DNA from: Candidatus Gastranaerophilales bacterium
Lineage (GTDB): Bacteria > Cyanobacteriota > Vampirovibrionia > Gastranaerophilales > Gastranaerophilaceae
Assembly (NCBI GenBank): GCA_944323365.1
Contig: CALUSG010000049.1
Coordinates: 1-50,606, forward strand
Length of the DNA stretch: 50,606 nt
Direction of reading: 5' to 3'
Below are positions 1 to 50,606 of this stretch, piece by piece. Positions within the stretch are counted from its first letter, which is position 1, and each line of letters starts with the position of its first letter. The notes beneath the pieces were generated by a model that was given only the letters and a program-made list of their open reading frames with translations, was not told the origin of the DNA and ran no database searches. Both the position numbers and the translations under genes were made by a program.

Positions 1-29
1 AACCTGGCTTGTGATGCAGCCATACCCAT
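1..29 (-). CDS. Start of a gene cut by the window edge (first 9 codons)
   Basis: Reading leftward from position 29, an ATG opens a frame giving MGMAASQAR before the window ends. A purine-rich stretch (GAAAGGGA) lies about 7 bases upstream and a TATAAT hexamer about 40 bases upstream. From memory, proteins starting MGM(A/S)ASQAR are common uncharacterised proteins in Gastranaerophilales, which is part of why I suggest that lineage. I cannot verify this here and the function is unknown. Confidence 0.55.
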
Positions 30-106
30 GACTTTGTCCCTTTCGTTTTTTTCCTTGTAATATTATATTCGGCAGAGTTATCTATTTTCTTTAATTTTTT
101 TACTCT

Positions 107-128
107 TTTTCGTTACATTTCGTTACAT
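107..128 (-). repeat. Tandem TGTAACGAAA-type repeat upstream of the cut gene
   Basis: On the minus strand two back-to-back copies of about ten bases (TGTAACGAAA) lie some 80-100 bases upstream of the start at position 29 and upstream of its TATAAT. The place suits an activator site, but with only two copies this is weak. Confidence 0.3.
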
Positions 129-152
129 AAACTTGCCAAATACACTGAATAC

Positions 153-184
153 AAGAAAAAATGAAACTACATACGTAGTTTCAT
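153..184 (-). terminator. Rho-independent terminator of the phosphorylase gene
   Basis: A perfect 10-bp stem (ATGAAACTAC pairing with GTAGTTTCAT, loop ATAC) is followed on the minus strand by a T-rich tract. It lies about 30 bases beyond the phosphorylase stop codon. Confidence 0.8.
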
Positions 185-213
185 TTTAATGATTTTAGAT
201 ATAAAGTCAAAAT

Positions 214-1905
214 TTATTTAATATTAGAGAATGTCCAGGCATCGAAAGTCGGAGTTTCAGCAATTTTCATTTCTTTCTTTTCAGTGCCTGAAGTTGCGTC
301 ATTATGAGCTATTGGATGATAAAGTCTGTTATAGTATTCAATAACCATACGATCAGAGTTGAAATAAGCTTCTGAAGTTCTGATAGCTTGACGCATTAAT
401 CTCGCCCATTCAGTTTTATTTTCATAATAAGTTGGTATTATTTGATTTTCAATAATATTCATAACGCAATCGTGGTCTTTCCAATGACGTTCTTCCCAAG
501 GCATTTCATCATCAAGCTCAGGATATTCAACGGTATAACCGTTTATACCATTAAATGTTCCTTCAACGGTCCATCCGTCATAGATTGATAGGTGAACTGC
601 ACCGTTTGCATTTGCAGACATACCGGATGTACCTGAAGCTTCAAATGGTCTTAGCGGTGTATTTAGCCATATATCAGAACCACGTTTCAGCATTCCTGAT
701 AATTGTAATTCATATCCCGGTAGTACAACAACATTTTTTAATGTATGGGACTGATTTAGTAATTTATTAAACATTTCTTTACCCATTACGTCATCAGGAT
801 GGAATTTACCTGCGAAAATAATTTGAATTTTATTTTCATCAAGCAGTCTATTTATTCTGTCTCTATCCATCAAAATAAGCCATGCACGCTTGTAATCAGC
901 AAATCTTCTCGCCCAGGTAATAGTTAAAACATCAGGGTCAAAACGTTTACCTGCAACGTTAGCGACATATTTAAATAATTCACATTTCATTTCTCTTTTT
1001 ACGGCAAGTAGCTGTTCAGGTGTATGTGCCTGTTTAATTCTTTCGTCTTGCCAGTAGTGAAGGTTTACGGCATTGGTTATTGCTCTTATAGGACATCTGC
1101 CTTCTACCCATTCCCACATTTTATTGGCAACTAAACCATGAAGTTGTGATACTGCGTTAGCTATACGGCTCATTTTTAAGGCAGCAACTGTTAATGAGAA
1201 GTTTTCACCGCCTAAATTAACAGCAGTTTCTCTAGAACAGCCGGCAAAAAATCCGCCTTCCATTAAAGTATCAACCCAGTGTACTTCGTTTCCTGCTGCT
1301 ACAGGTGTATGTGTTGTGAATACGGTTTTCTTCTTAACTTCTTCTAAATTTCCGTTATATTGTCTTAATAACTCAAATGCAGCAGGAAGTGCATGCCCTT
1401 CGTTCATATGTACAACATCAAAGTTATAGCCTATTGCTTGTAATATTCTTATGCCTGCTATACCTAATACTGTTTCTTGTGCGATTCTTATTTTTTCATT
1501 TCCGTCATATAATTTGTGAGAAATACTTTTTGCCCAATCGCTGTTACCGTCAATATCTGTTGTTAAAAGATATACAGGACAAGTTCCAAAAAGTTCAGGT
1601 TCAACTTTATATGCTTTAACTTTTACTTTTTCGCCAAATATATCGACTTCTGTTGATACATTAATATCAGTTAAAAAATCATAGTATTTTCTTATATAAG
1701 CAACTTCAACCTGACCTTTATGATCTATACGCTGGTCATAGTAACCATAAGACCACAACATTGTAACGCCTACCATTGGCAACTGAAGATAACCGGCAGA
1801 CAACATATGTGAGCCTGCTAAAAATCCTAAACCTCCTGAATAGGTGCTTAGTGATTGATCCATTGCTATTTCCATTGAAAAATATGCTACATTTGGTAAT
1901 GACAT
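214..1905 (-). CDS. glgP: Alpha-glucan (glycogen) phosphorylase homologue lacking the PLP lysine
   Basis: The 563-residue protein matches the short bacterial alpha-glucan phosphorylase group throughout: N-terminal YFSMEIAMD, the GGLGFLAG glycine loop, VVHMNEGHA, FTTHTPVAAGNE, the C-terminal TWARRFADYKR segment and EASGTSGM. Active members release glucose-1-phosphate from glycogen using pyridoxal phosphate bound to a lysine directly after EASGTSGM or EASGTGNM. Here that residue is Ser430 (codon 616-618), so normal PLP binding looks impossible although the rest of the fold is kept. It may be an inactive or regulatory homologue, or a glycosyltransferase of the same GT-B fold. The length is normal for the short subgroup and there is no frameshift. 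It stands alone, with a terminator behind it. Confidence 0.85.
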   Translation of the reverse strand: MSLPNVAYFSMEIAMDQSLSTYSGGLGFLAGSHMLSAGYLQLPMVGVTMLWSYGYYDQRIDHKGQVEVAYIRKYYDFLTDINVSTEVDIFGEKVKVKAYKVEPELFGTCPVYLLTTDIDGNSDWAKSISHKLYDGNEKIRIAQETVLGIAGIRILQAIGYNFDVVHMNEGHALPAAFELLRQYNGNLEEVKKKTVFTTHTPVAAGNEVHWVDTLMEGGFFAGCSRETAVNLGGENFSLTVAALKMSRIANAVSQLHGLVANKMWEWVEGRCPIRAITNAVNLHYWQDERIKQAHTPEQLLAVKREMKCELFKYVANVAGKRFDPDVLTITWARRFADYKRAWLILMDRDRINRLLDENKIQIIFAGKFHPDDVMGKEMFNKLLNQSHTLKNVVVLPGYELQLSGMLKRGSDIWLNTPLRPFEASGTSGMSANANGAVHLSIYDGWTVEGTFNGINGYTVEYPELDDEMPWEERHWKDHDCVMNIIENQIIPTYYENKTEWARLMRQAIRTSEAYFNSDRMVIEYYNRLYHPIAHNDATSGTEKKEMKIAETPTFDAWTFSNIK

Positions 1906-2113
1906 AATTTAACCTTTCTCTTCTAAATTTTAAACGTGTTTAATATCAGCATACCACAAAATTTTATGAGTAAAAATTTTTATTTTAAATTTAGCCCGGT
2001 TGTACTTAGATTGAATTATAATTAGGTATTCTTACTTCAAAAAACTTAACAATTTTGGCAGTTCCTGACAAAAATAATCATATTTGTTTATTATGTGATA
2101 TGAGGGGTGGAAA

Positions 2114-2977
2114 ATGAAAATAATAAAAATTACTAATAATCTGAATAATATAAATATTGATAGGCATAATAAAATTAATGCGGTAACAAAGCCGTTGTTG
2201 AATGATTTATCAGCGATATTGCCCGAAGAAATAGGAAATTTGAACAGAATCGGAAACTTTAATAAGTTTGTCAATGAAGCTTATAAGCTTATAAAAAGTA
2301 CATCTCCGTTCAAAGATGACATTTGTCCAAAGATATCTATAATTCCTATGCCGCCGTATTACAAGGCAATTTATTTTCCAAAAAATAATACTATAAGTGT
2401 GAATGGGGCCGTTGGAAAAATTACAAAGGTTAAAATGTTTGAGGTCCTTTCACATGAATTCAAACACTCCGAACAAATTTATAATGCCCTGAGACTTGAT
2501 AAAAACAAGGAAAAAAACTTAAAATCCCTGGTAAACTTTATATCTAGAACAGATGAGGTTGCGTACCATGACATTGTTACTAAAATGTCATCCGAATCTA
2601 TTAATGAACTTTATAAAACCGGGTTAATTGACGATAATTTTTATAAAAATGCATTGGAGGGCTGCAGAGTTTTTGATAATGAGCGTGAAATATTTGAAAA
2701 ATATGAGTACCAAGTTTTTAATCAGATGAAAAATGAAAAATTAAATTTTTGGAGTTTGCTTCAAAATAATATAATAGCTGATGCAGGCTTGCTGAAAGCT
2801 GATTCAAAAGCAGGCAAAAAATGTCAAAAAATATTTGATAGTGCAATGAAAGAGAATAAAGTCGGGATTTCATATTTTTTCAAACCACATGAAAGAGATG
2901 CATATTCAGCAGGTTTTAAAGCGGCTAAGAAATATAAATCTTTGCTTAAAGAGTACTATTTACATAACGGTCTATGA
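2114..2977 (+). CDS. Uncharacterised protein with an HExxH motif (possible zinc protease)
   Basis: A 287-residue protein with no signal peptide or membrane segment. Residues 109-119 read FEVLSHEFKHS, giving H114-E115-x-x-H118, the zinc-binding pattern of zincin metalloproteases, in a hydrophobic helix as expected. A third ligand could be a Glu in the helical region after residue 145. I recognise no named family. The start is supported by a GGGGTGG-type ribosome site just before ATG. The 3' end overlaps the convergent PLP-lyase gene by 32 bases. One HExxH match alone is weak evidence of activity. Confidence 0.75.
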   Translation: MKIIKITNNLNNINIDRHNKINAVTKPLLNDLSAILPEEIGNLNRIGNFNKFVNEAYKLIKSTSPFKDDICPKISIIPMPPYYKAIYFPKNNTISVNGAVGKITKVKMFEVLSHEFKHSEQIYNALRLDKNKEKNLKSLVNFISRTDEVAYHDIVTKMSSESINELYKTGLIDDNFYKNALEGCRVFDNEREIFEKYEYQVFNQMKNEKLNFWSLLQNNIIADAGLLKADSKAGKKCQKIFDSAMKENKVGISYFFKPHERDAYSAGFKAAKKYKSLLKEYYLHNGL

Positions 2978-4187
2978 TTTTTGATATAGCGATTTTGACA
3001 TGTGCATAATTAAGCCCGCCTTGCATGTAGGCGACATAGGGGGGTCTTAAAGGGCCGTCTGCAGAAAGTTCAATAGTAGATCCTTCAATAAACGTTCCGC
3101 CTGCCATAATAATTTTGTCTTCATAACCCGGGACATATTCGGGTATTGGTGTAACATAGCCGTTCACAGGCGATAGTGATTGAATGGTTCTACAAAAATG
3201 TTCTAAAGGTTCAGGGGCATCAAAAATAATATTTTGAATAATGTCAGAACGTTTTTCATTAAATTTCGGTGATGAATTAAATCCTATTTTTTCAAAAATA
3301 TATGCAGCTAAAACTGCTCCTTTCAAAGCGTCAGACACAACAGACGGTGCCATAAATAATCCTTGAAAAATTAGTCTGTGCTGATTAAACATTGCACCGC
3401 CTTCACAACCGATTCCAGGGGCAGTTAAGCGATTAGCAGCTTTATTAACATACTTTTCTTTACCTGCAATATATCCTCCGGCTTCGACTATACCGCCTCC
3501 CGGATTTTTTATTAATGAGCCGGCAATTAAATCTGCTCCGACCTCTAAGGGCTCTTTTTTATCAACAAATTCACCGTAGCAGTTATCGACAAAGCAAATG
3601 CAATTTGGATTTTTACTTTTAACTATTTTACAAATCTTTTCGATTTCATCTATGGTTAGTGATTTTCTTGTTGAATAACCTTTTGAACGCTGGATTAACA
3701 CCATTTTAACAGTGTCATCAATGTAGCTTTCAATTTTTCCAAAATCAACTTCTGTATTATCTTTCAACGGAATTTCATCATAAATAATTCCGTGAGAGAT
3801 TAGAGAATCTTCTTTAGTTTCTTCGTCACCGGCAGTACCAATGACCTCAAGCATTGTATCATAGGGTGTTCCAGCAATTGAAATAAGCTTATCACCAGGT
3901 CTGAGATTTCCGAATAAACAACAGGCAAGAGTGTGTGTTCCTGAGGCAAAGTGTACTCTTACTAAAGCTTTTTCTGCACGAAAAACATCTGCAAAAACTC
4001 TATCCAGTACTTCTCGGCCTAAATCATCATGTCCGTAACCTGAAACTGTATAAAAATGTTCGGGAGCTACTTTATTTTCTATAAATGCTTCCAATACTTT
4101 TTGCTGATTGTAATCTCTTATTTCATCTATTTTTTCAAATTCTTCTCTTAAGTTGTTTTCTGCTTGTTTGATTAATTCGCTATTCAT
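2946..4187 (-). CDS. PLP-dependent lyase of the aluminium-resistance / methionine gamma-lyase-like family
   Basis: The protein (413 residues from the chosen start) matches the Alum_res/YnbB family of fold-type I PLP enzymes related to cystathionine lyases: SGYGHDDLGRE near residue 50, FASGTHT near 80, the cofactor aspartate in FVDNCYGEF (D201) and the Schiff-base lysine in SLIKNPGGG (K227). The family is annotated as methionine gamma-lyase-like, but its substrate is poorly established, so I give no symbol. A TTG seven codons upstream (4208) is an alternative start. I prefer ATG 4187 because the protein then begins MNSELIKQAE, like relatives; neither start has a clear Shine-Dalgarno site. Confidence 0.87.
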   Translation of the reverse strand: MNSELIKQAENNLREEFEKIDEIRDYNQQKVLEAFIENKVAPEHFYTVSGYGHDDLGREVLDRVFADVFRAEKALVRVHFASGTHTLACCLFGNLRPGDKLISIAGTPYDTMLEVIGTAGDEETKEDSLISHGIIYDEIPLKDNTEVDFGKIESYIDDTVKMVLIQRSKGYSTRKSLTIDEIEKICKIVKSKNPNCICFVDNCYGEFVDKKEPLEVGADLIAGSLIKNPGGGIVEAGGYIAGKEKYVNKAANRLTAPGIGCEGGAMFNQHRLIFQGLFMAPSVVSDALKGAVLAAYIFEKIGFNSSPKFNEKRSDIIQNIIFDAPEPLEHFCRTIQSLSPVNGYVTPIPEYVPGYEDKIIMAGGTFIEGSTIELSADGPLRPPYVAYMQGGLNYAHVKIAISKIIDRYVNSTL

Positions 4188-4281
4188 AATACTTTTATAA
4201 TATTGCAAGCAAAAATAAAGGTCAATCGGATTAGCAAAACAATGACGTGTAATAAATTTATAATAATAAGATAATAGTTTT

Positions 4282-4992
4282 ATGAAAAAAATAGTATTAT
4301 TTTTATTGTTAACGATTTTACCCGTATTTGGAAGTGATTACGATGTTTATTCACCAAATAATTATTCTTATCAAAACGAACCAAGTGAAAAAATACTATT
4401 TATATTAGATTTTTCAAGCAGTATGACCGAATATCTTGATGGTGTAAGTAAATTAGACTTAATGTTAGACACAATGACAAAAATTTTACCTCAAATTGAT
4501 AAAAATATTGCGGTTGGCTTACGTGTTTACGGGCATAAATCAGGTTTCACTGCAATGTCAGCCTGCAGGGCCTCAAGTTTGCTGGTACCATTGGGGACTT
4601 CTAATATCCAACAAATAGGCAGTGCGTTAAAAAATACTAGTGCTCGTGGTATGACTCCTATTACATACTCACTTAAACAAGCCGTTAAAAGCGATTTTTT
4701 AGGTATAACAGGCAAAAAACGTATAATTTTATTAACGGATGGCGGTGAAAATTGCGATGAAAGTCCATGTGAATATGTTATGGAGCTTATAAAAATCCGT
4801 AAAGACATAAATATTGACGTAATTGCCTTTAATATTAATGATGAAGACGATTTAGAACAGTTGAAATGTACAGCTCTTGTGACAAGCGGTAAATTTTATA
4901 CTGCAAATACTGCGGCCGAGCTTGCTAATAGCATTAATAACAGTATTAATGCAAAAAAAGAAGTTGATGCAAAGATTATCACTAATTATTAA
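4282..4992 (+). CDS. Secreted von Willebrand factor A (VWA) domain protein
   Basis: The 236-residue protein begins with a clear signal peptide (MKK, then a hydrophobic run to about residue 17). Residues 37-210 form a VWA domain: the metal-ion-dependent adhesion site is D43-x-S45-x-S47 in LDFSSSM, with a conserved ARGMTPI threonine segment and LLTDGGENC later. Such domains bind proteins through a bridging metal ion. The extra cysteines (CRAS, ENCDESPC, KCT) may form disulfides outside the membrane. There is no Shine-Dalgarno site; a GATAAT hexamer ends six bases before the ATG, so the mRNA may be leaderless. Its stop lies inside the end of the convergent phospholipase-D-like gene. Confidence 0.85.
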   Translation: MKKIVLFLLLTILPVFGSDYDVYSPNNYSYQNEPSEKILFILDFSSSMTEYLDGVSKLDLMLDTMTKILPQIDKNIAVGLRVYGHKSGFTAMSACRASSLLVPLGTSNIQQIGSALKNTSARGMTPITYSLKQAVKSDFLGITGKKRIILLTDGGENCDESPCEYVMELIKIRKDINIDVIAFNINDEDDLEQLKCTALVTSGKFYTANTAAELANSINNSINAKKEVDAKIITNY

Positions 4993-6769
4993 CCTTAAGG
5001 CAACCGGTGTCTTCGTTATCAATGTACCCGTCAAAATCATTGTCTATACCGTCGCTGCATGAACCTATAGAATCATAACCTTCTGCTTTTGCGTTATATT
5101 TTAACCATTTATCGGGAATTTTTGACCATAAGTATATAAAATAATTTCTATAAAATCTTGCTATTTCAGGGCTTTCTATTATTAAACAATTTTCATCATT
5201 TTTATTTTCACCGCTGTTAGAAAAATTCATTGAGCCGGTTATTAAATATTTATCGTCTATTATAATTGATTTTGAATGCATTCTGCCTGCATAATTTTCT
5301 GTTTTTAACGGAACATTATTTTGCCTCAATATTGCATGTTTTGTATTTCTTGTTGATGTACTGTTGGCATCTATAATAATTTTTACATCTACACCACGGT
5401 TTTTTGCGTTTATAAGGGCATTTGAAAGTTCATTATGCGTAATTAAAAATGCCGGTATATAAATATATTTTTGAGCTTTATTAATTAAAGGCACAATATA
5501 ATTAAATGTTTTATCATAAGGAGAAAAATAAATACTTAACTTGTCCTTACCAACAGTAAAGCTGTTCGGAATGTTTGGTTTTTGTTTTTCTGAATGAAAT
5601 TTACCTGACAGCATCTGTTCAAATTCATATGTGTATAATTTAGCCGCATCTTTTGAGTCTATAATGACTACGGCATTTGAGTTAAAGCCTGAGGTGCCGG
5701 TTGAACTTATATTCATAGACCCTGTGAAAACTTTTGAATTATCAAAAATAAAAAACTTATTGTGCATTAGCTGGTTGGTAAAAGAAGAATTATTTTGTCT
5801 GTAATCAGAATTGTATTTGTCTGCGACTTTCAAAATAGTTAGAGTTTCTTTATAGTAATCATCGTTATTATATGACCTGTCAAATACAATACGTATTTTT
5901 ACACCTCTGTTATGTGCAGCTGTTAAAGCATTATATAAATCGGGAATCATATCCCAGCCATATATAGCAATATCAATTGTTTGGTTTGAATTGTTGATTT
6001 CATTTAATAAGGCTTTACATACATCGGAAGTGCATTTTCGATCGGGTTTTAAAATTTTTGTATAATCTGTCAGTATAAGTTTTATGGTGCCTTTAGAAAT
6101 TGTTGGCGGAATTTTTACCGGTTGAGTTTTATCTTTTACGGCAGATTGATTTTTCATATGGCAAAATTTGCAAGGTGCTGCGTCTTTTGGAAGTTCTTTT
6201 GACGGCATAATAATGTAGTCAGAGCTTAAAATTCCGTATTTACAATCTAATTTATGATATTTATTACTTTTATTATTGTATATTACAAGTTTTAAATTTT
6301 GAGCCTGTTTAAGCCTATTTGTGAACTTGTTATAATTAAATTTGCCATTTTTTGCCGCTAGTCCGGCTTCATAAAGTTTTTCCGAATAACTTTGTCCATC
6401 TATATTTATATCAGCATATCTGCACTCGTGGCTTTTCTTGCCGCTGAATATTAATTTTACTTGTTTATCAGACAAAATATCTTTACTGTAATTCAATGTG
6501 ATGAAACCAAGTGCAATTAAATCCTTTTTATTTACGTCATCCGTTATAAAAATAGGCTTTTCAGGCTCTAATCCTGGCATAAAAGCTTCAGTTGAATCTA
6601 TGCAAATTGTTTCATCGTCATCTAATATTCCGTTATTATTTATATCAACCTGGATTAAAGTGGGATTAATAATTTTTAAAACACTGTTAGTTGTATTTTG
6701 GAAATACAAAAATATTGCAAATACTGTAAATAATATAATTAAAAATGCTGAAGTCGCAATCCTTTTCAT
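4982..6769 (-). CDS. Secreted multi-domain phospholipase-D-superfamily protein with SNase-like and Zn-motif segments
   Basis: The 595-residue protein has an N-terminal membrane/signal segment (residues 5-24), a DxNxNGxLDDDE calcium-loop-like stretch (41-53), a partial staphylococcal-nuclease-like segment (about 85-140, ADINIDGQSYSEKLYEAGLA), a YHxxxC...CxxC segment (171-203) like the small zinc motif often attached to secreted nucleases, then two phospholipase D halves with HxK motifs at H336/K338 (MHNK) and H498/K500 (MHSK), each followed by GSMN. The C-terminus has a second D/N-rich cysteine-flanked loop (571-590). Bacterial relatives include secreted nucleases and phospholipases; I infer an extracellular or periplasmic nuclease or lipase. 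It starts within the end of the deacetylase gene (ATGA overlap), so the two are probably co-translated. Confidence 0.83.
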   Translation of the reverse strand: MKRIATSAFLIILFTVFAIFLYFQNTTNSVLKIINPTLIQVDINNNGILDDDETICIDSTEAFMPGLEPEKPIFITDDVNKKDLIALGFITLNYSKDILSDKQVKLIFSGKKSHECRYADINIDGQSYSEKLYEAGLAAKNGKFNYNKFTNRLKQAQNLKLVIYNNKSNKYHKLDCKYGILSSDYIIMPSKELPKDAAPCKFCHMKNQSAVKDKTQPVKIPPTISKGTIKLILTDYTKILKPDRKCTSDVCKALLNEINNSNQTIDIAIYGWDMIPDLYNALTAAHNRGVKIRIVFDRSYNNDDYYKETLTILKVADKYNSDYRQNNSSFTNQLMHNKFFIFDNSKVFTGSMNISSTGTSGFNSNAVVIIDSKDAAKLYTYEFEQMLSGKFHSEKQKPNIPNSFTVGKDKLSIYFSPYDKTFNYIVPLINKAQKYIYIPAFLITHNELSNALINAKNRGVDVKIIIDANSTSTRNTKHAILRQNNVPLKTENYAGRMHSKSIIIDDKYLITGSMNFSNSGENKNDENCLIIESPEIARFYRNYFIYLWSKIPDKWLKYNAKAEGYDSIGSCSDGIDNDFDGYIDNEDTGCLKVNN

Positions 6770-7602
6770 CCTACCTGCTTTTTATAGTTTATTATTTCAT
6801 ATCCCATTCTTTTAATTTTATCTTCTAATCTTTTATCTAATGTTATTTGAAATTCTGTTGAATGAGAATTTTTTATATTTTTGTCATAGCAGCAAGGGTG
6901 GATAAGTGCTTCAACAATATTATTGCCCGTAATTTCAGCTAAACCGCTGCTTATTGTTTCTGTATCCATCATGCCTGTGTAACCGACACCCAGTATATAA
7001 TCATTTGTTTTTAAACCGTATTTTTTTAATGTTTTTTTATTTATTTCAGTAAAATGATTTAATAATAGTATTTTGATTATATTAATAAAATAATTGATGC
7101 TTAAATACTTTTTAGGAACAAAATACATTTTTTCATGCTGTGTTCTGACATACGGAATATTATATTCTTTAGCCAAATTGCATACTAATTCAAAAATATC
7201 AGGAATAGCATGCGTATGTACATGCGAATCTATGTGGTCTATTTCCGTATATTGTTTTATTAATTCAATTTGTGCCCTAAATTCTTGTTCAATTTGACTT
7301 AATACTTTTTTATTTTTTGAATTAAGAATAAAATATAGATATCCTTTGTTGAATACACTATTTTTATCTGTTAATAAATCACATTTTGTAAGCGATTTTC
7401 CTTCAATAATATTTAAATGAACCCCTCTGCCTAAATCAGGACAATCAGGCAGAATATCATTTACAGCCGCAGAAAAAGCTTCTCCATTAGCACACAGGCT
7501 TGCTGAGGTTAAAAAACCATTGTTATATCCGGTCAAAACAGCTTTGTTATATTCCTTTGACATACCAAAATCATCAGCATTTAAAATAAAAAATTTCCCC
7601 AT
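6766..7602 (-). CDS. YdjC/ChbG/HpnK-family carbohydrate deacetylase
   Basis: The 278-residue protein carries family hallmarks: NADDFGMS at the N-terminus (metal-binding aspartate pair), GRGVHLNI (metal histidine), and HIDSHVHTHAIPDI in the middle (histidine-rich active site). Members remove N-acetyl groups from amino sugars such as chitooligosaccharides, or act on glycosylated hopanoids; the substrate here cannot be read from sequence. A GGAA-type ribosome site precedes ATG. The stop overlaps the start of the phospholipase-D-like gene by four bases. A polyprenyl-phosphate glycosyltransferase is divergent next door, so a role in surface glycan or lipid processing is plausible but inferred. Confidence 0.85.
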   Translation of the reverse strand: MGKFFILNADDFGMSKEYNKAVLTGYNNGFLTSASLCANGEAFSAAVNDILPDCPDLGRGVHLNIIEGKSLTKCDLLTDKNSVFNKGYLYFILNSKNKKVLSQIEQEFRAQIELIKQYTEIDHIDSHVHTHAIPDIFELVCNLAKEYNIPYVRTQHEKMYFVPKKYLSINYFINIIKILLLNHFTEINKKTLKKYGLKTNDYILGVGYTGMMDTETISSGLAEITGNNIVEALIHPCCYDKNIKNSHSTEFQITLDKRLEDKIKRMGYEIINYKKQVG

Positions 7603-7648
7603 AAAAAATTCCTTGCATTTATCTAATAAATATTATAATATAAAAAAG

Positions 7649-8602
7649 ATGAATGAACCGATTTTAGCAATAGTTGTTCCATGTTTTAATGAAGAGTTAT
7701 GCGTAAAAGAAACTGCTGAAAGACTTTTAGACGTATTAGATAATCTTTGTAACAAAAATAAAATTAGTGATAAAAGTTACATATATTTTGTTGACGATGG
7801 TTCGAAGGATAATACCTGGGAAATTATCAGTCGATTACACGATGACAATAAAAGAATAAAAGGTCTAAAATTCATACGTAATTTTGGTAACCAAAAGGCC
7901 TTGACGGCAGGTTATGAATCAGTAAGAGATTTAGGCTGCGATTGTGCTGTTTCTATCGATGCGGATTTGCAACAAGATGAATGGGCAATTGAAAAATTTA
8001 TAGATAAATTTGAAGAAGGATCGGATATAGTTTCCGGTATAAGAAACAGCCGCTCAACAGATAGCCTGTTTAAAAAGACTACGGCTTTGTTGTTCTATAA
8101 ACTTATGAATATTTTAGGGGCAAATATACCGGTTAATCATTCTGATTTCAGATTAGTAAGTAAAAAAGCACTTGATATAATGGAACTTTATCCTGAAAAA
8201 GCATTATTTTTAAGAGGATTTTTTAATGATGTAGGGCTAAAAACATCATATGTTTATTTTGATGTAAAACCTAGATTTAAAGGTGAATCAAAGTTTAATT
8301 TCATAAAATTAATGGGATTGGCTTTAAACGGTATAACTTCTTTTAGTATTGTGCCTTTAAGGATTATATCCGTTTTAGGTTTTATAATGGCATTTTTAGG
8401 GTTCGTAATAGGGCTGGAAACAGTATTTGAAAAGATATTTTTCCATAATACCCCTAACGGCTGGGCAACAACAATTATTCTTTTGGCATTTTTCGGCGGT
8501 ATACAAATATTTTGCCTCGGTATAATAGGTGAATATATAGGTCAGGTTTACCGTGAAGTTAAATCACGTCCGAGATATATAAAAGAAACAGAACTAAAAT
8601 AA
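7649..8602 (+). CDS. Family 2 glycosyltransferase, polyprenyl-phosphate type (DPM1/GtrB/ArnC-like)
   Basis: From ATG 7649 the protein is 317 residues, typical of this group. It starts EPILAIVVPCFNEE, has VDDGSKDNTWE, the metal-binding DAD in SIDADLQQDEW, and a C-terminal pair of membrane helices (about 225-245 and 265-290). Relatives transfer a sugar from a nucleotide sugar to undecaprenyl phosphate for later flipping across the membrane; the sugar is unknown. An in-frame ATG at 7520 would add 43 residues unlike the family and overlap the divergent deacetylase, so I reject it. The stop lies only a few bases from the 3' end of the convergent SRP RNA gene. Confidence 0.87.
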   Translation: MNEPILAIVVPCFNEELCVKETAERLLDVLDNLCNKNKISDKSYIYFVDDGSKDNTWEIISRLHDDNKRIKGLKFIRNFGNQKALTAGYESVRDLGCDCAVSIDADLQQDEWAIEKFIDKFEEGSDIVSGIRNSRSTDSLFKKTTALLFYKLMNILGANIPVNHSDFRLVSKKALDIMELYPEKALFLRGFFNDVGLKTSYVYFDVKPRFKGESKFNFIKLMGLALNGITSFSIVPLRIISVLGFIMAFLGFVIGLETVFEKIFFHNTPNGWATTIILLAFFGGIQIFCLGIIGEYIGQVYREVKSRPRYIKETELK

Positions 8603-8604
8603 AA

Positions 8605-8864
8605 AAGCCGTGCCACTGTCTATCGAATTTACAAAATAAGGTCTTTATAGATATAATCTACTTTTAAATAATATTATACCCGCAAAGGTTGCCTTAGTGC
8701 TGCTATGTTTCCATCCTGACACGGTTCGACATTTTACGCCACAATATATTTAACTATCAACAATTATAAATATATTAACCGTATTATGCAAACCCTCACA
8801 ACAGGCTCTGCACCCCGCATATGCTTCGGGTCGAGAGATCGCAACTCCCCGTGGAGCACGGCTT
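8605..8864 (-). ncRNA. ffs: Signal recognition particle RNA, large bacterial type with Alu domain
   Basis: Read on the minus strand, the 5' end AAGCCGTGC pairs with the 3' end GCACGGCTT about 260 bases away, closing a long rod. Inside, GTGTCAGG-ATG-GAAA-CAT-AGCAGCAC (about 8697-8722) is the SRP helix 8 hairpin: the invariant CAGG/AGCAG symmetric loop capped by a GNRA tetraloop. The remaining G-rich 5' half suits an Alu domain, as in Bacillus-type 6S/scRNA forms rather than the 4.5S form. A run of T follows the 3' end and TATAAT lies a few bases before the 5' end. It pairs with Ffh to target membrane proteins to SecY. Confidence 0.9.
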
Positions 8865-8870
8865 GGTTTT

Positions 8871-8876
8871 ATTATA
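8871..8876 (-). promoter_or_regulatory. -10 box of the SRP RNA gene
   Basis: TATAAT on the minus strand ends about six bases before the paired 5' end of the SRP RNA. Only a poor -35 match (TTCTAA or TTTCTA) lies 17-18 bases further upstream. Confidence 0.6.
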
Positions 8877-8892
8877 ACATAAAAAAATAAAT

Positions 8893-8927
8893 ATTAGAAA
8901 TTAGCTTATCTGTCTAATGTATATAAT
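8893..8927 (+). promoter_or_regulatory. Promoter region of the desulfoferrodoxin-ferritin operon with inverted ATTAGA/TCTAAT arms
   Basis: A TATAAT hexamer (8922-8927) precedes the desulfoferrodoxin gene by about 36 bases. Just upstream are ATTAGA (8893-8898) and TCTAAT (8913-8918), inverted arms separated by 14 bases, in the -35 area and between the divergent SRP RNA and desulfoferrodoxin promoters. This could be a repressor site for redox or iron control. It does not fit a PerR or Fur box that I know. Confidence 0.35.
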
Positions 8928-8962
8928 CTCTAAATCTTATATTTTTTTATCAGGAGGTAAAA

Positions 8963-9358
8963 ATGACCGAACGTTTAGAATTGTACCGCTGCAATATTTG
9001 CGGCAACTTAGTCGAAGTTATATTAGACGGAGCAGGAGAACTCGTTTGTTGTGGTGAAGAAATGGAGCACCTTAATGCCCAAAATAATGATTCTATGGGA
9101 CTGGAAAAGCATGTTCCGGTTTTTGAAGTAAATGATAAGGGTGAACAAATTATAAGAATTGGCTCAACTCCGCATCCTATGATTAATGAACATTATATTA
9201 TGTTTGTTGAAACAATTTCTGAAGATAAAAATCATGCTCATTTTCATTATCTTTATCCGGAAATGAAACCGGAAATATTAAATAAATTTGACACAGATAA
9301 AATAACAGCCCGTGAATACTGCAATATCCATGGTCTGTGGGAGGCTAAAAATGATTAG
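8963..9358 (+). CDS. dfx: Desulfoferrodoxin (superoxide reductase, two-iron type)
   Basis: The 131-residue protein has all ligands of both iron centres: C10, C13, C29, C30 (CxxC...CC) for the desulforedoxin-type centre, and H50, H71, H77, C120, H123 for the catalytic centre, with the EKHVPV segment. It reduces superoxide to peroxide without releasing oxygen, a strategy of anaerobes, using electrons usually from rubredoxin. A strong AGGAGG site precedes the ATG. The stop overlaps the ferritin start by eight bases, so the two are translated together; stored iron and superoxide control are linked here. Confidence 0.95.
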   Translation: MTERLELYRCNICGNLVEVILDGAGELVCCGEEMEHLNAQNNDSMGLEKHVPVFEVNDKGEQIIRIGSTPHPMINEHYIMFVETISEDKNHAHFHYLYPEMKPEILNKFDTDKITAREYCNIHGLWEAKND

Positions 9359-9860
9359 TGATAAAGTTGTTTCTATTCTTAATGAACAAATTAATAAAGA
9401 ATTTTATTCTGCATACCTTTATTTAGCTATGTCCGCATATTTTGACGAAATAGGTCTGTATGGCTTTTCAAATTGGACAAAAGTTCAGGCTAAAGAAGAA
9501 ATGGATCACGGAATGATAATATTTGACTATATTATTGATAGAAATGCCAAAATAGATCTTAAACAAATTAATGTGCCTGAAACAAATTTTAAGTCTGCAT
9601 TAGACGTTTTTGAAAAAATTTATGAACATGAAAAATATGTAACTTCTTCTATTGACGTTATAGCAAATATGTCAATGGATGAATGTGATTTAGCCACTAG
9701 AAATTTTATCAATTGGTATCTTAGAGAACAGGTTGAAGAAGAAAGTAATGCTAATGATATAATTACCAAGCTTAAAATGTTTGGAGATGAAAAAGCATCT
9801 TTGTACCTGTTGGATAAAGAGCTTGCTAATCGTGAATATAAAAAACATGAATACAATTAA
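9351..9860 (+). CDS. ftnA: Non-haem ferritin
   Basis: From ATG 9351 the protein is 169 residues, standard for bacterial ferritin. Ferroxidase-centre residues are present: E17 (NKEFYSAYLYLAMS), E50 and H53 (KEEMDHG), E94 and Q127 (REQVEEE). It oxidises Fe(II) and stores it as mineral inside a 24-subunit shell in the cytoplasm. The start lies inside the end of desulfoferrodoxin with GGGAGG upstream. The longer reading from 9312 would add residues unlike ferritins and was rejected. Confidence 0.94.
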   Translation: MISDKVVSILNEQINKEFYSAYLYLAMSAYFDEIGLYGFSNWTKVQAKEEMDHGMIIFDYIIDRNAKIDLKQINVPETNFKSALDVFEKIYEHEKYVTSSIDVIANMSMDECDLATRNFINWYLREQVEEESNANDIITKLKMFGDEKASLYLLDKELANREYKKHEYN

Positions 9861-9919
9861 TATTGCGACTTTGTAAAGAATTTGTCCTAAATTAAATAAT
9901 AGACTATTATTATAGTACT

Positions 9920-11494
9920 ATGGGAAAAATTGTAGTTGTCGATGATGAAAAAATTGTTACCTCAGCTTTTAAAACACTTTTAAAAGTTGAGGGTTTTAAT
10001 GATGCATATTTTTTCAATAAACCAAAAGAAGCAATACAATTTTTAAAGAAAGAAACTCCTGATTTAATAATTTCAGATTTTATAATGCCTGAAATGAACG
10101 GTTTGGAGTTTTTGACAGCTGCTAAAAAACTTCACCCGGATGTTTCAATGATACTCTTAACCGGTTATGCGGATAAAGAAAATGCTATAAAAGCCATTAA
10201 TGAAATCGGTTTATACAAATATATTGAAAAGCCATGGGACAATGATGATCTTATAATGAATATAAAAAACGGCATTGAAAGAAGTCATTTGCAGCAAAAA
10301 TTAAACGAAAAAATTGAAGAGCTTGAACAAGCCAATGCAAAACTTGAAATGTATTCGCAGAATTTGGAACAAATGGTTAAAGATAGAACAGCAGAACTTG
10401 CTGCAGCGAATTTAAAGTTAAGCGGAATTATAAATTATTGTGCAGACGGTATAATAATTATTGACAAACTTGGCATAATTGAACAGGTAAATCCGGCTTG
10501 TGAAAATATGACCGGCCTGTCTGAAACAGCACTATGTCATATGAAATTCCAAGAAATAGCGTATTCTGATAACGTTGATTTTAATAAACATGGCAGAGCA
10601 GGAATTTTCGGACTGGGACCTGAAAAATCCGAAATTTTAGTAAGAGATTGTTATATAAGAAATTCACTCAGTGACAAAAGAATACCAGTAGAAATTAATT
10701 TTGCTTCAATATCTACAGCGAAAAAAGAAAGATATGTCGGTGTAATTCGTGATGTATCACTTCAAAAAGATACAGAGCGTTTACGGGATGATTTTATAGC
10801 TACTCTGACACATGATTTAAGAACACCGCTTTTGGCTGCAATCCAAACACTGAAATTTTTTCTTGATGGTTCTCTGGGCGAGCTCGGTGAGCAGCAAAAA
10901 ATGCTTTTAAATACAATGCTGCACAGTAATGAAGATTTACTTGGATTGGTCAATGCCTTACTTGAAGTATATAAATTTGAAAGCGGAAAATTATCATTAT
11001 GTATGACAGTATTTCCTATAAAAGAATTGATTAATCAATGCTTTGATGAACTTAAGCCTCTTGCCTTAAAGAAAAATTTAGAATTTGTCTTAAATTGTAA
11101 TATAGGCGATGATGTAAATATATTAGCCGATAAAGGCGAAATAAAACGGGTTATGATAAATCTTTGCGGGAATGCTGTAAATTACACAAATAAAAATGGT
11201 AAAATTGAAATTTTTGCCAAAGCTCAACAAGGTGATTTTATATTTTCAGTAAATGATAACGGTAATGGTATTCCAAAAGAAGATATTCCGCATTTATTTA
11301 CAAGGTTTTCACAGGGAACAAGTAAAAAACGTTCGACAGGCACAGGTTTGGGTCTATATTTATCCCGTCAGATAGTCGAAGCCCACGGAGGAAAAATTTG
11401 GCTGGAATCTAAAATAAAACAAGGTAGTGAATTTACTTTTATATTACCGGAGTCAGTTCAATCAAAAGAGAAAGTTAAGGTTAAAAATGTCTAA
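9920..11494 (+). CDS. Hybrid sensor histidine kinase: receiver - coiled coil - PAS - HisKA - HATPase
   Basis: A 524-residue soluble protein. Residues 1-120 are a receiver domain (phospho-acceptor D53 in ISDFIMPEMNG, K104 in YIEKPW). Residues 123-165 are a coiled coil, 165-280 a PAS domain, then HisKA with H298 (TLTHDLRTP) and an ATPase domain with the N, G1 and G2 boxes (NLCGNAVNY, DNGNGI, GTGLGLYL). With an N-terminal receiver it is probably controlled by another kinase or by phosphotransfer. There is no membrane segment, so it senses an internal signal. There is no Shine-Dalgarno site and TATTAT ends six bases before ATG (possibly leaderless). Its last eight bases overlap the response regulator gene. 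Confidence 0.92.
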   Translation: MGKIVVVDDEKIVTSAFKTLLKVEGFNDAYFFNKPKEAIQFLKKETPDLIISDFIMPEMNGLEFLTAAKKLHPDVSMILLTGYADKENAIKAINEIGLYKYIEKPWDNDDLIMNIKNGIERSHLQQKLNEKIEELEQANAKLEMYSQNLEQMVKDRTAELAAANLKLSGIINYCADGIIIIDKLGIIEQVNPACENMTGLSETALCHMKFQEIAYSDNVDFNKHGRAGIFGLGPEKSEILVRDCYIRNSLSDKRIPVEINFASISTAKKERYVGVIRDVSLQKDTERLRDDFIATLTHDLRTPLLAAIQTLKFFLDGSLGELGEQQKMLLNTMLHSNEDLLGLVNALLEVYKFESGKLSLCMTVFPIKELINQCFDELKPLALKKNLEFVLNCNIGDDVNILADKGEIKRVMINLCGNAVNYTNKNGKIEIFAKAQQGDFIFSVNDNGNGIPKEDIPHLFTRFSQGTSKKRSTGTGLGLYLSRQIVEAHGGKIWLESKIKQGSEFTFILPESVQSKEKVKVKNV

Positions 11495-12158
11495 AGTTAG
11501 AGTTTTAATAGTGGAAGATCACGATATGGCACGAATGGGGTTATCCGTAATATTATCCAAAAACCCTAATATCGAAATTGTTGATATGTGTGCTGACGGA
11601 GAAGAAGGTGTTGAAAGAACATTAGAATTGAAGCCTGATTTGGTAATTATGGATATCGGACTTCCGACGATTGATGGTATTGAGGCTACAAGGAAAATTA
11701 AAGCAACAAATCCTGAAATAAAAGTTCTTATGTATACTTCAAGAGAAGATGAAGACGATATATTTGATTCATTTAAAGCAGGAGCAGACGGGTATATAAC
11801 AAAAGGTGCTACATCCGAACAGACTGTTTCAGCAGTGCTTGCTGTAAGTGAAGGTGCAGGCTGGCTTGATCCTGCAATTGCTAAAATTGTTTTGACCAAC
11901 ATAAGAAAAACCAGTGTATCAGAGAAAAAACGTGGCGAAATAAATTATAAGCTCGGAAAAAATTTATACGGCTTAACAGAAAGAGAAATGGAAGTTTTGG
12001 CGTTAATTGTAGACGGAATGAGCAATCCGCAAATATCTGAAAAACTTGTAATTACTCTTGCAACCACTAAAACACATGTTCATAGTATTTTACAGAAATT
12101 ATATGTTGAAAGTCGTTCAAAAGCTGTTGCGACTGCGATGAAAGAGGGTTTGGTCTAA
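11487..12158 (+). CDS. NarL/LuxR-family response regulator
   Basis: A 223-residue protein with an N-terminal receiver domain (acidic pocket E10-D11, phospho-acceptor D56 in VIMDIGLP, threonine/serine in MYTSRE, lysine in YITKGA) and a C-terminal LuxR-type helix-turn-helix (LTEREMEVLALIVDGMSNPQISEKL...TTKTHVHSILQKL). It should bind DNA when phosphorylated, most likely by the kinase encoded immediately upstream, whose end it overlaps by eight bases. The next gene starts at the base after its stop, so all three form one operon. Start 11487 gives the canonical receiver N-terminus; the in-frame start 20 codons earlier does not. Confidence 0.93.
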   Translation: MSKVRVLIVEDHDMARMGLSVILSKNPNIEIVDMCADGEEGVERTLELKPDLVIMDIGLPTIDGIEATRKIKATNPEIKVLMYTSREDEDDIFDSFKAGADGYITKGATSEQTVSAVLAVSEGAGWLDPAIAKIVLTNIRKTSVSEKKRGEINYKLGKNLYGLTEREMEVLALIVDGMSNPQISEKLVITLATTKTHVHSILQKLYVESRSKAVATAMKEGLV

Positions 12159-13493
12159 TTGCGTTTACGTATTTTACTACTTATTCTTGTAATTTTGTGT
12201 TCTAATTGTACGGTCTATGCGTTAAAAAAAGATGCACGGGAAAGAGAAGCTGAATATGTTCATAAAATTCAAAAACAAGAGGAAAAAGAAAAATATGAAC
12301 GTAAAAAATTTGATTACAAACCGTCAGGATACATGACAGTAGAAGAATATGAAAACTTATCTCAATATAGAGATAAAACAAGTGATAAAATAGCATTTCC
12401 CGAACCTGTAAAAGGCCCGGATATGAAATATATTCCTAAACCTACTTACAAAATTGTAAGATACAATGATCCGCCGGGCAGTCCTGATTTAAATATAACC
12501 AAAAAGTTTTACAGCCTAAAACAATATAACGGACAGGGAATAACCTCTCCTGATTATTCTATAATGGTGTATCCGGTAGTTTACTATTATCCCAATAGTG
12601 CCTCTACATCAGCCGATTTATTTGTAATTCCGCTGGAGACAACAGGAACTCCTTTAAGCAGAATTATGAGTGCTAATGCAGTACGCAGAATTCCTGAACC
12701 GATTTTATCTACAGATAAAACTATTGATAACAATTTTACATTTAGAACGCTCACACCGGTTGATTTTTCAACTGACGGGTCTAAATTACTTGTGAAAGAA
12801 AAACTTGGAAATTCTCATGATGGAATTTGGCAAACTAATGCAATTGTTTACGATTTTGATACAAAAACATCGTATAATTTACTGGAACTTAGAGATGCAA
12901 TAATTTATTATTGGAAAGAGTATAAAGGTTTAAGACTTGATGATGTAAGATGGGACATATATCCATTGGGATTTTTAAAAGATGATCCTGAAAGAGTTGC
13001 GGCATATGCATATGCTTATACCGGTAAAAAACCTGTATTTTTAGGAATTTGGAGTGTTGATATACATGGCGAACAATCAAGATTGATATCATTTGATATT
13101 GATCAGGTTGAAATAAGCATTAATGGATTTAAACTTGCTCAAGACGGAGTTGTTAAACCAGTTATTCTTGAAAAAGAAGAAAAAGCACTTAAACAAAGTG
13201 AAAAAATTAAACAAAAAGCCGAAAAAGAAAAGGAAAAAGCTGATTTTAAACAGATGGAAGAAGATTATAAACAAAAAATAAAAGAAATGGATGCTCAATA
13301 TAAACTTGATAAAAAGGATTTTAAGCTGCAACAAAGCATAAAAGGTACAACAACTTTTAATGAAACTCCGGCAAAATATAAAGAAATTAAAATAAAACAA
13401 CTTCAAAAAGAAATTCAAAAAGAAGAAAAACAGCTTGAAAAAGAATTAAATTACATAAAAAAACTTGAAGAAAAATTGCAAAAATCTAACTAA
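12159..13493 (+). CDS. Uncharacterised secreted protein with a charged coiled-coil tail
   Basis: 444 residues beginning with a TTG codon directly after the regulator stop (TAATTG); AGAGGG upstream is the likely ribosome site. Residues 1-21 are a signal peptide (hydrophobic LRILLLILVILC, cleavage likely after VYA). A charged helical stretch (about 22-50) and a middle domain (about 100-330) resemble nothing I can name. Residues 340-444 are a Lys/Glu-rich coiled coil. It is probably periplasmic or surface-bound, and either a target or an input partner of the two-component system ahead of it. I do not recognise a family. Confidence 0.75.
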   Translation: MRLRILLLILVILCSNCTVYALKKDAREREAEYVHKIQKQEEKEKYERKKFDYKPSGYMTVEEYENLSQYRDKTSDKIAFPEPVKGPDMKYIPKPTYKIVRYNDPPGSPDLNITKKFYSLKQYNGQGITSPDYSIMVYPVVYYYPNSASTSADLFVIPLETTGTPLSRIMSANAVRRIPEPILSTDKTIDNNFTFRTLTPVDFSTDGSKLLVKEKLGNSHDGIWQTNAIVYDFDTKTSYNLLELRDAIIYYWKEYKGLRLDDVRWDIYPLGFLKDDPERVAAYAYAYTGKKPVFLGIWSVDIHGEQSRLISFDIDQVEISINGFKLAQDGVVKPVILEKEEKALKQSEKIKQKAEKEKEKADFKQMEEDYKQKIKEMDAQYKLDKKDFKLQQSIKGTTTFNETPAKYKEIKIKQLQKEIQKEEKQLEKELNYIKKLEEKLQKSN

Positions 13494-13734
13494 ATATAAG
13501 TTTTTCCTTTTGTTTTCGAGTCAAATGCTTGATTCTATATTCTTCTTTTTGAGCATTTATTTTAGAATCAAATTCCTTTTGCCAAAGGAGTTTAACAGGT
13601 TTATTTGCTCTGGTATATTTTGCTCCTAACCCTTTCACGTGAAGATTATAACGTTTTTGGACATCATCAGTATATCCGCAGTAAAAAGTATTTCTTTCGG
13701 TTAAAATTATATAAACGTAGAATTTTTTAGACAT
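13486..13734 (-). CDS. GIY-YIG nuclease-superfamily small protein (YhbQ/UPF0213-like)
   Basis: From ATG 13734 the protein is 82 residues. It begins KKFYVYIILTERNTFYCGYTDDVQKRYNLH, the GIY-YIG core in its YVYI...YCGYT form with the catalytic arginine (R27) following, then KYTRANKPVKLLWQKEF and the family Glu (KEEYRIKHL). Relatives are small stand-alone nucleases of the YhbQ/UPF0213 group with modest or unclear activity. An extension to 13899 would cross the terminator and overlap the Gly-rich gene, so it is rejected. The 3' end overlaps the convergent secreted-protein gene by eight bases. Confidence 0.87.
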   Translation of the reverse strand: MSKKFYVYIILTERNTFYCGYTDDVQKRYNLHVKGLGAKYTRANKPVKLLWQKEFDSKINAQKEEYRIKHLTRKQKEKLIFS

Positions 13735-13749
13735 ATAATAAATTAAAAC

Positions 13750-13783
13750 AAAAGCGGTTTTATTAAAAAACCGCTTTTTGATG
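13750..13783 (-). terminator. Rho-independent terminator after the Gly/Cys-rich gene
   Basis: A stem of AAAAGCGGTTTT pairing with AAAACCGCTTTT around an AT-rich loop, with T-rich flanks on both strands. It separates the Gly/Ser/Cys-rich gene from the GIY-YIG gene. Confidence 0.8.
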
Positions 13784-13786
13784 TAT

Positions 13787-14131
13787 TTAACAAACGGATG
13801 AAAATCCGCCGCCTCCTCCACCGGAAGAAAATCCTCCACAGCCTGATGAGCCGCCGCAAAATCCTCCAAAACTTGCACCTCCAAGTGTTGAAATAGCATT
13901 AGAAAATGAGGCTAAAAAACCACCGCTTACATCAGAACCTTCTGTTGTTGAATACATACTGTAGTCAACTGCAAAAGGATTACTTGCTATAAATTCGTCA
14001 TATTGTCCCATAGTTAATAATCCGTCTGAAAATAACATAGCAAGTGAACCGGATGTTTCAACTATTTCTGATGGTTTTTGAGTTTCATTTACATAAGATC
14101 TTTCGTTTGGCTGCTGTGTTAGTGTGATCAT
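13787..14131 (-). CDS. Small protein with a Gly/Ser/Cys-rich C-terminal tail
   Basis: From ATG 14131, preceded by GCGAGGA, the protein is 114 residues. Residues 1-80 are ordinary and acidic (ending GSDVSGGFLASFSNAIS); the last 35 are almost only Gly, Ser, Phe and Cys, with cysteines in GGFCGG, SGCGG and the final SVC. There is no signal peptide. The tail recalls microcin B17-type precursors or Gly-rich tails of surface proteins, but no cyclodehydratase, dehydrogenase or exporter gene is nearby. A plain low-complexity tail that binds or anchors is equally possible. I do not recognise the family. Confidence 0.65.
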   Translation of the reverse strand: MITLTQQPNERSYVNETQKPSEIVETSGSLAMLFSDGLLTMGQYDEFIASNPFAVDYSMYSTTEGSDVSGGFLASFSNAISTLGGASFGGFCGGSSGCGGFSSGGGGGGFSSVC

Positions 14132-14309
14132 TGTTTTATCCTCGCTTACATTTATATAAAGTTTTTTAATTTTATTGAATTTCAGCATGGAGTACTTTTG
14201 TAACATAATTTAACATATATCTAAAACCATTGACCGGTTAAAATAAACCCAAAGATTGATGATAGAATAGCGAAAATAATTTACTATGAATGTGTAAAAG
14301 GGGATAGTT

Positions 14310-14939
14310 GTGAAAAGATTAATTATTTTATTTACGTTAATATTTTTAGGACTTGGTGTAAACGCATCAGAAAATTATTTACATACAATAATTTTAGAAG
14401 GTACAAATGACGGTTATAATATATTATTAAAATCGGACAGCATGCCTGATGTTAAGAAAACTGTCAAGGGAAGTGACAATTTAACTCTTGATATAAAGGG
14501 CATAACTACATCAAAATCTGTAAATGCGATTTATAAAAGCACCAACGGTGTTAACAGTTTAGTAGTGGAAAATGTTGCTAATGATGAAATTAAGATATAT
14601 ATAAACGCAAAAGATATAGCAAATGCGACAGTATTGACACAAGTAAAAGATAATCAGCCGGTAATTGTAAGTGAACGTTTTCCAATAGAAAAGGTATTAT
14701 GGTCATTTGCGGTACTGTTTATTTTAGCATTTATAATAAAATCAGCTAAAGCAATTACGGACTATGAGAATTCTATAAGTATAAAAAAAGACATTAAAGA
14801 AAGAGAAATTGAGTTGTATAAAAACTTTCAACGTGAGCTTGAAAGTATGCCTAAAATAAATTCCAAAATTAACAGTGCATATGCAACAAACGTTATGCGT
14901 CGTTCCAGAAGAAATTATAAAGAACTTGCGAGAAAATAA
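14310..14939 (+). CDS. Secreted/anchored protein with a beta-rich (AMIN-like?) domain and one membrane helix
   Basis: 209 residues starting at GTG 14310, with AAAGGGG upstream. Signal peptide at residues 1-19 (cleavage near VNA). A beta-rich region at 22-110 with alternating hydrophobic residues and LTLDIKGI resembles one half of an AMIN domain, known from cyanobacterial and pilus secretion proteins to bind peptidoglycan; this is only a resemblance. A membrane helix spans about 129-146 (VLWSFAVLFILAFII), followed by a basic cytoplasmic helix ending in RRSRRNYKELARK. The predicted topology is outside domain, membrane, short inside tail. The 3' end overlaps the convergent epimerase gene by 25 bases. 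Confidence 0.72.
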   Translation: MKRLIILFTLIFLGLGVNASENYLHTIILEGTNDGYNILLKSDSMPDVKKTVKGSDNLTLDIKGITTSKSVNAIYKSTNGVNSLVVENVANDEIKIYINAKDIANATVLTQVKDNQPVIVSERFPIEKVLWSFAVLFILAFIIKSAKAITDYENSISIKKDIKEREIELYKNFQRELESMPKINSKINSAYATNVMRRSRRNYKELARK

Positions 14940-16036
14940 TTATTTATAATTTTTTCAATAACCTGAGCGGATTTACCGTTACCATAGGGATTTTGTACAG
15001 TTAATCTTGTATCTGCTTTAGGTTTAGATAAAATTTCTTCGCTAAATTCAATTATTTTATCATAGTCCGCACCGACTAATACAGAAACACCGGCATCAAT
15101 TCCTTCTTGACGTTCGGTTTCATATCTCATAACAAGTGTAGGACAGCCAAAAGACGGAGCCTCTTCTTGAATACCGCCTGAATCAGTTAGAATAAGTTTA
15201 GCATTTTTCATCAAATAAACCAAATATGGATAATCAAGCGGGGCTAAAAGCTTTACACAACTATATTTTGACAGTCTTGCGTAAATTTTGTCATGGACAT
15301 TTGGATTAGGATGAACAGGAATTACAAAAGTGTGGTCAGAATATTCTTTTACTAAATATTCTATAGCATCTAAAATTCTATCAATTCTGACTCCATGATT
15401 TTCACGTCTATGTGCTGTTATCAAAACCAGCTTATCATCAACGTTTATATCATTAAAAAAGCTGCTGGCTTTAGCCAAAACTTCATCAGAAAGACAAAAA
15501 AGAGCATCTATTACAGTATTTCCGGTGACAAAAATTTTATCTTCTGAAATATTTTCCTTTAATAAAGCATTTTTGTTTTTTTCAGTAGGGGCAAAATTTA
15601 ATTCAGCAACCCTTGAGGTCATTTGACGCATAATTTCTTCAGGAAACGGTTCATATATATCATAAGATCTTAGACCGGCTTCAACATGAAATACAGGAAC
15701 TTTTCTATAATAGCTGATTAAAGCTCCGCATAGCACAGTCATTGTATCACCTTGAACAATTGTGGCATCAATTTTAAATTTATCAAAAATTTTATCAAGC
15801 TCGGATAATATTCTTGTCTGAACTTCAGCCAGGGATTGATTATTTCGCATACAGTCAAGATTTATGTCCGCACTTAAATTAAAATATTTAAGTGTCTGAT
15901 TTGAAAGCTCTTTTTGCTGTTCTGTATTGCAAACAATTACATTATATTTTTCGGGATATTTTTTTAGCTCTATAATAACAGGAGCAAGTTTTATAACCTC
16001 AGGTCTTGTGCCAAATACGATTAATACATTTTTCAT
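14915..16036 (-). CDS. wecB: UDP-N-acetylglucosamine 2-epimerase (non-hydrolysing)
   Basis: The 373-residue protein has the family signature throughout: FGTRPEVIKLAPV, VQGDTMTVLCGAL, HVEAGLRSYDIYEPFPEE, ITAHRRENHG, PVHPNPNV, LLTDSGGIQEEAPSFGCPTL and RYETERQEG. It interconverts UDP-GlcNAc and UDP-ManNAc, feeding surface polysaccharide or wall-polymer synthesis. Length is normal and the active-site Asp, Glu and His are intact. It is a single gene here; with the deacetylase, glycosyltransferase and pyruvyl transferase elsewhere in the window it suggests an elaborate cell envelope. Confidence 0.94.
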   Translation of the reverse strand: MKNVLIVFGTRPEVIKLAPVIIELKKYPEKYNVIVCNTEQQKELSNQTLKYFNLSADINLDCMRNNQSLAEVQTRILSELDKIFDKFKIDATIVQGDTMTVLCGALISYYRKVPVFHVEAGLRSYDIYEPFPEEIMRQMTSRVAELNFAPTEKNKNALLKENISEDKIFVTGNTVIDALFCLSDEVLAKASSFFNDINVDDKLVLITAHRRENHGVRIDRILDAIEYLVKEYSDHTFVIPVHPNPNVHDKIYARLSKYSCVKLLAPLDYPYLVYLMKNAKLILTDSGGIQEEAPSFGCPTLVMRYETERQEGIDAGVSVLVGADYDKIIEFSEEILSKPKADTRLTVQNPYGNGKSAQVIEKIINNYFLASSL

Positions 16037-16137
16037 ATTGAAAGTTTAATATAAAAAAATTTTATATGCAATTATTATACAATTTGGGGATTAAAACAAT
16101 TGAGAATAATTTATAATAAAAAAGACAGGAGTAAAAA

Positions 16138-16365
16138 ATGTACGATTTATACATACTACAGACGTGTCCTTATTCCATAAAAGTAATGGATTTTTTATCC
16201 AAACATAATATAGAATATCACAAGCACGATATTTCAGATCCTGCTGAACTTAGAGAATTAATAAGTTTAGGAGGTAAAGATCAGGTACCATTTTTATATG
16301 ATAAAAAAAATAATATTAAAATGTACGAATCTGATGATATTATTAACTACTTAGCAGGGATGTAA
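16138..16365 (+). CDS. Glutaredoxin-like protein (CPYS)
   Basis: 75 residues with the compact thioredoxin fold of glutaredoxins: YDLYILQTCPYS (active-site C10, CPYS, one cysteine only), then QVPFLYD with the cis-proline, and a C-terminal ESDDIINYL helix. With a single active cysteine it should work by glutathione-type monothiol chemistry or bind an iron-sulfur cluster. A GACAGGAG ribosome site precedes the ATG. The next gene starts two bases after its stop, so the two are almost certainly one transcript and functionally linked. Confidence 0.85.
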   Translation: MYDLYILQTCPYSIKVMDFLSKHNIEYHKHDISDPAELRELISLGGKDQVPFLYDKKNNIKMYESDDIINYLAGM

Positions 16366-16367
16366 AT

Positions 16368-17936
16368 ATGTATTATTCAAATGACTATGATTATAATGAA
16401 TGTATAGGCAGAGGTATGTGTTCGATTGCCCCTAATATTTCGTCATACCAGGAAATTATGCTCATATTGCTTCGTTCTATTGCATTTTATATAATAAATT
16501 GCGAAAAAATAGGATTAAATTTTGAAAAATTAAAAGTGGACGTTGTAAAACGTATTGCGAATCTTATAGCGACTAATGAATATACGGACGAACAGCTGCT
16601 TAATGTCATAATTCAACATTATAAAGATTATATTTTTATAAAAAGAGAATATATAAAAGAGTGTAAAGCAAAAGATATTACTAAAAAAGACCTCGCTAAA
16701 GTATTAAAGCTGACTCCAAACATGGTGTTATCAGACATACTTGCTTTGGGACATAAACTTCTTGCGAATAAAAAAATGGACTCATTGCAAAAATGTTATT
16801 ATGAGCTTTTGTTTGTTATGCTAAAAAGTGTTTCCTTGAGTCTTGTAAAATTATATGATTACAATATTACAGATAAAACTGCTTTAGATAAAATAATTGA
16901 AGGTATAAATTTATATAATTACAGCAGATTTCCGTTAAAAAAAATACAAAAGTCTATAATTGAACTGGCAAAAACCGACAAAATTTTATGGGAATTAAGG
17001 CAGCAAGCACAAGAAAACACATTTGGAAAATCTTCAAAAACACACGTTTCATTATCTACAACACCGGGGAAAGCAATTCTTGTTTCAGGGTCTAATCTTT
17101 TCGATTTATATAACTTACTGGAAACCTCAAAGGACATTCCTGTATATTCTCACGGAGATTTATTAATAGCACATACTTTTGAAAAATTTAAAAAATTCAA
17201 AAATTTTAAGGGGCATTTTGGTACATATAATGATAATTATATTTTGGATTATGCGACATTCCCGGGAGCAGTATTAATCACAAAACACGCAACACAAAAT
17301 ATTGAATTTTTAATTCGAGGCCGATTGTTTACGACTGCTGAAATACCGCAAAAGGGTGTAATCAAGATTGATACAAATAATTTCTCACAAGTTATGGATG
17401 CTGCACAAAAGTCTAAAGGTTTTTCTAAAGGCAGAAAAAAAGAAGGCCTGGAAGTTGGATTTGATATAGAAGAATTTAGTAAAAGAATTGATAGTATAAA
17501 TTTAGAAAATAATCCATATATTTTTGTAATAGGAATATCAAATTATTCGACTCAACAGGCAGATTATTTCGATAATTTACTAAAACAGATTCCTGCAAAT
17601 TCGCACTTAATCAGCTTTTCATACCCATATAAGGACGCTATTAATATAGCCAATAATTTCCCGCTGCAATTAACTGCTCTTGAGATTTTGTTCAAAAAAA
17701 TACCGGCTACATATGATAATCTAGTATTTTTTATTACAAAATGCGATCCAAATACTATTTCAGGAATGATTAATTTAAAAATTTCAGGGGCAAAAAACAT
17801 ATTTATATCAGACTGTAAGCCTAATGTTATAAATCCAACCGTAATGACTACATTTATAAAATTATACGGCTTAAATCAAATGACACATCCGACTAAAGAT
17901 TTAGAAAAAATAATTAACAAAAAAGAACCCGCATAA
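16368..17936 (+). CDS. Hybrid-cluster-protein (Hcp/hydroxylamine reductase) homologue without the hybrid-cluster ligands
   Basis: The 522-residue protein follows the Hcp fold order: an N-terminal ECIGRGMC segment (C12, C18) instead of the four-cysteine cluster motif, a long helical region to about residue 210, then GKAILVSGSNLFDLYNLL and PVYSHGDLLIAHTFEKFKKF (H262), matching Hcp VYTHGEMLPAHAYP. Where Hcp has its cluster ligands this protein has TKHA (305-308), IGISNYS (388-394) and SFSYPY (416-421): the cysteines are replaced, and none occurs between C143 and C459. Redox activity by a hybrid cluster is therefore unlikely. Conserved order and length suggest a distinct subfamily rather than decay. 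It follows the glutaredoxin by two bases. What it binds is unknown. Confidence 0.75.
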   Translation: MYYSNDYDYNECIGRGMCSIAPNISSYQEIMLILLRSIAFYIINCEKIGLNFEKLKVDVVKRIANLIATNEYTDEQLLNVIIQHYKDYIFIKREYIKECKAKDITKKDLAKVLKLTPNMVLSDILALGHKLLANKKMDSLQKCYYELLFVMLKSVSLSLVKLYDYNITDKTALDKIIEGINLYNYSRFPLKKIQKSIIELAKTDKILWELRQQAQENTFGKSSKTHVSLSTTPGKAILVSGSNLFDLYNLLETSKDIPVYSHGDLLIAHTFEKFKKFKNFKGHFGTYNDNYILDYATFPGAVLITKHATQNIEFLIRGRLFTTAEIPQKGVIKIDTNNFSQVMDAAQKSKGFSKGRKKEGLEVGFDIEEFSKRIDSINLENNPYIFVIGISNYSTQQADYFDNLLKQIPANSHLISFSYPYKDAINIANNFPLQLTALEILFKKIPATYDNLVFFITKCDPNTISGMINLKISGAKNIFISDCKPNVINPTVMTTFIKLYGLNQMTHPTKDLEKIINKKEPA

Positions 17937-17944
17937 GCGGGTTC
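17918..17944 (-). terminator. Terminator of rpsL-rpsG, embedded in the end of the Hcp-like gene
   Basis: The stem GAACCCGC/GCGGGTTC with loop ATAA is followed on the minus strand by six T. It lies 17 bases past the rpsG stop and includes the last codons and stop of the convergent Hcp-like gene. Confidence 0.85.
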
Positions 17945-17960
17945 ATTATTTATACCAAAA

Positions 17961-18431
17961 TTAGTATCTATAGTGAGCAAAAGCTTTATTAGCTTCAGCC
18001 ATTTTGTGAGTATCCTCACGTTTTTTACAAGCGGCACCTTGTCCGTTTGAAGCATCAATAAGTTCATTAGTTAACTTATCAATGAAAGATTTTCCGTGTC
18101 TTTTTTTAGCTGCTTCAATTAACCAGGAAGAAGAAAGTGCAAAACCTCTGTCTGCTTTAACTTCAATTGGTACCTGATATGTTGAACCGCCTATACGTCT
18201 TGCTTTTACTTCTAATAAAGGAGTTGCATTTGTTAAAGCTTTTTGGAAAATTTCAACAGCTTTTTCATTAGTTCTTTCCTCTATTTTAGTCATAGTTGAA
18301 TAAAAAATCTTTTCAGCCAAAGACTTTTTACCACGACGCATAATTCTGTTAATAAATTTAGAAATATCTACACTATTATATACCGGATCTGCTAAAGGAA
18401 CTCTTCTTGCCGGTTTAGAACGTCTTGACAT
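17961..18431 (-). CDS. rpsG: 30S ribosomal protein S7
   Basis: The 156-residue protein is full-length S7: [42 protein letters not shown], the conserved VEVKARRIGGSTYQVP segment and a C-terminal KREDTHKMAEANKAFAHYR. It nucleates assembly of the 30S head by binding 16S rRNA. Its ATG shares one base with the rpsL stop (TAATG), giving translational coupling. The usual fusA and tufA do not follow; a terminator comes instead. Confidence 0.97.
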   Translation of the reverse strand: MSRRSKPARRVPLADPVYNSVDISKFINRIMRRGKKSLAEKIFYSTMTKIEERTNEKAVEIFQKALTNATPLLEVKARRIGGSTYQVPIEVKADRGFALSSSWLIEAAKKRHGKSFIDKLTNELIDASNGQGAACKKREDTHKMAEANKAFAHYRY

Positions 18432-18811
18432 TACTTACCACCCTTTCCTTTTTTAGCACCATATTTTGATCTGCTTTGTGCACGATTAGCAACACCGGCA
18501 GTATCTAATGTACCTCTTACAATGTGGTATCTTACACCAGGAAGATCTTTAACCCTTCCGCCTCTGATTAAAACCACACTGTGTTCTTGTAAATTATGAC
18601 CAATTCCCGGGATATAAGAAGTTACTTCAAATCCGTTAGTTAATCTTACCCTTGCAACTTTTCTAAGTGCTGAGTTCGGTTTTTTAGGGGTTGTTGTATA
18701 AACCCTTGTACATACTCCACGTCTTTGAGGGCAATTCATCAAAGCAGGAGATTTTGTTTTGTCTGTTAGCTTTTTACGTTCACTGCGAACAAGCTGATTA
18801 ATTGTAGGCAT
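18431..18811 (-). CDS. rpsL: 30S ribosomal protein S12
   Basis: The 126-residue protein is canonical S12: [45 protein letters not shown] with the decoding-centre lysine-rich loop, and a [17 protein letters not shown] segment. The TPKKPNS lysine has the wild-type residue. An AAAGGAG site precedes the ATG. It forms a two-gene operon with rpsG, with a strong promoter 130 bases upstream. Confidence 0.97.
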
Positions 18812-18940
18812 TTGTTTCTCCTTTTAAATTATTACTTACATATTTGAAAAAATTTTTTTTATGCCTGAAACCCTTACTCATTCCGGCTAAAATTTTTTCA
18901 TTACACTATCCGTCCAGCACGATCGGCACAGTGTACTTTT

Positions 18941-18969
18941 ATTAGACAACAATCATAATTCAATGTCAA
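18941..18969 (-). promoter_or_regulatory. Strong sigma-70 promoter of rpsL-rpsG
   Basis: On the minus strand a perfect TTGACA (-35) is followed after 17 bases by TCTAAT (-10). Transcription would start near 18934, leaving a leader of about 120 bases before rpsL. The leader holds a possible hairpin (CACTGTGCCG against CGGATAGTG, about 18905-18934) that could serve ribosomal-protein feedback control, though I cannot match it to a known S7 or S12 leader. Confidence 0.8.
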
Positions 18970-19020
18970 GCACTGTTAATTTATTTTATATTGTGATATA
19001 ATAATTAAAAGAGGTGTTAA

Positions 19021-19647
19021 ATGTATTTTAATAGAAAATGTAAAATAACTTTTATATGTCACGGGGCAACGATTTATACAGAAGAAAACAGATTTTCTCA
19101 TATTGAAAATTATCCGCCGCTGAGCGAATTAGGTCAGGAAGAGGTGGATAGAATTTGCGAATTTTTAAGACGCAGAGCTGTAAAAAATGATGTTATTTAT
19201 ACATCTCCATCAGTTAGAACTGTTCAAACAGCAAAAATGATTGCAAAACTTTATAAAAAAGATATTATAACGATTGATGATTTACGACCTAGAAAATGCG
19301 GGAAATTAAACGGCTTGACTTTATCTCAAATTGAAGCCAAATTCCCGAATTTGCTTGAAATTTGGTTTAATGACCCTGAATACAGCGAAGAATTAGAAGC
19401 TGAAAGTATAAATGATTTTATTGCTCATACAAAAAAAATTATTGATGATATAGTAGAAAAAAATATCGGCAACAGGGTTATAGTAGTTACGCATCCTGAA
19501 GTTATACAAGCGGCAATATGTGCAGCTATTGGTTTACCTACAGATAAAATTGCCAAAATTTTTATAAAAACCGGCAGTGCTACACAAATTAGTTATTATG
19601 AAAATTGGTCAAGTTTAGTCTATTCAGACCATACACCAATCTTCTAA
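19021..19647 (+). CDS. Histidine phosphatase (phosphoglycerate-mutase superfamily) with CHG in place of RHG
   Basis: The 208-residue protein has the superfamily layout: an N-terminal phospho-histidine motif ITFICHGAT (H14), YTSPSVRTVQTAKMIAK, a substrate helix region, and a second catalytic histidine in VVTHPEVIQAAI. The usual RHG(E/Q)T motif has Cys13 instead of Arg, a phosphate-binding residue, so activity or substrate may differ. Relatives include cobalamin-pathway phosphatases, small-molecule phosphatases and phosphoglycerate mutases; I cannot choose. A short GAGGTG site precedes ATG. The 3' end overlaps the convergent radical SAM gene by 24 bases. Confidence 0.83.
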   Translation: MYFNRKCKITFICHGATIYTEENRFSHIENYPPLSELGQEEVDRICEFLRRRAVKNDVIYTSPSVRTVQTAKMIAKLYKKDIITIDDLRPRKCGKLNGLTLSQIEAKFPNLLEIWFNDPEYSEELEAESINDFIAHTKKIIDDIVEKNIGNRVIVVTHPEVIQAAICAAIGLPTDKIAKIFIKTGSATQISYYENWSSLVYSDHTPIF

Positions 19648-21165
19648 AAGTCTTTTACTTTCTTTAATCAAAAATTCTTTACCCGGCTTTATCTCAATAA
19701 AATCCCAGGGGAATTTGGTTTCGTAATTATAATTATTAAGTGCAAAAAAGTCTGTATTTATTTTATTTTTCGCACATTTTTTAAATGCACCTAATGTCGA
19801 ATTATTTTTATACACATCAACTAAGTAATCACAAATGGATTCATCACCTCTTGAAAGAACAGCCTGATAATAATCCCATTTAATACTTGAAAACTGAGCT
19901 TTTATGCCTAATTTATGTAATTCTTTTTTGAGATAAGCTACTTTTTTTTCTAAAGATTTAGTGTCCTCACGTCCGCACCATTGAAACGGAGTATTTGGTT
20001 TTGGCACAAAGCTTGAAAACCCGAAGGATATATCAAAAGATTTATACTTTTGTTTAATTTTTTTAGCAAGCATAATCATTTCATCCAAATCCTGATACGT
20101 TTCTGTTGGCAGACCCAGCATACCGTAAAACTTAAAACCTTTTAGACCATTTTTGACTGCGACATCAACAGCACTAAATATTTGGTCTTCAGATAAATTT
20201 TTATTTATAAGTTTTCTCAATCTTTCACTTCCTGCTTCAATTGCAAGGGTTGTATTTTTTTGTCCGGCAGCAACAAGAGTTTTGACTACTTCAGGGCTAA
20301 AAGCGTCTACACGCATTGACGAAATACTCATATTTATCTTTTTGCCCTGTTCAATTTGTTTGTAAATATAATTGCAAATTTCTTTAAATTTTGGGTGAGC
20401 CGTAATCTGTGCACCTAGAAGTGCAATTTTATCCGTATATTTAAGCCCCATTTCAATTTTGTCAATAATATCCTGATACTGTGTAAACCTTATTGGTAAA
20501 TTCAAATATGAGGCAAGGCAAAAACCGCATTTATTAGCACATCCACGCTCAACCTCAACTATAAATGTATTTTTAAAAAAGGCTTTATTGCTTATAACTG
20601 GTGTATATATACATTTATCTATAGAATTAGTAACTTTTTTTACACATTTTTGTTCTAAAGACGGGACGTATACGCCTTCAAGTTTAGAAAGAAGTTCTAA
20701 TTTTTCGGATTTTGATTTGGCACTATTAAGTTTACACAATTTCGCAACTTCTAAATTAAGGTTTTCACCATCACCAATAATAAAAAAATCAAAAAATTTT
20801 GAATAAGGCTTTGGATTAGCTGTGACAACAGGCCCGCCGGCAAATATTAACGGATCGTCCTCTTTTCTGTTATACAGCTGCAGATCAAAATTTTCTATCA
20901 TCTTAAATATATTTATAAAATCCATGTCAAATGTAAATGAAAATCCGATCATATCAGGTTTTTGTTTTGGCAAGGCATATGTATCAGTATAAACAGCTTT
21001 AACATTTATATCGTCGGTTTCATCAAGTGATTTATACATCCATAAAAAACCTAACGAAGAAAGAGCAAAGGATTCAGGTCCCGGAAACCCCATCCAAACA
21101 TTAAAATCAGCATTTTTGTGACTGTTTCTGCCGTATAAATAAATGTCATTCTGAAGCGTTTTCAA
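19624..21165 (-). CDS. Radical SAM protein with an N-terminal cobalamin-binding-like domain
   Basis: The 513-residue protein starts with a domain of about 190 residues resembling a B12-binding Rossmann domain (PDMIGFSFTFDM, FAGGPVVTANPKPYS, FFIIGDGE), then a radical SAM domain with C209-x3-C213-x2-C216 (ERGCANKCGFC), the glycine-rich LAIEAGSERLRK segment and GLPTETYQDL. This architecture is seen in anaerobic methyl- and sulfur-transfer enzymes and in YgiQ/TIGR03960-like proteins, mostly of unknown substrate. The B12-like domain lacks a clear DxHxxG, so cobalamin may not bind. Its start lies 20 bases inside the end of the AI-2E-type gene, making an operon. Confidence 0.82.
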   Translation of the reverse strand: MKTLQNDIYLYGRNSHKNADFNVWMGFPGPESFALSSLGFLWMYKSLDETDDINVKAVYTDTYALPKQKPDMIGFSFTFDMDFINIFKMIENFDLQLYNRKEDDPLIFAGGPVVTANPKPYSKFFDFFIIGDGENLNLEVAKLCKLNSAKSKSEKLELLSKLEGVYVPSLEQKCVKKVTNSIDKCIYTPVISNKAFFKNTFIVEVERGCANKCGFCLASYLNLPIRFTQYQDIIDKIEMGLKYTDKIALLGAQITAHPKFKEICNYIYKQIEQGKKINMSISSMRVDAFSPEVVKTLVAAGQKNTTLAIEAGSERLRKLINKNLSEDQIFSAVDVAVKNGLKGFKFYGMLGLPTETYQDLDEMIMLAKKIKQKYKSFDISFGFSSFVPKPNTPFQWCGREDTKSLEKKVAYLKKELHKLGIKAQFSSIKWDYYQAVLSRGDESICDYLVDVYKNNSTLGAFKKCAKNKINTDFFALNNYNYETKFPWDFIEIKPGKEFLIKESKRLLEDWCMV

Positions 21166-22177
21166 CGATATTACCTCTGTTAATCGGTATCAAATACAAC
21201 TCATCAATCAGTACACACACAGTTGCGGCAATCGCAGGTGCTAAAATAACACCCCATACCCCCAAAAATTGTTGAGCTACAAATAATGAGAAAAATACCA
21301 TCAATGGGTGAAGTGCCATAAATTTCCCGAATAAAAACGGTCTTATCATATAATTTGAAATTTGTTGAATAACCAAAAATGCAACAATCGCAAGAATAAC
21401 TTTAACCCATCCTAATTGTGCTGCGACTAAAATAATTAAAGCCAAGGAAATTACCGGTCCTAATATAGGAATAATATCCAAAATACCTGATATTAAACCG
21501 AGCAGTAATGAGTAATCTATTCCAAGCAGCAGCAGTGATAACATTACTAAAACTCCAACAGATACCATAGACAGAACTTGTGCACGGACGTAACTTCCTA
21601 CCTTGAAGGTAATTGAAGATAAAATCATACTCGCTTTATCTTTAATTTCCGCCGGAAAAAATTCTAAAAATTTTGTGCGTAAATAACTTTTATCAACCAA
21701 AAGATAAAATACAATCATTGTTATCGCAAAAGCTACTACAAAAACCTGTGCTAACCCCAGTGTAATGTTTACAGATTGATTAAAGATATTTTGGGCTAAA
21801 TTTGTCGAAGAGCCTAATATCGAATTTAAATCAACCATATCCGAAATAGTCTGACCTCTAAATTTTTGTGTTAACAAAAAATTAGCCAGGATGTTAAGCT
21901 TTTCAGGTAACATATAGACAAATACTTTAATTTCTTTGTACGCAATAAAAAATATTGGAAGAAATAAAGCAATTACACCAACAATTCCGCCAGTAACGAC
22001 CAGTGTAGCTGCAGAACCGCGTGACATTTTTTTTTCAAGTTTGTTAACATACGGGTTTAATGCGGCTGCTATAACATATGACGCAAAAAATAACAGCATT
22101 ATTCCTACTACTTTAGGTAAAAATAACAAACATAATACTGCAAAAATAATTAACACTATATATTTAACTTTTAGCAT
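21146..22177 (-). CDS. AI-2E/PerM-family membrane permease
   Basis: A 343-residue membrane protein with seven or eight hydrophobic segments in the family arrangement: two close helices at the N-terminus (about 5-42), one at 60-80, a non-membrane middle section, then helices at 150-170, 205-285 and 300-335, with conserved GLISGILDIIPILGPVI and the PLMVFFSLFVAQQFLG...GVILAPAIAA end. The family was linked to autoinducer-2 export and, more recently, to ion or acid transport; the substrate here is unknown. A GTGAGG site precedes the ATG. It is co-transcribed with the radical SAM gene, whose start it overlaps. Confidence 0.88.
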   Translation of the reverse strand: MLKVKYIVLIIFAVLCLLFLPKVVGIMLLFFASYVIAAALNPYVNKLEKKMSRGSAATLVVTGGIVGVIALFLPIFFIAYKEIKVFVYMLPEKLNILANFLLTQKFRGQTISDMVDLNSILGSSTNLAQNIFNQSVNITLGLAQVFVVAFAITMIVFYLLVDKSYLRTKFLEFFPAEIKDKASMILSSITFKVGSYVRAQVLSMVSVGVLVMLSLLLLGIDYSLLLGLISGILDIIPILGPVISLALIILVAAQLGWVKVILAIVAFLVIQQISNYMIRPFLFGKFMALHPLMVFFSLFVAQQFLGVWGVILAPAIAATVCVLIDELYLIPINRGNIVENASE

Positions 22178-22307
22178 ATGAACCTCACTTTAAAAAAATT
22201 TTATAAAAAACATGCAATTAATGCAATAAAACAGGTTTCTTATTAGTATAATATTTTATTAACTTTTGTAACAAAAATATTTAATAAAAGCAATAATCTG
22301 ATATATA

Positions 22308-22321
22308 TATACTTTATATAT
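22308..22321 (+). promoter_or_regulatory. Shared TATACTTTATATAT promoter-like element, copy 1
   Basis: The 14-mer TATACTTTATATAT followed by TTAAGAG lies 42 bases before the ATG of the Gln/Met-rich coiled-coil gene. Identical 14-mers occur upstream of the genes at 48283 and 49173. TATACT could be the -10 box; no common -35 is seen. Confidence 0.6.
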
Positions 22322-22349
22322 TTAAGAGTACAAAACACGAGGACTAAAA

Positions 22350-22967
22350 ATGGGTTTCTTATTAGGCGCATTTGGAAAATTAATGGCCGGCAAGAGAGTT
22401 CGACAACTCCAAGCCCGTATGGTAAGCGTTCAATCACAATTGAGACGTGCCACTCGTGATATTGCCAATATGGAAAGATTTTTAACTCAGCAAGAGAGAA
22501 ATATAAAAACTCAAAATCAAGCATATATGTCAAATATGATGTTTGGTATGAGTGCTGGTATGCAAGGAAGTATTTGGAGTGCACTAGAAGCTGGTGGTAT
22601 GGGAGCTGATAGAGTGGCTGAATTAAGAGCAATTCAAGAAAACGGCGGAAATATGTATGCCGCATTACAAGGTAATGAAGCTACAATGTTCACAAATGTT
22701 CAGCAACAAATGACAACTATGTTCCAATATCAACAACAGGCAATGCAAAGTGCTTTAATGCAACAAAATACAATGCTTGAAAATAACTTTGAAACTTACA
22801 AAGAAATGCAGTTGCAACCATTAAAAGATTTGGAAGAAGATTTAACAGTTGAAAAAGAATCATTAGAAACACAAATACAATTAGCTCAAAATGATTATAA
22901 GAGCATGCAAGAAATGGAAAAAGCAGGAGCTGAAAACCTAGTTCCTAGATACACAGGTCAAAGCTAA
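22350..22967 (+). CDS. Gln/Met-rich coiled-coil protein of unknown function
   Basis: The 205-residue protein starts GFLLGAFGKLMAGKRVRQLQARMVSVQSQLRRATRDIANM and is nearly all helix: a basic N-terminal helix, a glycine/methionine-rich turn (about 60-95, MSNMMFGMSAGMQ), a Gln/Met-rich helix (110-150) and an acidic coiled coil (150-195). There is no signal peptide. Sequence of this type is typical of substrates or chaperones of specialised secretion systems, or of filament proteins, but I recognise no family. It carries the TATACTTTATATAT element seen upstream of the two low-complexity genes at the right end, suggesting shared control. CGAGGAC serves as the ribosome site. Confidence 0.75.
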   Translation: MGFLLGAFGKLMAGKRVRQLQARMVSVQSQLRRATRDIANMERFLTQQERNIKTQNQAYMSNMMFGMSAGMQGSIWSALEAGGMGADRVAELRAIQENGGNMYAALQGNEATMFTNVQQQMTTMFQYQQQAMQSALMQQNTMLENNFETYKEMQLQPLKDLEEDLTVEKESLETQIQLAQNDYKSMQEMEKAGAENLVPRYTGQS

Positions 22968-22984
22968 TTAAGTTGTTAAGACGA

Positions 22985-23026
22985 TAAGTCGCTAAGTCGC
23001 TAAGTGCTTTAACATTTAAAGCACTT
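22985..23026. repeat. Short AAGTCGCT direct repeats running into a hairpin
   Basis: Two copies of TAAGTCGC followed by TAAGTGC lead into a perfect 11-bp stem (AAGTGCTTTAA, loop CAT, TTAAAGCACTT). The hairpin sits between the convergent coiled-coil and ferredoxin genes and may end both transcripts, although no long T-run follows. Confidence 0.4.
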
Positions 23027-23226
23027 TAGCCGTAAACACTAATAGCATTTACCGGACATTCTATTGCCGCATCAATACAGCTTTCTTCATTTCCTGATAT
23101 AAAATTAGGATTTACAACCGCAAAATTTTTGTTTATCTCAAAAATTTCCGGATTAATTAGTGCACACGCACCACAGCCAACACATTTGGATGATATACTT
23201 ATATGCATACTTAAATCATGACACAT
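23026..23226 (-). CDS. Ferredoxin, single 4Fe-4S cluster
   Basis: 66 residues from ATG 23226. The cluster ligands are C15-x2-C18-x2-C21 (CVGCGAC) and the later Cys in ECPVNAI, with another Cys in ESCIDAA. This is the one-cluster type, an electron carrier for anaerobic redox enzymes such as radical SAM enzymes. ATG 23208 (MHISISSKC) would give the more usual ferredoxin start; neither has a strong ribosome site at normal distance (AGGAGC lies about 20 bases before the first). It lies on the same strand as and downstream of thrB, 28 bases from it, so it may share that transcript. Confidence 0.88.
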   Translation of the reverse strand: MCHDLSMHISISSKCVGCGACALINPEIFEINKNFAVVNPNFISGNEESCIDAAIECPVNAISVYG

Positions 23227-23254
23227 AAGCCATATAACTTTATGCTCCTAAAGT

Positions 23255-24202
23255 TTAATCTTCCTGGTTAACTACATGTGCTCCATTTTGTTCGACAGTT
23301 AAAGTTTTGATAACTGCCTTAACATTCAAATCATTCCAGGTATCTTTAACTATTGAATGAATTTTATCAAGATTATTTTTATGAGAAATAACTAAAATAG
23401 AAGGTCCTGCCCCGCTTAAAACGCAGCCAAGAACATTTTCTTCATGTTTTAGATTCTGCATAATTTTTTCCAATCCTGGAACTAATTTCATGCGATACGG
23501 CTGGTGTAATTTGTCTTGTAAAGCCAATTTCATAAGTTCTGTATCTTTTGTATTAATTGCTTCAACAAACATAGCCATGCGTTTTGCATTGAAAACTGCG
23601 TCACACATCGGCACTTCTTTTGGCAATACTGACCTTGAAATATCAGTAGATAGCTCATATTCAGGTATACAAACAGTAATTGTCCATTCATCAGGCCAAT
23701 TTAATTTTTTATAAACGACAGTACAATCCTCTTCCTGAGAAGACAAAACCAATCCTCCGACAATAGCCGGTGTTATATTATCAGGATGTCCTTCAACTTC
23801 AGTCGCTATTGACAATAAAGCTGCCTCATCCGCAGGTCTGCCTAATAATTCATTCGCAGCTATTAAGCCGCCGACTATTACGGATGCACTGCTTCCTAAT
23901 CCCCTTGCTATAGGTATATTTGAATGTATATTAATCTTTAATTCACTTGGAGTCTGACCTATTGAATTATACAATAGCTCTACAGCTTTATATATTAAAC
24001 TGTTTTCATCTAAAGCCAAATGTTCTATTGATAACTCATCTACAGCCTCATCTTCAGATATAACGTTTATTTCGACCCCTGTACCCGGTAAAACGGTTTC
24101 TTCTATTGTTATAGTATTATATATAGGCAATGCCATTCCTAAACAATCAAAGCCTGGTCCTATATTTGCAGCCGTTGCCGGCACTTTCACGCTTACTTTC
24201 AT
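23255..24202 (-). CDS. thrB: Homoserine kinase (GHMP family)
   Basis: The 315-residue protein has GHMP-kinase motifs: KVSVKVPATAANIGPGFDCLGMAL at the N-terminus (motif 1), IPIARGLGSSASVIVGGLIAANEL near 92-116 (ATP phosphate loop), and LGCVLSGAGPSILVI near 275 (motif 3). GPGFDCLG and GHPDNITPAIVGGL are specific for homoserine kinase. It makes O-phosphohomoserine for threonine synthesis. AGAGG precedes the ATG. No thrC or hom is adjacent. Confidence 0.93.
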   Translation of the reverse strand: MKVSVKVPATAANIGPGFDCLGMALPIYNTITIEETVLPGTGVEINVISEDEAVDELSIEHLALDENSLIYKAVELLYNSIGQTPSELKINIHSNIPIARGLGSSASVIVGGLIAANELLGRPADEAALLSIATEVEGHPDNITPAIVGGLVLSSQEEDCTVVYKKLNWPDEWTITVCIPEYELSTDISRSVLPKEVPMCDAVFNAKRMAMFVEAINTKDTELMKLALQDKLHQPYRMKLVPGLEKIMQNLKHEENVLGCVLSGAGPSILVISHKNNLDKIHSIVKDTWNDLNVKAVIKTLTVEQNGAHVVNQED

Positions 24203-24274
24203 ATTTTCCTCTTTTCGCTACTATAGTATAACAAAAACACAAAAAATATGCTAATTATAAGTTTTTTAACGAAC

Positions 24275-24302
24275 TTGAACTCTTTTCTCAATAGTCTATA
24301 AT
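24275..24302 (+). promoter_or_regulatory. Promoter just before the methyltransferase start (leaderless candidate)
   Basis: TTGAAC (24275-24280), a 16-base spacer and a perfect TATAAT (24297-24302) stand upstream. The ATG begins only six bases after the -10 box, which places the start of transcription at the start codon; no Shine-Dalgarno site fits. Confidence 0.65.
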
Positions 24303-24308
24303 AACTAT

Positions 24309-25514
24309 ATGTATAAATTGTATCCTTATTTTACAAATGACGGTTCCGTTGGGCTATATAGCCCTAATGACGATGATATCTACCATTCTACCTACGGTGC
24401 ATTTACTGAAGCTTGCGAAAAATTTATTTTCCCTGCTAACTTTAAAGATTTTTTTAAATCCCATAACGAAATTAAAATCTTAGATATTTGTTTTGGTATC
24501 GGTTATAATTCTAAAGCTTTTTTAAATTATTTTTTAGAAATTTTTGAAAATAAAATTTCTGATATAAATACTACTATCGATACGATAGATACCGATAACA
24601 AATTTAATAGAATTTATATAAAAGCAATAGAGCAAGACAAAAATTTAGTATACTTATCACCGTTTGTAAAAAATGCAAAAAGAATACTGCAAAAAAATAA
24701 ATTAAATTTTACGAATGAAAAAATAGAACGACTTTTAAATAATAAAACAAAAGTTAAATACAAATACAGAGATTATATAAATATAATATTGCTCAGAAAA
24801 ATAATAAAATCTTCACCTGAAATTTTTGAAAATGAAGAATTTTTATCAATATTAAAAAATAAAAAATACAATCAATATTTTGACAATTATATAAGGTCAA
24901 TTTTTGAATTTTATAAAAATCAGGGGATAAATTATACTCTTCTAAGACGTTTAAACGCCTTCTTACATAATATATATTATAGGTATATATCAACAAGGTA
25001 TAAAAAGGCCATGAAACACCTTAAATTAAACGATTTTATATTTGACTTTGATTTTAGGGATGCAAGGCAGGCTATTCAAGACGATATTAATAAATATAAT
25101 TACATATTTTTAGATGCATTTACACCGGCGAAATGTCCTTGCCTGTGGACAGTTGAATTTTTTAAACAATTGCATAAGCACCTTGACGACAATGGACTTA
25201 TATTGACATATTCAAATGCAGCTTGTGTCAGAAACGCATTTATAAATGCAGGATTTTGGGTAGGAAAAATTTACAACAAAGAAAATGACAAATATATGGG
25301 GACGATTGCTGCAAAAAAATTAGAAAATATAAAAATCGGACTTTCTGAATATGATTTAGGGCTAATAAATTCAAAAGCAGGAATTTGCTATAGAGATAAT
25401 TCTAAATTAACACTTAATAATTCTACTATATTAAAAACTCATGAACATGAAACTGCTGAAAGCAAGCTTATATCCAGTTCTAAATTTATAAAAACATATA
25501 GGAGCGGCAAATAA
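24309..25514 (+). CDS. MnmC-like SAM methyltransferase (DUF752 type) with a long insertion
   Basis: The 401-residue protein matches the methyltransferase half of MnmC: N-terminal NDGSVGLYSPNDDDIYHSTYGAFTEACEKFI, SAM motif I ILDICFGIGYNS (57-68), and the hallmark IFLDAFTPAKCPCLWTVEFF (about 267-285), then LTYSNAACVRNAFINAGFWVG. MnmC methylates a nitrogen of the modified wobble uridine of tRNA. Compared with the usual domain of about 250 residues it has some 120 extra residues, rich in Lys, Ile and Asn, between motif I and the LDAF motif, plus a C-terminal tail. Its stop shares a base with the next gene (TAATG), an FAD oxidoreductase, which mirrors the two halves of fused MnmC. Confidence 0.8.
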   Translation: MYKLYPYFTNDGSVGLYSPNDDDIYHSTYGAFTEACEKFIFPANFKDFFKSHNEIKILDICFGIGYNSKAFLNYFLEIFENKISDINTTIDTIDTDNKFNRIYIKAIEQDKNLVYLSPFVKNAKRILQKNKLNFTNEKIERLLNNKTKVKYKYRDYINIILLRKIIKSSPEIFENEEFLSILKNKKYNQYFDNYIRSIFEFYKNQGINYTLLRRLNAFLHNIYYRYISTRYKKAMKHLKLNDFIFDFDFRDARQAIQDDINKYNYIFLDAFTPAKCPCLWTVEFFKQLHKHLDDNGLILTYSNAACVRNAFINAGFWVGKIYNKENDKYMGTIAAKKLENIKIGLSEYDLGLINSKAGICYRDNSKLTLNNSTILKTHEHETAESKLISSSKFIKTYRSGK

Positions 25515-26806
25515 TGTATGATGTAGTAGTAGTGGGTGGCGGAACAGCCGGTTGTGCAGCGGCTTATACAGCAGGTAAACTGGGGTTAAAGACTATGCTG
25601 CTTGAAAAAAATATTCATCTTGGCGGCTCAATTACCTCAGGACTTGTAATTCCCGTAATGTATTCCGGCAAAAATCAAATTAATAATGATTTTTATAATA
25701 TTTTAATTGAAAAATTACACGAAATTGGCGGCCAAATTACTTATCAAAACAATAAAGGATGGTTCAATCCCGAGCTATGTAAAATTGTCCTTGATAACTT
25801 GATGGCAGAAGCCTCTGTAGATGTACGTTTTAGCACATTCGTATATAAAATTTTTCACTCGAATCGCTCTTTAAAGACATTGTATATTAATACAAATATT
25901 TTATCGGTATATGACGATACGATAGATATTGAAAATAACATGTTATTTGAACCTATCGAAACGAGATATGTTATTGATACAACAGGAAATTGTGAAATTG
26001 GAAAAATTTTAAAATGCAATTTTTTAGAAAATCCGAGAGAATATCAGCCAATGAGTCTTCGATTTATAATGAGCGGGATAAATTTAGAAGAATTTGGAAA
26101 GTGGTTGTTAGAAATAGACAATAACAGAGATGTAACTACAGTAGAGGAAATAGCCGGGCAGACGCATTTATCCACAGCATACACCTGGGATACTGATAAG
26201 CACTGGGCATTAGCTGAAATATTCGATGATGCGGTTAAAAATAATATACTAAAAGACACTGATAGGAACTATTTTCAGGTATTTACAATAGCCGGTATGC
26301 CTGACAGTATAGCGTTTAACTGTCCTAGATTGGTGCTATCGCTTGACCCGTGTGATACAAAAGATATATCAAAAGGTGTAAAAACAGCAAGAGAAGCTAT
26401 TTTAAGACTAAGCAATTTTTGTAAAGCGTATTTTCCGGGATTTAAAAATGCATATATATCAAATATTGCAGATATGTTAGGGGTAAGGGTATCTAATCGA
26501 ATAAAAGGTAAATATGTATATAAATTAGACGATATAAGGACAGGTAAAAAATTTAAAAATCCGGCAGTTATATCAAATTATCCGGTAGACGTACACACAG
26601 CGGGTAAAAATACATCAACATTGAGTTTTACGGGCGAATATCAGCTTCCGATAGAATCGCTTTTATCAGATGACTATGATAATTTATTAGTAGCAGGACG
26701 TTGTGTCAGTGCCGAGTATATGGCACAAGGTGCCTTAAGAGTTCAGGCAAGCTGTTTTTCTATGGGAGAAGCTGCCGCAAAATTTATAAAATCTAACATT
26801 GCTTAA
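25514..26806 (+). CDS. FAD-dependent oxidoreductase (FAD_oxidored family)
   Basis: The 430-residue protein has the dinucleotide fold at the N-terminus (DVVVVGGGTAGCAAAYTAGKLGLKTMLLEK), the family GGSITSGLV segment following, and a C-terminal FAD motif (NLLVAGRCVSAEYMAQGALRVQASCFSMGEAAA). This belongs to the PF12831-type FAD_oxidored group, not to the D-amino-acid-oxidase fold of MnmC. Substrates in the group are mostly unknown. It is translationally coupled to the MnmC-like methyltransferase. A role in tRNA modification is an inference from gene order only. The 3' end overlaps the convergent NADH oxidase gene by 14 bases. Confidence 0.85.
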   Translation: MYDVVVVGGGTAGCAAAYTAGKLGLKTMLLEKNIHLGGSITSGLVIPVMYSGKNQINNDFYNILIEKLHEIGGQITYQNNKGWFNPELCKIVLDNLMAEASVDVRFSTFVYKIFHSNRSLKTLYINTNILSVYDDTIDIENNMLFEPIETRYVIDTTGNCEIGKILKCNFLENPREYQPMSLRFIMSGINLEEFGKWLLEIDNNRDVTTVEEIAGQTHLSTAYTWDTDKHWALAEIFDDAVKNNILKDTDRNYFQVFTIAGMPDSIAFNCPRLVLSLDPCDTKDISKGVKTAREAILRLSNFCKAYFPGFKNAYISNIADMLGVRVSNRIKGKYVYKLDDIRTGKKFKNPAVISNYPVDVHTAGKNTSTLSFTGEYQLPIESLLSDDYDNLLVAGRCVSAEYMAQGALRVQASCFSMGEAAAKFIKSNIA

Positions 26807-28154
26807 TTTTTTCAAGCAAAATTTGAGCGGCATTGAGCAAAGGATCAATTGTAGGAGCATAAGGCGGTGCGTACGTCAAATCATTTTTAGTAAATTCTTC
26901 TACAGTTAACCTGCCTAGTAAAGCTGCTGTAAGTGCGTTTATTCTTTTATCAGCATCACCGGCCCCAACAGCTTGTCCGCCGAGTAAAAGTCCGGTTATT
27001 TTGTCTGCGGTAAGTTTTAGTGTAATATTGTTGACATCAGGCATATACCCGACTTTATCATTTTTAGTAACTACAGAAGAAACTGGATGTAACCCTAATT
27101 TTAAAGCATTTTTTTCATTTAATCCGGTCATAGACATTGTTAAGGAGAGGCATCGTACAACAGAAGACCCTAAAACACCTTCAAAATCTTCATCACCTCC
27201 GGATAAATTTATTGCTGCTACTCTGCCTTCTTTATTTGCAGTCGAACCCAAAGGTATCCAAACTTTTGTATTTGATATTAAAAGATTTTTTTCGGCACAA
27301 TCACCGCAAGCATAAATATTAGGGAAATTTGTCCTCATATGTTTGTTAACTTTAATTGCTCCTGTTTCACCGATAGCAATACCCGCTTCCCTTGCAAATT
27401 CAACATTAGGCCGTACACCTGTACATAAAACTACCATATCTGTTGTAAACTGTTTTCCTGTACCTGTTTTAACTATCTTAACATTACCGTTTTCATCAGG
27501 AATAAAGCAGGTTACAAATTCCGATGTCATGATTTCGAATCTGTCGTCACTAATGCTTTTTAACTGTTCTTGAACTATATTTGAAATATCATCATCAAAA
27601 AAAGGAGCTATTTTAGGGGCAAACTCTACCAAAGTAACTTTAATATTATTTTCAACAAATGCTTCCAAAAGTTCTAATCCTATATAGCCGCTGCCTATAA
27701 TAGTTGCATGATTTGACTTTTGCATTTGTTCCCTAATCGCAATACCGTCTTCGATATGTCTAACGGTAAAAACATTTTTTAAATCTACGTTTTCTATTTG
27801 CGGGATAATAGGTCTTGCTCCGGTCGCAATTACTAACTTGTCATATTCAACAAGGAATGCCCTATTTTCGTCTAAATTATTTATTAAAACCTGATTTGTA
27901 TCGGGAAGAATTTTTATAGCTTTACAGCGTAGATGAATTTTTACTCCTTGAGCTTCAAATTCTTCAGGACTTCTGACCAATAAAGTTCTGTAATCGGAAA
28001 AATTCCCTTGAATATAATAAGGCAGCCCGCAGGCTGAATACGATATATATCGATCATCAGTATATAAATCAATAATTGCATCCGGCAAAAGCCTTCTTGT
28101 TTTTGCTGCGGCCTTTGCACCTGCTGCAACTCCACCCAAAATTACTATCTTCAT
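26793..28154 (-). CDS. CoA-disulfide reductase / NADH oxidase-family flavoprotein
   Basis: The 453-residue protein has two dinucleotide-binding folds (VILGGVAAGAKAAAK at residue 4, ATIIGSGYIGLELLEAF near 150) and the single redox-active cysteine of this group at C42 (YSACGLPYYI), plus the FAD segment IYACGDCAE near 300. Relatives reduce CoA disulfide or oxidise NADH with oxygen or peroxide; both cases suit an anaerobe dealing with oxygen. The sequence alone does not separate the two activities. It is a single gene with no obvious Shine-Dalgarno site. Confidence 0.88.
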   Translation of the reverse strand: MKIVILGGVAAGAKAAAKTRRLLPDAIIDLYTDDRYISYSACGLPYYIQGNFSDYRTLLVRSPEEFEAQGVKIHLRCKAIKILPDTNQVLINNLDENRAFLVEYDKLVIATGARPIIPQIENVDLKNVFTVRHIEDGIAIREQMQKSNHATIIGSGYIGLELLEAFVENNIKVTLVEFAPKIAPFFDDDISNIVQEQLKSISDDRFEIMTSEFVTCFIPDENGNVKIVKTGTGKQFTTDMVVLCTGVRPNVEFAREAGIAIGETGAIKVNKHMRTNFPNIYACGDCAEKNLLISNTKVWIPLGSTANKEGRVAAINLSGGDEDFEGVLGSSVVRCLSLTMSMTGLNEKNALKLGLHPVSSVVTKNDKVGYMPDVNNITLKLTADKITGLLLGGQAVGAGDADKRINALTAALLGRLTVEEFTKNDLTYAPPYAPTIDPLLNAAQILLEKIKQC

Positions 28155-28200
28155 AATTAAAATTTAGATGAAATTCTGTTATATATCATTCCACAACAGA

Positions 28201-28341
28201 CTAATTTAAACCTGATACTGAAAGCATTACTTGCTTCATAAACTTGCAATATGCATCAACATCAGATTGAACTTCTTCTGCCTTATCTATCAATGTTTTT
28301 AATTCAACTATAATATCATTTTTCTTTAAATCTTCATACAT
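28201..28341 (-). CDS. Small uncharacterised helical protein (46 residues)
   Basis: From ATG 28341 the frame gives 46 residues, MYEDLKKNDIIVELKTLIDKA onward. It is helical and acidic, with no signal peptide. An AAGGAG site lies ten bases upstream of this ATG, the best support that it is real. An in-frame ATG 15 codons earlier lacks a ribosome site. It lies on the same strand as, and about 90 bases beyond, the EF-hand gene. Confidence 0.55.
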   Translation of the reverse strand: MYEDLKKNDIIVELKTLIDKAEEVQSDVDAYCKFMKQVMLSVSGLN

Positions 28342-28427
28342 AAAATACACACTCCTTGTAATATTAATTACGGAATGTGTATTCAAAACTTTAATTTTTT
28401 ATTTAATTTTTTACATAATTTAATAAA

Positions 28428-28691
28428 TTATGCAATTACGTTTAATTTTTTAGCGTTAAAACCTCCATTACTTTCAAAATTAATACTTCCTTGCGGATCA
28501 TATTGTTCTAAATCAAAACCTTTATTTTCAGTTTTTTTAGTATTAACTTTATTAATACCCGATACTGCAACAAAATTATTGTACTCACTATAGCTGATTA
28601 CACCGTCTTCATCCTTGTCATATTTATCAAAAGTTAATTGATCCATTCTGCTTAAAGATGCACGGTCCATACCTTGATAAATGTTTAACAT
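28428..28691 (-). CDS. Small EF-hand calcium-binding protein
   Basis: 87 residues with a canonical EF-hand loop in DKYDKDEDGVISYSEYNNF (loop about D25-E36: D-x-D-x-D-G-x-I-x-x-x-E), preceded by a helix. The C-terminal half is Asn/Gly/Lys-rich without a second recognisable loop. No signal peptide. AGAGGAGC is a good ribosome site. Bacterial single EF-hand proteins often act as calcium buffers or as parts of secreted assemblies; here the role is unknown. Confidence 0.75.
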   Translation of the reverse strand: MLNIYQGMDRASLSRMDQLTFDKYDKDEDGVISYSEYNNFVAVSGINKVNTKKTENKGFDLEQYDPQGSINFESNGGFNAKKLNVIA

Positions 28692-28814
28692 AATATAGCT
28701 CCTCTCTTATATATCAATAAAAAAAAATTTTTAATCCGCAATTTCACAATGAATAATTTTTGTTACATTTCTTAAAAATATTGATGATATAATAAATAAA
28801 AAAGGGAGAGGAAA

Positions 28815-30080
28815 ATGACTACACAAATCATAGAGGCAAAAAAAGGTAATATAACTGAGGAAATGAGATATATATCACTAAAAGAAGGTGTGACACCTGA
28901 ATTTGTGAGAGAAAAAGTTGCTCAAGGCCGTGTTGTTATATTAAAGAATAACAGAAGAGAAAATGTCATTCCAACCGCAGTTGGTGAAGGAATGACAGTA
29001 AAAATTAATGCAAATATAGGCACGTCAATGGAAAGATCAAACATTGAGCAGGAGTTGGAAAAAGTTAGAATAATAGAAGCAACCGGAGCCGATGTATTAA
29101 TGGATTTGTCAACCGGTTCAGATATAGATGGGACGAGAAAGCAAATTATAGCAGCGACTAAACTTCCAATTGGAACAGTTCCAATGTACCAGGCAGGCAA
29201 AGAAGCCTTAGATGAGTATAAAGATATATCAAAACTTTCAAAAGAAAAACTATTTTCAGATATAAAAAAACAATGTGAAGACGGCATAGACTTTATAACA
29301 GTGCACTGCGGAGTAACTAAATTTGTAGTTGAACAATTAGAAAAGCAAGGCCGCATAATGGATATAGTGTCAAGAGGCGGTTCAATGCTTGCTTCATGGA
29401 TCAAAGCAACAGGAAAAGAAAATCCGCTTTACGAATACTATGATGAACTTTTAGAAATAGCAAAAGAATATGACTGTACACTATCGCTTGGTGACGGTTT
29501 AAGACCAGGTTGCATAGCCGATGCCGGAGATAGAGCACAGGTAGCTGAAACAATAGTGCTCGGTGAACTTGTAAAAAGGGCTCGTGAAGCCGGAGTTCAA
29601 GCAATGGTAGAAGGCCCGGGGCATGTACCATTGAATAAAATTCCGGCAATGATAGAAACTGCAAAGGTTCTAACGGATTATGCCCCACTATATGTTTTAG
29701 GACCGCTTGTAACAGATATCGCCCCTGGATACGACCATATAACTTCTGCAATAGGCGGAACCCTTGCGGCATACCACGGTGCTGATTTCTTATGTTACGT
29801 AACACCGGCAGAACACATTGGCCTGCCCGATGCAAAACAGGTGAGAGAAGGTATAATTGCCAGCAAAATTGCAGCACATTCAGCTGATTTGGCAAGAGGT
29901 AATAAACAAGCTTATCAAATGGATATGGATATGGCTATTGCCAGGAAAAAACTGGACTGGAAAGCTCAACGTGCTGCAGCTATAGATAAATGCACTCTAG
30001 AAGACATTGATAACGGCGAGCCATGTACAATGTGCGGCAAATATTGCAGCGTTAAAATATTTAAAGAGTATTTTATGTAA
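28815..30080 (+). CDS. thiC: Phosphomethylpyrimidine synthase ThiC (short form)
   Basis: The 421-residue protein is ThiC of the shorter type lacking the N-terminal domain of E. coli ThiC: TQIIEAKKGNITEEM, NANIGTSMERS, TGADVLMDLSTGSDIDGTR, SRGGSMLASWI, VEGPGHVPLNKIP and DIAPGYDHITSAIGG. The C-terminal cluster motif is CTMCGKYC (CX2CX3C), one residue shorter than the commonly cited CX2CX4C. It converts aminoimidazole ribotide to the thiamin pyrimidine by radical SAM chemistry. A TATAAT lies upstream with GGGAGAGG as ribosome site. The 120-base upstream region has no room for, and no motifs of, a TPP riboswitch. Confidence 0.95.
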   Translation: MTTQIIEAKKGNITEEMRYISLKEGVTPEFVREKVAQGRVVILKNNRRENVIPTAVGEGMTVKINANIGTSMERSNIEQELEKVRIIEATGADVLMDLSTGSDIDGTRKQIIAATKLPIGTVPMYQAGKEALDEYKDISKLSKEKLFSDIKKQCEDGIDFITVHCGVTKFVVEQLEKQGRIMDIVSRGGSMLASWIKATGKENPLYEYYDELLEIAKEYDCTLSLGDGLRPGCIADAGDRAQVAETIVLGELVKRAREAGVQAMVEGPGHVPLNKIPAMIETAKVLTDYAPLYVLGPLVTDIAPGYDHITSAIGGTLAAYHGADFLCYVTPAEHIGLPDAKQVREGIIASKIAAHSADLARGNKQAYQMDMDMAIARKKLDWKAQRAAAIDKCTLEDIDNGEPCTMCGKYCSVKIFKEYFM

Positions 30081-30156
30081 ATATTTGTTAACAAAAAATT
30101 ATTCAATATAACAAAAAAAATATTTACGAGCATTACTATAATAAAAGGAGAACGGT

Positions 30157-30594
30157 ATGCAAATAAATAGAATAGGTTTTGAGCCGAATTTTCAGGCAAA
30201 CTTTGTAAGAAATAACAATATGGAAAAAATTACTGACAATATTTTAAGCAATAGTGATGATGAAGGCAAAGAATTGGTTTCTGAATTAGAACAGCTTGCA
30301 GCACATCACAAAAATGCTTTATTGCTAGTGGATGTTGTTCCTGAACGTACAATAAAGGGTATAACATTAAAACCCGAATATGTAATGACAAATTTAAAAA
30401 CAAACAAAAGTATCACTGTTCCTTTAGATGAATTTGATATAAACACAATAAAATCTTTAAATAATAGCAGCAGTAAAAATTACCAAACATTATTTGTAAA
30501 TGATGAAGTTAAAACTAATTTGAACAAATTAATGTCAAAGTATTATGTTGATGAAAAATTAGTATATAAAAAGAAAACTCATTCTTCCAAATAA
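30157..30594 (+). CDS. Uncharacterised small protein with the NFxA-type N-terminus
   Basis: 145 residues: MQINRIGFEPNFQANFVRNNN at the start, then a mixed helical/strand domain (HHKNALLLVDVVPERTIKGITL...YVMTNLKTNKSITVPLDEFDI) and a basic tail. There is no signal peptide. The start region resembles those of the genes at 32964, 33540 and 34099 (short Met-x-Ile-x(n)-Asn-Phe-x-Gly/Ala), which may be a shared targeting element. The rest is not related to them by eye. A strong AAGGAG site precedes ATG. Its 3' end overlaps the convergent permease gene by 16 bases. Confidence 0.7.
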   Translation: MQINRIGFEPNFQANFVRNNNMEKITDNILSNSDDEGKELVSELEQLAAHHKNALLLVDVVPERTIKGITLKPEYVMTNLKTNKSITVPLDEFDINTIKSLNNSSSKNYQTLFVNDEVKTNLNKLMSKYYVDEKLVYKKKTHSSK

Positions 30595-31457
30595 ATCAAC
30601 TTTTTACGTAAATTCCATTGAATAAGCGTAAGAATTAGAATAATTACAAACAAAACGTAGGCAATAGCAGAGGCTTTGCCTACATTAAAGTATTCAAATG
30701 CATTTTTATAAATAGCATAAACCATAACATTAGTACTGTCAAAGGGACCGCCCTGCGTCATTAAATAAATTAAATCAAAAATTTGAAATGAACTTATGGC
30801 AGTAATTATAATTACAAAAAAGATTGAAGGTGAAAGAAGAGGAATTAAAACATTAAAAAATATTTGAACAGGATTAGCCCCATCAACTTTCGCAGCTTCA
30901 AAAATATTTTGATTAATTGCACTTAGAGAAGACAAAAAAATTATCATATTGTACCCGATAAGTTTCCAAACAGAAACAATTATCAATGCTGGCATTGCAA
31001 AATTTGTATCATATAGCCAATTAATATGCAGGTGCAAAAAATTATTCAACATACCAATATTAGGATCAAAAATCCATTGCCAAACAATACCAATAACTAC
31101 CATAGGAGTAATAAACGGTAAAAAATATGCTGTTTTAAAAAACTCGGAGCCTCTAATCTTATCATTTAAAACAGCCGCTAAAATCAGCGGAATAATGACA
31201 CCAAATATAGATGTTGACACTGCAAAAACAATTGTGTTTATAAAAATTTTATAAAACAAAGCCTCATTAAAGATTTCCAAATAGTTATCAAACCCGACAA
31301 ATTCAACCGGATTAAGTAAATCCCACTTTACAAAACTCAGGCCGAATGAGCAAATAACAGGAATAATAATAAAAATTAAAGTGCCCAAAACAGCAGGCAA
31401 AATAAAAAGCCAGGCAGCACAATTTTGTTTATTAAAAACAGCATGACAGAACTTCAT
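30579..31457 (-). CDS. Sugar ABC transporter permease (MalF/UgpA family), orphan
   Basis: From ATG 31457 the protein is 292 residues with six hydrophobic segments and the permease EAA loop (FEAAKVDGANPVQIFFNVLIPLLSP). FILPAVLGTLIFIIIPVICSFGLSFVKWDLL at the N-terminus and QGGPFDSTNVMVYAIYKNAFEYFNVGKASAIAYVLF near the end are typical of this family of carbohydrate importers. The second permease, binding protein and ATPase genes are absent from the window, so partners lie elsewhere. Upstream ATGs at 31493 and 31487 belong to the divergent gene's region. A TATAAT ends six bases before the chosen ATG. Confidence 0.88.
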   Translation of the reverse strand: MKFCHAVFNKQNCAAWLFILPAVLGTLIFIIIPVICSFGLSFVKWDLLNPVEFVGFDNYLEIFNEALFYKIFINTIVFAVSTSIFGVIIPLILAAVLNDKIRGSEFFKTAYFLPFITPMVVIGIVWQWIFDPNIGMLNNFLHLHINWLYDTNFAMPALIIVSVWKLIGYNMIIFLSSLSAINQNIFEAAKVDGANPVQIFFNVLIPLLSPSIFFVIIITAISSFQIFDLIYLMTQGGPFDSTNVMVYAIYKNAFEYFNVGKASAIAYVLFVIILILTLIQWNLRKKLIYLEE

Positions 31458-31459
31458 GC

Positions 31460-31469
31460 TATAATTATA
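31460..31469. promoter_or_regulatory. Divergent palindromic promoter TATAATTATA
   Basis: The ten-base palindrome TATAATTATA gives a -10 box on each strand: one for the phosphohexomutase (ATG 18 bases downstream, behind GGAGAGG) and one for the permease (ATG six bases downstream). On the permease side TTGCAT lies 18 bases upstream of its -10. Confidence 0.5.
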
Positions 31470-31487
31470 CAATAATGGAGAGGACAT

Positions 31488-32918
31488 ATGCAAAAATATA
31501 ATCAGGCTTTTGGTAAAAATGATATAAGAGGAATTTACGGAAAAGATATAACAGAAGAACTATATTACAATATCGGAATAGGATTTATAGAATGGCTTAA
31601 AAAAAAGTCTGCCAAAAGCCCGTCTGACATGACATTAACCATATGCCGTGATGCGAGATTACATTCGCCAAGCCTTTCCAAAGCGTTAATTGCCGGCATA
31701 ACCTCAACAGGAGCAAAAGTTATTGACCTGGGTCTTGCACCGACACCAATAGGTTACTATTCAGAAGTTACAATGTCTGAAGTTATATCTGCTATGATTA
31801 TAACGGCAAGCCACAATCCAAGCGAATATAACGGATTAAAAATGACATATCAACACCAAACTTTGAATGAATTGCAAATAAAAGAAGTTAAAGAATTGAC
31901 ATTCAAACACTGGTCTGATGCTTTTCAACCGGCAAATAATGAGCTTATTAAAGAATATGACATAATACCTGTGTATATTGAAGATATGAAAAAACGTTTC
32001 GGATATATAGGAAAAGGCTTAAAAGTAGTTGTAGACAGTGCAAATGCGACAGGAGGCCTTGTCGGACCAAAATTATATAGAGAGCTTGGTTGTGAAGTTA
32101 TTGAATTATATTCCGAACCTGACGGAACATTTCCAAATCATCACCCGAACCCCAGTGATTTAAAGACTTTAAAAGATATAGAAAACGCAGTTAGAGCAAA
32201 TAATGCTGATGTAGGTATAGCCTATGACGGAGACAGCGACAGAATAGGTGTTGTTGATACTAACGGAAATCCTTTAACAGGTGATAAGCTTCTTTTAATA
32301 TATGCAATGGATTTAATTTCAACAAGCAGCTTAAAACCAACTGTTGTATCAGAAGTAAAATGTTCGCAAGTTCTATACGACACAATAAATAAAACAGGTG
32401 CAAAAGCAATAATGTGCAAAACCGGACACGGATATATAAAAGAAAAAATGAAAGAAACAGGTGCTATTTTAGCAGGAGAAATGAGCGGCCACACATTTTT
32501 TAAAGACAGATACTATGGATTTGATGATGCAATTTATGCCGGTTGCCGAATAATAGAAATTATTGCAAAAAATAAAAAGAATAATTCAGATTTCAAAATA
32601 CAAGATTTATTAAAACCATTTGACGCTGTATATACATCTGATGAGGTACGTTTTCCCTGTGCAAATGAGTTAAAAAAAGCAGTTCTAGAAAAATTAAAAG
32701 AATATGTAAATAATAATAGAGCCATGTTTGGCAGTGAAATAAAGGATATAATTACACTTGACGGAATGCGAATAGTTTTTGACGGCGGCTTTGCACTTAT
32801 AAGACAAAGCAATACAGAACCAGTGTTTACACTGCGTTTTGAGGCTAAAACAAAAGATGAATGCCTGCATATAAAAAAATGTATGCTTGATAAACTTGAA
32901 GAAATTATTACAAACTAG
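31488..32918 (+). CDS. manB: Phosphomannomutase/phosphoglucomutase
   Basis: The 476-residue protein has the four-domain phosphohexomutase signature: FGKNDIRGIYGKDI at the N-terminus, catalytic serine loop TASHNPSEYNGLKM (about 101-114), metal loop AYDGDSDRIGVVD, sugar-binding loop GEMSGHTFF, and C-terminal phosphate-binding RQSNTEPVFTLRFEAK. It interconverts hexose 1- and 6-phosphates for glycan and nucleotide-sugar synthesis; the family does not tell mannose from glucose by eye, so the symbol is provisional. GGAGAGG precedes the ATG, which is divergent from the permease. Confidence 0.9.
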   Translation: MQKYNQAFGKNDIRGIYGKDITEELYYNIGIGFIEWLKKKSAKSPSDMTLTICRDARLHSPSLSKALIAGITSTGAKVIDLGLAPTPIGYYSEVTMSEVISAMIITASHNPSEYNGLKMTYQHQTLNELQIKEVKELTFKHWSDAFQPANNELIKEYDIIPVYIEDMKKRFGYIGKGLKVVVDSANATGGLVGPKLYRELGCEVIELYSEPDGTFPNHHPNPSDLKTLKDIENAVRANNADVGIAYDGDSDRIGVVDTNGNPLTGDKLLLIYAMDLISTSSLKPTVVSEVKCSQVLYDTINKTGAKAIMCKTGHGYIKEKMKETGAILAGEMSGHTFFKDRYYGFDDAIYAGCRIIEIIAKNKKNNSDFKIQDLLKPFDAVYTSDEVRFPCANELKKAVLEKLKEYVNNNRAMFGSEIKDIITLDGMRIVFDGGFALIRQSNTEPVFTLRFEAKTKDECLHIKKCMLDKLEEIITN

Positions 32919-32963
32919 CAAAAAATTAATTGACTGATTTTATAAGACTAAAAGGGTATAATT

Positions 32964-33515
32964 ATGCAAGTTAAATTATCAGACAGAACTAATTTTAATG
33001 GTATATATAAACTTACTTATTCAAAAGCAAATTGTGAAAGCATGAAATCAATTGTTTCCGATTATATGAAAAAGAAAGAAAAACCCATATTAATATTTAA
33101 TGGATCAAATCCTTTAGTTGAAAAAATAAATAAGCAACTGAACCAACATATTGAGGCTTTAGGTTATTCAAATGAATGGTTTGAAAATAATGCCTTCATT
33201 CATCACGTAGATATATATGAACTTAAAAGGAACCCCATATATGTTTTTACAACCGAAGAAAGTATTAAAAAACTACATAATTATTACCAGAAACAAATGA
33301 AATTAAAGAATTCATTATATACTAAAATAAAGAGATTTTTTATTCCAAAGAAAAAATATCCTGAGGATTTGCCTAAACACTTAAGATTAGCATTTGATTT
33401 ACTTAAATATAATAAAAAAGAAAATGAAATATTTCAAAAATTTATAGAAAAAGAAGATGTAAAAAATTTTAATCATTCTATTGATCTGTACTTTGCGTTA
33501 ATGAAGGAAAAATGA
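32964..33515 (+). CDS. NFxG-type small protein, first of three tandem paralogues
   Basis: 183 residues: MQVKLSDRTNFNGIYKLTYS at the start, then a domain with NPLVEKINKQLNQHIEALGYSNEWFENNAFIHHVDIYELKRNPIYVFTTEES, a basic helix and a C-terminal helical region (LPKHLRLAFDLL). The layout (NFxGIYK start, N-P...I-N-x-x-I, EWxxxNAxxHxx, xxFTT/IITT, LPxHL) matches the two following genes, but with low identity, so it is the most diverged copy. No signal peptide and no known domain. AAAAGGG lies upstream of the ATG. Confidence 0.75.
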   Translation: MQVKLSDRTNFNGIYKLTYSKANCESMKSIVSDYMKKKEKPILIFNGSNPLVEKINKQLNQHIEALGYSNEWFENNAFIHHVDIYELKRNPIYVFTTEESIKKLHNYYQKQMKLKNSLYTKIKRFFIPKKKYPEDLPKHLRLAFDLLKYNKKENEIFQKFIEKEDVKNFNHSIDLYFALMKEK

Positions 33516-33539
33516 TAATTAAAAAATTTAGGAGATTAT

Positions 33540-34088
33540 ATGCAGATCAACAATAATATAAATTTTACAGGAATATAAAAAATCCCTCTAAACGATAAAA
33601 ATTTGAAAGAGATAAAACAATATGTTTTACCAATGTATAAATATTTAAGGCAGGAAGAGGTCCTCGGGTTTCCCGGCGAAAATCCAATGAAAATGTTTAT
33701 AAATGAACGAATAAACTTACTGGCAGACATAGCCGGCGGTTCTAAAGAATGGCTTATGATGAATGCAGAGCACCATAATGTAAATACAGATTTTCTTGAA
33801 GATAAGTTTATGCATATAATTACGACAAAGAACGACATTTTAAGTCTTAAAAACTTTTTTCTAGAAAAAACAAAAAAACGTATAATACTAAAGCAAAAAA
33901 TTAAAAATCTGTTTAAAAAGCCTGAAAAACCCAATATAAATAAATCTTTGCCATTACATTTACAATTATTGGAAGAAATCATTAACATAACTCAAAAAGA
34001 GAATTCTCATTTTACTCAATTTTCAGGTGATAGAATAGTTAAAGTAAATGATACAAAAGAACTTTTAACAAAAATGTTAATGGAATAG
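33540..34088 (+). pseudogene. Middle NFxG-type paralogue interrupted by an in-frame TAA at codon 13
   Basis: From ATG 33540 (good AGGAG site) the first 12 codons read MQINNNINFTGI, then TAA at 33576-33578, then KIPLNDKNLKEIKQYVLPMYKY in the same frame to a normal stop at 34088. The next gene has TAC (Tyr) at that point (NFTGIYKIPLS), so one C-to-A change makes the stop. The rest is intact and about as long as its neighbours, with no other lesions. The only later start is a TTG at 33603 without a ribosome site. It is a recent nonsense mutation, a sequencing or assembly error, or read-through. Confidence 0.75.
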
Positions 34089-34098
34089 AGAATTATAT

Positions 34099-34644
34099 AT
34101 GAAAATAAATAACAATATAAATTTTACAGGAATATACAAAATTCCTCTAAGCGAAAAGAATATAAAAGTAATAGAAGAAGATTTTTTGCCAATGTATAAA
34201 TACTTCAAACGTGAAGGATGCGATAGCTTTATTGGCGAAAATCCGATAAAAACATTAATTAATGAAAGAATAGACAAACTGGCCGAAATAGCCGGCGGTT
34301 CCAAAGAATGGCTTATGGCAAATGCCGAAGTTCATAATATAAATACTGATGTGCTTGATGATAAAGACATACATATAATTACAACTAATAAAGAAATAAA
34401 ACGTTTTAACAAATTTTTTTCCAAAAGAGCAATAAATACTTTAATATTTAAGATTAAGAACAAATTTAAAAAAACTGAAGAGCCAAACACAAATAAATCT
34501 TTGCCGACACATTTACAATCATTGGAAGCAATTATTAACCTAACTAAAAAAGCAAATTCCGATTTCAAAAAGTATTCGGAAGACAGAATAATTAAAGTAA
34601 ATGATCTGGATGAGCTTTTATTAAAAATGTTAAAGGAAGAGTAA
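34099..34644 (+). CDS. NFxG-type small protein, third tandem paralogue
   Basis: 181 residues: MKINNNINFTGIYKIPLSEKN at the start, PMYKY near 32, GENPIKTLINERIDKLAEIAGGSKEWLMANAEVHNINTDVL (52-92), DIHIITTNKEI, a basic helix (about 110-130) and the C-terminal LPTHLQSLEAIINLT...IIKVNDLDELLLKML. It is closely related to the preceding interrupted gene throughout (GGSKEWLM, NERI, LPxHLQ and KVND are shared). There are no cysteines, signal peptide or membrane segments. The domain is unknown to me. It follows the middle copy by 10 bases. Confidence 0.78.
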   Translation: MKINNNINFTGIYKIPLSEKNIKVIEEDFLPMYKYFKREGCDSFIGENPIKTLINERIDKLAEIAGGSKEWLMANAEVHNINTDVLDDKDIHIITTNKEIKRFNKFFSKRAINTLIFKIKNKFKKTEEPNTNKSLPTHLQSLEAIINLTKKANSDFKKYSEDRIIKVNDLDELLLKMLKEE

Positions 34645-34804
34645 ATTGTTCTTAAAGACATATTGCAAATAAAAATTGTTTATGTTAAATTAATTATGTC
34701 AGAAAAGTTACTCACGAATATTTTATCAATAGCTATAAATAGCTTTATTTTGATGTATTCGTACCCGATAAGAAATCACATTAAACTAATGAAAGGTAAA
34801 ATCA
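34645..34804 (+). other. Leader region of rpsE
   Basis: 160 bases between the last paralogue and rpsE. It contains the palindrome AGCTATAAATAGCT (34731-34744) followed by TTTATTTT, which could be a weak terminator for the paralogues. I see no convincing promoter and no gene; a reading frame of 65 codons crossing into rpsE looks spurious. Confidence 0.4.
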
Positions 34805-35476
34805 ATGGATTTAGAAAACAAAGACGAAATTACAGTTTCACAAGAAGAAAATGTAGCTGAAGAAACTGAACAAGTAACAGAGGAAGTAATTGAAGAAGTA
34901 GCAGAAGTTACAGAAGATGCCCCTCAAGAAAGACAATCAAAACGCAGATCAAGAAGCGGCAAAAAACAAAGAATAGAAACAGTAGAAGAAAAACCGCAAA
35001 GCGAATGGACAGAACAAGTAGTTCAAATAAGCCGTGTAACAAAAGTAGTAAAGGGCGGAAAGAAATTAAGTTTTAGAGCCATAGTAATAGTTGGAAACAA
35101 AAAAGGCCAAGTAGGTATAGGCTGTGCAAAAGCTGCAGAAGTAATAATAGCAATACAAAAAGCAATAGCTGACGGCAGAAAAAATCTTATCACAGTACCT
35201 ATATTCAAAACAACTATTCCGCATCCGATTACAGGTAAATCAGGAGCAGGAGCAGTAATGTTAAGACCGGCCTCACAAGGTACAGGTATCATAGCAGGTG
35301 GTGCTGTAAGACCTGTATTAGAACTTGCAGGTATTGAAAATATATTAGCAAAATCATTAGGTTCAAAATCACCTTTAAATGCAGCTTACGCAACAATTAA
35401 CGCATTAAAAGCTTTGACACCGTTTAATGAAGTAGCTAAAAAACGTGGATTGACAATGGCTGAATTATTAAACTAG
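34805..35476 (+). CDS. rpsE: 30S ribosomal protein S5 with a long acidic N-terminal extension
   Basis: The 223-residue protein is S5 from about residue 67 on ([47 protein letters not shown] ... [19 protein letters not shown] ... [10 protein letters not shown]). Before it come about 65 residues not in E. coli S5 (166 residues): an acidic run ([20 protein letters not shown]) and then a basic one ([14 protein letters not shown]). S5 helps set decoding accuracy and 30S assembly. AAAGG precedes the ATG. The usual rplR (L18) does not precede it. Confidence 0.95.
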
Positions 35477-35488
35477 CCTGTAATACAA

Positions 35489-35517
35489 TTGACAAAAAAA
35501 GATAATATAATTAAATA
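35489..35517 (+). promoter_or_regulatory. Possible internal promoter before rpmD
   Basis: A perfect TTGACA (35489-35494) is followed after 17 bases by TAAATA (35512-35517), 15 bases before the rpmD start. A TATAAT in between is too close (11 bases) to pair with it. The -10 is weak, so this is tentative. Confidence 0.35.
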
Positions 35518-35531
35518 AAGGAAATAGAATT

Positions 35532-35717
35532 ATGACAAAGAAAAATACAATAAAAATTAAACTTGTAAAAAGTTTAATAGGAGCGTCAGAAGCACAACGC
35601 AAAGTGGTTGCAGCACTTGGTTTAAGCAAAAAAGACCAAACAGTTGAACATTCAGAAACACCAACCATTATGGGAATGGTAAATAAAGTATCACATTTAT
35701 TAGAAGTGGTAAAATAG
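35532..35717 (+). CDS. rpmD: 50S ribosomal protein L30
   Basis: 61 residues, standard for L30: IKIKLVKSLIGASEAQRKVVAALGLSKKDQTVEHSETPTIMGMVNKVSHLLEV, with the conserved helix-loop-helix and the LGL and P-x-x-x-GM(V/I)-x-K-V motifs. TAAAGGA precedes the ATG. It is the second gene of the rpsE-rpmD-rplO-secY run. Confidence 0.95.
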   Translation: MTKKNTIKIKLVKSLIGASEAQRKVVAALGLSKKDQTVEHSETPTIMGMVNKVSHLLEVVK

Positions 35718-35791
35718 TACAGACTGCGTACAGTTACTAGTGTAACGACAGTGAAAAGCGAGCGGTCAAAATAAAAAGAGGAAAACGAAAA

Positions 35792-36241
35792 ATGACAAAT
35801 ATTACATTAGAAGATTTAAAACCCGCAGAAGGGTCAACCCACAAAACAAAACGTGTAGGCAGAGGAAGATCATCAGGCAGAGGAAAAACATCTTGCCGCG
35901 GGCATAACGGAGAAGGCCAACGTTCAGGAAGCAGTGCAAAAAGAGGGTTTGAAGGCGGACAAATGCCTGCATACAGAAGACTTCCTAAATTAAAAGGTTT
36001 TCAGGTAATAAATAAACTTAACTATGCCGAAATTAATGTGGGAAGAATTGCTCAATTGGGACTTAAAGAAGTATCATTAGAAACTTTAAAAGAAGCCAAA
36101 AGAGTTCATTCATCAGCAGATGGTTTAAGAATTTTAGGTAACGGAGAAATCAAAAAAGCCGTAACCGTAAAAGCAAGTTATGTAACACCATCAGCAAAAG
36201 AAAAAATAGAAGCCGCAGGCGGAAAGGTTGAGTTAGTATAA
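35792..36241 (+). CDS. rplO: 50S ribosomal protein L15
   Basis: 149 residues: NITLEDLKPAEGSTHKTKRVGRGRSSGRGKTSCRGHNGEGQRSG, a glycine/arginine-rich N-terminal arm as in all L15, then GGQMPAYRRLPKLKGF and the C-terminal globular domain. AGAGG precedes the ATG. Its stop overlaps the secY start (TAATG). The 74-base gap before it holds GTTACTAGTGTAAC (35736-35749), a short palindrome of unknown meaning. Confidence 0.95.
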   Translation: MTNITLEDLKPAEGSTHKTKRVGRGRSSGRGKTSCRGHNGEGQRSGSSAKRGFEGGQMPAYRRLPKLKGFQVINKLNYAEINVGRIAQLGLKEVSLETLKEAKRVHSSADGLRILGNGEIKKAVTVKASYVTPSAKEKIEAAGGKVELV

Positions 36242-37581
36242 TGGCACAAGGAATAAAAATGCCTACAACTGAAGATTTAATGTCAATGTGGCAGGCATCA
36301 GGCTTAAAGCAAAAAATCTTATTTACTTTTTTAATGATAGCAGCTTTCAGGCTTGGTGTACAAATGCCGTTGTTTGGTATAAACAATCAGGTATTTGCAA
36401 ACATTGCACAGGGAAATAACATCATTGGATTTTTGGACTTATTTTCAGGCGGAGCATTAGGAACTGTATCAATCTTTGCATTAGGTATAGGACCATTTAT
36501 TACGGCATCAATTATTGTTCAATTGTTATCTGTAGTAATTCCGTCACTTGAAAAACTTCAAAAAGAAGAAGGTGAAGCAGGCAGAAGAAAATTATCGCAG
36601 TATACAAGAGTATTTACAGTAATCTTAGCTGTATTTCAATCGTTAATATTTATGCTGTATTTGCATCATTTGCCTGGAGCAGTATTGCCAAATTTAAACC
36701 CTATAATGTTTTTTATAAGTTCGGTAGTAGTATTAACAGCCGGTTCAGTACTGGTAATGTGGTTATCTGAGCTTATAACAGAAAAGGGCATAGGAAATGG
36801 CGGTTCATTAATAATCTTTGTAGGTATAATTTCAGGTATACCTGTATATGCCTCAAGAACAGCACAAATGGTAGCTAATAGTTCAGCGTTACAATTTGGT
36901 TTATTTATGCTGCTTGCAATATTTTTTGCAGCAATGGTATTTATTGTAATAATGCAGGAAGCTGTAAGAAAAGTTGTCATAGTAAACCCGAAACGCCAGG
37001 TTGGTAATAAAATATACGGTGGAATGAATTCATTTATACCATTTAAATTAAATCCCGGCGGTGTAATGCCTATCATTTTTGCTATTGCAATATTGTTATT
37101 TCCATCAACAGTATTAACATTAGTCGGACAAGCTAATTTCAAGTCATATGCCGTAAAAAACATGGTAATGACTTTAAATCACTGGTTGAGTCCTGACGGA
37201 ATAACATATTATATTTTATATTTTGCATTAATTGTAGCGTTAACATTTTTCTACGCATCAATTATGCCAAATATGCAGCCAAAAGATATAGCTGATAATT
37301 TAAAAAAATACGGTTCATCAATACCTGGGATAAAACCCGGAAAACCGACAGCTGAAGCACTTGATAGAATTTTAACCAAAACAACATTTATCGGTGCAAT
37401 GGGACTTGGAATAATAGCCTTAGTACCATCACTTGCAAGTTACATAACAAATATAAAGACATTGCAAGGTATCGGAGCTACTTCTTTAATAATCATGGTT
37501 GGAGTAGCACTTGATTTGATAAATCAAGTAAGAACACATCTTTTGGCAAGAAATTACGAATCATTTCTTAAAGAAAAGTAA
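36241..37581 (+). CDS. secY: Protein translocase subunit SecY
   Basis: 446 residues with ten hydrophobic segments and the SecY family motifs: FRLGVQMPLFGIN, the plug-region DLFSGGALGTVSIFALGIGPFITASIIVQLL, SELITEKGIGNGGSLIIF, the cytoplasmic loop QEAVRKVVIVNPKRQ, and the C-terminal loop KPGKPTAEALDRILTKTTFIGAMGL. It is the membrane channel that receives proteins delivered by SRP and SecA. The usual adk-map-infA genes do not follow; a terminator does. Confidence 0.96.
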   Translation: MAQGIKMPTTEDLMSMWQASGLKQKILFTFLMIAAFRLGVQMPLFGINNQVFANIAQGNNIIGFLDLFSGGALGTVSIFALGIGPFITASIIVQLLSVVIPSLEKLQKEEGEAGRRKLSQYTRVFTVILAVFQSLIFMLYLHHLPGAVLPNLNPIMFFISSVVVLTAGSVLVMWLSELITEKGIGNGGSLIIFVGIISGIPVYASRTAQMVANSSALQFGLFMLLAIFFAAMVFIVIMQEAVRKVVIVNPKRQVGNKIYGGMNSFIPFKLNPGGVMPIIFAIAILLFPSTVLTLVGQANFKSYAVKNMVMTLNHWLSPDGITYYILYFALIVALTFFYASIMPNMQPKDIADNLKKYGSSIPGIKPGKPTAEALDRILTKTTFIGAMGLGIIALVPSLASYITNIKTLQGIGATSLIIMVGVALDLINQVRTHLLARNYESFLKEK

Positions 37582-37601
37582 TAAGAATAAATAAATAAAT
37601 A

Positions 37602-37633
37602 AAAATAGCTCCATAAAAGGGGCTATTTTTTTG
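37602..37633 (+). terminator. Terminator of the rpsE-secY operon
   Basis: The stem AAAAATAGCTCC/GGGGCTATTTTT, with one mismatch and loop ATAAAA, runs into T7. It starts about 20 bases after the secY stop. Confidence 0.85.
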
Positions 37634-37752
37634 TGAAAAATAATAAGCAATTCAGACAATGAATAATAAAAAAAGTATCGTAAGATGAATATGTAAATCC
37701 TCAACTCTTCTGATTGCTCAGCATTGCCTCTCATATGAGAGGCCTTTTTTTT
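37634..37752 (+). ncRNA. Possible small RNA ending in a strong terminator
   Basis: Between the secY terminator and the PilZ gene about 90 bases hold no gene but end in a perfect palindrome GCCTCTCATATGAGAGGC (37726-37743) and a run of eight T (37745-37752). A terminator here is redundant for secY, so it may belong to a short independent transcript. I see no clear promoter, so this is speculative; the hairpin itself is solid. Confidence 0.35.
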
Positions 37753-37812
37753 GTAAAGTAGCTGACAAAATAAAAAAAATAAAGTATAATAAACGCATGG
37801 AAAGGGTAAAAA

Positions 37813-38400
37813 ATGAGAGAATTAATATCAAAGGATTTAAAAGTAACAATAGTGCCGCATAATTTTAAAAATGCAAATAAAGGTGTAATAACAGAAGTTG
37901 CTCCTGATTATTTTATGCTTGAGTTGGATTATGAACCTGAAGGTATATTAAGAAGTAACTATTGCGAATTTTATACGCAGACACAATACGGAATGCTTTA
38001 TTTTAATTCATATGCAAAAGAAATTAACGGTAAAACATTAAAAATAGCAAGTCCCGCAAAGCATAAATTTTTGCAAAGAAGACAATATACCCGTATAAAA
38101 TATATACTGGATTTAGACTTATTTGAAGGCGATAGAGCATTAAAAATAACGACATTGGATATATCTGCAGGCGGTATGAAATTTAAAACCAATGAAAACA
38201 TAAATATTGAATCAAAATATCAAATTACATTACCGCTTTCAGAAGAACAAAATATCAGCTGTACTTTTTCGCCGATACGTATAGAAAAGAATACAGAAGG
38301 ATACACCATTTCAGGTAAATTTGAATTTAATTCAAATCATGACAAAATGATAATAATCCAATATTGTGCAAAAAGGGATATAGAGATTAAAAACAAATAA
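37813..38400 (+). CDS. PilZ-domain protein (probable cyclic-di-GMP receptor, YcgR-like)
   Basis: 195 residues: an N-terminal beta-rich YcgR-like domain (1-80) and a PilZ domain from about 85 with both c-di-GMP motifs, R90-x3-R94 (RRQYTRIKY) and D116-x-S118-x2-G121 (LDISAGGM). The intact motifs suggest real c-di-GMP binding. Relatives control motility, pili or polysaccharide export. It is followed three bases later by a decarboxylase-like gene. GGAAAGGG lies upstream of the ATG. Confidence 0.88.
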   Translation: MRELISKDLKVTIVPHNFKNANKGVITEVAPDYFMLELDYEPEGILRSNYCEFYTQTQYGMLYFNSYAKEINGKTLKIASPAKHKFLQRRQYTRIKYILDLDLFEGDRALKITTLDISAGGMKFKTNENINIESKYQITLPLSEEQNISCTFSPIRIEKNTEGYTISGKFEFNSNHDKMIIIQYCAKRDIEIKNK

Positions 38401-38403
38401 TTT

Positions 38404-39444
38404 ATGAGTTTGGTCAAATTATTAAAGAAAAAAAATAAAAAAGCATTATTTACGACACCAAGTCATTCACAAAAATTTTGTTTGTATAAACCTTTAAAAC
38501 AATTATACAAAATTGATATTTCAGAAACAGAAACACACAATCCGCAAGCAGCACTAAAAAAAGCACAAGACAGAGCCAAAAAAATATATAAAACAGCTTC
38601 TACATTGTTTTTAACTAACGGCTCAACAAGCGGAATAATTGTTTCTGTATTAAGCTGTGTATCACCCGGTGAAAAAGTTTTAATATGGCGAGATGCACAT
38701 CCATGCCATATAAATGCTGTGAAACTGGCCGGCGGAATTTCTGTATTTTATGACTTAAATACGGAACCGAATTGGGGAATTCCAATGGAAACCGACGCAG
38801 AAATGATAGAGCACTACCTCAAAACTGATGATATAAAAGCTGTAATAGTCACATCACCAACATATGAAGGTATTGTATCAGACATTAGAAGTCTGAAAAA
38901 GACATGCGATAAATACAATGCATATTTAATAGTAGATGAAGCCCACGGAGCACTTTACCCGTTTTCAACAAGACTACCGGAAAGTGCAGTTAATATAGCG
39001 GATTTTACAATACAATCGCTTCATAAAACAGCAGGCGGAGTAAACCCAACAGCACTTTTGCATACAACCACGAATTTAAATATTGAAAAAGCTTTAAAAA
39101 TGATAAACACGACATCTCCGTCATATCCATTGCTTGCCTCAATAGAAGCGAATATAAATTACCTGAACAGCTGGTGGGGAAGACGTAAACTGGATCAACT
39201 TCTTGATGAATTGGAAATTTTAAGAGAAGAATGTCCGAATTGTGAATTTTTTGGTGATGACTTAACAAAAATTCTTGTAAAAGTACCTGATTTAACAGGC
39301 GAAGAATTATCAGAAATACTATTTGATGAATATAACATAGAAGATGAAAAAACGAACCCAAAATCAACAATGCTGTTGTGCGGTATAGGAACGAACAAAG
39401 GGAAATTAAGAAAATTAAAAAAAGCACTAAACCGTCTTAGTTAA
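38404..39444 (+). CDS. Orn/Lys/Arg decarboxylase-family PLP enzyme, short form
   Basis: 346 residues corresponding to the PLP-binding core of basic amino-acid decarboxylases: TTPSHSQ (1-20), STLFLTNGSTSGII, RDAHPCHINAVKLAGG, TSPTYEGIVSDI, IVDEAHGALYPF (cofactor D178) and the Schiff-base lysine K208 in QSLHKTAGGVNPTALLH. The C-terminal domain of full-length (about 480-residue) relatives is mostly missing; the reading frame is otherwise clean, so I read it as a short form. Polyamine-related activity is likely but not certain. It follows the PilZ gene by three bases. The 3' end overlaps csaB by 18 bases. Confidence 0.82.
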   Translation: MSLVKLLKKKNKKALFTTPSHSQKFCLYKPLKQLYKIDISETETHNPQAALKKAQDRAKKIYKTASTLFLTNGSTSGIIVSVLSCVSPGEKVLIWRDAHPCHINAVKLAGGISVFYDLNTEPNWGIPMETDAEMIEHYLKTDDIKAVIVTSPTYEGIVSDIRSLKKTCDKYNAYLIVDEAHGALYPFSTRLPESAVNIADFTIQSLHKTAGGVNPTALLHTTTNLNIEKALKMINTTSPSYPLLASIEANINYLNSWWGRRKLDQLLDELEILREECPNCEFFGDDLTKILVKVPDLTGEELSEILFDEYNIEDEKTNPKSTMLLCGIGTNKGKLRKLKKALNRLS

Positions 39445-40452
39445 TTCATTATCAAAACCTTGCCAATCAAATTGCTTTGTAAGTGCATATTCTCTTAATT
39501 TATTTTCATTAATGCATTTTAAATCTTCAAACACAGCATCAAAGTCTTCAACGGCCTGCATGGAAATAAGAGGGATAGCAGCCTCATTAGCAAGTTTTTC
39601 TACTTTAGTATCATAATTTATCGCAATAGTTTTTATACCCATCTTAACGGCGACGACAACAGCGTGAAATCGCATTGCAATCATGTATTCTAATTTTGCA
39701 ATTTCAGATATAGTTTTTTCTAAACTTGAAGAATTTACAATTTCCGTATTAATAGAAGGTCTTAACTCGTTAAGCATAGACTGGAATTTTTTACATACAT
39801 CTAAATCAATTGAATCCTGAAAAGAAAATATTTTAATTTTTTTGTCATAGAAATCTTTAACAATTTGCCTTGCAAGTTTATAAAGCAAATTATCATTCAT
39901 AGTAGGGAAATTTCTAAGTTGAACACCAATAACGCCTTTACAATTTTGAGATTTCAAATCAAGCGAAAAAATCGGATCACAGAGTAAATCAGACTTAACA
40001 CCCCATTTTTGTAGTAAATTAAAGCTTTTTAAATCTCTAACAGAAACATATGAACATTTTTTTAGGATTTTACCGGTAATAAAAGCTGCTAATTTATTGT
40101 TAATAGGCCCAATACCTTGAGCAAAAATAATTACACGCTTTTTGTATCTTAAGGCAGTAAAAATAATCCATAAGTAATAAACAAGCGACTTAAGACTTGT
40201 AACATCCTGTAAAAGGCTTCCTCCGCCGGAAATAAGTATATCCGACTGTTTAATAATGCCTGCAGCCTGATGAAAATCAAAAGAATAAATAGAATTAACG
40301 AAAAATTCCATAGATGTTTTTCTAGGGTCAGATGACAAAACAACAATTTCAAAACCTGCTTTTTTCAGCTTTTCAGTTAAAATTGCTAAGATAGCTTCAT
40401 CACCGAAATTTCCAAATCCGTAATATCCTGAGATAACAACTCTTTTAGCCAT
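39427..40452 (-). CDS. csaB: Polysaccharide pyruvyl transferase CsaB
   Basis: 341 residues with the CsaB signature: VVISGYYGFGNFGDEAILAIL, SGGGSLLQDVTSLKSLVYYLWI, IFAQGIGPI, SVRDLKS and MRFHAVVVAVKMGIKTIAINYDTKVEKLA. CsaB adds pyruvate to secondary wall polysaccharide, which holds S-layer proteins with SLH domains in Bacillus and in cyanobacteria and their relatives. This predicts pyruvylated wall glycan and SLH proteins in this organism. It starts at the base after the kinase stop, in one operon with eda and the kinase. Confidence 0.9.
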   Translation of the reverse strand: MAKRVVISGYYGFGNFGDEAILAILTEKLKKAGFEIVVLSSDPRKTSMEFFVNSIYSFDFHQAAGIIKQSDILISGGGSLLQDVTSLKSLVYYLWIIFTALRYKKRVIIFAQGIGPINNKLAAFITGKILKKCSYVSVRDLKSFNLLQKWGVKSDLLCDPIFSLDLKSQNCKGVIGVQLRNFPTMNDNLLYKLARQIVKDFYDKKIKIFSFQDSIDLDVCKKFQSMLNELRPSINTEIVNSSSLEKTISEIAKLEYMIAMRFHAVVVAVKMGIKTIAINYDTKVEKLANEAAIPLISMQAVEDFDAVFEDLKCINENKLREYALTKQFDWQGFDNELTKTV

Positions 40453-41388
40453 TTAAACACCTTTAAAAACAGAATAAACTTTGTCATGATACGGAATAGA
40501 TTTAATAGCTCCAATACCTTGAGCCTGCATGCCGGCGACAATAGACGCTAACTTAGCGGCTTCAATCATGGTACAGCCATGGGTAACACCGTGTAAAAAG
40601 CCGCCATTAAAGACATCGCCCGAACATGTTGTATCACAAACATCAGTAGTATAAAATTCAGTAAAACTTATAGAGCCATTATATCCAAGATAATATCCCA
40701 TATCAGTACCTGATTTAATAATAACAGTGCTAACACCTTTGTCCCAAAGATATTTAAACGCAGCATCAACAGATTCAATGCCCATAATTTCCAAATCATG
40801 CTTTTCGCTTAAAAATAAAATATCTGTTTCGGAAACAACCTCATCAAAGAATTCACGAGCATCGTCCAAAGAGAATACCGCTCTATTAAAGTTAGGGTCA
40901 TAAGCCGTTAAAATATTTGCATTATGAGCTAATTCAAAACTTTTTTTAACAACTTCTCTAGCAGACATAGAAAGCGATTGAGTTATCCCGGTAGAATAAA
41001 CAACCTTTGAATTATTTATATACTCAGCGTCAATATCATTTAAAGAAAGTTTAGCCGGAGCAGTTTTATTTCTGTAATAAGCAAATTCTTTATCTTTTAA
41101 ATCAGTTCTAGCAATCAGGTACAGACCGTTTTTTTCGTCAACAAGACTAACTTTGGATACATCAAGTCCTTCAGCTTTCCATCCGTCATATAAAAAATCT
41201 TTAAAAGCGTCATTTCCTAATTTAGTAACGAAACCAGCTTTAGAACCGAGTCTTACAGCTGCGACTGCAGTAGATAAAACATCACCGCCAAAATATTTAT
41301 AAAGGCACTTGGCATCTTTTAATGACTCATCGGCAGATAACTCAACAAGTCCTTCCCCTATAGCAATTATATCAAGTTTTTCATCCAT
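40453..41388 (-). CDS. kdgK: PfkB-family sugar kinase, probable 2-keto-3-deoxygluconate kinase
   Basis: 311 residues of the ribokinase/PfkB fold: N-terminal IIAIGEGLVEL, YFGGDVLSTAVAAVRLG, FVTKLGNDAF, and the C-terminal catalytic DTTCSGDVFNGGFLHG, where the usual GAGD reads CSGD but the catalytic Asp stays. The neighbouring KDPG aldolase gene, eight bases upstream, makes 2-keto-3-deoxygluconate the likely substrate. Phosphorylation gives KDPG, which the aldolase splits to pyruvate and glyceraldehyde-3-phosphate. The symbol rests on this gene order. Confidence 0.83.
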   Translation of the reverse strand: MDEKLDIIAIGEGLVELSADESLKDAKCLYKYFGGDVLSTAVAAVRLGSKAGFVTKLGNDAFKDFLYDGWKAEGLDVSKVSLVDEKNGLYLIARTDLKDKEFAYYRNKTAPAKLSLNDIDAEYINNSKVVYSTGITQSLSMSAREVVKKSFELAHNANILTAYDPNFNRAVFSLDDAREFFDEVVSETDILFLSEKHDLEIMGIESVDAAFKYLWDKGVSTVIIKSGTDMGYYLGYNGSISFTEFYTTDVCDTTCSGDVFNGGFLHGVTHGCTMIEAAKLASIVAGMQAQGIGAIKSIPYHDKVYSVFKGV

Positions 41389-41396
41389 AAATCACC

Positions 41397-41999
41397 TTAA
41401 AATTCAGATAAAGTTTTTTCTATTCTTTCACCAACATCCGACAATGAATAACCTTCGAACAAATCTCTTCCAATACCGACAGCAACAGCTCCGGCATTGA
41501 TATATTTTTTGACCTCGCAAAGTTTAACATTACCCTGCGGCAATACATTCAAAAACGGCATAGGTCTTAACAAATCTTCAACATACAATGGCCCGCCAAT
41601 AGCCGTAATCGGATATATTTTAACTAGAGGAATACGTGCTTTCCAGGCATTATAGGCTTCATTAGCAGATGAAGTACCGGCTATAAAAGGTATTCTTTTA
41701 TCTTTAGACAATTTAACAAGATTCATATGAAAAATTGGAGATGAAAGGAAACGTGCCCCGGCCAAAATTGCAGCCTCAGCCTGCATTGATGTAATAATGC
41801 CTCCGGCACATATTTTGGCATGCTTAGAAACTTCTTTTATAGCATCGTAAATAGATGGATTAACAACATTAACTTCCATTATGTTAAGTCCGCTTTTAAC
41901 AACAGTTTTAACAGTATCTACCACAACATCCGGGTCACTGCTTCTTATTATCGGAAAAATCTTTTGTGCTGATAACAGCTTAATTAAATTTTCGTTCAT
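41397..41999 (-). CDS. eda: KDPG/KHG-aldolase-family protein
   Basis: 200 residues: FPIIRSSDPDVVVDTV, IMEVNVVNP (catalytic Glu, E42), AGARFLSSPIF, and the Schiff-base lysine in LVKIYPITAIGGP (K127). Compared with E. coli Eda, the substrate-binding arginine of LEVTLRT is Val here and the phosphate-loop GG of CPTGGI is GN (LPQGNV), so the substrate may differ from KDPG. It is first in the eda-kinase-csaB operon. AAAGGGA precedes the ATG. Confidence 0.85.
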   Translation of the reverse strand: MNENLIKLLSAQKIFPIIRSSDPDVVVDTVKTVVKSGLNIMEVNVVNPSIYDAIKEVSKHAKICAGGIITSMQAEAAILAGARFLSSPIFHMNLVKLSKDKRIPFIAGTSSANEAYNAWKARIPLVKIYPITAIGGPLYVEDLLRPMPFLNVLPQGNVKLCEVKKYINAGAVAVGIGRDLFEGYSLSDVGERIEKTLSEF

Positions 42000-42055
42000 A
42001 AACTATCCCTTTTTCAGAATTTATTATATCATAAAATTATGAGCGGGGAATTTTA

Positions 42056-44002
42056 ATGAAAATCTTTAAACAAAAAATATTTTTTATAAAGTCATTACTG
42101 TTACATATATTTTTGTCTGTAATAATAATTTTAATATCATGGCAATTTTTTGAACCCGCAGTATACAATCTTATGCAGGAATGGTTTGTAGCAAGGGATA
42201 ACGGAAGTAATGAAATTGTTTTGATTGTAATAGATGACAAATCAACGGAAAAATACAGATGGCCATGGCAAAGATATCTATATGCAGAAATATTTGAATA
42301 TCTGCATGACTATTCAAAGCCGAAACTCATAGGATTTGACGCAATATTAGCAACATTAGACAAAGAAAATCCGCAATCCGATAATCAATTTTTTAATACA
42401 GTAAAAAGAATTGATAACCTGGTTGTAGGCTTCAGTCCTCTTATAAGCGACAAACAAATAGACAAATCAGAACTAGAGTACATAGAAAAATTCAACAAAA
42501 AATTCAGCGTAAATATAGATGACAGAAGAACAGGGCTTAAATACAGCAAATTTAATGACATATCACCGTTTCCGCAGCCGTACTTTAATGCCATAAAGTA
42601 TACGGGATCTGTAATCACAACACAAAATTCAAACGGGCATGTAGTTCTGAGCGATCAAATTATATCATTAAATGATAAATTATATCCTTCTTTAGCATTA
42701 AGAATGTACATGCTTCTAAATAATACGGATTCACTGACAATAACAGACAATAAAATTACAGTAGACGAAACAAATTTACAAATTCCTGTAATAAATTCAT
42801 ACGATGCAATACAGAATTATATGCATTTTTATAAATTACATCCCAACACAGAATATACACATAAAAAATATTCTGCAATAGATGTAATTGAATCACTGGA
42901 GAATATAAAAAACGGCAAGAAACCAATAATTTTGCCTGAAGAATTCAACAATAAGATAGTATTTGTAGGAGCCAATGCGAAATCAGCAGCAATGGGATTG
43001 GAAGACGTCCTGCCGACCCCGATACTGCAAAAGCATCCAGGAGTTGATATCCAGGCCACAAATCTTGATAATTTAGTTAACGGTCAATTCATAAGACAAA
43101 CCAGTATAATATTTGATTTATTGGTAATTATAATATTAACAGCATTAGTTTTTGCGATAATAATGAGGTTAAGCTTTATACAATCAATAATATCGCTAAT
43201 ATTTATTGCAGCAGGATATTTTATATTTACAGTAATATGTTTTATGAATAACATAGCACCAAATGTAATAACACCGCTTGCAATTCAGCTAATAACAATG
43301 ATATTTGGTTATTCATACAGATTTATAATAGAGGGTCGTAACAAAGAAAAAATAAAGCAGGCGATGGGCAAATATATTTCACAGGATATAATGCAAAATG
43401 TTGTAAAGAATATAGATGACATAAAGCTTGGCGGAAAGAAAGCAGTTGTAACGGTATTATTTGCGGACATAAGAGGTTTTACCAGCATAAGTGAAAAATT
43501 AACCGCAGAAGAAGTATCCGTAATCTTAAACGAATATTTCACTGAAATAGAACCAATAATATCCAAATACAATGGAGTAATAAATAAATTTATCGGGGAT
43601 GCCGTAATGGCAATCTTTGGGGAACCGATACAGGATATAAATCACGCAAAGAATGCAGTATTATGTGCCAACGAGATTTTGAAAAAAGTTGATGAATTAC
43701 GTGACAAATGGTTATTTGAGGGTAAGCCAAAAATAGAAATCGGAATAGGAATAAATACAGGCGAAGCATTTGTAGGCAATATTGGTTCAGAGAAGCGTTT
43801 AGAATACACCGTAATAGGGGATATGGTAAATTTAGCAAGCCGTATAGAGAGTTACAACAAAGTATATAAAACTAATTTTTTAATAAGCAGCTCAACATAT
43901 TCATATGTAAGCAGCATAGCAGATGTAATAAAAATAAGCGAAGTAACAATCCGTGGCAAATCAAAAAAAATGGATATATATGAAGTTTTGAGGCTGACAT
44001 AA
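42056..44002 (+). CDS. CHASE2-domain adenylate/guanylate cyclase (class III)
   Basis: 648 residues: a membrane helix (about 13-33), an extracellular CHASE2 sensor domain (about 40-340, IVLIVIDDKSTEKY and ILPEEFNNKIVFVGANA), three further helices (about 350-425), and a class III cyclase domain (from about 465) with VLFADIRGFTSISEKL (first metal Asp), KFIGDAVMAIFGEP (second metal Asp and a Lys in the purine-specificity position), IGIGINTGEAFVGNIGS, and the transition-state Asn/Arg in YTVIGDMVNLASRIES. The lysine suggests cAMP. This architecture is common in cyanobacteria. It precedes recG by one base. Confidence 0.93.
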   Translation: MKIFKQKIFFIKSLLLHIFLSVIIILISWQFFEPAVYNLMQEWFVARDNGSNEIVLIVIDDKSTEKYRWPWQRYLYAEIFEYLHDYSKPKLIGFDAILATLDKENPQSDNQFFNTVKRIDNLVVGFSPLISDKQIDKSELEYIEKFNKKFSVNIDDRRTGLKYSKFNDISPFPQPYFNAIKYTGSVITTQNSNGHVVLSDQIISLNDKLYPSLALRMYMLLNNTDSLTITDNKITVDETNLQIPVINSYDAIQNYMHFYKLHPNTEYTHKKYSAIDVIESLENIKNGKKPIILPEEFNNKIVFVGANAKSAAMGLEDVLPTPILQKHPGVDIQATNLDNLVNGQFIRQTSIIFDLLVIIILTALVFAIIMRLSFIQSIISLIFIAAGYFIFTVICFMNNIAPNVITPLAIQLITMIFGYSYRFIIEGRNKEKIKQAMGKYISQDIMQNVVKNIDDIKLGGKKAVVTVLFADIRGFTSISEKLTAEEVSVILNEYFTEIEPIISKYNGVINKFIGDAVMAIFGEPIQDINHAKNAVLCANEILKKVDELRDKWLFEGKPKIEIGIGINTGEAFVGNIGSEKRLEYTVIGDMVNLASRIESYNKVYKTNFLISSSTYSYVSSIADVIKISEVTIRGKSKKMDIYEVLRLT

Positions 44003-44003
44003 A

Positions 44004-46361
44004 TTGGAAAATTTAGAGCAGATAAAAAAAGCAATAGATGTAGAAGTCAAACACCGTTATATAGATATACACGGCAAGAAAGAGACCTTTTCAACATTCA
44101 TAAAAAAAGAGGCGATAAAGAATTATAAATCCAGCAAAAAGAGTCCAAAATGGGCAATAATGGTGGAAGCATTTGAGCATTATCCATATGACTCAGTTCC
44201 GGAAAGGCGACGTGCAATAGAGCGGCTCATAAAAGTTATAAAATCAGAGATTGACGGGCCAAAACAAGATATAAAAACATTACCGGCGAGCCAAACAAAC
44301 GTAATGTATATAAAAGGAGTCGGGCCCAAAGTTGCTTATAAGTTAAACAAACTTGGAATTTTTACGGCACAAGACTTAATTATGTATTTTCCGAGGAAGC
44401 ATGTGGATTATTCATCCAGGACGCTAATAAAAGATTTAAAAGAAGGGATAAACACGACTGTTTTCGGATACATAAAATCAGTTTCCGCGTTCAATACAAG
44501 GAATAATCTTGCCGTAATAAAAGTAACCGTTGCAGATGAAAGCGGCAAATTCGAACTAAGTTTTTTTCAATCGAAAAGCAATCGTTTCATGCTGGAAAGA
44601 ATAAAAGCCCAATTTCCCAAAAATGCAGGGATAATGGTTTCAGGCATGGTAAAAATAAACAACTACAGCAAAAAACTTACAATAGACAAACCAACATACT
44701 CAATAATGACCGGCGAATTTTTGGAAAACACAAACTTAAATCTTGGCCGAATTGTTCCAATATATACAGTATGTGAAGATTTAAATATAAAAACACTACG
44801 CAAAGCAATTTATAACGCAATTCAACAGTATAAAGCCGAAATAATAAACGTAATACCCGACGAAATAAGGAAAAGACTGGGGATTTTAGACAAAAAAATA
44901 GCAGTAGAGCAGATACATTTTCCGGAGAATGTAGATAATTTGGCAAAAGCAAGATTTTCTCTAATATTTGAAGAGCTGTTTTTGGTTCAGCTAAAATTAC
45001 TGAGATTAAGAGAGAATACCGCAAAGAATTTGCCGTCAGTAGCCTTGCAAATAAAAGAAAACGGTTTAGTCCAAAAATTTATAAACAGTCTTCCATTTGA
45101 ATTAACAAAAGGTCAAAAAGACGCAGTAAACGAGATTTTAAACGATTTGCACTCAACAACGCCGATGCAGCGGTTGCTACAAGGAGATGTAGGAAGCGGA
45201 AAGACAGTTGTTGCGACCATAATGTTGCTGGCTGCAGTTGAAAATGGTTATCAAGGTGCAATAATGGCCCCAACTGAAATTTTAGCACAGCAGCACTATA
45301 ACAACATGATTCAATGGCTCACACCGCTAGGCCTAAGCGTTGGACTATTTCTTGGAAGTCACGGTAAAAAAGTCAGGACACAATTTGAAACAGCACTAAG
45401 AAACGGTCAAATGAATATTGCTGTAGGCACACACGCACTAATACAAGACAACATAGAGTTTGCAAATTTAGGAGCTATAGTTGTGGATGAACAACATAGA
45501 TTCGGTGTAAAACAAAGAAATATATTAAAGCACAAATCTCAAAACCCGCAAATGTTAACCATGACAGCTACTCCAATACCAAGGACACTGGCTTTAACAG
45601 TGCATGGCGATTTGGATTTAACCGTTATAAACGAACTGCCAAAAGGCAGAATTCCGATTAAAACAACATTAACCGGCTCGCACAAAGGCGTTTGGGATTT
45701 AATACGTACAGAAATACTCAAGGGGCGACAGGCCTATATTGTCTATCCGTTAATTGATGAAAGCGAAACTTTATCAGCTAAAGCCGCCACAATCGAGGCG
45801 GAAAAGCTTCAAAAAGAAATATTCCCCGAGTTTAAAGTCGGACTTTTACACGGGAAATTAAAAAATGACGAAAAAGATGCAGTCATGAAAGATTTTAAGA
45901 ACAAAAAATATGACATTTTGGTTTCCACAACCGTAGTAGAAGTAGGTGTAGATGTTCCGAATGCAACAGTAATGGTAATAGAAAACGCAGAAAGATTTGG
46001 TCTGTCGCAATTACATCAATTAAGAGGGCGTGTAGGACGAAGCAGCCTTCAATCATACTGCGTACTGGTTAGCAGCTCAAGGTCACAAGAAACCCGAGAA
46101 CGGCTAAACATCATGACTCAAACAAATGACGGTTTTGTAATAGCTGAAAAAGATTTGCAGCTGCGAGGTCCCGGAGAATTTTTAGGAACACGACAAAGCG
46201 GACTTCCGGATTTAATAATTTCTGACATAATACGTGATGCTAAAATACTGGAACTGGCACGCTGTGAAGCCATTGATTTCCTCAAAAATAATGATATAAA
46301 TAATTATCCGGCATTAAAAAATGCAACTTCTTTAGAATTATTTACCGGACTGGACATATAA
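44004..46361 (+). CDS. recG: ATP-dependent DNA helicase RecG
   Basis: 785 residues: an N-terminal extension of about 105 residues, the wedge/OB domain (about 110-270, GVGPKVAYKLNKLGIFTAQDLIMYFPRKHVDYS), then helicase motifs LLQGDVGSGKTVVA (I), PTEILAQQH (Ia), VVDEQHRFG (II, DEQH), MTATPIPRTL (III), VSTTVVEVGVDVPNATVMVIENAERFGLSQLHQLRGRVGR (V-VI) and the C-terminal RGPGEFLGTRQSG. It reverses stalled replication forks. The start is TTG, one base after the cyclase stop, so the two are one transcript. E. coli RecG (693 residues) lacks this N-terminal part. Confidence 0.95.
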   Translation: MENLEQIKKAIDVEVKHRYIDIHGKKETFSTFIKKEAIKNYKSSKKSPKWAIMVEAFEHYPYDSVPERRRAIERLIKVIKSEIDGPKQDIKTLPASQTNVMYIKGVGPKVAYKLNKLGIFTAQDLIMYFPRKHVDYSSRTLIKDLKEGINTTVFGYIKSVSAFNTRNNLAVIKVTVADESGKFELSFFQSKSNRFMLERIKAQFPKNAGIMVSGMVKINNYSKKLTIDKPTYSIMTGEFLENTNLNLGRIVPIYTVCEDLNIKTLRKAIYNAIQQYKAEIINVIPDEIRKRLGILDKKIAVEQIHFPENVDNLAKARFSLIFEELFLVQLKLLRLRENTAKNLPSVALQIKENGLVQKFINSLPFELTKGQKDAVNEILNDLHSTTPMQRLLQGDVGSGKTVVATIMLLAAVENGYQGAIMAPTEILAQQHYNNMIQWLTPLGLSVGLFLGSHGKKVRTQFETALRNGQMNIAVGTHALIQDNIEFANLGAIVVDEQHRFGVKQRNILKHKSQNPQMLTMTATPIPRTLALTVHGDLDLTVINELPKGRIPIKTTLTGSHKGVWDLIRTEILKGRQAYIVYPLIDESETLSAKAATIEAEKLQKEIFPEFKVGLLHGKLKNDEKDAVMKDFKNKKYDILVSTTVVEVGVDVPNATVMVIENAERFGLSQLHQLRGRVGRSSLQSYCVLVSSSRSQETRERLNIMTQTNDGFVIAEKDLQLRGPGEFLGTRQSGLPDLIISDIIRDAKILELARCEAIDFLKNNDINNYPALKNATSLELFTGLDI

Positions 46362-46362
46362 A

Positions 46363-46388
46363 AAAAGAGGCATACAGCCTCTTTTAAG
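46363..46388. terminator. Bidirectional terminator between recG and tRNA-Leu
   Basis: The stem AAAAGAGGC/GCCTCTTTT with loop ATACA lies just past the recG stop and just past the tRNA 3' end. T-runs follow on both strands, the longer one on the minus strand. Confidence 0.85.
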
Positions 46389-46390
46389 AT

Positions 46391-46477
46391 TGCTCCAGGC
46401 CAGACTTGAACTGGCACCGAGTTATTAACCCGATTGAATTTTAAGTCCAACGCGTCTACCGATTCCGCCACTGGAGC
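46391..46477 (-). tRNA. tRNA-Leu(UAA)
   Basis: 87 bases on the minus strand. Acceptor stem GCTCCAG/CTGGAGC with A as the discriminator, D-arm GGCGGAATCGGTAGACGC, anticodon stem TTGGA/TTCAA with loop CTTAAAA (anticodon TAA), a long variable arm, and T-arm GTTCAAGTC. The long variable arm and GCGGAAT...GGTAGACGC are typical of tRNA-Leu. CCA is not encoded. Confidence 0.93.
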
Positions 46478-46505
46478 TTATGTGCCTATACTACTTTAAA
46501 TATAA

Positions 46506-47714
46506 TCAATTGTCAAATGGAAATTTTACAATGTATCTTTCAAGCTCATAAATTTTGTCATAAAGCCGTTTTAAAATAAAGCTCAAAGTTTCACAGAGGT
46601 CTGTTTCATTCTTTAATGAAATTTTTCCGAAAAGTGCCGGATATTTTAAATTTAAACAAAAACTGTCATAAAAATTCTTAATATCCGTAAATATAGCGTA
46701 ATCAATATAATCCTTATCTTCGCACAAATTAACAAATAATTCGCAAAGATAATTTTTAGCCTTTGAAATCTGTTTTTTTATAATTAAAGCCTGAATTTGT
46801 TTCAACTTTTTGTTGATAACATAATATCTTTCGAGCAGATTTTGTTTTTTAACGGGCAAAACCTTCTTAAAATAGTCAATAGTTTGATAATACCCGCTGT
46901 TAATTAAATCCTCACGTTTTTCTTTCGGATAATTAAAGTCGACAATAATAACATCACCTGTGTTAATTACTATATAATCAAATTTATCTTTATTACCAAA
47001 AGTTTTAACAATAAAAGACGTACTCATAGACGTAATACAAGTATAAATAGTATTCATATAATCAAGAGCATTTTTATCAGTACCGTCAAAATCGCCCTCA
47101 AGCCTGAATTCTAGAACACGTTCTTTATTTTTAAACAAGTTTTCGGATAATTTCCACATAGGCATGCTTTTTTGTAAATCACCGTCAACAAGCAAAGTAT
47201 TATTATACTCAACCGGTTTCATAAGTCCGGGCATGCTGCACGAAATTCTGACAGCAGCAGCAATTTCAAAATCAGGAGTTTCATATTTTGAAAATTCTTT
47301 GCATTGAAAATTTGATAAATCCGTTGTGATAATAATTAAATTTTGTTCAATATCCTTAAATGTAACGGCCTTATTTTTACCTTTATCGTAACCATCACCA
47401 TAAAACTTTTTTTCAATCAGTTCCCTGACCCAATCCAAAAACACTTCACCCTTGCTCAAAGCAAACTTGGGGCCTAAACCAAATTGAAAATCTTTAAATA
47501 AATCAAAATTAACGTCTAAAAAAATTTGTTTTAAATCATCCGCATTATATCCGACAGCAATTAAAGCCGCAACAATAGACCCAACAGAAGAACCGGCTAA
47601 ATTAACAAAACTAACGCCAATTTCTTCCAAAGCCTTAAGAGCACCAACATAAGCAATGCCTCTAATTGCTCCGCCGCCAAATAAACATGAATATTTCAAA
47701 GCATTATTGTTCAT
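46506..47714 (-). CDS. Patatin-like phospholipase
   Basis: 402 residues. N-terminal patatin domain: oxyanion loop LFGGGAIRGIAYVGAL, nucleophile elbow GSSVG (Ser43), and catalytic Asp in LLVDGDL (D177; the usual DGG/A reads DGD). Patatins are acyl hydrolases acting on membrane lipids. The C-terminal 200 residues are helical and unlike known additions. There is no signal peptide. No Shine-Dalgarno site is visible: TATAAT ends seven bases before ATG, so the mRNA may be leaderless. Confidence 0.88.
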   Translation of the reverse strand: MNNNALKYSCLFGGGAIRGIAYVGALKALEEIGVSFVNLAGSSVGSIVAALIAVGYNADDLKQIFLDVNFDLFKDFQFGLGPKFALSKGEVFLDWVRELIEKKFYGDGYDKGKNKAVTFKDIEQNLIIITTDLSNFQCKEFSKYETPDFEIAAAVRISCSMPGLMKPVEYNNTLLVDGDLQKSMPMWKLSENLFKNKERVLEFRLEGDFDGTDKNALDYMNTIYTCITSMSTSFIVKTFGNKDKFDYIVINTGDVIIVDFNYPKEKREDLINSGYYQTIDYFKKVLPVKKQNLLERYYVINKKLKQIQALIIKKQISKAKNYLCELFVNLCEDKDYIDYAIFTDIKNFYDSFCLNLKYPALFGKISLKNETDLCETLSFILKRLYDKIYELERYIVKFPFDN

Positions 47715-47743
47715 GGTTATTATTATACCATAAAAAATTATGC

Positions 47744-48028
47744 TTAAGCAGCAATTGAACCTTTAATTTCTCTAATTAAATATTCAGCTATCCATTGGAA
47801 ATCTTTATTGCACATAGCAGCTTTTTTAAGATATTCAACAGATGCATCACCAATTCTGATTAAAGTCATGGCAACAACACCTCTTTTAATTCCACGAACA
47901 ACCTGCAATTGATCAACTAATTGAGGTACAGCTTGTTTACCAATATTAACCAATATATTTTCAATTTCATTTTTAGTAGAATTATCTGCGTTTTCTAATT
48001 TGCTAAGAATATCATTAACTGTTTGCAT
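47744..48028 (-). CDS. Small HEAT-repeat-like protein
   Basis: 94 residues from ATG 48028 (GGAGATAG site upstream; an ATG four codons earlier lies within that site). Helical throughout, with repeats of the HEAT type: ENILVNIGKQAVPQLVDQLQV and VAMTLIRIGDASVEYLKKAA. Single HEAT-like domains serve as protein-protein contacts. It lies upstream of the patatin gene on the same strand, with a 29-base gap, so co-transcription is possible. Confidence 0.72.
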   Translation of the reverse strand: MQTVNDILSKLENADNSTKNEIENILVNIGKQAVPQLVDQLQVVRGIKRGVVAMTLIRIGDASVEYLKKAAMCNKDFQWIAEYLIREIKGSIAA

Positions 48029-48040
48029 TTCTATCTCCAT

Positions 48041-48250
48041 ATTTTTCTAACCTATGTAATTATTATAATTCAAAATTTGTTTCAACTGTGATTTCCTTAC
48101 ATAATCTTTATATTGTAAATACAAAATTTCCATAGAATAGTTGAAATGTTTAATTAAGAAGAATTCAGGGCATATTCAATATATACAGGCCCTGAGGATT
48201 GTAAATTTTTATTAAAATTTTTAATAAAGATATCAATTATATACTAAATA
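48041..48250. other. Intergenic region with a hairpin upstream of the Pro-rich gene
   Basis: No gene seen in about 210 bases. TCAGGGC (48165-48171) pairs with GCCCTGA (48189-48195) around a 17-base loop; AT-rich flanks follow. A TATAAT on the minus strand near 48060 may serve the HEAT-like gene. Confidence 0.4.
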
Positions 48251-48264
48251 TATACTTTATATAT
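48251..48264 (+). promoter_or_regulatory. Shared TATACTTTATATAT promoter-like element, copy 2
   Basis: The same 14-mer as at 22308, followed by TTAGAG, 32 bases before the ATG of the Pro-rich gene. With copy 1 it shares 17 bases (TATACTTTATATATTTA). Confidence 0.6.
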
Positions 48265-48282
48265 TTAGAGAGAAGTAGAACT

Positions 48283-49092
48283 ATGACAATAAGAAATGCG
48301 ATAAACTTTTCGAGACCAACTCAATATACAGTGCACATGACACGTAATTATTACGTGGGCACACCTCATGCCCCCAAGAAAGCGAACAACGGGGCATTTT
48401 GGGGAACAATGGCTGCCACCGGTTTGTTGAGCATGCTACAGAGTTTATTAACGACATTTCAACCGAAAATACAACCAACAGCCCCATCGCCATTTCAATA
48501 TAGCAACTATCAGCCGGGGCCACCTCCTGAGGCTCCTCCTAAGCCGGGTCCTGTGAAGCCTCCTAAGCCGGGTCCTACGCCGGCAGCTGAAGAACCTAAA
48601 CCTGAAGAGCTGGCAGAATTGACTGCAGAGATACCTACATATAGGAAAGAAGAAAAACCAAGTAACTATGTTCAAGTTAACACAATTCCTTTTGGTGGGC
48701 CTTGGCATTATGCACAATATTATAAGGACGAAAATGGTCAAAAAATTTCACTTTCAGATCCTGCATTTAACGAAATTGTAAAATTACTTCAAAATGGTGA
48801 TTTACATGAAGTTGAAGGCAACCGAAAATTAATGGTTATGCCAAATAAAATTACTATAGGTGGAAAAACATTTACATTAATGAACCCTACCGAGCGTAAC
48901 GCATTAAATTTACGAGGCAATGATGGAGGTAATGATACAAGATACGCAACGCAAACTACAGATTCTACTTGGGATGTTTATGAAAAAAAACCTGATGAGC
49001 AAGAAACACTTATAAAAAGTGGTTTAACCGAGGCACAAGCAAACAAACTTATTGCGGACAAAAAAGAACAAGCAAAGGAAGCCGAAACATAA
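48283..49092 (+). CDS. FWG-motif protein with a proline-rich linker
   Basis: 269 residues: a basic/aromatic N-terminus (INFSRPTQYTVHMTRNYYVG), a short hydrophobic segment NNGAFWGTMAATGLLSMLQSLL (35-56), a proline/glycine-rich linker (79-111, PxPP and KPGP units), then a compact domain (about 125-210, PFGGPWHYAQYYKDENGQK...GGKTFTLMNPTERNALNLRG) and an acidic helical tail. Hydrophobic segment and FWG placement match the next gene (GSFWGAFGGGFIGGLLGSF), so the two are related in this part. It could be a surface or exported protein without a classical signal peptide. Function unknown. The weak GAGAG ribosome site and promoter-like element support the start. Confidence 0.72.
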   Translation: MTIRNAINFSRPTQYTVHMTRNYYVGTPHAPKKANNGAFWGTMAATGLLSMLQSLLTTFQPKIQPTAPSPFQYSNYQPGPPPEAPPKPGPVKPPKPGPTPAAEEPKPEELAELTAEIPTYRKEEKPSNYVQVNTIPFGGPWHYAQYYKDENGQKISLSDPAFNEIVKLLQNGDLHEVEGNRKLMVMPNKITIGGKTFTLMNPTERNALNLRGNDGGNDTRYATQTTDSTWDVYEKKPDEQETLIKSGLTEAQANKLIADKKEQAKEAET

Positions 49093-49138
49093 AGAAATGT
49101 ATCAAAAAATATTAAAAATAACAATTTAATAAAAAGAA

Positions 49139-49152
49139 TATACTTTATATAT
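49139..49152 (+). promoter_or_regulatory. Shared TATACTTTATATAT promoter-like element, copy 3
   Basis: Third identical 14-mer, followed by ATAACAGAGG, 34 bases before the ATG of the Met/Gly-rich gene and 46 bases after the Pro-rich gene. It implies separate transcription of the two neighbours. Confidence 0.6.
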
Positions 49153-49172
49153 ATAACAGAGGAGTATAAAAG

Positions 49173-50540
49173 ATGTCATTCGGAGTATACAGACCGTGGG
49201 GCAGACCACCACAGACAACAATCAATATTTACCAAAACAGGCCAATGCCGCATCATCATCACTGCGGAGGAGGCGGCGGAAGTTTTTGGGGAGCCTTTGG
49301 CGGCGGATTTATAGGCGGGCTGTTAGGGTCATTTAGCCGAATGCCGATGATTGGCGGATTTTTTGGCGGAATGCCAACAATGCCTATGATGGGTGGTATG
49401 ATGATGCCAACAATGATGCCGACTATGCCAACAATGCCGACTATGGGTGGTATGGCACAGCTTCCCGGCTCAACCGGCAATACTCCGGCCACACAAACCG
49501 GTGAAAAAGACCAGTTTGCAGGAGTGCGGAAGTTATTTCCTGATTACACATTTGAAGAAATCAATGGCAAGTACTATGTTAGAAATGAGGATGGAGTAAC
49601 TGAATATGAGTCTTTTGATAAAATGATGGATGCACTGGTTAACACATCTGAAAACCCTAATGCAGAAGAACTGGCACAAATAAAGGCTCAAGCAGCACAA
49701 AAAGGAGCAATAGCAGAAGTTCAACAAGAATTGGATAAATTTAAAGAAAATAATAATACTCTACCTGAAGGTGTAACTGTGTCTGTTGTAGACGATTTAT
49801 CTGACGAAAACAACAGAAAATATAAAATTGAAAGTGAGGGTAAAGACCCAATTTACTGTGACACAATTAAGGATCTTGAGGTCGCACTAGCCGGACTTAA
49901 ACCAGCTGCAGCCGGTCCTGCAGAAGCTACAAGTACCGCTACACAACAAACAACAGGTAGCAGCGAAAGCAGTGCAAAACCTGCCACTACTCAAGCTGGT
50001 GATGCAACTAATACCGAAAGCAGCACAGCTCAAGCTAACAAAACTGAAGATGGTGAGGAACCTCAACTAGAAAGTCAGTCTACAGATAATAACAAAGCTT
50101 CTGAATGGTCATTTATTGAATCAAAAGCCCTTTTAAGTCAAGACGCATGGTTTATAAGACGTGGTAATAATGGCGAACAAAAGCTTAGATTAGAAGTTGG
50201 AGACGGACATCATCTAAATTATGATAAGTTTACTATAAGTAATAATTTTGAAATATCTCGAAATGAAAACGAAGAAATTATTACCAACAATGACATTAAT
50301 CCTAATGCATTTCAAACAAAAAATAATGGAAAAATTTTAATTGCAGAAAAGTATAGAGATAAAGACTATATGAAGAATATAAAACTTGTCGACGATGAAG
50401 ACAATTACATACCTGCGAGAATGAATGCTGATGGTTCAATTTCAGTCATAGTCGGTGATGGAGATAATGATGCTATTCCATTGGAAGAATTCCTACAACA
50501 TCCTGATCAATATCAACTTAAAGACGCCCCCTCCCAGTAA
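49173..50540 (+). CDS. Met/Gly-rich FWG-motif protein with two repeated small domains
   Basis: 455 residues: N-terminal region with HHHHCGGGGG (28-37), FWG segment GSFWGAFGGGFIGGLLGSF (36-54), a Met/Pro/Thr/Gly low-complexity stretch (55-95), two divergent copies of a domain of about 45 residues (first FPDYTFEEINGKYYV...FDKMMDAL near 115-152, second VSVVDDLSDENNRKYKI...IKDLEVAL near 200-235), an Ala/Thr/Ser/Gln-rich linker (240-300), and a final domain (about 308-450, WSFIESKALLSQDAWFIRRG). No signal peptide. The His run and Met repeats could bind metal. GAGGAG precedes the ATG. Function unknown. Confidence 0.72.
   Translation: MSFGVYRPWGRPPQTTINIYQNRPMPHHHHCGGGGGSFWGAFGGGFIGGLLGSFSRMPMIGGFFGGMPTMPMMGGMMMPTMMPTMPTMPTMGGMAQLPGSTGNTPATQTGEKDQFAGVRKLFPDYTFEEINGKYYVRNEDGVTEYESFDKMMDALVNTSENPNAEELAQIKAQAAQKGAIAEVQQELDKFKENNNTLPEGVTVSVVDDLSDENNRKYKIESEGKDPIYCDTIKDLEVALAGLKPAAAGPAEATSTATQQTTGSSESSAKPATTQAGDATNTESSTAQANKTEDGEEPQLESQSTDNNKASEWSFIESKALLSQDAWFIRRGNNGEQKLRLEVGDGHHLNYDKFTISNNFEISRNENEEIITNNDINPNAFQTKNNGKILIAEKYRDKDYMKNIKLVDDEDNYIPARMNADGSISVIVGDGDNDAIPLEEFLQHPDQYQLKDAPSQ
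49371..49455 (+). repeat. Met-Pro-Thr coding repeat
   Basis: Tandem short units ATGCC(A/G)AC(A/T) with ATGGGTGGT interruptions encode MPTMPMMGGMMMPTMMPTMP-type sequence. Such repeats slip easily, so copy number may vary between strains. Confidence 0.7.
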
Positions 50541-50606
50541 AACCTGCTGATTATAGCAGCAATACTGCCTATATACAATTGGGCAAGGAGATGCAAGCCG
50601 GTTAGG

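Follow-up and report, generated by a model that had tools for sequence, protein, structure and literature searches.

Three neighbouring genes of a Candidatus Gastranaerophilales bacterium encode small proteins with a shared N-terminal opening. They lie in contig CALUSG010000049.1 of assembly GCA_944323365.1, whose positions 1 to 50,606 (50,606 nucleotides) were analyzed as one stretch and are referred to here as the window. The openings MQVKLSDRTNFNGIYK, MQINNNINFTGI*K (the asterisk is a stop) and MKINNNINFTGIYK, together with the common elements EW[LF]..NA and LP.HL, are found as a preliminary description of the locus had given them, except that the frame of the middle gene is interrupted (Table 1). 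Codon 13 of the middle copy (33576-33578) reads TAA in frame, against TAC in copy 3, and the intact frames in the trio are those of copies 1 and 3 only. The frame of copy 2 stays open 3' of the TAA, and the ORF caller begins this copy at a TTG at 33603. Across 180 aligned codons, copies 2 and 3 differ at 70/180 third positions and at 69/360 first and second positions. Per site, differences are thus roughly twice as frequent at third positions, and the stop is therefore either a recent event or an assembly error. Copy 3 shares 62% identity with copy 2 and 30% with copy 1, and the three are paralogues along their full length, which explains why both internal elements are common to them. The trio is therefore one body and one family rather than three independent bodies, and it reflects ordinary gene duplication.

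Table 1. Positions of the tandem genes, their N-terminal tags and the other genes compared (window positions unless a locus handle is given)
Feature	Location	Strand	Basis or remark
Tandem copy 1, 183 aa, MQVKLSDRT-NFNG-IYK	32964..33515	+	ORF; homologous to the other two copies
N-terminal tag of copy 1, residues 1-13	32964..33002	+	conserved F and G columns in homologues
Tandem copy 2, TAA-interrupted	33540..34088	+	read from sequence
Tandem copy 3, 181 aa, MKINNNI-NFTG-IYK	34099..34644	+	ORF, homology, model with an alpha/beta fold that begins at residue 12
N-terminal tag of copy 3, residues 1-11	34099..34131	+	alignment of homologues, predicted structure
Unrelated 145-aa protein, bipartite tag MQINRIGFEP-NFQA-NF	30157..30594 (residues 1-14 at 30157-30198)	+	ORF, tag rule
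269-aa protein that begins MTIRNAINFSRP and resembles the tag only in part	48283..49092	+	outside tagged set
Stand-alone FlhA-C, one window-genome copy	L189:17542-19008	-	GH77 gene after it
Stand-alone FlhA-C, other window-genome copy	L191:5545-7020	+	GH77 gene after it

Homologues of the trio family occur in 14/16 genomes of the genus, with one to three copies each. In most genus genomes with checkable flanks, they are located between a phosphomannomutase-like gene and the gene for ribosomal protein S5 (rpsE). The corresponding site in the window (31488-35476) is a place of local duplication. In an alignment of 20 homologues that share 23-60% identity with copy 3, conservation reaches at least 90% in the columns of the motif's F and G, which rank with the best-conserved ones. 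The linker between start and motif varies in length across this alignment, and intact homologues retain the motif; two copies with TTG starts open with MRINSINTTPPKPAFKGK and MNITPINTLNTKNQRTPFKGK. Searches of Pfam, NCBIfam, PHROGs, and PADLOC gave neither a match over the cut-off nor a convincing score. The predicted structure of copy 3 (pLDDT 83.7) has an alpha/beta body from residue 12 and low confidence at residues 1-5. It matched nothing among solved or viral folds, an absence that does not show a new fold. A phage or defence origin of the family was considered and rejected, as there was no PHROGs or PADLOC family, no relative on viral contigs in a single-sequence search, and no viral fold match.

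The same kind of opening precedes an unrelated body in the gene at 30157 (MQINRIGFEPNFQANF), as the preliminary description had noticed; its product belongs to no Pfam or NCBIfam family over the cut-off. The gene at 48283 (MTIRNAINFSRPT), which had been named with it, is a weak case, since NF is present but not followed by x-[GA]. Two further small proteins of the window are encoded on the reverse strand, one at 13787-14206 that ends in a Gly/Ser/Cys-rich tail (GGSSGCGGFSSGGGGGGFSSVC) and one of 87 aa at 28428-28691 with an EF-hand-like stretch (DKYDKDEDGVISYSEY).

Gene calls made with a simple script covered 692-774 kb (approximately 45%) of the 1.70 Mb window genome. Further protein samples were obtained from 400 kb of a congener (G010), from 37 stretches (approximately 710 kb) of other genera of the family, and from controls. 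Removal of homologues reduced 1,915 proteins to 1,279 homology clusters. Among proteins starting with M[KRQTN][IV], the top-ranked gapped triple in residues 4-34 was NF.G (10 occurrences versus 0.40 expected), a motif that had not been preselected. In homologue-free starters of this type, NF.G in residues 4-38 was found 11 times versus 0.50 expected (22-fold, p=8e-12), compared to 8 versus 4.7 expected in the remaining homologue-free proteins. The variants NL.G, NI.G, NY.G, and DF.G were not enriched in the 1,279 homologue-free proteins, so the motif is F-specific. The N-terminus as a whole is bipartite and consists of M[KRQ][IV]xx[IV], a variable linker rich in Asn/Ser/Gln, and then [NSP]F[KTQNS][GA]. 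An M[KRQNH][IV]xx[IV] start and an [NSTPA]F[QTKSNRGE][GAR] element co-occur with an odds ratio of 7.8 (p=5e-8, pooled). Gly/Ala at the last position is not absolute, as Arg is found there in the GH77 family. A looser rule yielded 34 tagged proteins in 28 body clusters, a few of them plainly false, and extrapolation from this count suggests approximately 30 tagged proteins per genome. The codons of the motif vary, which indicates that selection acts on the protein and rules out an RNA-level element. The preliminary description had allowed that composition alone might account for the motif; it is instead strongly over-represented at N-termini and occurs on more than 20 unrelated bodies. Its reading as a sorting or secretion signal agrees with these two results, with the variable distance from the start, and with the varied codons as far as sorting is concerned, whereas secretion would be a further, deduced step.

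The tag precedes complete bodies, enzymes included. In a tagged second GAPDH (L081:18195-19385), the Rossmann domain starts approximately 20 residues later than in the canonical copy, which is encoded elsewhere in the genome and untagged. This second enzyme is divergent and keeps the active-site Cys and His. It shares 92% and 85% identity with proteins from Candidatus Gastranaerophilales MAGs, and between orthologues with 85% identity three linker residues differ while both halves of the tag are kept. A tagged protein of 1,347 aa contains a GH13-like stretch, and its relative in another genus is tagged too. In a tagged metallophosphatase (L083:3678) and a tagged amidohydrolase, the domain starts directly after the tag, which in the metallophosphatase stands at the place of a signal peptide. 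The other tagged bodies include AAA-type proteins, proteins with predicted membrane segments, and small unknowns. No hydrophobic window of 19 residues was found within residues 1-45 of any of 28 tagged proteins; the tag is therefore of a non-Sec type. The first 14 residues are Asn/Ser/Gln-rich and Asp/Glu-poor, a composition partly set by the regular expression, and tagged proteins are poor in Cys (0.70% versus 1.29%, p=0.008). Five tagged genes, two of them AAA/ATPase-like, are clustered at L055:7245-11214 in two opposite operons.

Enrichment is strongest in the genus of the window. In 779 genes from other genera, it is weak at the protein level: a strict expression gave 4 matches versus 0.96, a loose one gave 10 with F versus 11 with L, and co-occurrence of the two tag halves was not significant (odds ratio 2.5, p=0.22). 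A DNA pattern was also used, consisting of a ribosome-binding GG, the start, a polar or basic residue, an aliphatic residue and NFxG, with the reversed pattern as control. An initial pattern, ATGN{9,36}AAYTTYNNNGG, was too loose (224 versus 172 in the control) and was superseded by the one with the ribosome-binding GG. In the 130 genomes of the family (f1), the latter gave 675 matches versus 209 in the control (3.2-fold), counts in which the frame is not enforced and overlapping matches and related genomes are not independent. The pattern was not enriched in the sister family f3 (4 versus 10), and in the photosynthetic families f29 and f12 it gave 64 versus 48 and 219 versus 194, respectively. 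As protein-level enrichment is weak outside the genus, the family-wide case rests mainly on the DNA pattern. We conclude that the opening serves as a two-part sorting tag at the N-terminus, which is well supported in the genus and probably holds across the Gastranaerophilales family f1.

A candidate reader of such a tag is found among the flagellar export proteins. Full-length FlhA (FHIPEP) is encoded in 16/16 genus genomes and flagellin (Flagellin_N) in 1/16, the window genome having none. In the window genome, FliE and FliH adjoin FlhA, and we take the genes at L065:12458 and L190:12061, recognised by eye only, to be FliF and FliI. The rod-type proteins of the genus are mostly a short pair. 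At L065:8670-14471, FliH, FliE, and a FliF-like protein accompany a divergent FlhA (approximately 720 bits), and flagellin is absent. Proteins starting MGMAxxQAR.L..TAR are encoded at L065:17581-19649, beside basal-body genes, and at L068:15058-16221; they are possible structural export substrates. The only flagellin-bearing genus genome (G001, C37 and C22) additionally encodes hook-type proteins and a further, partial FlhA, which may reflect contamination. Partial flagellar sets without filament genes have been described in Gastranaerophilales and interpreted as loss (PMC3787301, PMC4040986). Lineage and genes are the same here, but FlhA falls into two score classes in the family, approximately 720 bits in nearly every genome and approximately 865 bits additionally in some genera. 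These classes suggest that the FlhA kept everywhere belongs to a second, separate system.

In addition to full-length FlhA, and in this order only, the genomes encode a stand-alone FlhA-C protein of 489 aa. It matches FHIPEP (PF00771) with 176.8 bits versus a cut-off of 29.1, over positions 316-653 of the 657 in the profile. Its model resembles FlhA-C structures in Foldseek (E 8.6e-22, TM 0.81-0.84 by target). Compared to the FlhA/SctV cytoplasmic domain, profile and fold are alike, whereas the N-terminal membrane domain is missing and the protein has its own, very conserved N-terminal domain with a faint DUF4177 resemblance. It is present in 129/130 f1 genomes and also occurs in the sister family f2, whereas f3 and the photosynthetic cyanobacterial families sampled lack it, which makes it order-specific in the sample. 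G266, the sole sampled genome that lost it, has 2 matches to the tag DNA pattern versus 2 in the control, which is suggestive with n=1. A GH77 gene lies directly downstream in 28/30 loci. Its product has a tag-like start, M[RQKHL][IV]..., followed by F-x-R-[RHK], and both window-genome copies conform.

As the best single mechanism, we tentatively propose that the tag directs export through a flagellar-type type III secretion system (T3SS) without a flagellum and is read by FlhA-C; we hold this at somewhat below even confidence. A divergent FlhA with FliE and FliH would represent an export system retained without a flagellum in the genus of the window, together with the soluble protein that has the FlhA cytoplasmic domain, a docking site for substrates and chaperones in known systems. 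The tag would be bound by the stand-alone FlhA-C protein or by the export gate, and the bound proteins would be fed out of the cytoplasm with the tag uncleaved. Both the reading of the tag by FlhA-C or the gate and the exit of tagged proteins from the cell are inferred from co-distribution within one clade, one conserved operon, and analogy. The gate-recognition motif of early flagellar substrates contains Phe. Early flagellar subunits have a two-part N-terminal signal, and FlgD of Salmonella needs at least 24 residues between its hydrophobic start and the gate motif (PMC8983047). Like this dual signal of FlgD and FlgE, the tag has two short N-terminal elements, a variable linker, small aliphatic residues at positions 3-5, and no Sec signal. 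Unlike it, the second element is [NS]F[x][GA], and the bodies are enzymes and unknowns instead of rod and hook subunits. In known systems, FlhA-C is the platform on which export substrates dock (PMC9431611). The non-flagellated Lysobacter enzymogenes has a working flagellar export apparatus (PMC7277350). Both cases have export gate genes without flagella, and those of Lysobacter function in another role; here, they are family-wide, and a dedicated FlhA-C paralogue accompanies them together with a candidate tag for substrates.

Several results speak against the T3SS reading. Co-distribution of tag and machinery is one clade-level event, with which any order-specific gene would correlate, and f3 has FlhA but not the tag. 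The two tag elements are often 2-20 residues apart, below the spacing required in Salmonella, and the GH77 start has F-x-R instead of F-x-G. GAPDH, GH77, and GH13-like enzymes would suit cytoplasmic glycogen use equally well. This last point leads to another, rather unlikely reading, namely that the tag acts as a sorting signal inside the cell and gathers these enzymes by binding to a scaffold or polar structure, to a glycogen body, or to a shelled compartment. Several of the recognisable bodies are indeed glycolytic or alpha-glucan enzymes, and GAPDH keeps its active site as expected for an enzyme used in the cell. Many tagged bodies are nevertheless non-metabolic, as the AAA-type proteins, those with predicted membrane segments and the small unknowns illustrate, and the metallophosphatase, of a type that is often exported, bears the tag at the expected site of a signal peptide.

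If tagged proteins do leave the cell, they might take a route other than type III export, such as a type IV pilus or type II-like system or an unknown ABC exporter, or the tag might be cut by a protease at F-x/G. There is a single secretin, which has pilus-type neighbours, and the variable residues after F, followed by a small one (G/A), resemble a cleavage site. Substrates of pilus and type II systems need a hydrophobic segment for Sec entry, which tagged proteins do not have, and we consider this family of routes improbable. A contractile injection system was ruled out as the route, because the sheath family is absent from the window genome; it occurs in just 3/16 genus genomes. The least probable reading is that of a clade habit without one receptor, in which duplication of short N-termini, or a translation-start preference, adds to a low chance background. 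The weak protein-level enrichment outside the genus would fit this, and some tagged genes are local duplicates (L055:7245-10964). It is at odds with the 22-fold enrichment after homologue removal, the specificity for F, the varied codons and positions, and the retention of the motif in homologues down to 23% identity.

The open-access papers searched describe neither the motif nor a type III system for Gastranaerophilales. The most complete form of the T3SS proposal is a clade-wide export code of these non-photosynthetic gut relatives of cyanobacteria, with an uncleaved bipartite tag on approximately 30 unrelated proteins per genome, a soluble FlhA-C hub, and a flagellum-free T3SS; taken as a whole, it is a possibility that we regard as doubtful. 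If true, it would provide a sequence rule to predict the exported proteins of an abundant and almost uncultured gut lineage. It would also explain why all members retain a partial flagellar export apparatus, which was earlier read as decay. The type III signals known so far are poorly conserved in sequence, and the tag would then be a rare one whose motif can be recognised.
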